64,000 bases of DNA from Terebella lapidaria (lineage: Eukaryota; Annelida; Polychaeta; Terebellida; Terebellidae), in assembly GCA_949152475.1 (NCBI GenBank), contig OX424560.1:6138001-6202000 (forward strand), in the 5' to 3' direction. Shown in pieces: positions 1 through 64,000 of the stretch. Every line of letters starts with the position of its first letter. Position 1 is the stretch's first letter. The position numbers and the translations under genes were made by a program. A model generated the notes under the pieces. That model had not been told where the DNA came from. It was given only the letters and a program-made list of their open reading frames with translations, and ran no database searches.

Positions 1-132
1 TTCGATATATTGTGAAAATGCACAAATCCACATATAAGAACCTGCATGTCCTTATATGCGCTTCAATGCGGTAGCTATAAAGGCGTTTCCACAAGCGTCT
101 TGTTGCTCTAGGGCTGCAGATGTTCATGAAGT

Positions 133-960
133 GAGGTGATGATTATAAACGGAGTGGATATTATAAATGTGGTGATAATTATGAGGTGATAATTGTAGAC
201 GGGGTGGAAATTATGAACGGGGTGAAAATTGTGAGGTGATAATTATAGACGGGGTGGAAATTATAAACGCGGTGATAATTCTGAGGTGGTAAATATAGAT
301 GGGGTGGATATTATGAACTCGGTGAATATTGTGAGGTGATAATTATAGACGGGTTGGAAATTATGAACGCGGTGATAATTCTGAGGTGATAATTATAGAT
401 GGGGTGGATATTATAAAACTTGGTGAATATTGTGAGGTGATAATTATAGATGGGGTGGATATTTTAAACTCGGTGAATATTGTGAGGTGATAATTATAGA
501 TAGGGTGGATATTTTAAACTCGGTGAATATTGTGAGGTGATAATTATAGACGGGGTGGAAAATATGAACGCGGTGATAATTATAGATGGGGTGGATATTA
601 TGAACTGGGTGGATATTGTGAGGTGATAATTATAGATGGGGTGGATATTTTGAACTCGATGAATATTGTGAGGTGATAATTATAGACGGGGTGGAAATTA
701 TGAACACGGTGATAATTCTGAAGTGATAATCATAGATGGGGTGGATATTCTAAACTCGGTGATAATTCTGAGGTGGTAATTATAAACGGGGTGAATATTG
801 TAGTGATAAATATAGACGGGTGGAAATTATAAACGGGGTGAAAATTGTGAGGTGATAATTATAGACGGGGTGGAAATTATAAACGCGGTGATAATTCTGA
901 GGTGATAATTATGAACTGGGTGGAAATTATAAACGCGGTGAATATTATGAGGTGGTAATC
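133..960. repeat. Minisatellite, about 50-bp period
   Basis: Roughly 16 imperfect copies of a 50-bp unit. Each unit is built from three related ~16-17 bp submotifs of the type GGTGATAATTATAGA, GGGGTGGAAATTATRAAC and CGGTGATAATTCTGA. Variation is mainly GAC/GAT and AAATT/ATATT substitutions. Small ORFs here are open only because the repeat lacks stops. I see no coding or regulatory signature. Confidence 0.9.
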
Positions 961-1790
961 AAAAATGGGGTGAGAAATACACGAGCGTAATTGGCGGTGA
1001 TGAGCCACCGTAGGAAACACACACAGAATACATAACTTACAACATCCGTCATAGTTTGTCAACATTATTCCCTATCATAAATATATTTCCTATTGTGAAT
1101 GTATCAATTATCCGTTAAAACTGGTTCACTCAGAAAACAGCAATTTATCGCCTTTCTTTGGCCATGATTTGGTGAAAAGACACAGTCTCATGTTTGAGCA
1201 GTTTGGGTAGAATTTCGTATACTCCTCAATGGAAATGTATGCACCGAAATGCCTGACACTAGATCGAGATCGGATACGAACTAGGTTTTGTTAACTCGGA
1301 ATACCTTTTACTCGAGAATGGATTCCATGTTTGCTGATGCTTTTCCTGTTCACATTTTACTGGATGTCAGAGCACTCTTGTGGGTATTCTCGTTTCAAAA
1401 TAAGAGTAAATGGTTGAATATATATCATCATTATTCCTCATTATCAGAGTTTTTGATGGTATCAGTCGACGGAGTACCAGTGGATATATTACAGACCTAT
1501 TTCATGGAAAATTATATTCTTTGACATACGTACTCCCTGAGGACAAAAATGGATATATCAAAATGTATGATATAATCGTGTTACCAAACTGTGTTTCTTC
1601 TCCAAATATATAAATGAGAATAAGAAAATATGACTGTGATTATACTTTACTTGACTCATTTCCGTGATTGTTGAGATCAAACATATGAGATCACATTGAC
1701 AATGTATTCTGAGATATAATCAGCACAGATTTAAAGAAATGAATGATGCTATACTTTGCTGTAATTCTCCTCGGACATGTTGTAAGTACC
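961..1790. other. Non-repetitive stretch without recognisable gene
   Basis: AT-rich sequence after the minisatellite. Short ORFs at 1288-1524 and 1410-1613 overlap one another, have low-complexity composition and show no recognisable motif. I see nothing to annotate. Confidence 0.5.
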
Positions 1791-1799
1791 ACACTGTCG

Positions 1800-2465
1800 T
1801 GTATAGAATGCTGGTGATAATCCACTGAGCCAATGTCACTGTTGGTGGATTTTAAATCTGTCCCCGAGGATACCATCAGCTCAGTAGCCTTTTGGGTTGT
1901 GTTTAGGTGCTAGCGAACTTGTCATATACCTATTTCATGGGGTTTGTTTTGGAGGTCTAAATTGTTTAAATGTGTTGTTGCGCAGTTTTATCACTGACTA
2001 AACACAAAGCCGAGACTGTGATTGGTCAATCACAAAGGTTATATAAATCCGTATCCTGATTATCTAATTTGACACGCACCACTTTCGATACAATTCCCGT
2101 ATCCCTTGCGAGTCTCGTTTTCAGTCAGTGATAAATTCGTTACCCCATGTCTGTTCACGCAATACGGAATTATATCTACGCTTAGCTGTCCGTATCCCAC
2201 TCGGCCTTCGGCCCCATGGGATACGGACAAATAGACGTAGATATAATTCCGTATTCCGTGAACAAACATGGGATAACTAATAGTATACTAATTCCATCAC
2301 GTGTGCAGTACACACTGTCTGTCCCTGAAAACACCAGTGTGTCTTCAGATAAAATATTTGGTTGGGCTTTGTTTCTATTCCAAAATTGTGTATCTTAGGT
2401 TTGCTATTGGCATCATCAAAATATAGTATTGATGGGAATAGGTTGATACGTATATCAACCACTTT
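1800..2465 (-). repeat. R1 repeat copy, split by an insertion
   Basis: Minus-oriented copy of the R1 family. It contains the family landmarks: the stretch around CCCCGAGGATACCATCA, the segment around TTCATGGGGTTTG, and the part with CACTGTCTGTCCCTGA followed by TTGGGCTTTGTTTCTA. Compared with the intact copy at 23525-23925, homology stops near 1986 and resumes near 2281, so a ~295-bp sequence sits inside it. The copy is diverged. Confidence 0.75.
1987..2280. mobile_element. Small insertion with long hairpin inside R1
   Basis: Sequence absent from other R1 copies. It carries a CCAAT-like box (GATTGGTCAATCAC) and a TATA-like stretch (TTATATAAAT). Near its distal end is a 61-bp imperfect inverted repeat, 2139-2199 against 2217-2277, with a 17-nt GC-rich loop. 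A second short inverted pair is TCACTGAC near 1991 and GTCAGTGA near 2125. No clear target duplication is visible, so the insertion mechanism is unknown. Confidence 0.55.
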
Positions 2466-2869
2466 ACATGTCCGCCTAAACTTGGAGGACTACAGACATT
2501 TCGTTTCTTGTGTGAACAGGAGTGCATTACCAGTCTCCGTGGATCTTAAATTTCATCTTCAGTCTGGCCAAATTTCTCTCAGGTCTGATATAGTCTAACA
2601 CAATGTACAATTCACAATGGTTTAAATTTAGGCTGGCCATATTGTGCCGTGGCAGGAAAACTCATGAATGGTGTGGTAAATTAGCTTCGTCTGATGGCAT
2701 CAGTCTTTATATTCTAGATGTGCTTCTCTTTGTCCAGACATTGCTCCTCATCTGCAAGACACTTCCCGGTTTCCTTTGACGAGGACAAAGAAGTCCCAGA
2801 GGTATCATATCTGACGATAAGACTGCTATATAGATTGTACTTCACGAGACATTGCTATACTCAAGTTGA

Positions 2870-2988
2870 ACACAAAACCTCATATGATTTTTGGCGATAA
2901 CTTCTCTTAGGATGGTCGGATCATTTTTGAAATTTTATATGCTTCCATTTGGCAAAAAACCATATTTTTTCACCAAATTTCAAATTTA
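2870..2988 (+). repeat. R3 interspersed repeat, copy 1
   Basis: About 120 bp that recurs in inverted orientation at 6563-6686. Shared landmarks are TTGAACACAAAACCTCATA, GCGATAACTTC, GATGGTCGGATCA and CACCAAATTTCA. There is no coding potential, and the two copies are clearly diverged. Confidence 0.8.
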
Positions 2989-2989
2989 T

Positions 2990-3390
2990 ATCTTAACAAG
3001 GGCCCATGGGGCGCCGTACTCACCGAAGATGGGTACATACGGATACATTATGACGTGCTCCAGCATGTATTAATGTACCCATTATGACGTGATGCAGCCT
3101 ATCATAATGTACCCCTATGCAAGCTTACAGAAATACAAATTACAAAATAGGACCACGTTTCCTGTAGCGTACCAGCTAAATTTGAATACCAATAATCATC
3201 CCAGGGACAAAATTCATTTTTCATACACCTGTGGCAGTTTTTTTACCGAATAAAATACAGTGTGTCCTACAAGTTTACAGAAAATACCTGGAATATACTG
3301 TGGCAATATATATGTATGAATATCATATCTATAATTGATAAAATGAGCTTTTTGATGTTTAGGCCAGAGGTTCAGTTTAGGATAAAAGAA
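2990..3390. other. No gene seen
   Basis: AT-rich. It contains a short local repetition of GTACCCATTATGACGTG / ATACATTATGACGTGC around 3040-3095. I recognise nothing else. Confidence 0.4.
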
Positions 3391-3401
3391 AGGTATTTAC
3401 T

Positions 3402-3632
3402 TTACAACATTTTGTCAGTACGTATGTTTTATCGCAGTTGCAACTGTTTTTCACTAAGTGGTAACTATTTATACTCATCACATATTCCACCAATTTTCGG
3501 TATGTTTAGAATAATTGAAAATAATATACGTTATAACATTTTGTCATACGTATGTTTTATCGCAGTTGCAACTGTTTTTCACTAACGGGTAACTATTTAT
3601 ATTCCTCACATAATCCACCAATTTCCGGTATA
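3402..3632. repeat. Tandem duplication, about 129-bp spacing
   Basis: Two ~100-bp copies starting near 3402 and 3531. Each runs from an ACATTTTGTCA motif through ATGTTTTATCGCAGTTGCAA to CCACCAATTT(T/C)CGGTA. The long ORF over this region reads the same peptide twice (FYRSCNCFSL), which shows it is a repeat by-product and not a gene. Confidence 0.85.
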
Positions 3633-3639
3633 CTTCTTT

Positions 3640-3940
3640 TTTGGGGCACATTCTATCTCGCCAGCATATATCCAGAGTCACTCAATTCAAAGTTATATTT
3701 GACAGACCTTTATTTGTTAAGCACACATACATTGGGATACGTGGTATAATATATACAAGTACTGCTAATTAAGCTATAAACACTTAAATATGCACCTGAC
3801 AATACTCTACTGAGTTACAACTCAATTATACAATTGTATACACAAATATACTGTACATTTCTGCTGAAAAGTATTTTGTACATGTTGAAGTCTCAAGATA
3901 TGTATTACTCTGGAAAGTGTACTACAACTACTGCACGAAT
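3640..3940. other. No gene seen
   Basis: AT-rich spacer between the tandem duplication and the transposase remnant. No motif recognised. Confidence 0.4.
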
Positions 3941-3942
3941 CT

Positions 3943-4920
3943 CATGTTAGAACAGAAGACCACGAAATGTGGTCAAAATCCCACAGATTGTCCAAATCTG
4001 GTTGATACAAGAAGCCACACCGAGTGGAAGAACACCATCAAAAATATGATATTCTTTTATCCTTCTGATTGTCCGTTCAACGTAGATACGAAGTCTTGCG
4101 ATTTCATGTGTCAGCTGCACTTCCTCTCAGAAAACTTTCTTTTCTGGCCTAAGAAGGGTGGAATCACAAGACGCGATTTCTTTCTTGACAAAAGATCCTG
4201 AATAAGAAATCCTTTGTCCGCCATGACGTCGTTGATGGGTTCTAGTAAATCCACGATTCCAGATCTTGATGTTATTTCTTTGTCAGAAATGCAACCAGTA
4301 TACAAAGAACTGATAAAAGTAACCATTTCACAAGGTGATATACCTATCAGGCCTTTAAATGTGGTGTGACGTTTATAATTGGAGAATCCGAGTTTAAGAC
4401 CTTGGAACTCGGCGTCAGCACCTTTAACTCTGTGCAGTCCAATATAACCCTAGTTTTGGGGTATGTGGACCTGAAACACTCTGGCATGTTTGTGTACATG
4501 GCAGCACGACTATAAAATAATATAATGTAATATAATTTAACTATAATAGGCCATATTATTAAGGAGCCTAACATGAAATATATATAATTCGTCCATGTAA
4601 TAATAATCCTGCTCACAGATGATTGTGATATTCCAAATCTCACTGTCAAGTCCTGCTCATTGAATCCCTGTTTGATTCTGCATAGAAACATGAAAAACTG
4701 GTCGATCAAATGCAATGATTCCTGGAAAACACTACCGGCAGTGTTCATGCGCTGGGAATGTCTCTAGATCTGACTCCATATGATCATATTTTGGGCAGTT
4801 AGTTGCAGTGCCACAATTACTCCTTTGAGCGTTTTATAATCCTTGAATCCAGTGTAGAAATTTATCATATCAGGATCCGAAGAAGATCTTGCCTGCCTCT
4901 TTGTTCAATAAACTCAGCAA
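3943..4920 (-). pseudogene. Harbinger-like (DDE_Tnp_4, ISL2EU-type) transposase remnant
   Basis: Minus-strand transposase in several frames. In protein order I see an N-proximal DPDMINFYTGFKDY segment (near 4860), a helix-turn-helix region FGISQSSVSRI (near 4620), and the first catalytic acidic segment VILDCTE (near 4440). These are followed by YTGCISDKEI, then the second acidic segment VMADKGF (near 4220), IPPFLG, and a terminal ARLRIYVERTIRRIK helix supplying the glutamate (near 4095). The order matches the DDE_Tnp_4 family found in ISL2EU/Harbinger elements. Frameshifts, and about 80 bp of AT-rich insertion near 4500-4590, break the gene. No terminal repeats were identified. The family call is from motif recognition. 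Confidence 0.8.
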
Positions 4921-5370
4921 TGTTATCTCAGCTGACCTGCATCATTCGTGACTGACAAGTTACCTACACAATATTTCAGTCAATGAAATGCATGGTGTTG
5001 TTAATAACTTGTTATTGTACTCTAGATCCAAATTTCTTCCTTTCAATCATCAAATTATATTATATTCTGATATTAACAATAACATAGTACAGTATCGCTT
5101 TGTACCCGGAAATTATAACATGGCATTGCTGTGACAGAAACGTCTTTCCGTAATCTGAGACGGCCAACAGCGGTTTCTAATCGAGTACAGAGATCGAGGT
5201 GGAAAACGTGAATTAAAATGACCAATCACTATGCAAATAACCCGTGGCGCTACTCAGCCAAGCAGACAGCAACAACAACGGAAAGTTGTTGACATGGAAA
5301 ATAAACCGGGTTTGTTGATCATTTTCATTAAAGATTAGAAGAAACCAACACGTTAGGATGCCATGTTATA
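4921..5370. other. No gene seen
   Basis: Sequence upstream of the transposase remnant. It may hold the decayed N-terminus or the element end, but no motif or terminal repeat can be pointed to. Confidence 0.35.
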
Positions 5371-5373
5371 ATC

Positions 5374-5478
5374 GGGATAATACTGTGTTTGGTTCGATGT
5401 CTGTGACTAACAAAAATCTCTCGGGATCTCCGGTGTGATCTCTCGGGATCTCCGTTGAGCCAAACACAGTTTTATCCC
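5374..5478. repeat. 22-bp inverted repeat with internal direct repeat
   Basis: Arms at 5374-5395 (GGGATAATACTGTGTTTGG...) and 5457-5478 match with about two mismatches. The 61-bp interior contains two copies of TCTCTCGGGATCTCCG. It may be a small fold-back element or an excision remnant. No target duplication was seen. Confidence 0.7.
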
Positions 5479-5593
5479 TTAAACAGCAGCCACCGTATCT
5501 CGCCTACTTATTCGGCACGCTTCAAATACTTAGAACATGTTCGTTCGGTAGATGCGTTGCTATGCAACATCGTAAACATGCACACGATCTGAG

Positions 5594-5724
5594 AAACCCG
5601 CGCATGCTATTGGCTGACTTCGAAATTTGCATAATTTATGTACATACAACGTTCTGCTCTGTCATGGTAAACCCGCAAATGCTATTCGCTAACTGCGTAA
5701 TTTGCATAATTTATGTACATACAA
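5594..5724. repeat. Two-copy tandem repeat, 75-bp period
   Basis: Copies at 5594-5649 and 5669-5724 share AAACCCGC, ATGCTATT and the string ATTTGCATAATTTATGTAC. Each contains an ATTTGCAT octamer. No gene is adjacent, so any regulatory role is speculative. Confidence 0.8.
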
Positions 5725-5729
5725 AGTAT

Positions 5730-6560
5730 TGATGTGTCATCCAGCACTCGATAAATCAATACGGTGGTAAATCAATCTTGACACGTTGTGAGACAAAAAC
5801 GAAACACGAAACACATTTATTTGAATAATAGGTCTATGATTTGGCCGCAAATTTGTGGTTGCCCGTCGGCCGGCTGCTTGTATTTCCTCACTTGCCCTCA
5901 CCAAATTATTACTTGCCCCGGGAGGTCGGGAGGTCCTTAGTCTGGAGCCCTGCGTTCGCCCATCTCAGAACACGGCTGGCACGTGTATCATCTCCCTCCC
6001 TCCGATCTTAAATACATGTTGGCGACTGCCATTGTGTGAGGAATTTGTCCGACTCGACAATTAAATTTGCAACATCGTCAACATGGATGCACGAAGAAAT
6101 TCCAAAGTTGGCATATCGATAGAGGGAGCAGAAAGGGCCAGAACGTGCCCCAAATGGAAACAATCTGTCCCCATTCAACAAAACGTGCCACGTTTGTGAC
6201 ATACATACATCCAAACATACACACACGGTCGATCCCATATACTCACATTCGGTGAGTAAAAAACTGAGTTGGCAATCTACCCCAATGATAAATGTTGGGC
6301 GCTAATCAGGTCACAGGAATTCAAGCAGTTTTGGGGATTTTATGATCTTTATTCCGATAAGAAATGTAATATATGAGGAAAGTTTTTGAGTCAGAAGAAT
6401 CATACAGGTGTATTCTAATAGAATATCATTCTTACAAAGTACTGTGCAGTGTGAACACCGAACAACATCCCGAATTCTGTTCAAACTTGAAAATTTCACG
6501 TTTGATGTGAAATTTAACATTGGAGTAGATTACCAACTTTTTTCAATTTTCAAGATAGAA
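5730..6560. other. No gene seen
   Basis: Mixed-composition stretch with only short overlapping ORFs on both strands (for example 5855-6064). None has recognisable motifs or supporting splice signals. Confidence 0.4.
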
Positions 6561-6562
6561 GT

Positions 6563-6686
6563 CTGAAATTTGGTGAAAAAATACGGTTTTATGCCAAATG
6601 GAAACAAATAAAATTTCAAATTGATCCGACCATCCTAAACGAAGTTATCGCTAAAAAATCATATGAGGTTTTGTGTTGAACTTGAG
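6563..6686 (-). repeat. R3 interspersed repeat, copy 2
   Basis: Reverse-complement relative of 2870-2988, sharing TGAAATTTGGTGAAAAAA, GATCCGACCATCCTAA and AAATCATATGAGGTTTTGTG. Non-coding. Confidence 0.8.
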
Positions 6687-6834
6687 TTTAGGTGTTCGTC
6701 GGACATTCCAAATGTAATGACTGCATCTGTACTAGACGATACACATGGTTGGGAGAAACCTTTTTAACTATGTTAAATCTTCACAGCAGAGTCGGTAGAA
6801 TAGAATGTGCGTTAGCCAAATGATATATAACGAA

Positions 6835-7708
6835 CAGGCATGGGTCAATTAACTTGGACTTTTAATCAATTAAATTACAATTAAACCATATATCATGCAA
6901 TTAAATTAAACTACAATTAACACATTTCATCAAGTTCATTAATTAAATAACAATTAAATGACACATTTGATTAACTAAATTAACAATTACTTTCTCCATT
7001 GCTGAAAGTTCTGATTAAATGGTTCCTCGTATATTTGATGAAGTTTTACATATATTTACATATATGCACATACATGTAAATATATACATGCACATACCGA
7101 ACTTCAAATATATGTAGTATACTTATAAGAGATGAGCCCGATCTCCCGGCCACTTCTATTATTTATATCTTTTTCCATAGGGTGCAGATGTTTGTGTGAT
7201 GCTTTATGATAGAATCTCTAGCACCTCTACAGGATCTCTCATGTCAGTTCAATATACTGTCAAGATCTAGATTACACAACCACACCACTGACTGCTAGTA
7301 CTGGTATTTGGCCTGACAACCTTGACCAATTAACCCATGTTCGTGATCATTGACTTTTCTGCCTTTGAATTCGGGTTTGAGATTGTAAGATTATATCACC
7401 CAGATGAGCTACAGGATGGGCTTTTGTTTTGGAGAGAGGGGTCCATTTATTAAGGAAGCCCTTATTGTGTGTGTGAGGGGGGTGGAGGGGGAGAAGGTAG
7501 ATTTTGTCTGGCCACCACTAAAATCGCGAACTATCAAATGTATAGTTGATGCTGGGAAATTGCTTACTAATTGTGATTTATTTGCATTAATTGATCTCAA
7601 TTAGAAATATTTAGCAAGATTAAATTAACCAAAAAAAAAGGAATTTAATTAATTAAATCAATTTAATTAATCAATTAACAATTAAAAAATTAAATTAGCC
7701 CATGCCTG
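6835..7708. mobile_element. Non-autonomous hAT-like element, 874 bp
   Basis: Termini are CAGGCATGGG at the left and CCCATGCCTG at the right, a perfect 10-bp inverted repeat beginning CAG as in hAT elements. The flanks are ATAACGAA at 6827-6834 and ATAACGAG at 7709-7716, an 8-bp target duplication with one mismatch. Both sub-terminal zones are AT-rich (AATTAATTAAATTAA-type). The interior 7400-7600 is G-rich and open on both strands but has no transposase motif, so the element would depend on a hAT transposase in trans. The superfamily is inferred from TSD length and terminal bases. Confidence 0.8.
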
Positions 7709-7716
7709 ATAACGAG

Positions 7717-8720
7717 TTTCACAACCAGGATGTGCTACTGTCCTCAACGCTGCTGGGGGCCCCAGTAAATTCTGGTGCCAAATGGATGATTGCGAAATCA
7801 TAATTTTGTAACCTTTATATTTACATTATAAGTGAACGGAGATTCATTCCAGATTCGCGATTTTCACAAGACGCTCATCCTTAACATATAACCAAAAGCA
7901 GAATCATCAGAAAACTTTGATCATAGGATATAATGTTCCAAGGAAGCATCGATCAGAGTAATGCATTATGTTTATACGTGGGAGCCTAAAATTGTCTAAC
8001 ATGCTTATATCGCGTATATGCATGCTTATATATATATGTGTGTGTATGAAATGCTTAACCATAATTACAAAAACATTCGTTGATCGAACCACTAAGCGTA
8101 CTGATAATGTGATGCTGCTTCGCACTCATATCGCCACTATGAAGCGTGTTTTTATGGATCACTGTATTATGCTATGTCATTATTGAATTGATATATACAA
8201 ATTTCCACCTGCAATTGGACCAAAGTAGGACAAATACTTATAGTTTGTCACTTTTCCACTTTATGTTTGATACTAGTCTAGATGTCTGACAGAAGATGTC
8301 CCGTGAGTACTCACGATGGAATAAACAATACTCAGACATTGGCGTAGGTTCAATTTGATTGTCTGTTCTTCCGAATTAGTTTTGGCACAATTCATATTGT
8401 TGGAAGTCACGATCATATTGTTGAAAGTCACGAACGTCACGAAAACGGGATATAGTTGGAATATATAGATCCATTTGGTATTATGATATTAGTTAAAATG
8501 TCCACGTGTTTCCAATGACGACGCCAAAGCCAGCACAATAGGGCAATTCTTTCATTACCAAACATGCACTATTGTACAAACTGTGACACGTGTGGAACAT
8601 TATGTATCTTCCATTACTATCCGTATATCCGTCCGTGTGAAACATTCTGAATCTTACATTACTATTCGTGACCTTCTGTTTTCCAATATCAGTTTCTGCC
8701 CAATTGACTGGGTATCCTAT
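7717..8720. other. No gene seen
   Basis: AT-rich, no recognisable protein motif. A short repetition, TTGTTGGAAGTCACGATCA then TTGTTGAAAGTCACGAACG, lies at 8398-8440. Confidence 0.4.
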
Positions 8721-8721
8721 T

Positions 8722-8842
8722 GGTGTAATGTAAGTATCAATCTATTACCACCAATACAGCCGAATTTTGATGATTCCAATAACAAACGTAAAATACAACA
8801 CTTTGCAATAGAAACAAAGCCCGACCAAATACTTATCAAATC
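8722..8842 (+). repeat. R1 repeat, partial copy
   Basis: Begins with the R1 terminus AATGTAAGTATCAATCTATT and runs through GATGATTCCAATAACAAACG to GAAACAAAGCCCGACCAAAT. It is truncated before the GATGACGCCAGTGTGTC-equivalent block. Confidence 0.85.
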
Positions 8843-9099
8843 GAACATCATATAAAGCGTGACATATTTGGAAGGGATATCCTAGTGCCAATTTTGATGC
8901 CATTTGTCTCCAGTAACAATGCTGATGTAAAAAAAAATGGGGCAGTTGTTTCATTTCTCTAGTATTGATGTACAAATGTGATACATGAAAAAAAAATTAT
9001 GGGTTTTCCACGAACTGTCCATGATGTATGTATCGATAATCAACAGGGCAACATGCCACAATGTCGCATAGCACATTCCTTGAGCACTTTTGATAAAAA

Positions 9100-11370
9100 T
9101 AGTCTTTATGACGATAATTAAAACACAATCAATTATCATAAGCCTGCAGTTGCTTGTCCAACATTGTTTCCATGTATTACAAATTTCTATGTTGATACAT
9201 TTGATTCTTTTTTGTCTGATGTTCCTTGTCCAACATGTATTTTCATGTCCTTTGGTACTTTTATCACTGATGATCGTGATGCCAAGAGTATTAATCAACA
9301 TGTTCAAACTGATGGTATTGTCAATGAGACATATGTTAAATGGGACCAGAGGCTAGAAAATGAATTTAGAAGTGGGTTTGATGATCAAATGTTATTGGAA
9401 TTGGAGCCAGCAATACTTACACCCTCTAATGTGAATCAAGCTGTCATAGACAACTTATGTGTAACTCTCAATAACTCTTTCCTTGAGGTGGCAAAAAGTG
9501 TAGGCTCTGTTAAGTAATCTAGATGTAAAATTACTGGTGATCGCATGTTGAAAAAGAACAAGCCATGGTTTGATAACAACTGTATGAAGAAGCGTTCCGA
9601 ATACTTTAAAATTAAAAGGAAAATGAGAAATGATATATCATTGGCCCCCGAATTCAAGCGAGTATGTAAAGAATGTAAAGCATGTGTTAAACGTTCTGTC
9701 GAAAAGTATTTCAACTCACGAAAAGTTTTTCTCCGTATCCTCCAACATGTAGATCTTAAGAAGTTTTGGGCGATCTTGAATCAGTGTGGCAGTGAAAGAG
9801 CATCTGCTGAGGATAACGTTGACCTGAATATGTTTTATGAACATTTCAAACAATTAAACCAACGTGATCCTGATAATGATGTCGAGAATCAGCCTCACAA
9901 TAACTTGTTAACAGCCCCACTTGAATTTGAAGATTCTACAAATGTATTAATTCAACAGACCTTTTATTGTTGAGGAAGTGTTAAATGTAACCCGTAAATT
10001 GAGAAATGGGAAAGCATGTGGTGTGGATATGATTATTAATGAATTCCTGAAATACTGTCCTGATAACATGAAAACTATTATCACTAGATTATTTGATATA
10101 ATAATGGAGACTGGGATAATACCAGAGTGTTGGAGTCTTGGATCCATTAAGCCTATATACAAAGGGAAAAGGGTTGTTATTAATCCTGACAACTACAGGG
10201 GCATCACTATTCTGACCTGTATGGGTAAACTGTTCACCGCTGTTCTTAATCACAGACTGATATCATATGTTGAGGCTTATAATATTTTGGGAATTGAACA
10301 AGCTGGATTTAGGCATGGGTTCTCTACAACTGATCACATATTTCTGTTGCACTATATTGTGTCCATTTATCTGCATAATCATAAGCGTGTATATTGTGCA
10401 TTCATTGATTATAAAAAAGCATTTGACTTAATCGATCGGAATCTCTGTGGTTGAAACTTTTGTCCTATGGGATCAATGGTAAAATATTAACTGTGATTCA
10501 GAACTTGTATCTGAATGCTAAGACCTGTATTGAAGGAGCTGACGGAAAAAATTCTGATTATTTTTTATATGTAATGTAGTTGTACGACAGGGTGAAAACT
10601 TTTCCCCACTACTGTTCGCTCTTTATCTGAACGATTTCCAGCTGTGTTTACAGGACTGTTATAGTGGTCTGGCTAATTTGTCTTGCGATATAAATAGTTT
10701 ACTGAGTAATGGTGATATTGAGATATTTCTGGAACTGTATACATTACTGTATGCTGATGATACAATTGTAATTGCCGAATCTGAGTCTGAACTACAGAGC
10801 GTATTGTGATCAGTGGCACCTCACAGTTAATATCAAGAAGACCCAAGATTGTACTTTTTTCCAGAGGGAAAGGTCGCAAATTTCCAGCATTTACATGTGT
10901 GTCTGACCCGATTGAGGTTGTTTCTGATTTGGGTACTACATTTAATTATAATAACTCCTTTAAGAAGACTATGTCTGAGCAAGTGGCTCAAGCCAATAGG
11001 GCGATGTACAGTCTTATTGTTAAATGTAAGCAGTTGTATCTACCAATTGACCTTCAGATGAAATTATTTCACCACCTTGTCATGCCAATATTACTGTATG
11101 GTTGTGAAGTATGGGGTTATGGAAACATTGACCAACTCGAAGTATTTTTTCGTTAATTTCTCAGAAGTATCTTACATGTGAAATATAACACCCCACCTGT
11201 AAAGTTTGCACTTCTCCAATGCCCCCAACCAGGGCGACATGAGAATAAAGCATTACATAAGCCTGTGATACTCGTTAACAGGATTATGGTTACAATTGTG
11301 GTCGTCAAGTAATTGGTGTGTGGGCCAGAAGGTTATCCAATTACTATTTTGCATGACATAACTTGAGTAT
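9100..11370 (+). pseudogene. LINE (non-LTR retrotransposon) ORF2 remnant
   Basis: Plus-strand reverse transcriptase in at least four frames. 9164-9517 is the linker between endonuclease and RT. 9545-9973 contains KPWFDNNCMKKR, typical of the pre-RT region. 9978-10454 holds RT motifs RNGKACGVDMIINEF, PDNYRGITIL, QAGFRHGFSTTDHIF and AFIDYKKAFD (near 10400). YADDTIVIAESESE sits at 10749-10790 after a frameshift. 10806-11156 is the thumb with ILLYGCEVWGYGN. The AP endonuclease domain is missing or unrecognisable upstream, so the copy is 5'-truncated or decayed. The clade is not determined. The 3' end is unclear near 11370. Confidence 0.88.
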
Positions 11371-11966
11371 GTATGAGTAAACATGTGTGATGAGTAAACA
11401 GATAGGTCGACAATGGGTAATCTGTAGTTCTACTCATACGCGATGGTATACAAAGGCACACCACTAATCAAAACAATTAGGATGCTCTCCGTCCATGAAC
11501 TCCCCTGGACTTCTATGACAACTAGGGTCTGGGTTATATCCATAATGGAATAATCAATGATCAAACGATGACGTTGGTTCAATTTGGTCTTCTAAATATT
11601 TCAGACACAATTTAAAAGGCCATTCTCGTGCGGCACGTGTATTAAAGCTCGACAGTGGATATAATTAGTTGGGGTGTTGTTGGACGATGTCATTTGTTTT
11701 TGCTAATGTCCACATATTTGTGTAAACTACGAATATGCCTCCACGCTTCAGTTGCAGAATGTATGGTCATGAAATACATAAGAAATAACATCACATTTTA
11801 TTCCACACATAAATTGCCTGGGCGTTAATTTTCATGACTATCCCAAAGTTTCAAATTGAAATATTTGACTTCATTCGGTGTTTGCTTTCAATGTTACCAC
11901 AATTTATTCAAGCATATGTTCTGTCGTGTTATTTTCTCATGTTTCATCGGACCTCATGTCCACTCG
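11371..11966. other. No gene seen
   Basis: Sequence between the LINE and the CCGGA-rich element. It may include the LINE 3' untranslated region, but no poly-A tail or target duplication was found. Confidence 0.35.
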
Positions 11967-11969
11967 TTA

Positions 11970-12677
11970 AGCCCCAGTCCCACCTACCCGGACTGTGTCC
12001 CGGACTAGTCACGGACGAAATATCCCGGATCACCCCGGATAAAAGTAATTAAATGTGCCAAAAATGTAAGTTGTTTTTATGGTCCCATATACCCGGAATA
12101 CACACGGACGAGCCACGAACAAAAGCCACGGACAGTCCCCTGAAGAACTGATGCAGAGGTTCTGATTTTAAGTCCCTTTTATACCTTTTTGGACCCTATG
12201 ATCCCGGATGAGCCACGGATCACCCCGGAGTACAACGGATCAGACACAGTAGACTCCCGGTGTACTTCCGGAGTACCAGGACAAGATAAGGATAACTCCC
12301 GAACTATCCCGGAACACCCCGGACCGTCCAGGAGTAGCCACGGACTGACTATACACCCCAGTGCAGTTACGGACGAGCCACGGACCACCACGGTACACCC
12401 CCGGACAAGGCCCGGATCAGCACGGATTTGCCTCACCTCCCGGACCGTCCCGGATGGCCCCGGCAGTTTTAAACATTTTAAAAGTGCCGGGGAGCTCCCC
12501 GGACTATCCCGGATCCAGCGTTTTTTTCCAAAATCAGCCGGACTAGCCACGGACTGTCCCGGACCACTCACGGACCGTCCCGGACCACTCACGGACTGCC
12601 CCGGATTGTCACGGATAAGACCCGGATCAGTCCGTGGCTAGTCCGGGGTCGCCGTCCGGGTAGGTGGGACTGGGGCT
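11970..12677. mobile_element. CCGGA-rich non-autonomous element with TTA duplication
   Basis: Perfect ~25-bp terminal inverted repeats begin AGCCCCAGTCCCACCTACCC at 11970 and end with the complement at 12677. The trinucleotide TTA flanks both sides (11967-11969, 12678-12680), the duplication typical of PIF/Harbinger insertions. The interior is strikingly repetitive, made of CCCGGA, CACGGA and CGGACCA words, many arranged so that both strands stay open. The resulting ORFs of 137 and 150 residues are by-products. It is GC-rich against AT-rich surroundings. Assignment to Harbinger rests only on the TSD and is moderate. Confidence 0.8.
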
Positions 12678-12680
12678 TTA

Positions 12681-13085
12681 TTCTCTATACCATTAGAAAA
12701 CTTTCGATACCGTGCCGGGTATTGGGGAGCTGCATGTAAACAAACTGAGGTGTATACAGACAAACAAGAGGTTTGTTACCTCTACTCGTTTTTATTCACC
12801 TGGCGGACGCTATTTTATTATTCTTACTTCAACTCACACGCTAGTTTTACCTCGTATACACTTCGGTAAAGTCTGAAAAATTATCAATAGATTCCATGTA
12901 TTTGCTCGGAACATTCTCTCGTTTAATTGTTGTGCTGAGTAACATATATCCATCTGGCATATGAAAATACGAAGAAACTTCCATAAGGATGACATTTGAG
13001 GCACAACGACGTAACACTATTCAAACAGGGTTCCATCCCAGGTAAATAATTTCTCATTTCCACCCTCCACACGAGAACTTCCTTG
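12681..13085. other. No gene seen
   Basis: Nothing recognisable apart from weak homology that precedes the R4 repeat. Confidence 0.3.
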
Positions 13086-13089
13086 TCTA

Positions 13090-13240
13090 GGACAGGAAGT
13101 AATTGCGGCCGACGTTTTCTGAACGATGAGACATACTTGACCTTTGGATGAATGACGTTAAGGATGTTCGTTCCAAATGAGCTCGAGGCTTCACTATCCC
13201 AAGATGCCATTTACACTGGACGCTAAGCTGACCATTACCG
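13090..13240 (-). repeat. R4 repeat with conserved minus-strand reading frame, copy 1
   Basis: About 150 bp homologous to 59465-59612 in the same orientation. Read on the minus strand, both copies give closely similar peptides around ILNVIHPKVKYVSSFRK versus ILNVIQRKVEYVSSFKK. In this copy the frame continues through RPQLLPVLDKEVLV inside a 95-residue ORF (12923-13210). Conservation of the peptide despite nucleotide divergence suggests descent from a coding exon. The family is not recognised. Confidence 0.6.
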
Positions 13241-13244
13241 GGAA

Positions 13245-13780
13245 TACAAAGCCACGACTGTATAAATCCAGACAACTTACAGATTGTAGGGAGAACTATC
13301 ACCAACACTGAAATTAACGAAACAATATCACTCTCTGCTGCACATGTTGTGTATGGCATATTCCACAAGCTGATGCAAAATCATATCCTCTAATTATAAA
13401 GGCACACAAAATTCCACATAGACTACACCAATAACTAGATGCTTCACTGCTTGGAGAGCCCCGCTGTATACCGGTATGTTTAAGTCAAAAAAACATTTCA
13501 GTTTGGATGTGACCTTGAACTTTACCATTCAAGTTCATCTGAGGTCAACTTCAAGTATCTGACTTCCTAACTATTATACTCACAATAGAACCCTGAGGTC
13601 GGATTGCAATGATTTCGTATGCATTGTTTAATTTACACTTTCAGTTTGTACGTGACCTTGAGATTTACGACTCAAGGTCAGGTGAGGTCAACTGCAACTT
13701 CAAAACCACCAAAAGATCCACCATATCGGACTGTATGTTCACAATAGAACGCCAAGTTCTGTTTGCCATCGTTCCGTATA
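13245..13780. other. No gene seen; short GACCTTGA-type motifs
   Basis: Contains scattered GTGACCTTGA and GAGGTCAACT words around 13505-13695, resembling the N-element vocabulary but not organised in an array. Confidence 0.35.
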
Positions 13781-13784
13781 CAAG

Positions 13785-14645
13785 TATCCATCTATTACCA
13801 CCTATACAGTCAGATTTTTTATGATGCCAATAACAAACGCAAATACCAACATTTTGCAATGAAGACAAAGCTCGTCCAAATAGCAGAATATTTTATCCAA
13901 AGACACACTGGCGTCATCAGGGGCAGAGTGTGTGGTAAATGTAGTTGTTGCTACTGTACACCTGATGGAATTAGTATATAACTGCCCAACAACATCTGAA
14001 AATAATTCAGAAATCCGAAACAAACCCCATGGAATAGATATTTGACAAGTACATAAGTACCTTATCACAAGCCAGAAGGCTACTGAGTTGATGGTATCCT
14101 CGGGAACATATTTAACGTCCGCCAGCAGTAACACCGACTCAGTGGTATGAATGTAAATATCCATCTATTACCACCTATACAGTCAGATTTTGATGATGAC
14201 AATAACAAACGCAAATGCAACATTTTGCAATAGAAACAAAGCCCGACCAAATAATTTATCCAGAGACACACTTGCGTCATCAGGGGCAGACAGTGTGTTG
14301 AATGTAGTTGTTTCTACTGTACACTTGATGGAATAAGTATACAACTGCCCAACAACCTATGAAAATAATTCAGAAATCCGGCACAAACCCCATGGAATAG
14401 ATTTATGACAAGTCAATAAGTACCTAATCACAAGCCAGAAGGCTACTGAGTTGATGGTATCCTCAGGGACAGATTCAACGTCCGCCAGCAATTGCACCGA
14501 CTCAGTGGTTTGAATGGAAGTATCCATCTATTACCACCTACAGTCAGATTTTGATGATGCCAATAACAAACGTAAATACAACATTTTGCAATAGAAACAA
14601 AGACCGACCAAATAGTTTATCCGAAGACACACTGACACTTCCAGC
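13785..14645 (+). repeat. R1 repeat, tandem array of about 2.4 units
   Basis: Two complete units (start near 13785 and 14150) and a partial third (14512-14645), period ~363 bp. Each unit runs from ATCTATTACCACC(TA)TACAG through AATAACAAACG, GAAACAAAGCCCGACCAAA, ACACACTGGCGTCATCAGG, ACTGTACACCTGATGGAAT, CAAACCCCATGGAATAGA and AGCCAGAAGGCTACTGAGTT to a final GACACCGACTCAGTGG. This array defines the full R1 unit and shows that the family occurs both in tandem and dispersed. Confidence 0.9.
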
Positions 14646-14649
14646 TTGG

Positions 14650-15545
14650 ATGTGACTTTGAGATCAGCACTCGAGGTCATCGGAGGTCAAGTTCAAGTCA
14701 CCAAAAGATGTGACATGTTTATGACTCCATTTATGTTCAGTGTGATTCAAATTTCTTGAATTTTCGAGCAATATGTATTGGAATTGGAAACGTTGTCTTC
14801 AGTCGAACGACGCCATTGCGTTGATTGTTAATCATGAATGGATCGTGTTCCAGCATCAAGTTACGTAATTCGATAATCGTGGAAATTGTGTTTACCAAAC
14901 GAGTCGTCATTGACTCTGAAAAATATGGAAATAATGCAAACTGACTATTATGGAATGGTTGTGCTAATTTGGGAAATCATGTCAAAAGATATTTTGAGAG
15001 ACAATTCGAGTAGCGTGTAACAAGAAATTACCAACTACATGACAGCGATGCGTGAACCTATATGTTTTCAGGTTCATACGGTAGTAACGCGTGGTGCTCT
15101 ACTATAACTTGATTGACATCTGTTTTGACTAATTGGGAGAATAATACAATAGTTATAGTACACAACGAATATGATATGGAAAACAAATACCACAAAAGCT
15201 GAAACGAAAACCTCTAACAATCTGTAAGAGATGAACCATAAAGTAAAAAAAATGATTTTCCCATGAAAAAAATTGTGATTTAGGGTCATCAAATATGAAG
15301 CTGAAGGTCATCAATGAAATCGTTGTATCTGAACTTCCATTCACATGTATCAGTATTCAAGCTCTATCTTGGAGCTACCAATATATACAACCCCTATGAT
15401 GGACCAAATCAAAGTAACTTTCGTCCTGTAACCTAACATGTTCAAGTTTTATAAGGATCGTGATATGAGCACACTCTGTCTTTTATGCACAACACATTGT
15501 CCATTAGTGACAAGCGTGCAGAAAATAATTGCATGTTGTTTCAAC
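14650..15545. other. No gene seen
   Basis: AT-rich with only short, overlapping, motif-free ORFs. Confidence 0.4.
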
Positions 15546-15549
15546 AGTG

Positions 15550-15715
15550 TTACGTCTTTGTAGCAAACGCTCGTTCGTCTTCATCAGGAAGTATAATTCC
15601 CGAGTCTCTAATCAAGTCTAATTATTGCTCAGACGAATGATAGGCCTGTCCCTGATGAGAAATAATATCGGGAAGTCCTGTTCGTGCCGCACCGACGCCA
15701 ATTTGCCCAGGAAGT
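15550..15715 (+). repeat. R2b repeat fragment
   Basis: Shares GTTCGTCTTCATCAGGAAGT, CAGACGAATGAT and CGACGCCAATTT with 22940-23100, 34620-34745, 52740-52850 and, inverted, 61690-61850. It is part of the low-copy unit described for copies A and B. Confidence 0.7.
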
Positions 15716-16189
15716 AATCTGCACAGAAACAAATACATTAAAGTCGACATTTTGCACTCTATTGATCAAAGAGTGAAGTCAAATAGGAAGGGGAATGATG
15801 GGCAGCCATGACATAACTTTCCCCCCGATAACATAAATATAGTGCCACATATAATATCTCCATAGTGATGATGTGAGTTTTGTTCTTCACTGAGTTGTTT
15901 GTGGCGAGGATCAGAGAATGTGGAGATTATTGGTTCCGTTATTACAACATCGTCCAGTGGCTTCTTTTTAAAACGAGAACCGTTTTTGCAGTGGATGAAA
16001 TTTTGCTTTCACGTCCTTGACGCGACAAAATCGCCATCGACTACAACCAAACATTTGTGAAACCGATCGAGGAGAACATATTTACAACTGACGGACAGCA
16101 TGTCTTCTTTGAAAAACATTTCTGAACCAGATCCTCTATGATCTTCCACGTCACGTATGACTGAATACAGTGTTACTCAGAGATTTAGA

Positions 16190-16650
16190 AGCGGGTACAT
16201 CATACAGTCTGAAATTCCAGCGGGTCAGGACATCTTGAATGACCTTGATGGTTTCTCGACACCTATCCGAATCTGGTGATGTTCTAGAGCCTCAGTGGAC
16301 AGATCTGAAGATTTGGATTGATCCACTAGTCGTTCGCAACTTGCAAAAGTCTTGGCAGGAGAAGGATGTTTATTCAGCCCATCATTGATTGATAGTTGCA
16401 GTGCAATTGCGAAGCGAGCTATTCTGCTAAACTCTCCATGTTCGGCTGCAGTATGCATATTGCTAGCGTTGTCTGTTACTAGACAGATAGCGACCACGCC
16501 AAATTCCTCAGACATGTGATGCAAACTGTCGGCAATGTTCTCCCCTGTATGTCCACCATCCTAGGTACCGGTAGCTAAACCTGGTACATACAAAGCCCAG
16601 TCCTCGTTGGTATAATAACCACTCAATATGAAGTAACTTCGAGTTTCAGA
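16190..16650 (-). pseudogene. hAT transposase fragment
   Basis: Minus-strand reading gives, in order, YYTNEDWALYVPGLAT, HTGENIADSLHHM and VTDNASNMHTAAEH. These follow the hAT catalytic-core pattern in which the VTDNA.NM segment carries a catalytic aspartate. The reading then passes into IARFAIALQLSINDGLNK, the AH.LQL.I region. A stop splits the upstream part, and downstream sequence (lower coordinates) is in other frames. No terminal repeats or dimerisation domain are seen nearby. Confidence 0.8.
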
Positions 16651-16654
16651 TGTC

Positions 16655-17195
16655 TTTCGTGCCTGTGGTCTTCTGCCCCCTCAAGTCAGCTGTCAGGTTG
16701 CGTTCTCGTCGTGCACGAGTGTCAAGTATTTATTAACGGTTTACCTAGCCGGCACTTTGTGAATATAGTTGAAATCCCTTTCCTTCAAAAATAAAACAAA
16801 ATGTATATGTCTTCCAGAGCTATCAGACCTTTGTCTGTAAAACTAAACATACTGTATACTGTATATACATGTAGTGTATATTATGTCTATATATTAGAAA
16901 AATCAGGACAGAACATTTTTATAAATAGTTTTAATATATTCTATAAATAGTCAAGACTTTTGATTTGGAATCAATTAACGAAGAAGTATGATTAAGGTCA
17001 TTCAGATTCAGCAAGTTTGATAATGAAAATTTCATCCACAGGTGTGCTAAGTATATACATGTATAGTGTAATGTTTATACATTAGAAAATTCTTTTTGGC
17101 ACCTTTTTATACTGGGCGCCGTGCCAACCAGTTTGTTTCCGTTGTCTTTGTACTGCATAGTTATTTCAAATACTAGGTTAAACCTAACTATACTA
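16655..17195. other. No gene seen
   Basis: AT-rich. Related strings at 16845-16890 and 17050-17090 (GTATATACATGTA(G/T)(T)AGTGTA) suggest an old local duplication. Confidence 0.35.
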
Positions 17196-17199
17196 GGTT

Positions 17200-17392
17200 T
17201 ACTGAGCTGATGGTGCCCGCGGGGACAAATAATTATCCACCAGCAAAGACACCGACTCAGTTATAGTAATAGACGTGGAATCAATACCCAGTATTAAGTA
17301 TTCCGAGCAAACAAAACAGGGTCCGTTATCCAATCTCATAGTCCGGGGACAGACAGTCATATCAGGCTGACTCACCGTCAGCCTGATATGAC
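17200..17392 (-). repeat. R1 tail fragment, near-identical 100-bp segment and perfect hairpin
   Basis: 17200-17265 resembles the end of the R1 unit (GAGCTGATGGTGCCC...GACACCGACTCAG). 17265-17362 is almost identical to 56132-56230. Read on the minus strand it encodes RTMRLDNGPCFVCSEYLIL in both places. 17356-17392 is a perfect 16-bp hairpin with a 5-nt loop (arms GTCATATCAGGCTGAC). The 56-kb copy lacks the second arm. Confidence 0.7.
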
Positions 17393-17795
17393 TCATGACT
17401 CACCGTTTGCCGATATGTGCTCGCATCATTTTTTTAGGTTCTTCCAATGAATGCCATTTTAAATAAATGAATGCCGTTTTAAATACTCAAGTAACATTTC
17501 CTGGTACTTTATAGGCTCCCGCTTTGAAATCCAATTGTACTATCCAAATGCTTCATTCCGACATCACGGAGCTTTTCCAGTGAGCTTTCTGTGGCAAAAG
17601 AGAGCGCGTGTGTTGTCGTGTTTCCTTTTATACTGCTTCATTCGAGTAATACTCACAACCATATGAAAAGAGGCGAAAACGACTAAACGCGCATTGCGAA
17701 TCAACTAAAAAACTATTCAATCGGAACCGTGTAAAAACTGTAGTCATAACAACAGGAAGCTCTGTCGTATTTAGCTAACCATGCAAATAGTTGAG

Positions 17796-17833
17796 TGGAA
17801 TGTAAGTATCAATCTATTATCACCAATACAGCC
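17796..17833 (+). repeat. Short R1 terminus
   Basis: Only the first ~36 bp of R1 (GGAATGTAAGTATCAATCTA... to ...ACCAATACAGCC) are present. An independent copy at 33282-33317 is cut at the same place. Confidence 0.8.
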
Positions 17834-17954
17834 GTGATGTTGGTTCCACTTGACTGCATATTACTGAAAATCTTGGGACAAATATTGCGCACCATCGGAG
17901 GCATGATGTCAAATAGCTTGGTCAAGGAATTCAGTCATCCGAGACGGCCGTTTA

Positions 17955-19236
17955 TTTGTTTGCATGTAGGTGTGTGTGTGTGTGTATGTATCCCTTACAT
18001 AATATTGTTGTTTTGTTTCATGTAGTAGTTTATTGCAGGACATACACAGCTCCTTGAAAATCTGACGGTGTACTTTCAATTGTGAACTCCTCCAAACCCT
18101 CTCTGCTTTGCGACAAAAATGCTTCTGTCGCCGCAGGTCATCCCTGTACCAGGGTGCCCATGGACGCAGAGTGATGGTACGGTTGCACACAGGCGCATGT
18201 TTATCCACGAGTGTCGTCAAGCCGTCGTTGTAACATGAGAGGAGCTCATCCAGAGGATTATCGGTGGCTTGTAGTTCAGGACAGTCCCGAGTGTCACTTC
18301 TGAAGGCTTGTATATCAATGGCCTTGAACTTTCTGAAATTGACACTCTTTCGTTGAGACTTTGTTTTCTGGATGTTGGCATTGAAACTGACAGCGTAATG
18401 GTCACACGTGGAGTTGCCCCGGTTGTCGCCCACATGTGTTTCATGAACATGAGGCACCTCAGTCACCAGTCCGCTAGTGGTTCTGGTGATGACCACATCG
18501 AGTGTGTGACCTTTGTTGTGTGTGGCCTCAGTAGCATGTTGGCAAATACCATGAATATCAAGTATGTCCAAGAAATTACTGGCGTCCCTGACTTAGGTAT
18601 CATTGAGGTGGAATGTAAGTATCAATCTGTTACCACCAATACATCCAGATTTTGATGACGTTAATAACAAACGTAAAGTACATTTTGCAGTAGAAACAAA
18701 GCCCGACCAAACAGTTTATCCAAAGACACACTGGCGTCATCAGGGGCAGACAGTGTGTTGAATGTAGTTATCCCCTACTATGATTGGGGATAGTAAATGT
18801 AGTTATCCCCAATTATCCCCTACTATGATTGGGTCGACCAGTACCTGGACAAGACGCTCCATGTATGAAGACCACTCATCGAAGAAGACACTGTTCTTCA
18901 GTCCGTTAGATCTGGAGGGTGGGGGTCGATAGATCACTCCCATCATATAGTGATGTTTCCAACAATGATGTTACATTACAGTCCATGTGTTCAAAATGGC
19001 TGAACAGTTTTATCCTTCGTGGAATCAAGTAGTGACACTCGTAATCCCAGCCTGAAGAGCAGTGCCACACTACCTCCAGACCTGCTTCCCGGCCTAACAA
19101 AATGAACAATGTCATATCCTGATGGTATTAGTTCACTGAGCACAGACTCATCAACATCTGAACCAAGCCATGTTCCAGTCAACGCCAGAAGATCAAGTTT
19201 CTGTGATCTGACGTAATCAGATAGGGACAAGGCTTT
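17955..19236 (-). pseudogene. LINE AP-endonuclease remnant interrupted by R1
   Basis: Read on the minus strand from 19230, the opening is KLDLLALTGTWL (the ..ALTETWL endonuclease start with E replaced by G). Then come SGGSVALLF, a frameshifted IYRPPPSRSNG (near 18940) and FFDEWSSYMERLVQVLVDP. After an R1 insertion the reading resumes as NFLDILDIHGICQHATEATH and HTLDVVITR, then DHYAVSF, a conserved histidine region. The linker reads APWYRDDLRRQKHFCRKAER. The 3' side is cut off at a (TG)n tract (17968-17988). The reverse transcriptase is absent. Confidence 0.82.
18608..18800 (+). repeat. R1 copy inserted in the LINE endonuclease
   Basis: From GGAATGTAAGTATCAATCTG to GGGGCAGACAGTGTGTTGAA. The flanking LINE sequence TTATCCCCTACTATGATTGG occurs twice (near 18768 and 18810), implying a duplication of target sequence at the right side of the insertion. 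Confidence 0.8.
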
Positions 19237-19242
19237 ATTTTT

Positions 19243-21575
19243 AGGCCTATGGTCCGATAACCTATTGGCATGGCGTTGCGTCCGTCGTCGTCCACATTTT
19301 TATCTTTTTTGTTTAATTGCGAATTCTTCTGAAATTTTGCACAAAAATACTTGAAAATAATTCAAGAAGGAGTTATTTTTTAGTTTAGCATTTTTTTTTA
19401 GCTTACCGACCCTTTGGGCCGATAAGCTATTATCGTGGTTTTTCGTTCGTCGTTGGCATGATGAATTTCCCCATAAATTTGTCAGAATATACCTTAGGCC
19501 AATATCTAAAAACGTTTTTTAAATTTTTTTGATTGAATCGTTTTTGCCGATTTGGCGGCCATTTTTGACGAAAAATTGCCAATTTTGGACTTTGGTGGCC
19601 ATTTTCTCAAAAACTGTCTGATCAGTTTTGAGATTTTTGTTTCAAAACATTCCTGTCATGTACCTCTATGACATGTATAGGTTTCGTTGCCCTTGAATCG
19701 CCAGTCTGCGTGTCGCAGCCATTTTGATTTTTTGACGGGTCGGCGAAAAAAAATTTTCTTGTCCCAAATCAAGTCACTATTTGTTTTGAGCCATTTCCAG
19801 CAAAAAAAAGAAAATATTTTTTTTTTTACCATTGAAATTTTTTTTGGACTTTCACCCAATTTTTCCTTCATAATGGGAGATATGCAGAGCTTAAGTATTG
19901 GCACATTCAAATGGGAAATCATATATTGCGGTTTGAGTGGTGACCTTGAATTTGACCTTCAATGACCTTGAAAGGTCAAGACGACCTTTTTTGTCGAAAA
20001 AACGATGAATTTTGCTTTTGGCGGTCATTTTATCGAAATCTATTCAGACAGTTTTCCTCAAAATCATGTATAAGATTATCCTTAAGTACGTTTGTGATGT
20101 GTATAAGTTTTGTTGCCTTTGAATCGACTATCTGTGAAAATTTGTCATTAACAAAAAAATCTTTCCAGATGTAACTTGATTTCGTATTATAGTTCATACA
20201 GAAAATGTGTTTCTATCAACATTTACGAAGATGTTTTAACATATTGATTTTAACATCAGTGTAACAGATTACAGTGGATCCTGTGTTTTAATACCACCCA
20301 AGGGACCCCAAAAAGGTGGTCTTAAATGACAGGTGGTCTCTCATGGCAGGTTCATTCACATGATAAAAGGCCACTTGGGACCAAGTGGAGCAGTCTTAAA
20401 ACACAGGGTGGTCTCTCAAACCAGGTGGTCTTTAACACAGGATCTACTGTATATGTATTCAGTATTCTATGCAATTCACATGATTGCCGGTAAGCTACAG
20501 CACCCTTGGTGCTATGTTTTTAAAATGGCGGCCGTTTTCGACGAAAAATGCCTGATCTTGGAGTTTGGCGGCCATTTTCTCAAAATCTGTTCAGTAACTT
20601 TTTTCTCTTTGATACATAACACTCCTCATATGTACTCCTATGATGTGTATAAATTTCGTTGAGCTTGAATCGCTCAAAGCGGGCCATTTTGGCCCTAACT
20701 CGGCCCAAATGGGACTTTCTCGTGTTAAATTGTCCCATGCTTTATAATGGGACACATTATGCCTAATGCTCACTTAATATTGAGATTAGAGACTAGGAAT
20801 CAATTGTGGACATATAGGAAATGATATATGCTGAATATTCTCGTGACCTTGAATTTGACCTCTGACCTCAGTTTCAAGGTCATAGCACAAAATGGCTTAT
20901 ATCTCGCTTATTATCGACTCTACAGCTTAGAAATCAATTGTGGACATATAGGAAATGAAATATGCTGAATATTCTAATGACCTTGAATTTGACCTTCGAC
21001 CCCATTTTCAAGGTCATTGGACAAAATGGCTAATATCTCGCTTGGTATCGACTTTACAGCTTAGGAATCAGTTATGAACATATAGGAAATGATATATGTC
21101 GATTATTGTCATGACCTTGAATTTGACCTTTGACCTCATTTTCAAGGTCACAGGACAAAATGGCTAATATAGGAAATGATATATGCTGAATATTCTCCTG
21201 ACCTTGAATTTGACCTTTGACTTCATTTTCAAGGTCACAGGACAAAATGGCTTCTATCTTGCTCCTCTATTGACTGTATGACTTGGGAATCAATTGTGGA
21301 CATATAAAAAATGATATACACTGAATATTTTGATGACCTCGATTTTGACCTTTGCCTTCATTTTCAAGGCCACAGCACAAAATTGCTAATATCTCTCTGA
21401 ATATTGAATTTACAGCATAGCAATCAACTATGGACATGATATATGCTTAATATTATATATGCTGAATATTCTCTTGACCTTGAATCCAACCAGTGACCTG
21501 GCTAACATCTAAAATACTAAACATTGTCCGGTAACCTATCTTTGGCCCTTGGCCTAATTTTCACTGAGCGAACGA
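19243..21575 (+). mobile_element. N element copy 1, array of nuclear-receptor-like half-sites
   Basis: Homologous to 59893-61345. It starts with a palindromic segment (AGGCCTATGGTCCGATAACC) and a related hairpin at 19400-19428. GGCGGCCATTTT-rich sequence follows, then ~133-bp tandem units (20820-21480). The units contain ATCAATTGTGGACATATAGG, TGACCTTGAATTTGACCTTT and TTTCAAGGTCA. The end is TGTCCGGTAACCTATCTTTG, an inverted match to the AGGTTACCGGAC start of copy 2. No coding region is visible. ORFs such as 19687-19965 arise from T-rich sequence. It is probably non-autonomous. The transposition class is unknown. Confidence 0.7.
20272..20449. mobile_element. Tc1/mariner- or pogo-type MITE, 178 bp
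   Basis: Terminal repeats CAGTGGATCCTGTGTT at the left and, on the other strand, CAGTAGATCCTGTGTT at the right. Both are followed by a related RACCACC segment and flanked by TA on each side (20270-20271, 20450-20451). It lies inside N element copy 1 and is absent from copy 2, so it is a later insertion. Confidence 0.8.
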
Positions 21576-21579
21576 TCAG

Positions 21580-22420
21580 GCAACATATGGAAATTGGACA
21601 AAGTTTGTGGTCACTGTGCCGATCCACTTGTGTGATCGGAATCAGGGGAGGAATTCTGTTCTGTGATTTGTTACGTTTCACCAAGTCATCATTTTGTGGA
21701 TTTGATATTGATACTGATGGCCTGCTCTTCAAAGGTTGACATCTGTATCAGGTTACTCACATTACACTCAGATTGTTTGTAAACACCAACGTCCTTGACC
21801 CTATCACCCAGGTACCTCGTTATTATGGGCAGTATTGGCCTTCCGAGTCTTTTTCCTGCTTTAGTTCCACGCCTGGTTGGTTTCCAGTATTGACCAGAAC
21901 GACTCACACAGGTTGGCAAGTTTGAAAGTAGGCCACGCAATATATATTTCTGGAGCTACATCCACCAGATTTTGTAATTGATTCATATTCGAACATTAAC
22001 CATTATTCATCATTATTTCGAATATATCATGTATTAAATACCGATATTATGTTATTGTTAAGATATCAAGCCATGTATCAACTGTATTAGTAATGAAAAC
22101 CACGTTTTGTTCAATATTGTTATGTCGGTCAAAGACGTGATATAATAATAAGCTTATTACTTTCCCAATGCTAACAGTTGGCAGTGCACAACTGAAAATT
22201 AGATTCATCGAACGTTTGTACAGTGTCAATTGAGGTTGTTCTTTTGAATATATGAGAAACATCTGCATTGGTGAGGTTGATCGGAAAATGGCCGAGTATA
22301 AAGTTACAATTTTGCATAACTGTCAAATACATAATGTAATAAAAGCGTGTAATAAAATAGAGTGTAATAAAAATCATTTCAGAATCACTCACTCGATTCC
22401 GTTGCAAATATTTATTTTCT
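21580..22420. other. No gene seen
   Basis: AT-rich spacer with short motif-free ORFs on both strands. Confidence 0.4.
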
Positions 22421-22424
22421 GAAA

Positions 22425-23205
22425 ATTGATATGTCAAATTAAAGACAATGGCTGTAACTGGGTGTGTTCTTGCATATACGATGGGCTCGTACCTGTAGTG
22501 TCAGCGAATACAATATACTTGTCTCTGACAACGTCGGAAAAACAATCATCCTTTCTTTACAAAACAAGACTTGTGCATCAGTCTCATCCTGTGCAGGACA
22601 ATGTGTGCGAGCCTTATGGTCTTGGTTGCAAGAGCCGGCCATCTGTCCAAGGCCACGTATTCAAGTATGAAGGAAAGTTTCCACTTCTGCTCTGGATACC
22701 AAAATAATAATAGATCTAATATATCTCCAGGAAAAAATGCAGTGTTTTTTCTATTGATAATAAATGTCATATAAATCTCAGTTTTAATCCTTACATGTAA
22801 TCATGGTAACTGGAAGCAAATACATGTACCAGGAGTGTGAAACGAGTGAACTCCCTTTGTCATCTACCCTCAAATCGTGGATTATTGACAATAAATAAGC
22901 AGCTCAATACATGATTGTCAACATGATAATACTTTCGATAGCAAACGACCATTCGTCTTCATCAGGGAGTATAACTTTCGAGACTCTCTAATCAAGACTT
23001 AATTGTCTTCCAGACGAATGATTGGGCCATATCTGAGGACAGATATTGGAAGTCGTGTTCGTGACGTGCCGACGCCAATTTACGCAAGAATTATTGGACA
23101 TAGTATGAATATGCCTCAACTGCACGCTATATTTTGCTCCAAAGCACAAACTGAGATAATGAGATCAGGAAGGAAATGTGTAATCATGACATAACTTTCA
23201 TCTTC
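22425..23205 (+). repeat. R2 low-copy unit, partial copy C
   Basis: 22425-22700 is homologous to 34145-34480 and 52255-52540. Shared landmarks are ACAAGACTTGTGCAT, GTTTGGGACAATGTG-like, and GTCCAAGG(C/T)CA(C/G)GTATTCAAG. 22940-23110 corresponds to the R2b block. Short peptides such as EPYGLGCKSRPSVQGHVFK recur between copies in shifted frames, hinting at old coding sequence, but no copy is intact. Confidence 0.65.
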
Positions 23206-23211
23206 AGAATA

Positions 23212-23317
23212 CTGTGAAAAGGGATTATTCCGCGAGGGTCGCGAAATTAAAAAAAAATGATTGATTAGAATCGCGAAAATTTAAACCCTCGCAAAAAAAT
23301 CCTCTTCTACATTATAG
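23212..23317. repeat. Possible small fold-back element
   Basis: Imperfect inverted arms around GAAAAGGGATTATTCCGCGAG and CTCGCAAAAAAATCCTCTTC enclose ~50 bp that also contains CGCGAAATT / AATCGCGAA. No clear target duplication. Confidence 0.4.
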
Positions 23318-23524
23318 TGTTTTTGTGCGCTGAGGGAGCTATTGCATGATGCTTTCAGATATTATGTTAATACTAATTAAAATGCTGCTATAAAGTTTCC
23401 TAAGTAATCTGGCGCACAATGTTTTAGGCTTAAAATAGGAAGAATGAGTGTAATATACCTATGTGTTGCCATAAACCAGATGAATGTGCATCAGTGCCAT
23501 CCAAAACGTGTGATCAAAATTCGG

Positions 23525-23925
23525 CTGTTTTGATGGTAATAGATTGATACTTACATTCATACCACTGAGCCGTTGTCACTGCTGGTGGACGTTCCCGAGG
23601 ATACCATCAACTCAGTTGCCTTTTGGCTTGTGATTAGGTACTTACTTACTTGTCATATAGCTATTCCATGGGGTTTGTTTCGCATTTGTAAATTATTTTC
23701 ATAGGTTGTTGGGCAGTTGTATACTAATTCCATCAGGTGTACAGTAGAAACAACTACATTTACCACACTGTCTGCCCCTGATGACGCCAGTGTGTCATTT
23801 GATAAAGTATTTGGTCCGGCTTTGTTGCTATTGCAAAATGATGTATTTTACGTTTGTTATTGGAATCATCAAAATTTGGCTGTTGGTGGTAATAGATTGA
23901 TACTTACTATCACGGCATGACATTG
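23525..23925 (-). repeat. R1 repeat, full unit plus partial
   Basis: Minus-oriented. It begins and ends with TAATAGATTGATACTTAC, so about 1.1 tandem units are present. It contains the CCCGAGGATACCATCAACTC, TTCCATGGGGTTTG and CACTGTCTGCCCCTGATGAC landmarks, and is the best-preserved complete minus copy. Confidence 0.88.
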
Positions 23926-23929
23926 GAAA

Positions 23930-25040
23930 GATTACGATTTCACCTAGCCACAGTAAACATATTTCAGTGACGCAATGAGACGGTCCTATATAAAATGTTC
24001 CAAGATAATAAGAAACGATTGCGATCAACCAGACGTTGCAATCGGTAGACTTGTAGATATGTTGGAACTTGTAAGTAACTAAAGTTGTATTAATAACATA
24101 CTAGAAGAGTCGAGAAAACATCCATATTTTAGCATTATAATTTCCGATGTTGTCCCTGGAAACGGTAATACACTGAAATCCTACCTCGGCTACAGTCAAC
24201 ATTGTTCGCTTTCGTTCCCGTTTCCTCATCGGATCCGGTTCATTTTAGGTTTCTGTCCTAATACACATCTATCGTACGCTGCAAAGATAAAAATGCTGAC
24301 GAGTTCGAATCACACACCAGGTCATTTTCAAAATTAACAACGGCATGTATTCATCATTTCTTTTTAACATCAAACTATTCATCATTTCTTTTTAACAGCA
24401 CCAAACTCAGTCAAATCCCTATTAAATGTATTTAATAATGTATTTAATGACTTTTTCGAGGAATCGATTTTGATACAGAAGAGGGTTAAACCACCGGTGA
24501 CGTCATCTATTTTTGCAAGATATCACCAAGCACTCAGCGCTGTTGTCCCCCAGATGACATCGACGTCCTTCTCATGAATGTCTCGATTCGGTGGCGATGG
24601 TGGGGTGAATTTTGTGGAACTGAGGGGTGATCCTTCACAAAAACTGGCGGTCCAGACAACTTTCAGGAACAGTTGCAAGTATGGGATGATGATAATCTGG
24701 GGGGGGGGGGTATGAATAGCGGCTTGGTTGTCCTTCGGTTGGATGATTCTCCTAGGTACACTTGGTATGATAATGAGGTTATCAACCAGCTCTGCTATTC
24801 CACTGCAATCATTGTTTGGTATTGTGCACTTCCTTGCTTGCTTTCTATTTCAGATCAATTCTGTGAAAAAGGTCAAAATATCCCTACATATACATATCAC
24901 AATACTGTACGTATATTGGCAACATTAGCGATTGAGTGTTAGTATTATATTAGACAATCTAACAAAGAATTTCCTTAACGTTCCAGGATGAGGCAAGGTC
25001 AATCTCTTTCGTGAGAACGATTTAGGGGACTAGAGGTGCT
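23930..25040. other. No gene seen
   Basis: Unremarkable sequence. A 30-bp tandem duplication (CATCATTTCTTTTTAACA) lies at 24348-24401 and a G10 run at 24700-24709. Confidence 0.4.
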
Positions 25041-25044
25041 AGTC

Positions 25045-25415
25045 CAAGAGCCTGGGGTCATTTAATTGCATAAAATGACCAGGTGTCTGGTGGGTATTTT
25101 TGGATACATGTATCCTTGGTGTATTCAAAACATCGCTTCTTAAGGTTCCCAAGTGGTGGATAGGAGAGCTAGGACATTTTTAGTGTCGATACCCTACAAC
25201 TGTCCGGGCGCATAAATTTGACACCCAAAAAAAGTTAATTTCAAATTGCAACAAACGTCCTGTTGTTTTTCATACAAAAATAAGCCACCATATTCAAGGT
25301 TCAAATAATATTTATTATATTGGATATATATTCGATGCTTTAGACTTCAAAATGGCCGCCAAAATTCAAGATGGCCGCCAGAAATGTCGAATTTTAAGGT
25401 GTGCGGTCAGTTTAC
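25045..25415 (+). repeat. Left terminal inverted repeat of Academ-like element
   Basis: 371 bp matching 31638-32007 in reverse complement. It holds ATGTATCCTTGGTGTATTC, GTCCGGGCGCATAAATTTG and, near the inner end, two ATGGCCGCCA motifs. Homology ends abruptly after GGTCAGTTTAC. Confidence 0.93.
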
Positions 25416-26249
25416 TTTAGAAAATTTATGCTGCAAATATGATGCGGAACATAGAGTCAGTACTAATAATTGTTATTTGATATTATATTTAGTGTACTTG
25501 TTCTTTTGAGTTTGCTTTTCGTTTCCTGAATATGAATAGTAAGTATATAGCACGCGCAAGTTGGTGAGAACGTCAGGCCTATGTGAAAACCATAGCCTAA
25601 TCATTACGTTAATACTGATTTCTGGATTTTATTTAGCACTCTAGGCTACAACATCACTCACCGTTTGCATAGAGACAGCAGTTGGTATGTACAAGTGTTA
25701 TTTCTGGATTGATTTGTACAGGCATTTCACAATATACTGGATATGAACTGATGCCTGAAATTCCCTTCCATACGTCATTCACTAGGTGGCAGCACATGAA
25801 AAATAAACAAAAACTGACCTCTGCTTTACATGTAAATTTTAGTAATTGCCCCCTTCGAAATAGAATTTAGAGAGTGTAACCATGGTAACTAGTATGTAGA
25901 AACACTTGTTATGTAATATGTGAATAAAGTAAGCTTGGTGACTCGATAAATCAGACATATTGACAAGAAAGGTTGCTCATACCAGACAGCTCTATGGAAC
26001 GCAGCTATGAACATTACATCTAGAAGAATCACATCAATTGATTTTATTTTCATCATGGCTTATGAGCATTCCCTAAAATTCATTTTGACAAGCAACTCAA
26101 TTTTAGGAGTGTGAGGCGGGTTGTAAATCCATTTATAGTACCATTTATCTATGACATATACATATATGGGGGCAAGGAATTTAGTTCTTGGGATAATATT
26201 CATGGATCAAATGGCACTCACTGTTGATACTCTGTATTGTACATGTACA

Positions 26250-26775
26250 TGTATTGCAGGTACTAGTATGACGTCTGCATAGTCCTGTATCCTTCACCTC
26301 GGTTCTGATGTAGTGGTACATCCTAGTAATTTACAGGTAAATCTACTTCTGGAGCAGTTGCATATGAACCAATAAAGGCAATGTATTGATATAGGCCTTG
26401 CTATAGGTCTTACTGGAGAGAGTAACATGGCTATCTGTTTCATTTGGTCATGATCTACCCCTCTAAGTACTCTCCTTTATTGTATCACAGGTTGTAGTAT
26501 ATGATGCCCACGCGCTGTTGTATTCTTCACCTCAGTTCTGATGTAAGCTTCGTCTTAATAATGCCCAGGTAAACCAACTGGTATTGCAGTTCCATATGAA
26601 CAAATAGATCTATGTGGAAATGATTGACACCACCATTTAAATGCCATTGTATTGATATAGGCAGAGACAGTAATACAATAAGACGTCTATCGAAACTCAT
26701 CTATTGTATTACAGATACTAACATATGATGTCCACTCGCTGTTGTATTCTTCACCTTGGTTCTGAAGTTGTTGAA
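26250..26775 (+). other. Three exon-like copies of the transposase start
   Basis: Three related modules at ~26259-26320, ~26482-26545 and ~26705-26770. Each has a splice-acceptor-like end (TGTATTGCAG, TTGTATCACAG, TTGTATTACAG). After it comes an ATG-containing segment encoding variants of TRCCILHLGS. The second is followed by GATGTAAGC, a good donor site. The third runs on into the long ORF. The first has an in-frame TAG. The inter-module sequences, with TATTGATATAGGC, are also related. This suggests tandem duplication of the first exon with possible alternative starts. Confidence 0.65.
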
Positions 26776-29700
26776 GAATCCGTGAAAGCCTTCAATGATG
26801 ACACCTGGAACAAAGTCAAGTCAGCTGCGGCAACTCGAAGGGAACGACCGGAAGCAAGATCATCAAAGTATTGGTCAGTTTGTGAAAATCTTCCAGAGAC
26901 AACTTCAAGCGAAGTTCATGGGTACCATAGCAGTTGCTACAGGAAGTTCACAGCTGTCCCTAGTATACAGGAAGCACAGTCTTCTAGCACAGAAGCAGAG
27001 GCGAGATCTGACACCAAAACTGTATTCCTGCGAAGTGACTCTCAGCCATATGTAACAAGTTCATCTGGAGTATTTGCAAACACGTGCATTTTCTGCAACC
27101 AGTCAAGGAGAAAGAAGAAAGGCAGAGAACTTCAACTTGGATCCTGTGAATATGACAATCCTGAATTCAAGGTTAGAGAAGCAGCACATACCCTGAACGA
27201 TCAAGATATGCTTGTGAAGATTGGCAGCACTGACTTCCACACCAAAGAAGTAAAATACCATCATGAATGCAAGAGGGAATACTTCAACAGAGCTCGCATG
27301 GCTTCCAATAAATCCAGTGAGAAGTCTGATGAAATACTGGAAAATGTTTTCAAATCAGTGGTTGATTACATAAAAGTTTCAGTTGTTCATGGAAAACGTC
27401 CAGAGTTCTTAACATCCTTGCATCGTCGTTATTGTGCTGAACTGGAAAGGGCATCAGGAGAAGATTCTTTGGCGGTGACTCCACTCTCAACACGGACTTT
27501 AGGGAAGAAGCTCGTTGAACACTTTGATGGGGTCATTACAATGGCGAAACGCAGCAAGAAGGATGGCTTGGTACTGTATGAAAGCAACTGCCCAAGGAAC
27601 AAAGCTCTTCAGATGGCATCAGACTGCAGTTCGTCAGAGGAGTTCACCATCAGAGAAGCAGCACGCTATATCCGCGAGCACATTCTGAGATTGATGAAAT
27701 CAACACCGGACCTTCCGACATCACCAAGCCTGGAAGATTTCCAAAATGGACAAGCTGAGCCCCCAGAGATACTCAATAAATTCTTTGATACACTCTACAA
27801 TGATAGTCAGAAAGGTATGTCAGATGGTATGCACAGACATGCTATCTCAGCAGCACAAGATGTCATTTATGCCGTGTCCAGAGGGAAACTGAAACCAGCG
27901 AAGCATCTCTGTTTGGGCGTAGGCATGAAAAGTTTGACTGGCAGCCGCAGAGTCATTGACATATTGAATCGTCTTGGACATTCAATAAGTTACCACACGA
28001 CTGAGGAGATCGAAACTGAACTGGCTAACGCTTTATCAGACAACAACCAGGTCCTACCTGATGGAATGTTGCAACAGGCTGGTCTGTCAACAGCTTTTGC
28101 ATGGGACAATTACGATGAGCTGACTGAAACATTATCTGGAAAAGACACGCTGCATGACACAGTAGGCATCTGTTACCAAAACGTGACAGATGCCAATACG
28201 CCTGTGGGACCTGGGAAAAGATCAGCGCCTACAAGCTGTGAAGAAACCCCAGCTAAGCGAAGAAGGGTGTTTGAGCCTCCAGAGAAAACGCTCACACCAT
28301 ACAGACAAAAACCCCACATGACAACATTTGACTTCAAGAAGTATGTTGCAGAGCCACCCACGAGCCTTGAAAATGCCCTGCAGAAAAACTTTATATGGAT
28401 GACACTCTGTGCACTGCACAAAGCTACTCCCATGTGGCGTGGATGGAACTCTCTCGTTCATGACAGTGTCTTGCCACCACAGAGAGTAGGGTACATGGAG
28501 AACATAGCTCTTCCACCAACCAGACTGGACGTTGTCCAAGAAACCATGAAAATCTCACAAAAATGCGCTAGAGAATGTGGGGAGAAATTCGCAATTGTTC
28601 ACTACGACTTAGCCATAGCTAAGCCAGCTCTTCAGATCCAAGCTCAAGAAGCTCCGATGTACGATGACGTCTTCATTTGCTTTGGGCCGTTCCACATAGA
28701 GATGACATATTTCGCATCCTTGGGCTACATTCTAGAGTCTTCTGGGGGCCCCGAGGTGCTGTGCAATGCAGATGTACTGGCTTCTGGCTCTGTGAATGGC
28801 TTCATGACAGGGAAGCACTTCAACAGGTGCAAGAGAATCCATCCACTACTGGCAACAGCACTACAGATCCTTCACTTTCGCAAGTTCATGGAAGATCATC
28901 CTCTGACTGACGAGTACAAGGAGTTACTGCATGAACTCAGCGAAAATCCAAGCTCAACAACACTAGTGGCTATTCAAGCATCGGATGTCTTCTCGAATCT
29001 CATGACCAGTTATGAAGAGTTCTGTGAATCAACACGGAGAGGCGAGTTCGGTGCAACAGCCAGATTTTGGATCAACTACATTGACCTGGTTCACACGTAC
29101 CTATTGCTGGATCGAGCCTGTCGGACCAATGATCTGGATCTCTTCGTGTGTGCTCTTGGAAGGATGTGTCCACTGTTCTTCGCAACACACCGCCCGAATT
29201 ATGCAAGATGGATGGTGCGCTACTACCTCAATCTTGTCAACATGGACGTCACTCATCAAGGGATACGGTCGATGTTTGAAGCTGGAGCACTGTCCATACA
29301 GCGAACATCAAAGCCTTTTTCACGCTCTGCTGTCGACCTTACCCTCGAACAAACAGTGAACAAGGATGCGGCCTCCAGACAGACAGGCATCAGCGCCTTC
29401 ACACAATGTGTGAATGCACGTAAGCGATGGACAGTAACTCGCCCAATCAGGGGTGCTGTTGTAAGCTGCCTACTGAACATGACTGGGCTGACAGTGAAAG
29501 AGGAGGTTTCTCAAGAACTGAAGCCATATCGAGTGAAGAGGGACAATGATGACTTGGAGAAGATTATGAACGGGCTGGAAGAGACGATGAATCCATTTGA
29601 ACTGGCACCGACTGATCAACAACTGTACTGTCTGACAACTGGAAAGCCAGCATCAGTAGAGGTTGCTAATGATCTGCTGGAAGCCAATGAAAAAGGGGCC

Positions 29701-31305
29701 ATCTGGAACAAAGAGTTCGTGGAAGGCTGCCAGAAGGATGCCAAGCGGTTCGAGGAGCCAATCAAACGCCGAAAGGTCAAAAACTTCACACATGATGCTG
29801 TGATGATGAAAATCAAGACGAAAGACCTGAAGGTTCAAGAAGTCAGATGCACCAGAGACCTGTTCGGGCGTCTGTTGTACCTTGCTGCATCACAGGGAAT
29901 GGAATTGGATACCGTCTTGGCCTATCCACTCACTGCAGTGCCCTTGTCACTTGCCCATATCAATGGATCTATGAACAAGACCAACAAATCTGCACTGATG
30001 AAGAAGCTGGAGATGAACGCACCAGTGGAACAGTCTGTCGACGTCGACATGTACCTCATTGATGGCATGTTCTTCATGCGCACAATACCAAATCTGCCAG
30101 CTACTTACGGTGGTGTAGCAAAGGCTATCATGCACCATGCACTTTCCCATGCTCGTGTCGTGCATATTGTATGTGACACATACACGGACCGACCTACTGT
30201 CAAAGGCCAGGAACGGGCTGCACGAGGAGATACCCATGCAGGGTACACCATCACAGGACCATCACAGCAGAGGCCGGGTGACTTTCATCAGGCACTGCTA
30301 TCGTCATCCTTCAAGACGAACCTGATGAGATTCCTCACTGATGAATGGACCACACGGATGTATGCCACAGAACTCGAAGGGCATATACTTTACTTTGCAA
30401 CTGAGGAAGGCTGCCACAAGTACGAGGTTGACGGTGGGGAGGTTATCCGGTCCACAGTGGAAGAGTTGGCATGTGACCACGAGGAGGCAGATACGAGACT
30501 CCTTTTCCATGCCAACGTCATTGCCCAGACAAGAGAGGACCAACCGTGTATAGCTGTTCGTTGCAATGACACAGACATATTTGTCCTACTTCTGCACCAT
30601 GCCAAAAACATCAAGGCAACACTGTGGATGGACGCAGGTCTCAGCTCAGCGAACACACGACGACTCATCAACATGTCTGCCTTGGCAGAAGATTTGGGCC
30701 TCGAGGTTTGCATGGCCCTGCCTGGCATCCATGCATTCACTGGTTGTGATTTTACTGCATCATTCATGCGCAAAGGCAAGGTGCGACCCTACCAATTGAT
30801 GTCGAAAGATCGGCTCTACACAGAAGCTTTTGGGAAGCTTGGCGAGTCCATCCTGCCAGGTGATGATGCGACCAATATGATCGAAGCATTTGTGTGCTTG
30901 ATGTATGGTGCCTCCAAGCTCAAAGACGTGAACGAAGCCAGGTTCCAGATCTTCAACAGGATGTATGCTCCAAGTGCTCCGGATCGCCCACTGGAGAAGA
31001 TCAAATCTTCAGACCCTTGCTGCATTCCACCTTGCAAGCCAGTTCTGATACAGAAAATCAAACGAGCCAATTTTGTCACACACTTGTGGAAGAACGCCCT
31101 GATGGCACAACCGATCGAATTCGGCCCAGTTGGGCACGGCTGGGAACTGGATGAGAACAACAACAGCTTGATCATCAAATGGTTTGAAGGGAAACAAACA
31201 CCACAGGATATCAGGATGGAAAGTGTGAACAGTGGCGACCAAGACAGTGATGATGAACTGGCTTATCACATGTCCTCTGACGAGGAGGTTGACGAGGAAT
31301 TCTGA
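26725..31305 (+). CDS. Academ-like transposase, RNase H-like core plus FEN/XPG nuclease
   Basis: 1526 residues, one uninterrupted exon. N-terminus: two zinc-binding-looking modules, C53...H68-x2-C71 (HGYHSSCYRKF) and C121-x2-C124...C141...HHEC at 179-182. Middle: an AWDNYDELTETLSGKDTLHD block near 460, then YDLAIAK (D628), GPFHIEM (E659) and LEQTVN (E875). These resemble the spaced acidic positions of RNase H-fold transposases, but that assignment is inference. C-terminus ~1105-1350: D1113 (LIDGMFF), D1151 followed by K1160 and E1163-R1164, E1254/D1256 (EEADTR), D1282/D1284 (CNDTDIF) and D1342 (GCDF). These align in order with the seven metal-binding acidic residues of FEN1/XPG nucleases. The end is acidic. 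The start at 26725 is the first in-frame ATG of a double ATG; an upstream exon is possible. No Academ-type helicase motifs are visible. Confidence 0.9.
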   Translation: MMSTRCCILHLGSEVVEESVKAFNDDTWNKVKSAAATRRERPEARSSKYWSVCENLPETTSSEVHGYHSSCYRKFTAVPSIQEAQSSSTEAEARSDTKTVFLRSDSQPYVTSSSGVFANTCIFCNQSRRKKKGRELQLGSCEYDNPEFKVREAAHTLNDQDMLVKIGSTDFHTKEVKYHHECKREYFNRARMASNKSSEKSDEILENVFKSVVDYIKVSVVHGKRPEFLTSLHRRYCAELERASGEDSLAVTPLSTRTLGKKLVEHFDGVITMAKRSKKDGLVLYESNCPRNKALQMASDCSSSEEFTIREAARYIREHILRLMKSTPDLPTSPSLEDFQNGQAEPPEILNKFFDTLYNDSQKGMSDGMHRHAISAAQDVIYAVSRGKLKPAKHLCLGVGMKSLTGSRRVIDILNRLGHSISYHTTEEIETELANALSDNNQVLPDGMLQQAGLSTAFAWDNYDELTETLSGKDTLHDTVGICYQNVTDANTPVGPGKRSAPTSCEETPAKRRRVFEPPEKTLTPYRQKPHMTTFDFKKYVAEPPTSLENALQKNFIWMTLCALHKATPMWRGWNSLVHDSVLPPQRVGYMENIALPPTRLDVVQETMKISQKCARECGEKFAIVHYDLAIAKPALQIQAQEAPMYDDVFICFGPFHIEMTYFASLGYILESSGGPEVLCNADVLASGSVNGFMTGKHFNRCKRIHPLLATALQILHFRKFMEDHPLTDEYKELLHELSENPSSTTLVAIQASDVFSNLMTSYEEFCESTRRGEFGATARFWINYIDLVHTYLLLDRACRTNDLDLFVCALGRMCPLFFATHRPNYARWMVRYYLNLVNMDVTHQGIRSMFEAGALSIQRTSKPFSRSAVDLTLEQTVNKDAASRQTGISAFTQCVNARKRWTVTRPIRGAVVSCLLNMTGLTVKEEVSQELKPYRVKRDNDDLEKIMNGLEETMNPFELAPTDQQLYCLTTGKPASVEVANDLLEANEKGAIWNKEFVEGCQKDAKRFEEPIKRRKVKNFTHDAVMMKIKTKDLKVQEVRCTRDLFGRLLYLAASQGMELDTVLAYPLTAVPLSLAHINGSMNKTNKSALMKKLEMNAPVEQSVDVDMYLIDGMFFMRTIPNLPATYGGVAKAIMHHALSHARVVHIVCDTYTDRPTVKGQERAARGDTHAGYTITGPSQQRPGDFHQALLSSSFKTNLMRFLTDEWTTRMYATELEGHILYFATEEGCHKYEVDGGEVIRSTVEELACDHEEADTRLLFHANVIAQTREDQPCIAVRCNDTDIFVLLLHHAKNIKATLWMDAGLSSANTRRLINMSALAEDLGLEVCMALPGIHAFTGCDFTASFMRKGKVRPYQLMSKDRLYTEAFGKLGESILPGDDATNMIEAFVCLMYGASKLKDVNEARFQIFNRMYAPSAPDRPLEKIKSSDPCCIPPCKPVLIQKIKRANFVTHLWKNALMAQPIEFGPVGHGWELDENNNSLIIKWFEGKQTPQDIRMESVNSGDQDSDDELAYHMSSDEEVDEEF

Positions 31306-31637
31306 ACTGTTCAATCTGTTGAAGCTATATTTCGAGTTCAATCTGTTAAAGCTATACTTTGAGGAAAAGTATTTGGCTTACATTTAATTGTTATAGATGT
31401 ATCAACGTCTTGAACACGTACCTGTTGAACTTTGCGAAAGATATAGCCTATTTTATCTGTGTTCTAATGTATGTTTTGTTTGTTTTGTGAGCGAGACAGA
31501 CCGCCTGGATTTGTTTGGAAACAATCGATAGATCAATGCGCTTGGAGTTCTTTTGGTAGCGGTCGAGCATAGACCTGTGACTATGTGGTGATAATATTAT
31601 TGTTTCATGCAAATTCGCAGGTAACACAATGTATCTT
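31306..31637. other. 3' trailer of the Academ-like element
   Basis: Contains a 26-bp tandem duplication (GTTCAATCTGTTRAAGCTAT) immediately after the stop codon. No AATAAA seen. Confidence 0.5.
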
Positions 31638-32007
31638 GTAAACTGACCGCACACCTTAAAATTCGACATTTCTGGCGGCCATCTTGAATTTTGGCGGCCA
31701 TTTTGAAATCTAAAGCATCGAATATATAACCAATATAATAAATATTATTTGAACCTTGAATATGGTGGCTTATTTTTGTATGAAAACAACAGGACGTTTG
31801 TTGCAATTTGAAATTAACTTTTTTTGGGTGTCAAATTTATGCGCCCGGACAGTTGTAGGGTATCGACACTAAAAATGTCCTAGCTCTCTTATCCACCACT
31901 CGGGAACCTTAAGACGCGATGTTTTGAATACATCAAGGATACATGTATCCAAAAATACCCACCAGACACCTGGTCATTTTATGCAATTAAATGACCCCAG
32001 GCTCCTG
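31638..32007 (-). repeat. Right terminal inverted repeat of Academ-like element
   Basis: 370 bp, the reverse complement of 25045-25415 with only scattered substitutions (for example CTTGGTGTATT versus CTTGATGTATT, TTCCCAAGTGG versus TTCCCGAGTGG). Confidence 0.93.
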
Positions 32008-32084
32008 CTCTATGCGGTGAAACGGGAGATTTCGGTGATCCTCCCCAATATCCTTTAGTGGGCCTTTGGAATACTCACGAGGTA

Positions 32085-32330
32085 TATCTTTTTTTTAAAA
32101 AAAATCAAACTTTCTCCGGGCATCATTGTATTTGGTTTGTGTCAAGTGATGTCTACCTCCTCGAGCGTTTAGCTCTTCCCTGAGTTCTTGATTGACCTTT
32201 CGCCAAACCCATTTGTCCGAGTCTTTTTACGCCATTCACGACGCATTCTGCAAAACGTTATTATTGGTCGAAGAGAAGATTGCGGACGTAATTTGTGAAA
32301 CTCAGACAACTTCTGGGGGCTTCGGCGATA
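32085..32330 (-). pseudogene. Myb/SANT-like DNA-binding domain fragment
   Basis: Minus-strand reading gives TSAIFSSTNNNVLQNAS, then (after two stops) KWVWRKVNQELREELNARGG, then RHHLTQTKYNDARRKFDFF. The W..V...LN..GG..R...Q.K..D.RR pattern is that of Myb_DNA-bind_5/NAIF1-type domains, which often accompany Harbinger transposases. Stops at TGA and TAA codons show it is broken. It abuts the right end of the Academ-like element, so that element may have inserted next to or inside it. The portion beyond is not recognisable. Confidence 0.6.
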
Positions 32331-32339
32331 GGTCAATTG

Positions 32340-33275
32340 ATTAGGTGTAGCCGTCTTTCCTTGATTCTGCATTTTTAAGATTCCTTCTAGCTATTGCCAA
32401 CATTTCTTGCGTCGTAATCAGTAGAGCAAGTGTGAGAGTCATTCTGCAAAAAATGGACATAAATACATTTAATAAAAGATTTATCAAGATTTGAAAAAAA
32501 ATACATGTTAACTCAAACTTCAAACATACCAGATTAACATCAAGGGATATATCGTATTCCTCAGCCTCTTCAGTAGAGATGCTCATGCAGCATCTCTGAA
32601 GTTGCTTGTTTTTCTTTCGGTGGTAGATGGTTTATAAGCTTTATATAATAATAATATCGCAGTGGATGGATAATAACATTTTAAATATAAATTAACATAG
32701 TGTGCCTTTCACCAATCACCATGGTATGACACACATAGAGCAACCTCAAACAACTGTATGACACTATTATCATTAGAGACGTTCCTGTAGTCAGTATAAC
32801 ACTGAAGAAACGCAAAAACTGAATATCTACGAAAGTACAATTTCACTGTGTGACCGGTGAAAGTGCAGTTAGAAAAGATATGCTGAATATTCTGGAGATT
32901 TGATTTTGATTTGTTCTGGACAAGCTGTGTCGGCGGCATTGGGGTGTCACATACAAAGTATTTTCTACTTGATGTTGAATGAAAATTAAACCAATCATAC
33001 GTACATGCATATATAAACTGGTACTCTTTTGGTCTCAAGAATAACACACAGCTTCGGAAACCAAAGTACTTCGCAATTTTGCCCGCATTGGCACTTCCAA
33101 CTGGGGTTATGTATGATATACATGTAGCCGTATATACAAATATGGAGCGGCATACATAACAATAACCTTTGAAATCGCTTTACTTTTCGTTTTGTTCCAA
33201 TAAGAAATGTATATTATTTTTCAGTACACGTAGATATAATGCATCAACCCACACGTTTTATGGTTGTGTTGATGA
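32340..33275. other. No gene seen
   Basis: AT-rich. A 112-residue minus-strand ORF (32709-33047) has no recognisable motif. A possible small exon (32530-32586, minus) ends in a CTG|GTATGT donor-like site, with TTTTTTGCAG acceptor-like sequence ~90 bp on, but its peptide is unknown. Confidence 0.35.
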
Positions 33276-33281
33276 CTGTTG

Positions 33282-33317
33282 GGAATGTAAGTATCAATCT
33301 ATTACCACCAATACAGC
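33282..33317 (+). repeat. Short R1 terminus
   Basis: 36 bp from GGGAATGTAAGTATCAATCT to CCACCAATACAGC, truncated at the same point as the 17.8-kb copy. Confidence 0.8.
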
Positions 33318-34795
33318 AATACAGGGGAATGTCTGCTGCGAAGGTGTGATCTATTATTCAATTTCCTGATAGCGAAATCCATTGTGGATTCTAAAGCATC
33401 TTGGTTCTCTTGTCGAACTTAATTGATCCTGTGGCGTCTGGGGTCGGACATGAGCAGTAAATTGCTTAGCTCGCTAGTCCAAAACAGACACGAGTCAGGT
33501 CTCATATTACAGCTGCATTCAATACACAGTGGCCAGATATTTCTTCCAAAGAGTAACTTTTAGAAAAAGAGTATCCTACCATGATTGGCCATCAATTAGA
33601 TACGTGTACAATGTTAGGAGTTGACGTATAGATATATAACCAATATATTTGTTCTATTTCATAGACTACTTGTACCAGTTTTCATAATTGTTATAGTCCA
33701 ATATTTCATTTTCTGTCTCTCGCCTTGACAACATTTCAGTGATTTCATTATTATTTTGAATCTAGTATCTGTAAATACATGTACTAGATCTATTGTCATA
33801 CTATCAATTTCATCCACCAGTGATTTGTTCATCAATATGCTCCTGATCAATGACATGGCACGGATATGATTTGAACTTTGCGAACAGAGGGCCGCTAAAT
33901 CAGTTTTAGCTTTCCAGGAAAGTGTGTTCACCAGGAGAGACATTAAATATTAGTCGTGGTGTTTGATTAGCAATAATTACCATTCAGTGATCATTCTTGA
34001 AGTATGCGTTGACAAATATCAATTATCAGGCAAATCACAGAGGCATATCAATAATACAGGCAAATCACAGAGCTCTGGACTTGAATTATATACTCAATAT
34101 AATTCTCGTTACGAACATTTCCTAAATAAATATGTCAAAGGCATGACAACGGCATGTTATTGGGTACCTGTCCATTCACCACGAGCGTATACCATAGTCA
34201 CACGTGCACCTGCAGTGTCAACTGACACGATAAGTTCTTCAATGACAAAGTTGGGAAAAAAAAACAATCCTCCTTTCTTTTCACAACAAGACTTGTGCAT
34301 TAGTATCATCCTCTGTTTGGGACAATGTGATGAGCCTAATTGTCTCGGTTACAAAAGCGTGATGTCTTTCCAAGGTCAGGTATGTATTCAAGCATGGAAT
34401 CCCCCCTCGTTTTCTCATATAACACGACCACAAACCGCAATACCAAGTATTAGCGATAAGAAAACAATGAAAAAAGTTTCACTCCTTCCCTGTTACTAGA
34501 AACAAATTACTATGAATGTGATGCCAGGGGACTGCGGCGTATTTTGTCCACATCACCATGGCGGTAGAATGATCGAAGTAGGAATAATTACATGATGTAC
34601 ACGACTATCATGCTGGTTGCAAATACCAATTCTTCCTAATCGGGAAGTTTAACTCTCCAATAATGTGTATTCAACACATAATGTTCCTCAGACGAATGAT
34701 TTTTGTCACCAAGGCGCCAATTTACTCAAGAGAAACTGGCATGAAAGGAACTTCGGTTTCATCGAAAGAAGGGGAAATCAGGATAGGAATGTTCA

Positions 34796-37176
34796 CACTT
34801 TCCGGAACCCGTTTCGGCACAGGATATTGGAAAACGATATTTTTCGGTTGGGAAACGATATGTGCGATTGGGAAACGCTTGCTTGGTGCCGCCTACAGCT
34901 TGGTACTAGTCCAAGCATAAAAACGGTCACCGAACGGCCTGAAAACCCGGGATTTTCGTGTTGGGCCAATATCAGTGTGTCAGAGCCAATAAATGTGTCA
35001 GAGCCATGGGGAACCGTCATAGCCACTCTGTGGAAACATTTTGAGTAGATCTAGTCTGAGTTGGATACAGTTGATATATTTTCCAGTTTAATGTGTTAGG
35101 TTCCTGGCAACCTTTACCTGCGTCCGCAAACTGCTCTCAAGCATGATTTATTTTAATTCTTGGGGGGTTTTTTCCATAAAATTGTATCATTGATGGTAAA
35201 TATGCCTCTGACAGCTGATTTGGTCAGCTATCTCAGGTAAATAATATTTCCTGCAACAATGTATACCCATTTACTGACGATGGTTATATCACCGATTATG
35301 AAGTTGCCAGATATCTCCCAGATTTGACTATATAAACTCAAAACATACCAAATATAATTTAATATATACATGTACACCTGTAGACCATCCAAATGATTCC
35401 ATTGAATGGATACGAGGTATTTCATGGCTCTGACACATCTGTTGGCACAAACACAAACTGTATGAAGTGTATTTCATGAGATGTTTCAACACGGAAATCC
35501 CGGGTTCTCAGGCCGTTCGCTAGCCGTTTTTTTTGCATGGACCAGTACCAAGCTGTAAGCGGGAATCGAGCAAGGGAAACGCCAAGCTGAACGGGGGTAG
35601 GTGTTGTTTTCCTCAATAAAGTATGAAAAAATAGGTGTAATCGTTAATCAAAAGAAAGACAAACATGCGTTAATGTTGTATAAAGTCTTCAGTGTCGACC
35701 AAACCTGCTATGCTTGATGTAATTTCGTTTTTGTTACGTGAAATGCGATGAAAATAACACCGTTTTGAAAAAATGAACACTGATGATTGAATATGTGTCT
35801 GATGCACACAAAAAGTAACACGAGTCAAGAGAAAGGTGTATTACATGATCTCCACCGAAAAGACATATTTTACATCGTCTCCTTAATAAATAGTTGTTGA
35901 TTTTCTGAACCATTGATGTTTCGCTGGGTAAACGATACTGTTCCGATTGGACATCAGTTCCGAATATGGGTGTTTCGATTGGTAAACGATATTTTATTGG
36001 AAATTTATGGCCGGTTAAGACTCGTTTTTGCCTATTATTAATTCATACTTCTTATTTCTCCTAACAGATGGCGTCTCGCAGCTTCAACGCCAGGTGTTAT
36101 AACTGTCATTTAAAGTTTGAACACTCTAACCACATAGTAAATCACTTATTTGACAAGCACCAAGAAAAAACCTTTTCAATATTGAGACCCACTGTGGATG
36201 ATGAAACAGGAAAAAAGCGTTACCAGGCTGGTTCAGAAATGGTTCAGAAAATCAACAAATATTTTTTAATGAGACGATGTAAAATGTGTCTTTCCGGTGG
36301 GGATCATGTAATACACCTTTCTCTTGACTCGTGTTACTTTTTGTGTGCATCAGACACATATTTAATCATCAGTATTCATTTTTTCAAAACGGTGTTATTT
36401 CCATCGCATTTCAACAAAAACGAAATTACATCAAGCATAGCAGGTTTGTCGACACTGAAGACTTTATACAACATTAACACATGTTTGTCTTTCTTTTGAT
36501 TAACGATTACACCTATTTTTCATACTTTATTGAGGAAAACAACACCTACCCCCGTTCAGCTTGGCGTTTCCCAATCGAACATATCGTTTCCCAACCGAAA
36601 AATATCGTTTTCCAATATCCTGTGCCGAAACGGATTCCGGACAGTGGTATAACAGTTGGTCTCGTATTTCATATGTACAAAATTTTCCGTTTCCCAATCG
36701 AAACAGCATCGATTACCAACCGGCGCCTTCTCCATACGTATCGTTTACCCAGCGAAACATCAATGGTTCAGAAAATCAGGAAATATTTATTAAGGAGACG
36801 ATGTAAAATGTTCCTTTTCGGTGGGGATCATGTAATACACCTTTCTCTTGACTCGTGTTACTTTTTGTGTGCATCAGACACATATTTAATCATCAGTGTT
36901 CATTTTTTCAAAACGGTGTTATTTTCATCGCATTTCACGTAACAAAAACGAAATTACATCAAGCATAGCAGGTTTGGTCGACACTGAAGACTTTATACAA
37001 CATTAACGCATGTTTGTCTTTCATTTGATTAACGATTACACCTATTTTTTCATACTTTATTGAGGAAAACATCACCTACCCCCGGTCAGCTTGGCGTTTC
37101 CCAATCGAACATATCGTTTCCCAACCGAAAAATATCGTTTTCCAATATCCTGTGCCGAAACGGATTCCGGACAGTG
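34796..37176. mobile_element. CACT-ended fold-back element with C2H2 exon, 2.38 kb
   Basis: Termini are CACTTTCCGGAA at the left and, complemented, CACTGTCCGGAA at the right, within ~83-bp inverted repeats (34796-34878, 37094-37176). The 5-bp duplication GTTCA flanks it (34791-34795, 37177-37181). Copy B keeps the empty site (GAATGTTCAGTGGTTAGG, near 52915). Internally there are further inverted and direct copies: 35430-35575 is inverted to 34880-35010, 35575-35940 is inverted to 36740-37100, and 36230-36500 repeats 36765-37030. The 5-bp duplication with CAC ends resembles Transib, but no transposase is present, so this is only a suggestion. Confidence 0.82.
36068..36240 (+). CDS. C2H2 zinc-finger exon carried by the fold-back element
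   Basis: Preceded by an acceptor-like TTTCTCCTAACAG directly before ATG. The peptide begins MASRSFNARCYNCHLKFEHS. It contains one canonical finger, C-x2-C-x12-H-x4-H (C10, C13, H26, H31), followed by DDETGKKRYQAG. After about residue 57 the ORF (open to 36499) runs into repeated element sequence and is probably not genuine. It could be a captured host exon or the remains of a transposase N-terminus. The parent gene is not recognised. Confidence 0.5.
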
Positions 37177-37737
37177 GTTCAGTTGTTATGTTAGGATAGA
37201 GCTAATGTCTGAAAAGTTGTACAGTTGTAACGAGTGTCTGTGTGAGAGCAGAGAGTAATTTCAAAATATTGACTACTGACGTGGATTTGTTGAAAAACTT
37301 GACCTTGAAAGCTTTGGATTCGATGTGTGTTTGTGGATGAATCAGAGAAGCATTGTATAACAGTTTGGCTGCCCAACTTATACTGTGATATAATAAGTAA
37401 CAATCGACCTGTTGAAGACTCACATTCATATCACGCAAGCAGTCACCATTGCTGATTTCGGAGGGAACAACAACATGCAGTGGATGCCAAAGCGAGGTCC
37501 GAATCAACCCACAAAATTGCGATAGTAAATATACCTCTATCTATATCTCAATGCGGCAGCCAAAATGCAGATAATAGTGACTTCACAGTCAGTCGACATT
37601 AACTGTGTCAACGGTACGCCACCAATGACGTGACATGCTAGCATCTTGACCTGACTTTCATCGAACGATCTGTCGATAAGTTGGAGATCCCACACAACGT
37701 GAGAACATATAACTCCAAATCTTATTCGGTATGATGT

Positions 37738-37857
37738 GTCTTTGGATAAACTATTTTGGTCGGGCTTTGTTTTGATTGCAAAATGTTGTATTTTACGTTT
37801 CTTATTAGCATCATCAAAACCTGGACGTATTGGTGGTAATGGATTGATACTTACATG
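37738..37857 (-). repeat. R1 short form inserted in copy A
   Basis: Copy B reads straight across (GGTGTGATGCCTTGAATTG near 53660), whereas A has ~120 bp from TGTCTTTGGATAAACTATTT to TTGATACTTAC. ATG is present at both junctions. This fixes the ends of one mobile R1 form. Confidence 0.85.
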
Positions 37858-38430
37858 CCTTGAATTGTGTTGAATATGCGATTATGCAAACTACTTGTGA
37901 GTGAAGCATTCAAACTCATAGTCGAATGCATTGAAACAATGAATGTGTTATCAAGGATCATTATAGATGCTCCTTGGTGTTATGTCGTGATTATTGTGAT
38001 GATGAATGCATGATATTTTTTTTACTGGAATATTCGTTTGATTATCCAGAACAGAAGTTGAAACTCGCACCACATCCCTGTACATATATCCTTAAAAAGA
38101 TATCGCGTTTCCACATCATATTCGACACTAGGTGAGACTAATGCAAAAGCCGTGTTTTGTAGTGACAGGACAATTGGTTTTCAAACTTGAAAATGGCATT
38201 GAGGTACACACGCTTCCATGATATAAACATAAACATGGATCCAATCACGCACCATTAATATGCCAAAGTATGACCAGCATCATCGGTATTTGTGGTAAGT
38301 GATTCTAGAGCTTTTATTATCAATATACATAGTTTTTGTGAGGTGATCTACCAATTAAATGGTGATAATAAATTATAACTCGTTTGGTGAAATGCATTTC
38401 CCGTAAGACGTTGAAACATGTCCCATGACA

Positions 38431-38568
38431 TCAATACTTCATGCAGGGCACGACCCAATTAACCTTATCTATGCAGAAAATCCTTGTACATACACGACTC
38501 GTGTTTTTCGTTTCAGGGGAGTAATCTCAATTTATAGTGTCCACATATTTGCGGAATTCATATCTTAG
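38431..38568 (+). pseudogene. R2c reading-frame fragment, copy A1
   Basis: Encodes HAGHDPINLIYAENP, then RVFRFRGVISIYS, and a stop. The same C-terminal-looking frame is open in all five copies in the window (here, 40762-40920, 54226-54357, 55205-55366, 63466-63591). Changes between copies are mostly conservative, so it probably descends from a coding exon. Function unknown. Confidence 0.55.
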
Positions 38569-39929
38569 GGTCAGCTGTGTGCTCCACCAAACCATCATCA
38601 ATATTGTTGACTAAATTACTATCTGCTGTAAAGGAAGGACTTCAGAAGTATTGTGATACTGCTTATTCCAGAAGTGGAATTAATCAGATGTGGGTTTTGA
38701 AGAATTCAAAAGAGCTTATTGAAAGTCTCAAATCACGCTGATTTCCACAATAACCAGTATCAAAACTTTTGACTTTTCTACCCTTTACACAACCATACCT
38801 CACTCTAAACTTAAAGAAAGGTTGAAAAATCTCATATTACAATCCTTCTTCCATAAGAATGGGAAAAGACATTATAAGTACCTGGTAGTTAATTATCAAT
38901 CTGTTTATTTCGTTCAAGAACATTCAGCATCAGACACTAAATATACTGAAACCGATGTTGTTGGTATGCTGGAATTTCTAATCGACAACATTTTCAGTTT
39001 GGTGGTGAAATATTCCAACAAACTATTGCGATTCCAATGGGGACTAGTGGTGCTCCATTGTTGGCAGATTTGTTTTTATATTCACACGAAGCAGAGTTCA
39101 TACAATCGCTTCTGAAGAGAGGAGAAAAGAAACTAGCCAGTTCATTCAATTTTACATACAGATACATTGACGATGTATTGTCATTGAACAATCCAAAGTT
39201 CAGTGATTATTTACATCTCATATATCCGGATGAACTGGAAATTAAAGACACCACAGACTCCTCCAAGTCTGCAGCATATCTTGACCTATACCTCGAAATA
39301 GACAAAAATGACAATCTATGTACCAGATTATATGACAAACGTGATGACTTCAATTTTCCCATCGTAAATTTCCCAGTACTGAGTAGTAACATACCAGCAG
39401 CTCCTGCGTATGGCGTCTATGTGTCTCAACTCATTCAATATGCTAGAGCATGTTCCAATTCCCAAGATTTTCTAGCCAGAGCCAAAATGCGAACTGATAA
39501 GTTATTAAAGCAGGGCTATTTGAGACCTAGATTGCAGTCGACCTTTAAGAAGCTTTATGGTCGTCATCAGGAATTAATAGACCATTTCGGTCTTTCTGTA
39601 ACTCAGATGATGGGAGATATTATCACATCATGATGATTGGTACTTGTAGAGTCGTTATTATAACCTAACTATGTCCTTCATCTCGATGGCATTTATTTTG
39701 GATATCACAGTGGGTGTCGCATGCGAGGCAAGAGAAGCTTACTCTTACTGGTACACCTGATCTCACATTTGGCTTAGCCGGATGTCTGTGATATTCAAAT
39801 TGCTCGGACCTTGATCACCAATTTTGAATTTTTGTCCAACCTTAACATACCGATTGTGTAAATTTTGTCCCTGGATTTTGAGTTTAGTCTTGCGGATTGT
39901 TTGGTGTTTGGTATCATACTTGTCTTTAG
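38569..39929 (+). pseudogene. Penelope-like reverse transcriptase, 5'-truncated insertion
   Basis: Inserted in copy A. Copy B has the uninterrupted sequence near 54350. A TTAG tetranucleotide flanks both ends (38565-38568, 39926-39929). Homology to the 56-kb Penelope ORF begins abruptly at SAVCSTK and continues through SRSGINQMWVLKNSKEL. A frameshifted SKLLTFLPFT region follows, then ADLFLYSHEAEFIQ, YIDDVLSLNNPKF (39150-39190) and LYDKRDDFNFPIVNFP. The last frame (39037-39633) ends at a natural stop after YGRHQELIDHF. At least two frameshifts disable it. No GIY-YIG domain is seen. Confidence 0.85.
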
Positions 39930-40264
39930 TATTGCACTGCAATTAATAGCAACGGATAATGAAAAAGCTTGTCAGTAATTCACGGGTTTCCACATATAGT
40001 CGGCGTTGAATGACAAAATTACTACAGTTTTGCGTTCACACCTCAGCAGAAATTGTGCCATTTCTAGAAAAAATTATCTGACATGGATGTTTTGCTACCG
40101 TAAATTCTGTGAAATGCCTTTTGATTGGTAATTATGTACTTGCCATACACCTATTTTACGGGGTCTGTTTGGATTCCTGAATGGTTTTGGTAAGTAGGAA
40201 CTTTACGTGAAAATATGTGTGTAAAATAAGGCCACCATATTGGCAAAAATAATAACTTAACTAT

Positions 40265-40352
40265 TAGGTTATCCACGGACACACTGGCGTCATCAGGGGC
40301 AGACAATGTGTGGAATGTAGTTGTTTCTACTGTACACTTGTTGGAATTAGTA
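40265..40352 (+). repeat. R1 fragment
   Basis: Shares GACACACTGGCGTCATCAGG and TTCTACTGTACACTTG with R1. The equivalent fragment lies in copy B at 54712-54800, so it predates the duplication. Confidence 0.8.
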
Positions 40353-40761
40353 CACAAGTGTTTTTATGCAACTTTGTGATTTTTTCGTGAGCATCTTTGT
40401 TTGTGATGCGCATAACATGTCATATGTCACCCTATTAGATTGCTCAGTAACATTTTACGGCGTATCATTTCCGCATGTTGGCTGTGGTCACCAAAAAACG
40501 ACATGGTACTCAACAAACAGCAGTTTGAAATTATTACCCTCATTCATATTTCCAATCACCCACCATTATCATCCAAAATATGACAATACCAATTATTATG
40601 GTAAGTGGTTTCAGACATTATTTTAGCCTCACGAATGGTGGTGCTATTCATCAATACATAATCCTTGTGATTTACCAGTTCAACATAAAAGTCAGTTATG
40701 TCTGGTTCGGTAAAACCTAATTTCCTGGAAGACTTTGAAGCATGCGCCATAACATTGTAAC

Positions 40762-40920
40762 TGTGTGCCGGGACACGACCTAATTAACCTTATTGATGCA
40801 GACAATCCTTTGATATTTACGACGCGTGTCCTTCTTCCCAAAGGTGTAATCCCAATTTATAACATCCACACAATGGAAGACTTCGTATCAGTGATGGGAG
40901 GAATGATAGGCGTTGAGTAA
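40762..40920 (+). pseudogene. R2c reading-frame fragment, copy A2
   Basis: Encodes VPGHDLINLIDADNPLIFTT, then GVIPIYNIHTM, ending ...GGMIGVE and a stop. It is a second, more diverged paralogue within the same unit, so the unit itself contains an internal duplication. Confidence 0.55.
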
Positions 40921-41139
40921 TCAAATATATTAAATACTGGCACACAGTACTCATGCCTCATCAGCTTATTGTGCAATTTGTAAATGTTGTTAGCTGATAT
41001 TGGACTACACTTTTCTTTTTTTTACTTTTGATTGGGTAATTATGTACTTGTCATACGTTTCACTGGGGTTGTTCCAAAAATTTAATTTGTGTTGGGGGCA
41101 GTTATGAAATAATGATATATACACTACAGTGCAGTCGGT

Positions 41140-41695
41140 AGGATTTTCGGGAGTGGGTACCACACCCCTTGGTCAAAAAAGTGGGTAGATTGTGAAAATT
41201 AGAGTAATTTTTTTTGCACCCCTTGGCCTCGAAAAAAGGGTAAATTCTGGAATTTACACGTAACTTTGTGATACAACACTGACAAGAGGGGATGAGATAT
41301 ATACAGGTCTCATATGGTGGAATATAGAGCAATAAACCTTTCAAAATTTTATTTCACCTCATTCCATCTCAAAGAACAGCTTATTCAAATAAGAAAATGT
41401 ATTACTGAACAAGTACCTAAACGCTTTTAGGAAGTTTGTATATTGCCAACAGATAACCATTGAATGATTATTTTTATGTAGGCAAACTCAATAATGGGAC
41501 TCGAGGGTATGACATCACCAACCTGTACTGGTCAACAATGGTCAACTGGCTCATGAAATACTTTATTGACTTGCTGACATAGACTGCAACACCATAATAC
41601 TATACAATTGCCAAAACAAATTTTCATACAACGAATGTAACAGTACAATTAAAATATATATACCAGACCCGGTAAGACTCATTGCATAATTATTT
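41140..41695. other. No gene seen
   Basis: Contains two related CACCCCTTGG-(G/T)-C...AAAAA stretches at 41160-41250. Otherwise unremarkable. Confidence 0.35.
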
Positions 41696-41699
41696 GCAT

Positions 41700-42961
41700 T
41701 CACTCATTGAAAACATGACAACTAAGTGAGTGTAAATGATAGAAAATGTAGTGAAGTGTGGGTTCACCCATGGCGGTTTGGGCCCGTGTTTTGATACGGC
41801 TCTGGCTAGAAAAGCCACATTCACAGGCTACAGAAGCCAGTGGTGATGTGGTTAGAGTAGAAGTCAATGTTCGAAAATCTGGGAAAGCTTCCCCGATTGA
41901 TGTGGTGGTTAGCATCTTTCACAGAGCAGGTAGGCCGATCATTGGATCCAAAGAGCGAAGGAAGTTCTTCCACCTTGGGTAATCGTTACACATCCTCCCA
42001 GAATCTACAAGCGGAGGCAAGGTTATCTGCTGGTGGGCTTCCTCCAGACCTATCTTGGGATCATTGGCTTATCGGTTATCACCGAAGGCTTCACATACTC
42101 TCTCTAGCGCAGCTCTGTGTTCGACGGACTCGTCTGCTCCTCTATCTACCCGGCCCGGATTCAGCAGGTGATCAACGTCTCCAAGAACTTTCATCGATGT
42201 GGGCTCAAAGGTGCTCCAGATTCTTCACAATTTTGTCAATGTAATGGGCTGCGTTACGTATTCTTGAATACGACGCGGAAACTGGCTCGGTCAGTAAGTG
42301 CATGGTCCTTGTAGTTGGTGATAATTCCCGCCACGTATGGACCGATTTCTTCATAGGCAAATTTTAGCATGGGGCCGCCGCTTTCTGGTAACCGTTTTAA
42401 GGTAGATATGGTACTGTTGACCATCGGACTCACCATACTTATATCTAGGTTGTCAGCCTGGGAGCATTTCGACAGTTTATCAAGGATTGACATTATGTCC
42501 ATGAAGGGTGCAGTTGTGAGGAAGAACTGAATGTTTTTTTCAATTTCAGGAGAATGCCTTTGACCTGGTCAGCTCCACCAGTTTTGCTTGCCTTCTCATG
42601 TTCTAGTGCCTCTAGTAGTGTCTCGTATACTTTACACACAGCCAAAGCTAGCTGGCTCGTAGACGGTTATAACGCACAGATGAATCATGGTAGTATCTGT
42701 AGACCATTTTCAGAGTACGTTGATATTCTTCAAAAGCTTCGACATCTCGCATGGCCTGCCCAGCTGCTAATGCTAGTCGATGCGCTACACAGTGGATTCC
42801 GATCATTGAAGGGTTGTAATTTCGCAGCAGCTTTGCCCTCCAGTTGTTCCCGTCATTACTGAAGCACCATCAGTAGCGAGAGATATAACTTTGGAAAACG
42901 ATAAGTTCCAGTCTAACGCGAACTTTCGCACTGTTCCGGCTATCGTCTTCACCGTCCCATC
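41700..42961 (-). pseudogene. hAT-like transposase remnant, 3' part, split by the Polinton-like element
   Basis: On the minus strand from 42960: a frame with KVISLATDGASVMTG (near 42880), the catalytic-core ..TDGA..M motif. Then, frameshifted, GIHCVAHRLALAAGQAM (near 42780), the conserved CVAHRLAL block. 42254-42502 is open (FMDIMSILDKLSKCSQADNL). The end (41700-41915) is a hAT dimerisation-like segment (ASVACECGFSSQSRIKTRA). Several frameshifts are present. The 5' side of the gene continues beyond the Polinton-like element at 50750-50825. This type resembles the DUF4371/ZMYM-like hAT derivatives. Confidence 0.8.
42956..42961. repeat. Left target-site duplication CCCATC
   Basis: Identical to 50750-50755 and immediately outside the TIR. 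Its 6-bp length is the Polinton/Maverick signature. Confidence 0.92.
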
Positions 42962-43823
42962 AGTAGTTAGGACCGCACTTTAGGCAGGTTTTTCCAGGTT
43001 TCGGTTTCGGGGGTTTTCCCGTGGTTATATGACGTCACTTCCGGTTTCGGTTTCGGTGGTTATATGACGTCACTTTCGGTTTCGGTGGTTATATGACGTC
43101 ACTTTCGGTTTCGGTGGTTATATGACGTAATAGGTGGTTATACGATGTAATAGATGACGTAATAGGTGGTTATACGACGTAATAGATGACGTAATAGGTG
43201 GTTATATGACGTAATAGGTTTTTATAGGATGTGATAGGTGGTTATACGATGTAATAGGTGACGTAATAGGTGATAATACGATGTAATAGGTGGTTATATG
43301 GCGTAATAGATGACGTAATAGATGACGTAATAGGTTTTTATAGGATGTGATAGGTGGTTATATGGTGGTTATATGATGTAATAGATGGTTATGGTGTACA
43401 TAATAGGCCTAGATGTGGTTATAGGACATAATTGGTTATGCAATAGGCACTATAGATGGTTTTGCAACATCAGTTTCGTTTTCTACATTCATAGATTGTG
43501 TGATAAGTGACTCAATAGGTGATGATTGGCTCAATAGGTGATGTAATAGGCCTAGGTGATGCAATGGGGTTATGACAAGGTCATGTGGTTGGGTTGGTTA
43601 CAGTTGGGTATGTGATAGGTTACATATATGGGTTGTAATCAGGTTGTAATAGATGATTAAGTAATAGGGGCTTGCACAATAGGCCAGGTAATTATGACGT
43701 CACCAGCATCCCCCTTTCGAAAGGACCAATCAGAGCCCCGGAATGCATGTGTGCATGTTCAGACAAGTCCCCCACGCTCATTAAATGACGTCACTACCGT
43801 CCCCCATTCGAACGGACCAATCA
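42962..43823 (+). repeat. Left TIR of Polinton-like element
   Basis: Inverted to 49900-50749. Roughly 43020-43400 is an irregular minisatellite of GACGTAATAGGTGGTTATA and GATGTAATAGG words. It includes several TGACGTCA palindromes (43030-43037 and following) and others near 43697 and 43785. The inner border lies at GGACCAATCA. Confidence 0.9.
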
Positions 43824-46800
43824 AGCTTATTGTATAGGCCATATTGTATAGGTCATACTTATGTATGTTTTAACTTTGTATCAGTTATATATGCACACTG
43901 GGAAACTCATATTCACAAATGACTGTATATCGCAAAATAAATCTTTTACGCAATATTATACACTTTATTTCAACTTTTAAAACCGAACCATCGAATCATT
44001 CAAATTATCATGCGATTATGTTCGTTACCCTTCTAAACTTGTCAGAATGAACCAGTCACATCGAGCTTATCCTCAACGATAAGTGATACGTGTACTGAGT
44101 AGATTGTGGGCGAATAATGACGTACAAGTAATATTATTGATATTGTAATGAACCTCCCCATGTATAAATTTATCTTGCTACTCTGAGAGGACGGGTAAAC
44201 ACGGGGTAGGTGACGCAAATGAAATTCCATATAAATATCCTATTTAAAACAAATCTTGTTTCTGTCCCCGTTACTCTTGTATGTATGATAGAGAATTAAG
44301 TTTGTTTTAAATCATATCTCCTTTTTTCGTCTGAAGTTTCATCGTTTTTTTTTGTACTTTTGGGCGCGCGGTTAAAGTCGGCAGTTAAATCACAGCCTAA
44401 TCGGTATGCCTTGGCGACGAGGAACCTACGATCGAATGGTCCCGAACCTGAATGGCACCTTGTCCCAGTGCTCGAGAATTATCGGGGTACGGGATATATA
44501 ATTCCCTTTCACCAGACACTTAGCGTGTTATCGCGGCCTTGTACCCTCACGGCTCAAACACACGTCATCGTCATCTGGTTACTGATAACCGTTTACCATC
44601 CGCGTTTAGCCCCTTGTCTGCAGGTACCGACGGCTCAATGCAAAGTAAAAATACTCAGAACATTGAAGGATTTAACTCGCCATTGCACAGCGCAATCTCT
44701 CAGACGAACCAGCGCTCGTGTATATTACGGAAATTTGATTATGTTAAATCGTGTTGGAACCAGTCATATATTCTCTACGAAAAGCGGAAAAGGGGATAAA
44801 TGCATAGCTATATTCTTTTTATCAGACTTGGGTGGAACATTTTAAATAAAGTTATCATTCCGTGCTTACCCTACAATGTGTAACACGCTCTAGTCTGCAT
44901 CCACCACGATGTAATATTTTCACTTTTTATATCCCCTCGCGGGTCACCGGCTATTAATGTCGGGGAAAGTTGTGATGTGAACGTTATCACAGCCGCGCGC
45001 CGAATAGCCCGATTACATTTTACACTGCCGAAAACTATCAAATATACCTCCTTTCAAACGAATGTAGTGCGTGGTTTAATCCCGTATAATGTTCTACTAT
45101 TGGTCATTCGATGCGAGTGTATTCTGAGTATTTAGCGTTGGCCGGCCCTGTAAACTTTTGATGCCCAGCGCGGTAGAGTTATTTTAGCAGTCTGGAACCG
45201 CTGTACGCGTACCAGCCCTGTACTGAAGTGTGTGGGGTGTAACCTCCAGACAGGCGTGGGCCGGATCCTCTGGCTGGCTGGTAGAACGTGTGCGCTGTGA
45301 ATATCGATTTTTCTTTGTTAGGGCTGGAAACTCTTGAGGCCTTCAGGTAGATCCGTATGCGTTATAAATCTGTATCCCCGTGTTCCGCGTATTCTCGGCG
45401 AGACCGAGTCAAACTCTCTCGGCACATTAACTCTCCAAACGGTACATTATATTTTGAAAATATATCCTCATTCTGTCGCGTTCTCGTAGACTTTGGAATG
45501 AATTTATCCAGCTTCTCACTACTCTATATACCCACGCTCAAAGCCGTGACGTTGAGTATCGCGTCGCGTGGGGTGGGGGAGAATGCCTCTATCCTGGCGT
45601 AAAATATCGCGTCGCGTGGGGTGGGGGGACGCGGGTACCAGTTGCATACACTCCCGGAGTTCATAGACTATAGCACGCAAAAGCGTCGGGTGGGGGAGTG
45701 AGATGGAAGTAACGTGGACAAATACGGTAGGCGTACTTCCGACCAATAGTAACATTTTACGAGTGTAATCCAGTTTTCTGGATCCAGCATGCTCTAAAAA
45801 TAGAAATCCTTCCATAATGCTTATTCATATAACTCGAGCCGAATTCGAATGAAGTTCCCCCCGCTACCGGACTGTATATAGTTGCACCCAGCCGGGGTAA
45901 AATAGTAATTCTACAATAAATATATGTATCGTATCAACCCCGGAATGTCCATAGAGTTACACCATTTCATTACCATCTCAATTTGGGACAACGCAGTTAA
46001 TGGTTTGTTCTCCTTCTGCGCTATATCATTATTAATCATTGGTAATAATAACGCAGGTCGCGCATTTATCCTTCGAGGTGTAAAATATTGATCGAAAATA
46101 GCATATAAGGATTTTGACTGATAATTTGAACCAGTTATATATTATGGTCTGAAAAATTAATTTGCGAGCATGTATGTTCATCGGAGAAAAGCGTGCGGGG
46201 GGAGGGGCGGACTTGTGGAACCTGTATCAGCGCGAATACACGCGGCATTGGGTGTGGGCAGAGTGATACACGGCGGTGATAGTATAGGTGGTGGGGGGGA
46301 TTAGTTAGAGGCGATTCTACGCCTCGGGAAAGTTTTAAAACTGATACACGTTGTGCTATCGCGCAAGACTTTTCTTTGTATGCATTGTCCCATAATTCAG
46401 AGACGGTCTTCATTTTTGTATTTATGGTTAGTGATTATGGCGTCTTCATTGTAAGTTATTTTACAGTTTATATCACATTGAGCGTGCATTATTATCCAAC
46501 GTGCTTCATTTATTGTGCGGCGCTAGCCGTACTATATCTGTTAGTGTAATTTTGACCCCATGGTACTACTGGTGAGGAACTTGTCCATGCGTGGACTTAT
46601 TGCTACCGAATTAAGTCAGCGATGACATTATCCATATTTCATGTCACAATCTAAGATTACAACAAAGTTAAGTAGCAAATATTGAACAAAGAAAACATAC
46701 ACCTTTGTCATTTGTGGAAAGTGCAACTAAAACCCATTTTGGCAAGAATAATGGACGAATCGACAAACAAATGCGAGTAATAATCAATTTTCGCATGGAC

Positions 46801-47400
46801 AAGCTCTGCACTGCACCAGTATTGGAGGTATTATGGTAGTGTAAGACCATCTACGAGAATTGTTCTCTGTGAGAGGGAAGTAGAGAGTTATTACAATACG
46901 AGTTCGAGTTACAATACGATTCGAGTTCATTGTTTCATATTGTTATCAAACTAATCAATAGGCTTTAAGTTAATTTGCAAATAGGCCTATTGTGTGAGTG
47001 AAAACACACACCATAGTCCTTTGTGGAAAGTTCAACCAAAACACATTTGGGCAAGAATAATGGGCAACTCAACAAAAGAGCAGGTGAGAATCAATTTACC
47101 CATGGACATCAAAATATTCGACAGGTTGTCATAACGTTCAGGTTCACAATTAGAATTTTTATATCACATGGAAACAAGACCCACAATATTTTGTTTGGTT
47201 GTTTAACCAAGAAATGTGTTTCGTGTCTACTTATCCTTGATTTTTTTTGTGTTCACTCAGCCTGGAGTACTGGTTCTACTCTCCTTTGTCCCTGTGGCCG
47301 CACACGTAACCTCAAGTTCTGCTGTTGTGATGCTTGTATATGCTTTATCTAACGCGAAGAAAACATGTAAAACATATCATACATGAAGAAAACGAGTAAT
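43824..47400. other. Unassigned interior of the Polinton-like element
   Basis: About 3.6 kb without a recognisable gene. 44340-46430 is more GC-rich than its surroundings and holds a direct repeat of ATCGCGTCGCGTGGGGTGGG (near 45559 and 45607). ORFs at 44360-44845 (161 aa), 45519-45815 and 46135-46413 lack motifs. 46691-46802 and 47000-47108 are ~110-bp direct repeats. On the plus strand both encode a related peptide (FVESATKTHFGKNNG versus FVESSTKTHLGKNNG), possibly the residue of a duplicated gene. Confidence 0.5.
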
Positions 47401-47410
47401 TTTTCCAGTT

Positions 47411-47416
47411 TTTATT
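47411..47416 (-). terminator. Polyadenylation signal AATAAA
   Basis: Canonical hexamer on the minus strand ~135 nt beyond the ATPase stop codon, followed by T-rich sequence. It is a reasonable end for the ATPase transcript. Confidence 0.5.
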
Positions 47417-47550
47417 TCACAGCACACAATATTTACAATTTCTACACATTTTTTTTTTTTTTTTAGTTTTTCGCAAAATTTTGTATTTTTGTTCGCTAAA
47501 CTACGCATGCACAATATACAGTTATCATGGCAGATATGGGGTAGGGTTTC

Positions 47551-49518
47551 TTAATATTCAATGTCCTCATCCATGGAGTCCTCTTCTTCCGGCTGAACGA
47601 TATCGTCGAAGAGATGATTGAGTTTCTCCATGGACAAATTAAGGGCTTCCTCGAAGTTGGCTCCCCGTCCCATATATTTTTCCACAACTTTCATGATTTC
47701 TGTGTGGATCATGCTTCTTTGCAACAAATGGTTCATCTTTACCATGGTTTTGTACATTTCCATCAACCCCGTCTTCATTTCCAGTTTCACCTCATCTTCG
47801 GGCAACTCGGGTGTATATTCCATGACGCGATGCAGCAGGTACTCGAAGGCCGTTTCGCATATGTCATGGTCCTGGACTCCCTTGCATCCATTTTGGAACC
47901 AGCTTACGACTTGATCGAACCAGTCATGTTTCATCATGATAGCCATGTTGAGCGCATCTTTGAATGTAGCACCTCGCGCTCTGTATTCTTCAACTGCCTT
48001 TTCAATTTCAGCATGAATCCGACTTCTCTGGAGCAGATGGATGCAATTCGCCACTCTCTGGTAGGCATTAATCAATTCTTCTTTCGTTTTTTGCGCGACC
48101 TCCTCCTCCGACACTTCTTTTTCCTCAATTTCGCCCTGAACAGACTTCAGCATGCGTTTGAAGGCGCTTTCGTCCATTTTTCTGGGGAACTCGTCTTCCG
48201 ACGACTCCTCATCGTGTGCGGGACATCTCGGCAAATGCATTTGTAGCTCGTAGTTACTCGGAAACAGGGCTCCGCAGCTGAAACATTTCGCTGTCTTGTC
48301 CGACTGCCATCCCACGAATTTTGTGATACTTTGAGACGCTGCGGGCTGGTCCGGGGCTGGACTCTCGTTAGACTGACTGGGAAGGGGGTTCGGTCTCAGG
48401 CGTTTATCTTCCTGCGTTGTCGGTTTCAGGTCCACGACGAGATGTCCGTAGGGCTTTGAGGTTGCTCTGTCGAACTCTTGAAGAAACTTTTGGGGACAGG
48501 CGGGATACATTTGCCTGGCCAGGGTCATGATTTGCTGCTGATCGATAGGGTTTCTGAACAGAGTCAGATAATGACAGTTTCTCCTCTGAGTCGGGTCCTT
48601 GCTGTAGTAGAGGTTCTGGTTCAAGCAAATGACGCTCAGGTTCCGGTGGTGGCTCCCTTCCGTGAACAAGTCCGTGATTCTCGGATCCTTGGCGGAAATA
48701 GACATGAGGTCGTCCAGGATGATGACGTTATTGTCCGTTGGTGAGACGAAGTCATCGGAATCCAGATTGATAGGTATCCCCTGTATGAACTGCACAGGAG
48801 GCTGCACACTAGACCTTATGATGTCATAGAGGGGTTGCCATCTCTTGTACAGCCATATGATCCTGGTAGGGGCGGGGAATATTTGACCAGACTCCAAGAG
48901 GGATTTTACCCAAGCCGTCTTCCCACACCCAGTAGGTCCCGACACGTTCAGGGTGAAGGGGTGTTGAAATACCAGGGGATCCATATAATTGACGGACCAG
49001 TGCTTTTGCTGCTGTGGCTGAGGCTGAGGCTGAGGCTGTGGCTGAGGCTGAGGCTGCTGAGGCTGAGTCTGAGGCTGAGGCTGTGGCTGTGGCTGTGGCT
49101 GAGACTGAGGCTGAGGCTGAGGCTGCCAAGCCTGAGGCTGAGGCTGCTGAGGCTGAGGCTGAGGCTGTGGCTGAGGCTGAGGCTGCCAAGGCTGAGGCTG
49201 AGGCTGAGGCTGTGGCTGAGGCTGAGGCTGTGGCTGAGGCTGAGGCTGCCAAGCCTGAGGCTGAGGCTGCCAAGCCTGAGGCTGAGGCTGAGGCTGTGGC
49301 TGAGGCTGTGGCTGAGGCTGAGGCTGCCAAGGCTGAGGCTGAGGCTGTGGCTGAGGCTGAGGCTGCCTAGGCTGAGGCTGTGGCTGAGGCTGAGGCTGCC
49401 AAGGCTGAGGCTGCCAAGGCTGAGGCTGCGATGGATAATCCATATGGTGCAATTTTTGATGTCTTTTCAGGTCTTGCTTCCAATTATATGTCTTGTGGCA
49501 GAGAGCACAAGAATTCAT
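47551..49518 (-). CDS. Polinton-type packaging ATPase (FtsK/HerA-like, A32 family) with zinc fingers
   Basis: 655 residues, intact. A C2H2 finger lies at the very start (C4, C7, H20, H24). Residues ~28-168 form a Q-P/W-Q-P repeat of ~140 residues. The ATPase core follows, with Walker A GPTGCGKT at 194-201 and Walker B VIILDD at 265-270. Downstream are GSHHRNLSVICLNQN, a likely sensor region, and a conserved FRNP..QQ.M segment. These are as in the DNA-packaging ATPases of Polintons, adintoviruses and nucleocytoplasmic large DNA viruses. A C2HC finger (CFSCGALFPSNYELQMHLPRC) follows near 415, then an acidic linker. The end is two tandem ~60-residue helical repeats, each with LLQRS.IH.EI..(A/V)VE.Y..RGA. 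The first is near 470-530, the second near 580-640. The ATPase alone would be ~250 residues, so the flanking modules are unusual. Confidence 0.9.
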   Translation of the reverse strand: MNSCALCHKTYNWKQDLKRHQKLHHMDYPSQPQPWQPQPWQPQPQPQPQPRQPQPQPQPQPQPWQPQPQPQPQPQPQPQPQAWQPQPQAWQPQPQPQPQPQPQPQPQPQPWQPQPQPQPQPQPQQPQPQAWQPQPQPQSQPQPQPQPQPQTQPQQPQPQPQPQPQPQPQQQKHWSVNYMDPLVFQHPFTLNVSGPTGCGKTAWVKSLLESGQIFPAPTRIIWLYKRWQPLYDIIRSSVQPPVQFIQGIPINLDSDDFVSPTDNNVIILDDLMSISAKDPRITDLFTEGSHHRNLSVICLNQNLYYSKDPTQRRNCHYLTLFRNPIDQQQIMTLARQMYPACPQKFLQEFDRATSKPYGHLVVDLKPTTQEDKRLRPNPLPSQSNESPAPDQPAASQSITKFVGWQSDKTAKCFSCGALFPSNYELQMHLPRCPAHDEESSEDEFPRKMDESAFKRMLKSVQGEIEEKEVSEEEVAQKTKEELINAYQRVANCIHLLQRSRIHAEIEKAVEEYRARGATFKDALNMAIMMKHDWFDQVVSWFQNGCKGVQDHDICETAFEYLLHRVMEYTPELPEDEVKLEMKTGLMEMYKTMVKMNHLLQRSMIHTEIMKVVEKYMGRGANFEEALNLSMEKLNHLFDDIVQPEEEDSMDEDIEY

Positions 49519-49611
49519 GTTGCCTCTTCAACGTCTCTTCTTCGAATGACAGTCCCTAGCTGATATCGCCACTTTTACACTCTTCAGGAACGGGAACAGC
49601 AGTTGTGTACT

Positions 49612-49806
49612 TCAAAATGATGTCTTCCCTTGCTTGATCAGCAACTTGGCCCGTTCCACAGTCTGTTGTGTTGGTGTGACTAACTTTACCACTACTTTTT
49701 CTGTCTTGTCCGCCTTTTCATTGACAGTGTGGCTCTTTTTTTCTTTCTTTTCCTGTTGATATTTCTTCCAGGCATCCACTGCGGGAAGGTACGGCTTGAG
49801 GGGCAT
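49612..49806 (-). CDS. Small lysine-rich protein of the Polinton-like element
   Basis: 64 residues, starting MPLKPYLPAVDAWKKYQQEK, with a charged centre and a C-terminal VTPTQQTVERAKLLIKQGK helix-like segment. It lies 93 bp upstream of the ATPase on the same strand and ~60 nt downstream of a TATA box, the arrangement of a short viral-style transcription unit. I do not recognise a family. A role as a core, virion or regulatory protein would be speculation. Confidence 0.6.
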   Translation of the reverse strand: MPLKPYLPAVDAWKKYQQEKKEKKSHTVNEKADKTEKVVVKLVTPTQQTVERAKLLIKQGKTSF

Positions 49807-49865
49807 GTTGATCCTTCAGCATCCGAAATGCGAATGAGGAAAGCTCAGTAAGCTCAGTACAAAGA

Positions 49866-49874
49866 CTTATATAG
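49866..49874 (-). promoter_or_regulatory. TATA box for the 64-residue ORF
   Basis: CTATATAAG on the minus strand, immediately inside the right TIR and ~60 nt before the ATG at 49806. A CCAAT-like ACCAATCAGA (49900-49909) lies ~30 nt further upstream at the TIR border. Confidence 0.65.
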
Positions 49875-49899
49875 TTTTCTCCTTCGAAATGCTCGATTC

Positions 49900-50749
49900 T
49901 GATTGGTCCTTTTGAATGGGGGACGGTAGTGACGTCATTTAATGAGCGTGGGGGACTTGTCTGAACATGCACACATGCATTCCGGGGCTCTGATTGGTCC
50001 ATTCAAAAGGGGGATGCTGGTGACGTCATAATTACCTGGCCTATTGTGCAAGCCCCTATTACTTAATCACCTATTACAACCTGATTACAACCCATATATG
50101 TAACCTATCACATACCCAACTGTAACCAACCCAACCACATGACCTTGTCATAACCCCATTGCATCACATAGGCCTATTACATCACCTATTGAGCCAATCA
50201 TCACCTATTGAGTCACTTATCACACAATCTATGAATGTAGAAAACGAAACTGATGTTGCAAAACCATCTATAGTGCCTATTGCATAACCAATTATGTCCT
50301 ATAACCACATCTAGGCCTATTATGTACACCATAACCATCTATTACATCATATAACCACCATATAACCACCTATCACATCCTATAAAAACCTATTACGTCA
50401 TCTATTACGTCATCTATTACGCCATATAACCACCTATTACATCGTATAACCACCTATTACGTCACCTATTACATCATATAACCACCTATTACGCCATATT
50501 ATCACCTATTACGTCGTATAACCACCTATTACGTCATATAACCACCTATTACGTCATCTATTACATCGTATAACCACCTATTACGTCATATAACCACCGA
50601 AACCGAAAGTGACGTCATATAACCACCGAAACCGAAAGTGACGTCATATAACCACCGAAACCGAAACCGGAAGTGGCGTCATATAACCACGGGAAAACCC
50701 CCGAAACCGAAACCTGGAAAAACCTGCCTAAAGTGCGGTCCTAACTACT
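49900..50749 (-). repeat. Right TIR of Polinton-like element
   Basis: Reverse complement of 42962-43823 with few substitutions and small copy-number differences in the GACGTAATAGG words. Confidence 0.9.
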
Positions 50750-50825
50750 CCCATCATGCACACTCAGACTTTGAAGATAGTTGACAACTGGAAAACCATC
50801 ACTCTTCACATATCGCACGTATATG
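50750..50825 (-). pseudogene. hAT-like transposase, 5' side of the Polinton insertion
   Basis: 50750-50755 is the CCCATC duplication. The next ~70 bp on the minus strand encode RYVKSDGFPVVNYLQS, the hAT segment that normally precedes the catalytic part found at 42960 downwards. The two fragments are collinear across the element, so the host sequence was a hAT-like gene. Confidence 0.7.
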
Positions 50826-51010
50826 ATCAATTACTTGTAAATTGAAACATCCTAAAAGAGTAACTAACTTTTAGAAGAAGCATATCCTACCATGATTGGC
50901 TATCAATTCGATATGTGTATATTATTAGGAGTTGATGTATAGATATATAACCATTATGTGTTTGTTCCTATTTCATAGACTACTGTTACCAATTTTCATA
51001 ATTGTTATTA

Positions 51011-51826
51011 GGCCTAGAAAAATTAATTTTCTGCTTCTCGTCCCCGCCCGCCTGTGTTCAATAGCAGCCTCCCGGATTTTTTTTCATTTGCGATTCTCAA
51101 ATAAAAAATAAAAAGTGTTCCCACTCCTATTTTGAGGATATTAAATGATCGAGAAACCGAATCACAGCATGCAACATAGGCATATATTTAACTTACCTCC
51201 TTGTTTTCACTCTCCGCCAATTGAGACAAAGACGCTACCAGACAAAAACAGTTATTCTATGTGGGTACGTGTATGTTATAATACATTTACAATTGTAATC
51301 AAGATTTGATTTACTATATTCCTCATGGTATACCTCAAAGGATATTTTAACTGATGAAACGGTTCTCAACAATTACTCATCATTGAAATATATCAACTGA
51401 CGGTTTTTGATAATAATACTACTAGTACACAGAATCATCATGTCTGTGCTGACTGCTATAATGATGGCACACCAGTAGTGCCAATGTGCCCGGCCAAGAG
51501 GTTTCAAGCCCAAATAAATCAAGCCTCTAGGAACTAAATCATTAAAGTCATGTGTTACACTTGATTTCAATTCAAAAGTTTTGATTTATTTGGGCTTGAA
51601 TGTGTCTGTGCGCAAGTGTTTTTTTAATCAACCAGTAAATCAAATTTATTTTCATATGTGTGGAATGTCGTCCCACCAGATATAAAAAATTAAAAGTGCC
51701 TCCCTACCCAATTTTCTCTTGAGCTGAGGACGGTATTTTTTTGCAAAATGAAAAATAAAAAGTTTCTCCCTACCCAGTTTTGAAAAAGTAGGTGGACGAG
51801 AAACAGAAAATTAATTTTTTTAGGCC
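51011..51826. mobile_element. Harbinger-like non-autonomous element, 816 bp
   Basis: 33-bp inverted repeats start GGCCTAGAAAAATTAATTTT at 51011-51043 and match 51794-51826. The TTA duplication is at 51008-51010 and 51827-51829. GGCCT ends with TTA/TAA duplications are typical of PIF/Harbinger. Copy A has the empty site (near 33690). The interior contains AATAAAAAATAAAAAGT-type tracts and an inverted pair of CAAGCCCAAATAAATCA (51506 and 51583). No transposase. Confidence 0.85.
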
Positions 51827-53294
51827 TTATTCCGATTATTCCTTATCCGTCTCTGGTCTTCACAATATTTCACTGATTTCGTTTTTATTTTGAATCTATA
51901 TTTGTAAACACTAGATCTATTATCATACACGTATCATACTATCAATTTCATCGACCAATGATTTGTTCTTCAATATGTTCCTGATAAATGACATGGCACC
52001 GCTATGATTTGAACTTTGCGAACAGATGGCCGCTAAATCAGTTTTAGCTTTCCAGGAAATTGTGTTCACCAGGAGAGACATTAAATATCGCGTGGTGTTT
52101 GATTAGCAATTACCATTACAAATCGGTGATCATCCTTGAAGTATGCGCTGACGAATATCAATAATCAACAGGCAAATCAAAGAGCTCTGGTCTCACTCTC
52201 CCCAATATTCAATATAATTATGGCTACAAACATTACTTCTACTAAAATATATGTATCAAAGGGATGTTATTGGGTACCTGCTCATTCACCACGAGCATAT
52301 GCCATAGTCACACGTGCACCTGTAGTGTCAACTGACACAATACCGTTCTTCAATGACAAGGCTGGAAAAAAATACAATCCTCCTTTCTTTTCACAACATG
52401 ACTTAGTTTCATCCTGTGTTTGGGACAATGTGATGAACCTAATTGCTCACAGGAGCATGATGTCTGTCCAAGGCCATGTATTCAGGTATGTATTCAAGTA
52501 TGGAATTCCCCCTCGTTTTGTCACATAACACGACCGCAAACCGCAAAACTATTAGCAAAAGGAATACATTGGAAAAAGTTTCACTTATTCTCTGTTATTG
52601 GAAACAAATACCTATGAATGTGATGCCAGAGGACTACCGAGGTTTTTTTTGTCCACATCACATCGTTCATTAATGGCCATAAAAGGATTGATGTAGGAAT
52701 AATTACATGATGTACACGACTATTATGCTGGTTGCAAATACCAATTCTTTATCGGGAAGTTTAATTCTCCAATAACGTCTATTCAACACATATTGTTACT
52801 CAAACGAATGATTTTTGCCACTAAGACGCCAATTTACTCAAGAAGAAATTGGCACGATAGGAACTTCGGTTTCATCGCAATTTCATCGGAAGAAGAAGGA
52901 GAAATCAGGAGGGGAATGTTCAGTGGTTAGGATAGAGCTATTATCTATTATAAATTTTTGTCTTACGTTGTAAAACGAGTGTCTGTGTGAGAACAGAGAG
53001 TAAGTTCAAAATATTGACTACGGACATAGATTTGTTGAAAAACTCTACCTTGAAAGCTTTGGATTCGATGTGTGTGTGTGGATGAATCATATACGTGCTG
53101 TATAACAGTTTGGCTGCCCAACTTATACAGTGATATAATAAGTAACGATCAACCTGTTGAAGACGGAAGATACGTGGTTAGTGTTGTTGTCTCCATTCCA
53201 TAGATTGATACTTGTATTCGTGTATCATGCAAGCAGTCACCATTGCTGAGTTCGGAGGAAACAACAGCATGCAGTGGATGCCACAGCAAGGTCA

Positions 53295-53430
53295 AATGTA
53301 TGTATCAACCTATTACCGCTGTAAACCAAATTTTGATGATGCCAATAAAAACCTAATATCAAAAACTTTCAGAATAGAAACAAAGCCCGACCAAACAATC
53401 ATATCCGAAGCCACACTGGCGTCATCATCA
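53295..53430 (+). repeat. R1 copy inserted in copy B
   Basis: From ATGTATGTATCAACCTATTA to CACACTGGCGTCATCATC. Copy A is uninterrupted at the equivalent place (GAGGTCCGAATCAACCC near 37496). Confidence 0.85.
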
Positions 53431-54225
53431 AAATCAACCCACAAAATGGCGATAATAAATATACCTCAATCTATATCTCAATGTGACAACCAGAAAGCAG
53501 GTAACAGTGATTTCACAGTCAGTCGATATTACTTGTGTTAAGGGTACGCCACCAATGACGTGACTGGCTAGCATCTTGACCTGACTTTTATCGAAGAGTC
53601 TGTGGATAAGTTGGAGATCCGACATAATGTGAGAACATATGAATCCAAATAATGTTCGGTGTGATGCCTTGAATTGTTTTATATATTCGAATATGCAAAT
53701 CACATGAAAGTGAGCATTCAAACTTATAATCAAATGCATTGAAACAATGAATGTGTTATGTCGTGAATATTGTGATGATGAATGCATGATATTTTTTACT
53801 GAATTATTCGTTTAATTATCCAGCATAGAAGTTGGAACTCTCATCGTATCCCTGTACACATAGCCTTGAAAAGAAATCGCGTTCCCATCAAAGGTATTTC
53901 ACATCATATTCGCCACCCCTGGTGAGACTAATGCAAAAGCCGTGTTTTGTAGTGACAGAACAATTGGTTTTCAACCTTGAAAATGACATTGAGGTACAAC
54001 CGCTTTCATGATATATACATAAACATGTATCCAATCACGCACCATTAATATGCCAAACTAGACCAGCATCATCGATTTTTGTGGTAAGTGATTCTAGAGC
54101 TTCCATTATCAATATGCATAGTCTTTGTGAGGTGATCCACCAATTGAATGGTGAGAGTAAATTATGGCTCGTTTGGTATAACGCAATTCCTGGAAGACGT
54201 TAAAACATGTCAATCTACATCAATA

Positions 54226-54357
54226 CTTCATGCAGGGCACGACCCAATTAACCTTATCTATGCAGACAACCCTTATACATACACGACTCTTGTTTTTCGT
54301 TTCAGGGGAGTAATCTCGATTTATAGTTTCCACACATTTGCGGAATTCATATCATAG
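54226..54357 (+). pseudogene. R2c reading-frame fragment, copy B1
   Basis: LHAGHDPINLIYADNPYTYT, then RGVISIYSFHTFAEF and a stop. Closest to copy A1. The open frame begins at 54148, but the peptide upstream is not conserved. Confidence 0.55.
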
Positions 54358-54711
54358 TGTTGCACTGCAAATTAATAGCAACGGATAAGGAAAAGGCTTG
54401 TCAGTAAATCACCCGTTTCCACATATAGTTGGCGTTGAATGACCGAAGTAATACAGTTTAGCGTTCCCACCTCAGCACCCATTCTGCCATTTGTAGAAGA
54501 ATTTATCTGACAATTGGATGTTTTGCTACCGTAAATTCTGTAGCCTTCTGATTGGTCATTATGTACTGGTCATACACCTATTTTACGGGGTCTGTTCTGA
54601 ATGGTTATGGTAAGTAGGAACTTCATGTGAAAATATGTGTAAAATAAGGCTACCTTATTGGCAAAAATAATAACTTAGCAAATACAGATCGATATCCGAT
54701 CTACTGGGTTA

Positions 54712-54800
54712 TCCAAGGACACACTGGCGTCATCAGGGGCAGACAATGTGTGAAATGTAGTTGTTTCTACTGTACACCTGATGGAATTAGTACACAACTG
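54712..54800 (+). repeat. R1 fragment
   Basis: Orthologous to 40265-40352 in copy A. Confidence 0.8.
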
Positions 54801-55204
54801 TGTTTATGCAACTTTGTGATTTTTTTTGTGAGCAACCTTGTTTATGATGCACACATTACATGTCATGTCACCCTATTAGATTGCTCAGTAACATTTTACG
54901 GCGTTTTCATTTCCGCATGTTGGTTGTCGTCACCAAATAACGACATGGTACTCAACAAATAGCAGTTTGAAATTATTATCCTCATTCATATTTCCAATCA
55001 CCATGATCATTATCATCCAAAATATGACAATATCAATTATTATGGTAAGTGGTTTCAGACATTATTTTAGCCTCACGAATGGTGGTGCTATTCATCAATA
55101 CATAATCCTTGTGAGGTGATTTACCAGTTCAACATAAAAGTCAGTTATGACTGGTTCGGTAAAACGTAATTTCCTGGAGGACTCTGAAGCATGTGCCATA
55201 ACAT

Positions 55205-55366
55205 TGTAACTGTGTGCCGGGACACGACCTAATTAACTTTATTGATGTAGACAATACTTTGATATTCACGACGTGTGTCCTTTTCAAAGGTTTAATCCCA
55301 ATTTATAACATCCACACAATGGCAGACTTGGTATCAGTGATGCGAGGAATGATAGGCGTTAAGTAA
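55205..55366 (+). pseudogene. R2c reading-frame fragment, copy B2
   Basis: VPGHDLINFIDVDNTLIFTT, then GLIPIYNIHTMADL and ...MIGVK with a stop. Orthologous to A2. The frame is maintained despite a compensated length change around FTT(R/C)VL. Confidence 0.55.
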
Positions 55367-55599
55367 TCAAATATATTATATAATGGCACACAGTATTCAT
55401 GTCTCATCAGTTTATCGTGCAATTCGTAAATGTTGTTAGCTGATATCGGACTATAACTTCATTAGCCTTTGTCTTTTGATTGGGTAATAATGTTCTGGTC
55501 ATATAACTGTTTCACTGAGGTTGTTCAGAAAATCTAATTTCGTTTCGACAAGTTGTACGGCAGTTGTGAAATAATGATATATAGATTACAGTGGATTTG

Positions 55600-56130
55600 T
55601 ATCTAATGCTTATTCGGTATCATCATTACGAATTGTTCATTGCTGATTGGGACTCGGTACGTGGACATTTTGTATTTTCCTTCATTTAACAAAAGTCAAA
55701 CATGATAATTTCTTCGTTTTTCTGCCAAAACATTCCGGTGGCCACACATTTTTACGTCTATTGTAATGTACTTGTTTCTTCTAGAACAAAAATATATATA
55801 CATATAAAAATATGGGCCACTTGTGTATAAAATTATGACTATGAATGCAGTTGTTATATCGAACATGTCTCGTGACTGGTTGATACCAACAACTTTTATC
55901 GATTCACTGTAAGTGTCTGACACCAGACGACATGGGATCAAATGAGTCTGACACGAGACACAAAATGCAGTGGAATGCACAGTGGATTCAGCTGGAAGGA
56001 ACTGATCTGATCGGGCCATGAAACAGAGTCCCTTATTGCGAAAGTGCCTATTTGCTTATATTCTTCCGAAAGAGAATACAACTTACGAAACTCCGCGCGG
56101 CCTCTACATGTACATTGTACGTCAGACAGT
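55600..56130. other. No gene seen
   Basis: AT-rich spacer. A minus-strand ORF (55696-56019) has no recognisable motif. Confidence 0.35.
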
Positions 56131-56131
56131 A

Positions 56132-56235
56132 CAATAGACGTGGAATCAATACCCAGTATCAAGTATTCCGAGCAAACAAAACAGGGTCCGTTATCCAATC
56201 TCATAGTCCGGGGACAGAAAGTCATATCAGGCATA
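56132..56235 (-). repeat. Near-identical copy of 17265-17362
   Basis: About 98% identical over ~100 bp to the 17-kb segment, including a minus-strand frame with RTMRLDNGPCFVCSEYLIL. Such identity, in a region of otherwise diverged repeats, implies a recent or conserved source. Confidence 0.8.
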
Positions 56236-56388
56236 CGAAGTGAGAGAAAACAAAAATGACAGGGAAACTCATGAACCCCCGTAAATGGCCATCAGGAGGT
56301 GAAATCAGGTGTTCCGGAAAGAGTGAGCATTTCCTGCCCCACTAGTGGCACCCGTCATGATTTTCCCAAAATTAACATGAAAATAGAT

Positions 56389-57714
56389 CTAGTTGCATGG
56401 CAGACATGGATTTGCTGTATTTATCAACCAGATCATGATGACGTCCATAGAGACTAGTTTAGAGACTAGCTGGGCACTTCGATAGACAAAGTCCTCATAT
56501 TTGCAACTAGCTCTGGAATAGCGTATAAGTTGAGAAACAAACACACCATATGCCGGTGACATAGGAATGTTGCTGCTTAGAAAAGGGAAATTGACTATGG
56601 AAAAATTGAAATCATCACGTTTGTCATATAATCTAGTTGACAGGTTAGAATCATTATCAATCTCCAACCTCAGGTCTAGATAGTTGGAAAAAGTAGCGGA
56701 TTCTGTAGTATCCTTAATTTCAAGTTCCTTAGGATATATGATATCCAAATAATCACCAAACTTGGGATTATTTAGCGACAATACATCATCTATGTATCGG
56801 AAAGTGAAATTAAAATTACATGTTAGTTTCTTAGAACCTCCTCTTTGTAAATGTTGGATAAAATCTGATTCATATGAGTATAAAAACAGGTCTGCCAATA
56901 ATGGTGCACAGTTTGTACCCATGGGAATACCAATAGTTTGTTGAAATATTCGACCACCAAATTCCACAAAAATATTATCAATCAGAAAATCAACCATATT
57001 TACCACATCTATTTCAGTATATTTGTATGGGGCATCAGAGTCGCCTTTAACAAAATAAGCGGTATTATATTTAACTACAATATAGTGGTACCGACGTTGT
57101 CCCTTTTTAGAGAAAAATGAATTATTGATTAGTTTTTTAAGCTGAGATTTCAGTTCAGAATGAGGTATAGTTGTGTACAAAGTGGAGAAATCAAATGTTT
57201 TGATAGACGTTACTTTTGAAAGTGTGTGCGCATGTAGATATTCCAATAAAGATTTGGAATTTTTTAATATCCACATTTGGTTTATACCACTTCTAGAATA
57301 GATGGTTTCAGAGTACTTTTGGAGACCCTGTTTAATTTTAGACAATATAGTAGTTAATATTTTAGAAAGGGCTTTGGTAGAACATGATGCTGAACCTGAA
57401 ATATATCTTTGTTTGTGTGGATTTTTGTGCAACTTTGGGATCCAATATAAGTTCGGTAGATTAGAATCTTTACATGAGGTAGTAATACCAAACGAATGCA
57501 ATACAGACAAATGATTTGATAAGATATCCTGTTTGGGCACGGTAATGGCTTGGTATGTACTATTGGGATTAGTATTGTTGGCAATACCCAGTTCGTCAAA
57601 CAGGCACTGTATATAGTATGCTTTACAAACAAAAACAACATTATTAGAAGCTTTATCTGCAGGGACAATGACGAATCTGCAGGGACAATCTGCAGGCTTT
57701 ATCTGCAGGGACAA
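56389..57714 (-). CDS. Penelope-like element reverse transcriptase, partial
   Basis: 441-residue ORF. Motifs: FVIVPADKASNNVVFVCK (14-31), PKLHKNPHKQRYISGSASC (93-111), FDFSTLYTTIP with the first catalytic aspartate D175, GIPMGTNCAPLLADLF (262-277) and YIDD (307-310). LYDKRDDFNF follows near 363. These fit Penelope-like RTs common in molluscs and cnidarians. The first ~13 residues come from a microduplication of CCTGCAGATAAAG sequence (57660-57712). The C-terminus after residue ~422 is out of frame: another frame gives GRHHDLVDKYSKSMS, so a small deletion has removed ~20 residues. No GIY-YIG endonuclease domain is present. Probably inactive. Confidence 0.85.
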   Translation of the reverse strand: MSLQIKPADCPCRFVIVPADKASNNVVFVCKAYYIQCLFDELGIANNTNPNSTYQAITVPKQDILSNHLSVLHSFGITTSCKDSNLPNLYWIPKLHKNPHKQRYISGSASCSTKALSKILTTILSKIKQGLQKYSETIYSRSGINQMWILKNSKSLLEYLHAHTLSKVTSIKTFDFSTLYTTIPHSELKSQLKKLINNSFFSKKGQRRYHYIVVKYNTAYFVKGDSDAPYKYTEIDVVNMVDFLIDNIFVEFGGRIFQQTIGIPMGTNCAPLLADLFLYSYESDFIQHLQRGGSKKLTCNFNFTFRYIDDVLSLNNPKFGDYLDIIYPKELEIKDTTESATFSNYLDLRLEIDNDSNLSTRLYDKRDDFNFSIVNFPFLSSNIPMSPAYGVFVSQLIRYSRASCKYEDFVYRSAQLVSKLVSMDVIMIWLINTANPCLPCN

Positions 57715-57719
57715 TTATT

Positions 57720-59080
57720 CAGTACAAGAATTCCGGCGGGAACAAGAATTCCAGCGGGAACGTTGGATAAGGGAGAGGCGCACTCGCGTAATTCCATAAC
57801 TTCTTATTTTCTCTCATGGCAGGCACCAGAACATTTTATGTAACAACTGACTGTTTCATGGTATTAGGAGATCCTGGTTCACGTTGCAGTTATCTTTTAC
57901 TACTGTTATCAATGAAAATGTTTCTTCCAACTATAGCCTAGGTCTACAAGTATGTAAATCAAAACCACGACAACTGGATTTCCAGTTTCAAGTGATGCCC
58001 AGAATGCTTAGACATTGACATAGTGAACAAACATTATTCTCAAAAATTGGCGCAGGTTGTCTGCTTTGAAATTACTGCAGACGCAATTGGTCGTACTTAA
58101 TATTTATGTTAATTATGCGGTATACGTTTTGTAATGGTATTTTAGTGGTGAAATATTGATCCAGATATCCAAGCAAAAGTGTCATACTTTGGAGGTATCC
58201 TCTAATTGAATACTCGGCCCTTGTGTACCATCTTGGGGTATGTTATATTCAAAACATCTACATATAGTAATTCATATGCATATTTGTGTAATACTCGTGG
58301 CAACGCAGTAAGTTTAGTACTTTTCGTGAACCTTATTAATTCAAGCGAAGTATATCAACGCATTCTATTGCTGTATCCCGTTTATATATATAATCTGACA
58401 TCTTTGCAGCTTGCTAACGTGAAAAGAAGTTACTGTGCCAAAATACACAGTAAGCCAAAATAAGTCGTTTTTTCCTCTACACTCCCGATAATGGCCATGT
58501 CTTGATAATGGCCATGGGTTTTAAAACCCTGGAGGAGAATAGCGAAATGTGTGCAGACGAACTGAAACTCATCACGTAAGATTCTGTGAGCATCTTCATT
58601 CAGCTCCCATTTTGCTTTCATATATCTGTTTATCTGCTTTTCAGTAGTCCGCCGTTCATTCGTGTTATTCACTGTTGGTTGATTTATGTGTTTAAGTTTG
58701 ATGCTGTCGGACCACATTGTTTGAACACTGTTGTGGTTCCATATCATGGTTGATTTCGGCTTCGATTTACACATTAATTAATACAGACGTATAATTTTAA
58801 TACATAATCATATATATGGGATAGTGGAAGCCAAATAAAATTTAAATAAAGAAAATACTTAAATATCATTTGATACGACATAAGTTGTCGACCCAATATT
58901 ACAACCACCTGAAAGATGAAATGCGTCTACAGATTGTTGCAGGTAAATGAGCTGTCTGTCTGGAGCTGTCAAAAACGTCTGTCCACAACTTGAGACCAGT
59001 ACTCAATAACTGTGTATTTTACCGGTTTTCAGAAAGCTTGTCTTCGGATGTCATTTGGTCGAGCTTTGCATTCCGATATA
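57720..59080. other. No gene seen
   Basis: AT-rich. A 114-residue minus ORF (58430-58774) shows no motif. GGAACAAGAATTCC / GGGAACAAGAATTCCAGCGG repeats occur at 57730-57760. Confidence 0.35.
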
Positions 59081-59084
59081 TAAA

Positions 59085-59150
59085 TTAGGTTTCCTATTGT
59101 CATTCTTCGAAATTTGATTGTTTTGATGGTGAAATGTTGATACTTATATC
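59085..59150 (-). repeat. R1 end fragment
   Basis: TTTCCTATTGTCATTCTTCG through GGTGAAATGTTGATACTTAT. A diverged minus-oriented R1 terminus. Confidence 0.55.
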
Positions 59151-59464
59151 CATGGTATTTCTAGGATTATCTTGCACACGTTTGTGATGGAAACACCATT
59201 CGTGCAAAATTAACAACAGGAGTTATTTGCATGATAGATGATTGCTAATGAAAGATCGTGTTAAATAGTTTTCGTCTATCATTGGTGTAATGAACACCAT
59301 AAATTAATCAGGGGGCCGTTGACAGGTGAAAATGCGAGGACATAAGTGCATTCGTTGGAATTTTTTCTTCTGCTATATGTGACGACATAACACTTAGCAC
59401 ACTGGGTTCCGACACAAGTAAAGCAGTTACCATTCTCACTCTCTAGTTCGCGATTGCTTCCTCG

Positions 59465-59612
59465 CCTAAGAATGAAGTAATTGTGGTCGAAGTTTCTTGA
59501 ACGATGAAACATACTCGACCTTTCGTTGAATGACATTAAGGATGATCGTTGCAAATGAGCTCACAACTTCAGCATCTCAAGTTGTCATTTGCACTGGACG
59601 CTATGCTGACCA
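59465..59612 (-). repeat. R4 repeat, copy 2
   Basis: Homologue of 13090-13240 (GTAATTG(C/T)GG, GAACGATGA(G/A)ACATACT, GCACTGGACGCTATGCTGAC). The minus-strand peptide ILNVIQRKVEYVSSFKK is conserved with copy 1, but the frame is then lost. Confidence 0.65.
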
Positions 59613-59892
59613 AAACACGGATGTAGAAAGTTTTATTTTGGTAAATTTAGTAAAGTGATGGTCTGCCGTTTGCGGATACAATTTTCATGAGGTGAGAATA
59701 TTTTGACATATGTCAATTTACGGTCAATCATATACATTTTGTCAAAGGCAAATGAGGTAAACCCGGTTATAACCAGACCAAACGCTACTAAACATGATAT
59801 TTTGAAATCATCGAGTTTACAAAGGAATGCATTGCAGATGTGGTTTTAGAATCGCTCAATTGAAGCAGCTGGCTAAGAAACGAGTCGTTATT

Positions 59893-61345
59893 TTTAGGTT
59901 ACCGGACCTATGGTCGATAACCTATTGGCATGGCGTTGCGTCCGTCAGCGTTAGCGTCGTCAGTGTCCGTCCACATTTTTATCTTTGAAGCTTACAGGTG
60001 AATCTTTCTGAAATTTTGCACAAAAATACCTAAAAATATTTCAAGAGGGGGTTATATTTTGTTTTTTGAATTTTGCCTTTTTTGCCAAATGGCGGCCATT
60101 TTCGTCTAAAATCGGCCAATTTCTGACTTTGGCCGCCATTTTCTCAAAAGCTGTCCAGACAGTTTCGAGATTTTTATTTCAAAAGATTGCTCTCACATAC
60201 CTCTGTGATGTGTATAAGTTTTGTTGTACCTGAATCGCCGGTCTGTGTATAGCGGCCATTTTCATTTTCTCTTTCTTCAAAATGGCTAATATCTCGCTTA
60301 TTATCGACTTTACAGCTTAGGAATCAATTGAGCACATATAGGAAATGATTTTGTCCGAATATTCTGATGACCTTGATTTTGACCTTTGAGACCTCATTTT
60401 CAAGGTCAAAGAACAAAACGGCTAATATGTCGCTTATTATCCACTTTACAGCTTGGGACTAAATTGTGAACGTATAGGAAATGATGTATGCTGAATATTT
60501 TGATGACCTTGAAATTGACCTTTGACCTCATTTTCAAGGTCAGTCACAAAATGGCTAATATCTCGACTTTACAGCTCAGGAATCAATTGTGGACATATAG
60601 GAAATAACATATGCCGAATATTTTGATGACCTTGAATTTGACCGTTGACCTCATTTTCAAGGTCAGAGCACAAAATGGCTAATATCTCGCTCATCGAATT
60701 TACAGCTTAGGAAAGAACACATATAGGAAATGATACAGTCCGAATATTGTGATGACCTTGTATTTGACCTTTGACCTCATTTTCAAGATTATCGACTTTA
60801 CAACTCGAGAATCAATTGTGGACAGATAGGAAATGATATATGCTAAATATTGTCATGACCTTGAATTTGACCTTTGACCTAATTATCAAGGTCAGAGCAC
60901 AGAATGGCTAATATCTCGCTGATTTTCAACTTTACAAATTAGGAATCAATTGTGGACATATAGGAAATGATATATCCTGAATATTGTCGTGATCTTGAAT
61001 TTTGACTTCATTTTCAAGGTCTCACAGGGCAACTTGGCTAATAACTTGATTATTATCAAATTTACAACTTAAGATTCTATTGTGGAAATCCATCAAATGA
61101 TATGTGCTGAATATTCAGATGACCTTTAATTTGACTTTTGACTTCATTTCCAAGGTCACAGGACATAATGACTAATATATCTCTTATTACTGAATTTACA
61201 GGTTAGTAATCAATTGTGAATGTATGGGAAATCATATACATGTATGTATACAATTTGACCGTGACCTAATTTTCAAGGCCACAGGACAAAAGAGCTATTA
61301 TATATTGTCTGTTAACCTATCTTAGCCCTTGGGTTAATTTTTGTT
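59893..61345 (+). mobile_element. N element copy 2
   Basis: Starts with the hairpin AGGTTACCG...CGATAACCT (59896-59923), followed by GGCGGCCATTTT sequence. About eight ~100-130-bp units follow (60280-61290), with TGACCTTGAATTTGACCTTT and TTTCAAGGTCA cores and ATCAATTGTGGACATATAGG spacers. The end is GTCTGTTAACCTATCTTAGC, similar to copy 1. No coding region. Confidence 0.75.
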
Positions 61346-61479
61346 CTAAAAAGCATACATTCGAAGGCAGTATCTTTCACGAAACGAATGGATCTAAACC
61401 AAATTCGAGTGTTTTACTAAGGGGACTTTCTAGTCTTAATAATAATATGCTAGTTCTGTGAACTGTACAGTGAAGACGA

Positions 61480-61615
61480 CTATACATTGTGTGCCTTCGA
61501 TGACACCACTGTGTTATCGGATTTGAGTGGGTTAATATTCTATTCCAAAACGGTTCATTTTAGGTTTATACTTACATTATTGAAACTTTTTGTTGATGAT
61601 GGTAATAGGTTGATA
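61480..61615 (-). repeat. R1 partial copy
   Basis: GATGACACCACTGTGTTATC through GGTAATAGGTTGATACTC. Diverged. Confidence 0.7.
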
Positions 61616-61689
61616 CTCGAAGGAAAAAAGACCATGATATATAATATCATTCGACACAATTACAGGCAAAATGACTATGAAGAATTCAT

Positions 61690-62275
61690 GTACTTCCTGC
61701 GTCAAATACCTCTTTCCTGAACATGACCTCGGATATATGTCGAAACAGGCGGCTGTATCATTAATCTGAAATAAGACTTGATTAGAGGCTAGGAATTTAT
61801 ACCTCCTGATGAAGACGAATCAGCGTTTGCTACTAAAGGAGTATTCATTTCATCTTGATAATCATGTGAACATGGAAATAATACACAATAAACTATAATG
61901 TGACATGCATAACAAAGTCTGTTTCTGTCACGTTCTTTGCTTATAGTTAGATGGAATAAAGGGTTTGTACATGAATGTTGTGTTTACTGTTGTTGTTTTA
62001 TATATGAACAACACGATTTTTAAAAGTGATTTGGTTTATTATCTGGGTGATTTTTTTTCCCTCAGGATATGAGTTGCCTCCATACCTGAACACATAAATG
62101 GCCTTGGATAGACATTCAGCTCTTGTGCCAAGACAATTAGTCGCACTATATTGTCCCCAAACACAGCATAAGACTAATGCACAACTCATGTTTTGACAAG
62201 AAAGGAGGATTGTTTATCTGACCTTGTCAACGAAGAAGAACATTGGATCAGCTGACACTACAGGTGCACACGCTT
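61690..62275 (-). repeat. R2a-R2b low-copy unit, inverted copy D
   Basis: 62030-62275 is the reverse-complement relative of R2a (GGCCTTGGATAGACATTCAG, TTGTCCCCAAACACAG). 61690-61850 is that of R2b (TCCTGATGAAGACGAATCAG). Block order matches copies A, B and C, so it is one conserved structure. Confidence 0.65.
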
Positions 62276-62279
62276 CCAT

Positions 62280-63330
62280 GATCTATACACGATCATATAC
62301 CTGAGCTCACACCTGTATATGGTGCCTTTTACCATGCTTTTTGGCCCATGATTTTGGTACTTATGTGTTGTTGGATACTGATCCGGATGTGATTGTGTTC
62401 ATCCAGAGAGACGACTGTGTCCAGAAAAGGGATTTGGTTGGTAGATTAATCCATAGTGAATATGTTTGTGTTGTGGCAGGAGTTAAGGCAACAGTTTATC
62501 TAGTTACTGGTATAATTTGGTGCCCCCTTGGTTCCCATTGTGGTTCCACCGACTTGTAGGTAATATTTACCATTGAACTGTGAATTGTTCAAGGTGAGGA
62601 CTATTTTGAGTAGGCGTATGATTGAGTAGCCGCACTCGGTGTTTATTTGTTCAAATTGTTAAATACTTCTTTCGTGCAGTCCACATTTTGTTTCTTCATG
62701 TATAAGGACACGACATCCAAAGTCACTCGTTCATGTCTACTCAGCAAGTCGAGAGACGATGTCCTTTCTTCCAGTAAATTGACACTTGTATACCGATTTT
62801 GGTGAGATAATGATCGAGTGAAAGGGTCCCAATTGTCTTTGCAAAATTTGGTGTATGGCTGGCTAAATGGGGCTCATTTGACCGGGTCAGTCACCAGCAG
62901 CCAATTTTAGGGGAACATTGTTGGCTGAATGGGCCATATTTGACGGGATGATTCACCAGCAGCTATTTTTATGGAATGAAAAGGTGGCAAAGAGGACAAT
63001 CGCGTCGCCACATCAATCTAATAAACAAAACCATGATTTTTTTCTGTCTTACCCATGATTCCCTCATTTCAGTTTGTTAAAATTATGAAAAAGACAGATT
63101 ACGATTCAAAACAAGGAGGAATATGGATAGTTACTACGGTGGAATACGGGAAGATAACACTCTTGTCGATTCCCATGTATAAGACAGTATCGTCACTGGT
63201 AGATACTAATAATCATAATGTCAGTTTTATCGAACTTTTATTTTTGATGCTGTGTACGCCAAATTGAACTGTTTGTGGACTTTGATGATTTCAACTGAAC
63301 CGATCAAACAGTTACTCATACCTCTTCAAC
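62280..63330. other. No gene recognised
   Basis: 62620-63000 and flanks are unremarkable. 63055-63240 is open (KTDYDSKQGGIWIVTTVEYG...), lies upstream of the R2c frame on the same strand, and may be another exon of the R2 unit. This is unproven. Confidence 0.35.
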
Positions 63331-63465
63331 GATTTAATGTTTTTGATGAGTATGTATGTATTTCATTCAATGGACACTTATTACGTTCCACTCTCCCGGA
63401 GGCAAATAAATTATTCATTTATCTCTTCCAACTTGGTGGAACTGCCCTCTGGTATCGTTATTGAT

Positions 63466-63591
63466 GCAGGACACGATCCAATCAACATTCTCAATGTAGG
63501 CAATCTCTGTATATCGACAACGCGTGTCTTTCCCTTCAAAGGAGCAATCTCAATTTATAGTGTCCTAATATTGGGAGGAATTAAATCATAG
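63466..63591 (+). pseudogene. R2c reading-frame fragment, copy E
   Basis: DAGHDPINILNVGNLCISTT, then FPFKGAISIYSVLI and a stop. Here the open frame extends upstream to 63337 (MFLMSMYVFHSMDTYYVPLS...), the longest version in the window. Confidence 0.55.
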
Positions 63592-63599
63592 TGTTGCGC

Positions 63600-64000
63600 T
63601 GGAAATTCCATGTATTGGAAGGGAAATAAACTCCCCAGAGAATCAAACGTCTCCCCATAAGCAGCTTGAAACAACACAATATATTTCGAAGAAAAAAAAC
63701 ATGATAATATTAATATTGTAATAGAATAAGTCACAGATCATCAGGTCCAGAGGCCGGTGTCCCTGAACATGGCTACCAGTAGGCCGTGAACGGGGACCTG
63801 CAGCCGATAGAACCAATGTAAAATCAGGCCAAGGGTGACCGAACAATACTGGTAAATGTTATATATGTTATAGGTCATATTATCCCGTGGCTAAAGGTCA
63901 CAAGTCAAATTCAAGGTCAGCATATAACATTTCCTATATCTCCACTAATGATTGCTAAACTGTAAATCCAATGATAAAAAGATAGCAATTTTGTCCCATA
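63600..64000. other. No gene seen
   Basis: Spacer. 63885-63930 has GTCACAAGTCAAATTCAAGGTCA and 63935 onward TTTCCTATATCTCC, which look like the start of another N-type array running out of the window. Confidence 0.4.

Follow-up and report, generated by a model that had tools for sequence, protein, structure and literature searches.

We propose that the element at positions 42962–50749 (7,788 bp) of the window, a 64,000-nt stretch of Terebella lapidaria contig OX424560.1 in which all coordinates below are given, on balance probably belongs to a non-autonomous Maverick/Polinton family that is proliferating, depends on a helper and keeps an ATPase of its own. The element is flanked by a perfect 6-bp target-site duplication, CCCATC (left copy 42956–42961, right copy 50750–50755), and bounded by terminal inverted repeats (TIRs), the left one (42962–43823, + strand) starting with AGTAGT and carrying tandem GTGGTTATATGACGTAATAG-type repeats with TGACGTCA motifs, and the right one (49900–50749, − strand) terminating in ACTACT. 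The two TIRs (862 and 850 bp) are identical in 832 of 850 aligned columns and differ further by one 12-bp indel; a chance inverted repeat was rejected as their explanation. An earlier note on this DNA had called the ends unambiguous and had recognized a single intact ATPase gene plus a 64-aa ORF preceded by a TATA box; the duplication, the AG...CT termini and the TIRs were all verified at their exact coordinates, as were both reading frames. The element thus has the AG...CT termini, the (AGT)2//(ACT)2 motif, the 6-bp duplication and the TIRs of a Polinton/Maverick.

The intact ATPase gene (47551–49518, − strand) encodes 655 aa counted from its ATG. The A32/FtsK-type ATPase expected of a Polinton/Maverick is present by virtue of a Pox_A32 match that exceeds the curated cut-off of 22.8 bits by a small margin when the whole ORF is queried (47551–49527, − strand: E = 5.4e-5, 23.2 bits), and the ATPase piece alone gives E = 6.1e-6 and 26.3 bits. 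The protein consists, in order, of an N-terminal C2H2-like finger, a PQ-rich tract, an A32-like ATPase domain with GPTGCGKT and VIILDD, which we take to be its motifs, a second C2H2-like finger and a duplicated C-terminal motif, with both finger matches scoring below the Pfam cut-offs. The Pox_A32 family is counted among the packaging ATPases, and it is from this family membership alone that we infer a putative packaging role. Single-sequence AlphaFold prediction of the ATPase domain gave no usable model (mean pLDDT 34), and searches for relatives in IMG/VR, by protein and by degenerate pattern, and in phage records gave none.

Upstream of the ATPase lies the 64-aa ORF (49612–49806, − strand), which starts MPLKPYLPAVDAWKKY and is preceded by a TATA box, TATATAAG (49866–49873, − strand), accompanied by a CCAAT box (49902–49906). 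The remaining class-A interior (43824–46513, + strand; classes are defined below) is read as non-coding because 29 of 39 distinct indels across five aligned class-A interiors break the frame; a hidden gene there was rejected on the same grounds. The interior holds 76 stop-to-stop pieces of at least 30 aa, and the 29 of at least 50 aa that were scanned contained no Polinton gene, the one weak match being unrelated (PID_2, E = 0.002). No match to pPolB, integrase, protease or capsid was found in the scanned ORFs of the element or in these 29 pieces. An 820-bp insertion at 46514–47333, missing from the nine other class-A copies compared, had gone unmentioned in the sequence-only reading.

The suggestion that other copies be sought was borne out by many with the same gene set in the host genome. 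At least 67 ATPase genes, the top scorers among 8,407 candidates, were scored at 57 places, and the main match is free of stops in 51 of the 67 and interrupted in 16. One extra stop (C9:37486394) lies in the second piece of an ATPase gene counted as stop-free. A genome search with the PF04665 profile, which proved too strict, returned nine candidates with two weak matches, none of them among the 67 ATPases. The genes occur in at least three architectures: class A, that of the window element; class B, palindromes of 5.6–6.0 kb with two divergent ATPases, mostly both open, and with arms of 2.5–2.8 kb diverged by just 0.2–0.95%; and class C, elements of 5.4 kb with different TIRs (about 345–390 bp) and an additional 316-aa ORF (ORF316). 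The loci L035 and L038 are 99.5% identical across 7.4 kb and form a class D known without delimited ends. A search of PDB sequences gave one chance match for the ATPase (E = 0.63) and none for ORF316, and PHROGs gave no match for the three proteins queried.

Fourteen elements were read end to end (five A, six B, three C), and all 14 have a perfect 6-bp duplication, the duplicated sequences differing among them. The family has thus inserted independently many times. The AGTAGT-type motif stands at both ends of the window element and of 11 other end-to-end elements, and AGCAGC was found at one end of L023 and at both ends of L026. The ATPase tree places B, C and nine A rows in clades of their own. 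The 64-aa ORF likewise precedes the ATPase in copies of all three classes (A, B and C), with exceptions in L025 and L032 (start unmatched) and L029 (altered end). The TATA and CCAAT boxes recur in classes A and B, the TATA box of L033 with one A>T change, and the TATA box is absent from class C. The earlier note would have given up its idea had no other copy existed and had a single internal deletion produced this one; the many copies found rule out a one-off deletion as the origin of the window element.

Comparison of the copies, which that note had asked for, shows purifying selection on the ATPase. Mean dN/dS within classes is 0.29 in A, 0.22 in B and 0.135 in C (three pairs), and between classes 0.20–0.24 (A-B, A-C and B-C), 0.24 (A-D) and 0.35 (B-D). 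The sample leans toward intact copies, since copies were picked on their protein score and the coding rows came from open frames. Against an expectation of 75.6% nonsynonymous (N) changes, N:S was 31:26 for class A singletons (P = 3.9e-4) and 7:7 for shared changes in class A (P = 0.034); it was 4:10 for shared changes in class B (P = 2.8e-4). Private changes are under weak constraint (13:8 for singletons of class B, P = 0.12; 39:18 over all 27 rows, P = 0.14), and arm-to-arm differences in the palindromes total 20.5 N : 10.5 S, which is near neutral. The coding part of the ATPase shows a single 3-nt indel among seven copies set against the window, a comparison that left out L031, which has no anchor motif, and L028, which is interrupted by a stop.

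Full-length Polintons sharing the TIRs had also been named as something to look for, and relatives that bear a PolB, and were read for PolB alone, do share them. PolB adjoins TIRs of the same family as those of the ATPase elements at 10 places; one of these TIRs matches that of the ATPase element L030 at 99.4% identity across 478 bp, and the stretch 44300–45822 of the window element's interior recurs in six of the 10 PolB-bearing elements (1.4–1.5 kb at 86% identity). None of the PolB matches found lies closer than 50 kb to any of the 67 scored ATPase genes (76 of 123 PolB rows were tested for distance, the remaining 47 being judged by eye to lie at the same places). Because the 67 top-scoring candidates out of 8,407 underlie this separation, an ATPase that has diverged could have escaped notice in the PolB set. 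Of the places with type-A TIRs, 11 had a scored ATPase, 10 had PolB, none had both and 12 had neither (from the 40 best type-A and 39 best type-B TIR rows, smaller repeat pieces left out, chosen radius 9 kb); seven of the 12 carry class-A interior, so an unscored ATPase may sit there. PolB behind the shared TIRs is mostly broken into two open frames (about 130–184 and 434–439 aa), and several matches contain a stop, so these PolB-bearing elements may be defective themselves. At least two type-A TIR pairs, spaced at 1.3 and 1.7 kb, have insufficient room for an ATPase, and four type-B pairs at 2.5–2.7 kb have barely enough; the ATPase is thus not required in cis for movement. Neither an integrase nor a capsid gene was seen in the sequences read, and a search with PF00770 was uninformative, with zero matches in the genome and likewise in 14 controls.

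These short elements bear on a possible, if less probable, account in which autonomous Polintons with this ATPase keep producing short gene-retaining copies as passive deletion derivatives, and selection belongs to unseen autonomous relatives. Short elements with the same TIRs and no room for an ATPase have spread too, the TIR plus about 1.5 kb of interior common to class A and PolB elements is what deletion or recombination predicts, and constraint is weaker on singletons than on shared changes and near neutral between palindrome arms. However, divergence within classes still shows a mean dN/dS of 0.135–0.29, and since members of one class have the same structure, much of that divergence postdates the origin of the structure; moreover, elements with different TIRs keep the same ATPase, and none of the 67 scored copies is near a PolB match. 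We regard it as doubtful that the ATPase and the 64-aa ORF form an accessory to replication or integration, with finger-like ends attaching to the TIR repeats, and not a packaging motor: weakly matching C2H2-like fingers do flank the ATPase domain, the TIR is repetitive and the 64-aa ORF travels with the ATPase, but Pox_A32 is the best family match and DNA binding by the fingers is conjectural. It is very improbable that the ATPase is kept for the host, as a domesticated or antiviral gene, independently of the spread of the element. The 51 stop-free matches would fit such a role, but the dozens of dispersed copies, the individual duplications of all 14 delimited ones and the low divergence of class B arms give the look of an active element and not of a fixed host gene, and we rejected the ATPase as a host gene.

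The preferred reading is a helper-dependent family that keeps its ATPase. The packaging satellite of the earlier note is partly supported, by the copies, the selected ATPase and the PolB relatives with the same TIRs; same-TIR elements too short for an ATPase count against both. The shared ends would serve as cis signals for the protein-primed polymerase and integrase of the helper, and the ATPase would be retained for an advantage to the elements encoding it, most likely the loading of element DNA into helper-made capsids, by analogy with TerS in some phage-inducible chromosomal islands (PICIs). The class B palindrome would most simply have begun as a copy-back product, made when linear DNA was replicated with protein priming, and later have become a lineage of its own. 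A rather unlikely variant is a divided (bipartite or multipartite) Polinton, with PolB and ATPase on separate integrated elements that have near-identical TIRs and subterminal DNA and each spread as a segment; another segment type would then be class C, which has the 316-aa ORF.

Polintons/Mavericks are described (PMC8097293; PMC4028283) as having the (AGT)2//(ACT)2 end motif, a 6-bp target duplication, TIRs of 46–1,447 bp and an FtsK-like ATPase, with intact vertebrate Mavericks measuring 12.7–24.6 kb. The elements here share the end motif, the duplication and the ATPase, and the window and class C TIRs fall inside the published range, but they are 5.4–7.8 kb long, pPolB, integrase, protease and capsid genes were not found, and class B arms, at 2.5–2.8 kb, exceed that range. 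In Krupovic et al. 2014 (PMC4028283), nine Polintons without MCP lacked ATPase and protease too; virion genes are lost in both cases, but the ATPase is kept here. The terS-carrying PICIs (PMC6092414) are, as our elements would be, satellites with a packaging gene of their own and a helper that supplies the virion, but they are bacterial, encode integrase and replication genes, and have demonstrated packaging by a helper; the likeness to our elements is an analogy.

Copy-back defective adenovirus genomes arise under protein-primed replication with one end duplicated into a large palindrome; class B has the palindrome but is a lineage of many integrated copies, most of which have both ATPase genes open. 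Bidnaviruses are ssDNA viruses with a PolB-type polymerase and a bipartite genome, the genes lying on separate linear segments; the elements here would resemble them in genome layout if they, too, are bipartite. Among the papers seen in our literature searches, none reported ATPase-only Polintons, and a phrase search for non-autonomous Polintons returned no paper; repeat libraries do hold non-autonomous Polintons.

Maverick particles were unobserved at the time of PMC8097293, according to that paper. A selected ATPase amid missing Polinton genes is hard to explain unless it serves the element, and this opens the packaging of Polinton DNA to testing in one host. The way of life of these elements may be that of satellites, or of the separate parts of one virus-like genome. 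In the former case eukaryotes would have a counterpart to the phage satellites with their own packaging gene; the palindromic elements resemble fixed products of protein-primed replication, and if the genes truly are spread over several elements that have their ends in common, a multipartite genome is within the reach of Polintons.

In the window, which is G000:C6:6138001-6202000 of the host assembly, the element at 42962-50749 (7,788 bp) is flanked by a perfect CCCATC duplication, and its TIRs of 862 and 850 bp, identical in 832 of 850 aligned columns with one 12-bp indel, have the termini AGTAGT...ACTACT. It lies within an ORF of another apparent transposon, which we take to be hAT/ZBED-like, and a 77-aa open frame spans the rejoined flanks. 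The ORF at 47551-49527 (-) gives a Pox_A32 match exceeding the curated cut-off; in its protein, a PQ-rich tract and then the ATPase lie between two C2H2-like fingers, and after the second finger comes a C-terminal motif in duplicate (LLQRS-IH-EI ... RGA-F-AL, present twice; 47551-48180, -), the duplicated C-terminus having no Pfam match over the cut-off. Upstream of this gene is a 64-aa ORF preceded by TATA and CCAAT boxes, and a scan of the 29 longer pieces, out of 76 in the element interior, returned just one weak, unrelated match. The element seen in the earlier note (ends, duplication, TIRs, ATPase, and 64-aa ORF behind a TATA box) stands. Its ends and integration signature are those of a Maverick: among intact vertebrate Mavericks, (AGT)2//(ACT)2 is the commonest end type and 6-bp duplications likewise occur (PMC8097293). 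This copy also carries an 820-bp insertion (46514-47333) holding an imperfect 77-bp repeat (46691, 47000). Elsewhere in the window, an intact 1,527-aa ORF (26722-31305, +) probably encodes another transposable-element protein, and the ORFs at 56389-57714 (-) and 38950-39633 (+) are presumably Penelope-type reverse transcriptases, judging by motifs.

When the host assembly (761.6 Mb, 438 contigs) was searched with the protein, at least 67 ATPase genes emerged, 67 being the number scored from 8,407 first-look candidates. They occupy 57 places, 10 of these with a divergent pair; a stop lies inside the main match in 16 of the 67. Twenty 10-kb stretches around such genes (L021-L040) were read and comprise at least three architectures. 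Class A (the window element, L027-L034, and L036) runs TIR, noncoding interior, ATPase, 64-aa ORF, TIR, the interior measuring at most 2.8 kb and, in L034, just 0.3 kb or so. Class B (L021-L026) consists of palindromes of 5,552-5,983 bp with an ATPase gene in each 2.5-2.8 kb arm, one of the 12 being cut by a stop (L022); the arms differ by 0.2-0.95%, and the short, unique centre holds a single copy of the 64-aa ORF. Class C (L037, L039, and L040; 5.4 kb) has TIRs unlike the others (about 345-390 bp) and, all on the same strand, a 316-aa ORF, the 64-aa ORF, and the ATPase. The 316-aa ORF (L037:2310-3257, +) is open in L037 and L039, not in L040, and had no match in Pfam, PDB, or PHROG. A near-identical pair, L035 and L038, forms a fourth set, class D, of which one end only was seen. 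All 14 elements with both ends (five A, six B, and three C, including the window; one end is missing in seven of the 20 stretches, which are outside this count) have a perfect 6-bp duplication, every one different. ATPase-carrying forms without other Polinton genes have spread repeatedly, with the ATPase maintained. Classes B and C and nine of the A rows each group together in the ATPase tree (support 100/100, 99/98, and 99/99, respectively). L036, structurally of class A, falls outside the A clade, and its 64-aa ORF is like that of class C, so that the classes seem to recombine. Classes A, B, and C may have lost the other genes independently, or may have received the ATPase module from one mini-element.

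Selection on the ATPase was measured over up to 484 codons downstream of the PQ tract, which itself is 85 to 188 residues long, with the frame maintained, across the measured rows of L021-L040. Mean dN/dS within classes was 0.29 (A), 0.22 (B), and 0.135 (C, three pairs), and across classes 0.20-0.24 (pairings of A, B, and C), 0.24 (A-D), and 0.35 (B-D). Counts by site, which are free of pair dependence (75.6% N expected) and, like the indel comparison below, are softened by the choice of loci in protein-score order and of coding rows from open frames, gave for shared changes 7 N : 7 S in nine class A rows (P = 0.034), 4:10 in 12 class B rows (P = 2.8e-4), and 40:59 in all 27 rows (P = 1e-13), and for singletons 31:26 (P = 3.9e-4), 13:8 (P = 0.12), and 39:18 (P = 0.14), respectively. 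Summed differences between palindrome arms were 20.5 N : 10.5 S. Constraint is clear for older changes and weak for private ones, the latter being expected if copies decay once inserted. The indels agree with this constraint: 29 of 39 distinct indels in five aligned class A interiors are frame-breaking, versus a single 3-nt indel in the coding part across seven class A copies compared with the window.

A DNA_pol_B_2 (PolB) search returned at least 123 matches at about 60 places (best 91 of 115 candidates); among the matches listed and the 67 scored ATPase copies, the closest PolB lies 51 kb from an ATPase and the second 329 kb. A search with the inner TIR (best 40 of 163 candidates) showed TIRs of the window type (type A) at 33 or more places. 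Within 9 kb, 11 of these have an ATPase among the best 67 of 8,407 candidates, 10 have a PolB, none has both, and 12 have neither. The class A interior is present at seven of these 12 (best 40 of 87 interior candidates), which may therefore hold an unscored ATPase. Palindrome-type (type B) TIRs occur at 23 places at least (best 40 of 619 candidates). A scored ATPase accompanies 12 of them and PolB accompanies none; of the 11 with neither, six are paired ends 2.5-4.1 kb apart. At L041, a PolB place of which 851 bases were read, the sequence starts AGTAGTTAGGGGGG; over the first 478 bp it shows 99.4% identity with the TIR of the ATPase element L030. Furthermore, positions 1-1397 or 1-1523 of the 2,201-nt class A interior query match at 86% identity in six of 10 PolB elements (best 40 of 87 candidates), between TIR and PolB. 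The two kinds of element thus have their ends in common: the TIR is shared, as is roughly 1.5 kb of the interior, and beyond that they differ. Separately, about 19 PolB places with near-equal scores (e.g., C1:99145369, C14:63370, and C15:31252218 of the host assembly, G000) have a 440-481-aa open frame that covers a portion of PolB; in most of them the portion after it contains stops. They are perhaps another multi-copy family retaining a polymerase piece. Inverted PolB pairs about 12 kb apart (G000:C1:2934797/2946534 and C16:15682539/15694430) are possibly larger palindromic Polintons.

The earlier note had suggested a packaging satellite of full Polintons or adintoviruses that keeps its own ATPase, and had proposed looking for further copies, ATPase selection, and full-length relatives sharing TIRs or capsid genes. 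Further copies, selection on the ATPase, and PolB-bearing relatives with shared TIRs were found, and the idea came through these checks, the existence and content of a helper excepted. Under it, elements with these ends would supply in trans the protein-primed polymerase and the integrase that mobilize the mini-elements, and the ATPase would serve packaging. The class B palindromes are consistent with copy-back synthesis during protein-primed replication of a linear genome, as in adenovirus. However, elements with the same ends yet too short for the ATPase exist, PolB behind type-A TIRs is split over two frames in most cases, and neither an integrase gene nor a capsid gene was seen. Hence the element may benefit from its ATPase without depending on it, or the selection may stem from unseen relatives.

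The satellite reading has a parallel, by analogy, in phage satellites carrying terS, which directs their preferential packaging (PMC6092414); the mini-elements would likewise carry a packaging gene of their own. In a published survey, ATPase and protease were missing as well from nine capsid-less Polintons (PMC4028283), whereas the Terebella mini-elements keep the ATPase, the opposite pattern. That PolB and the ATPase, among the candidates scored, sit on different elements with common ends makes it conceivable, if rather unlikely, that these elements constitute a divided Polinton genome.
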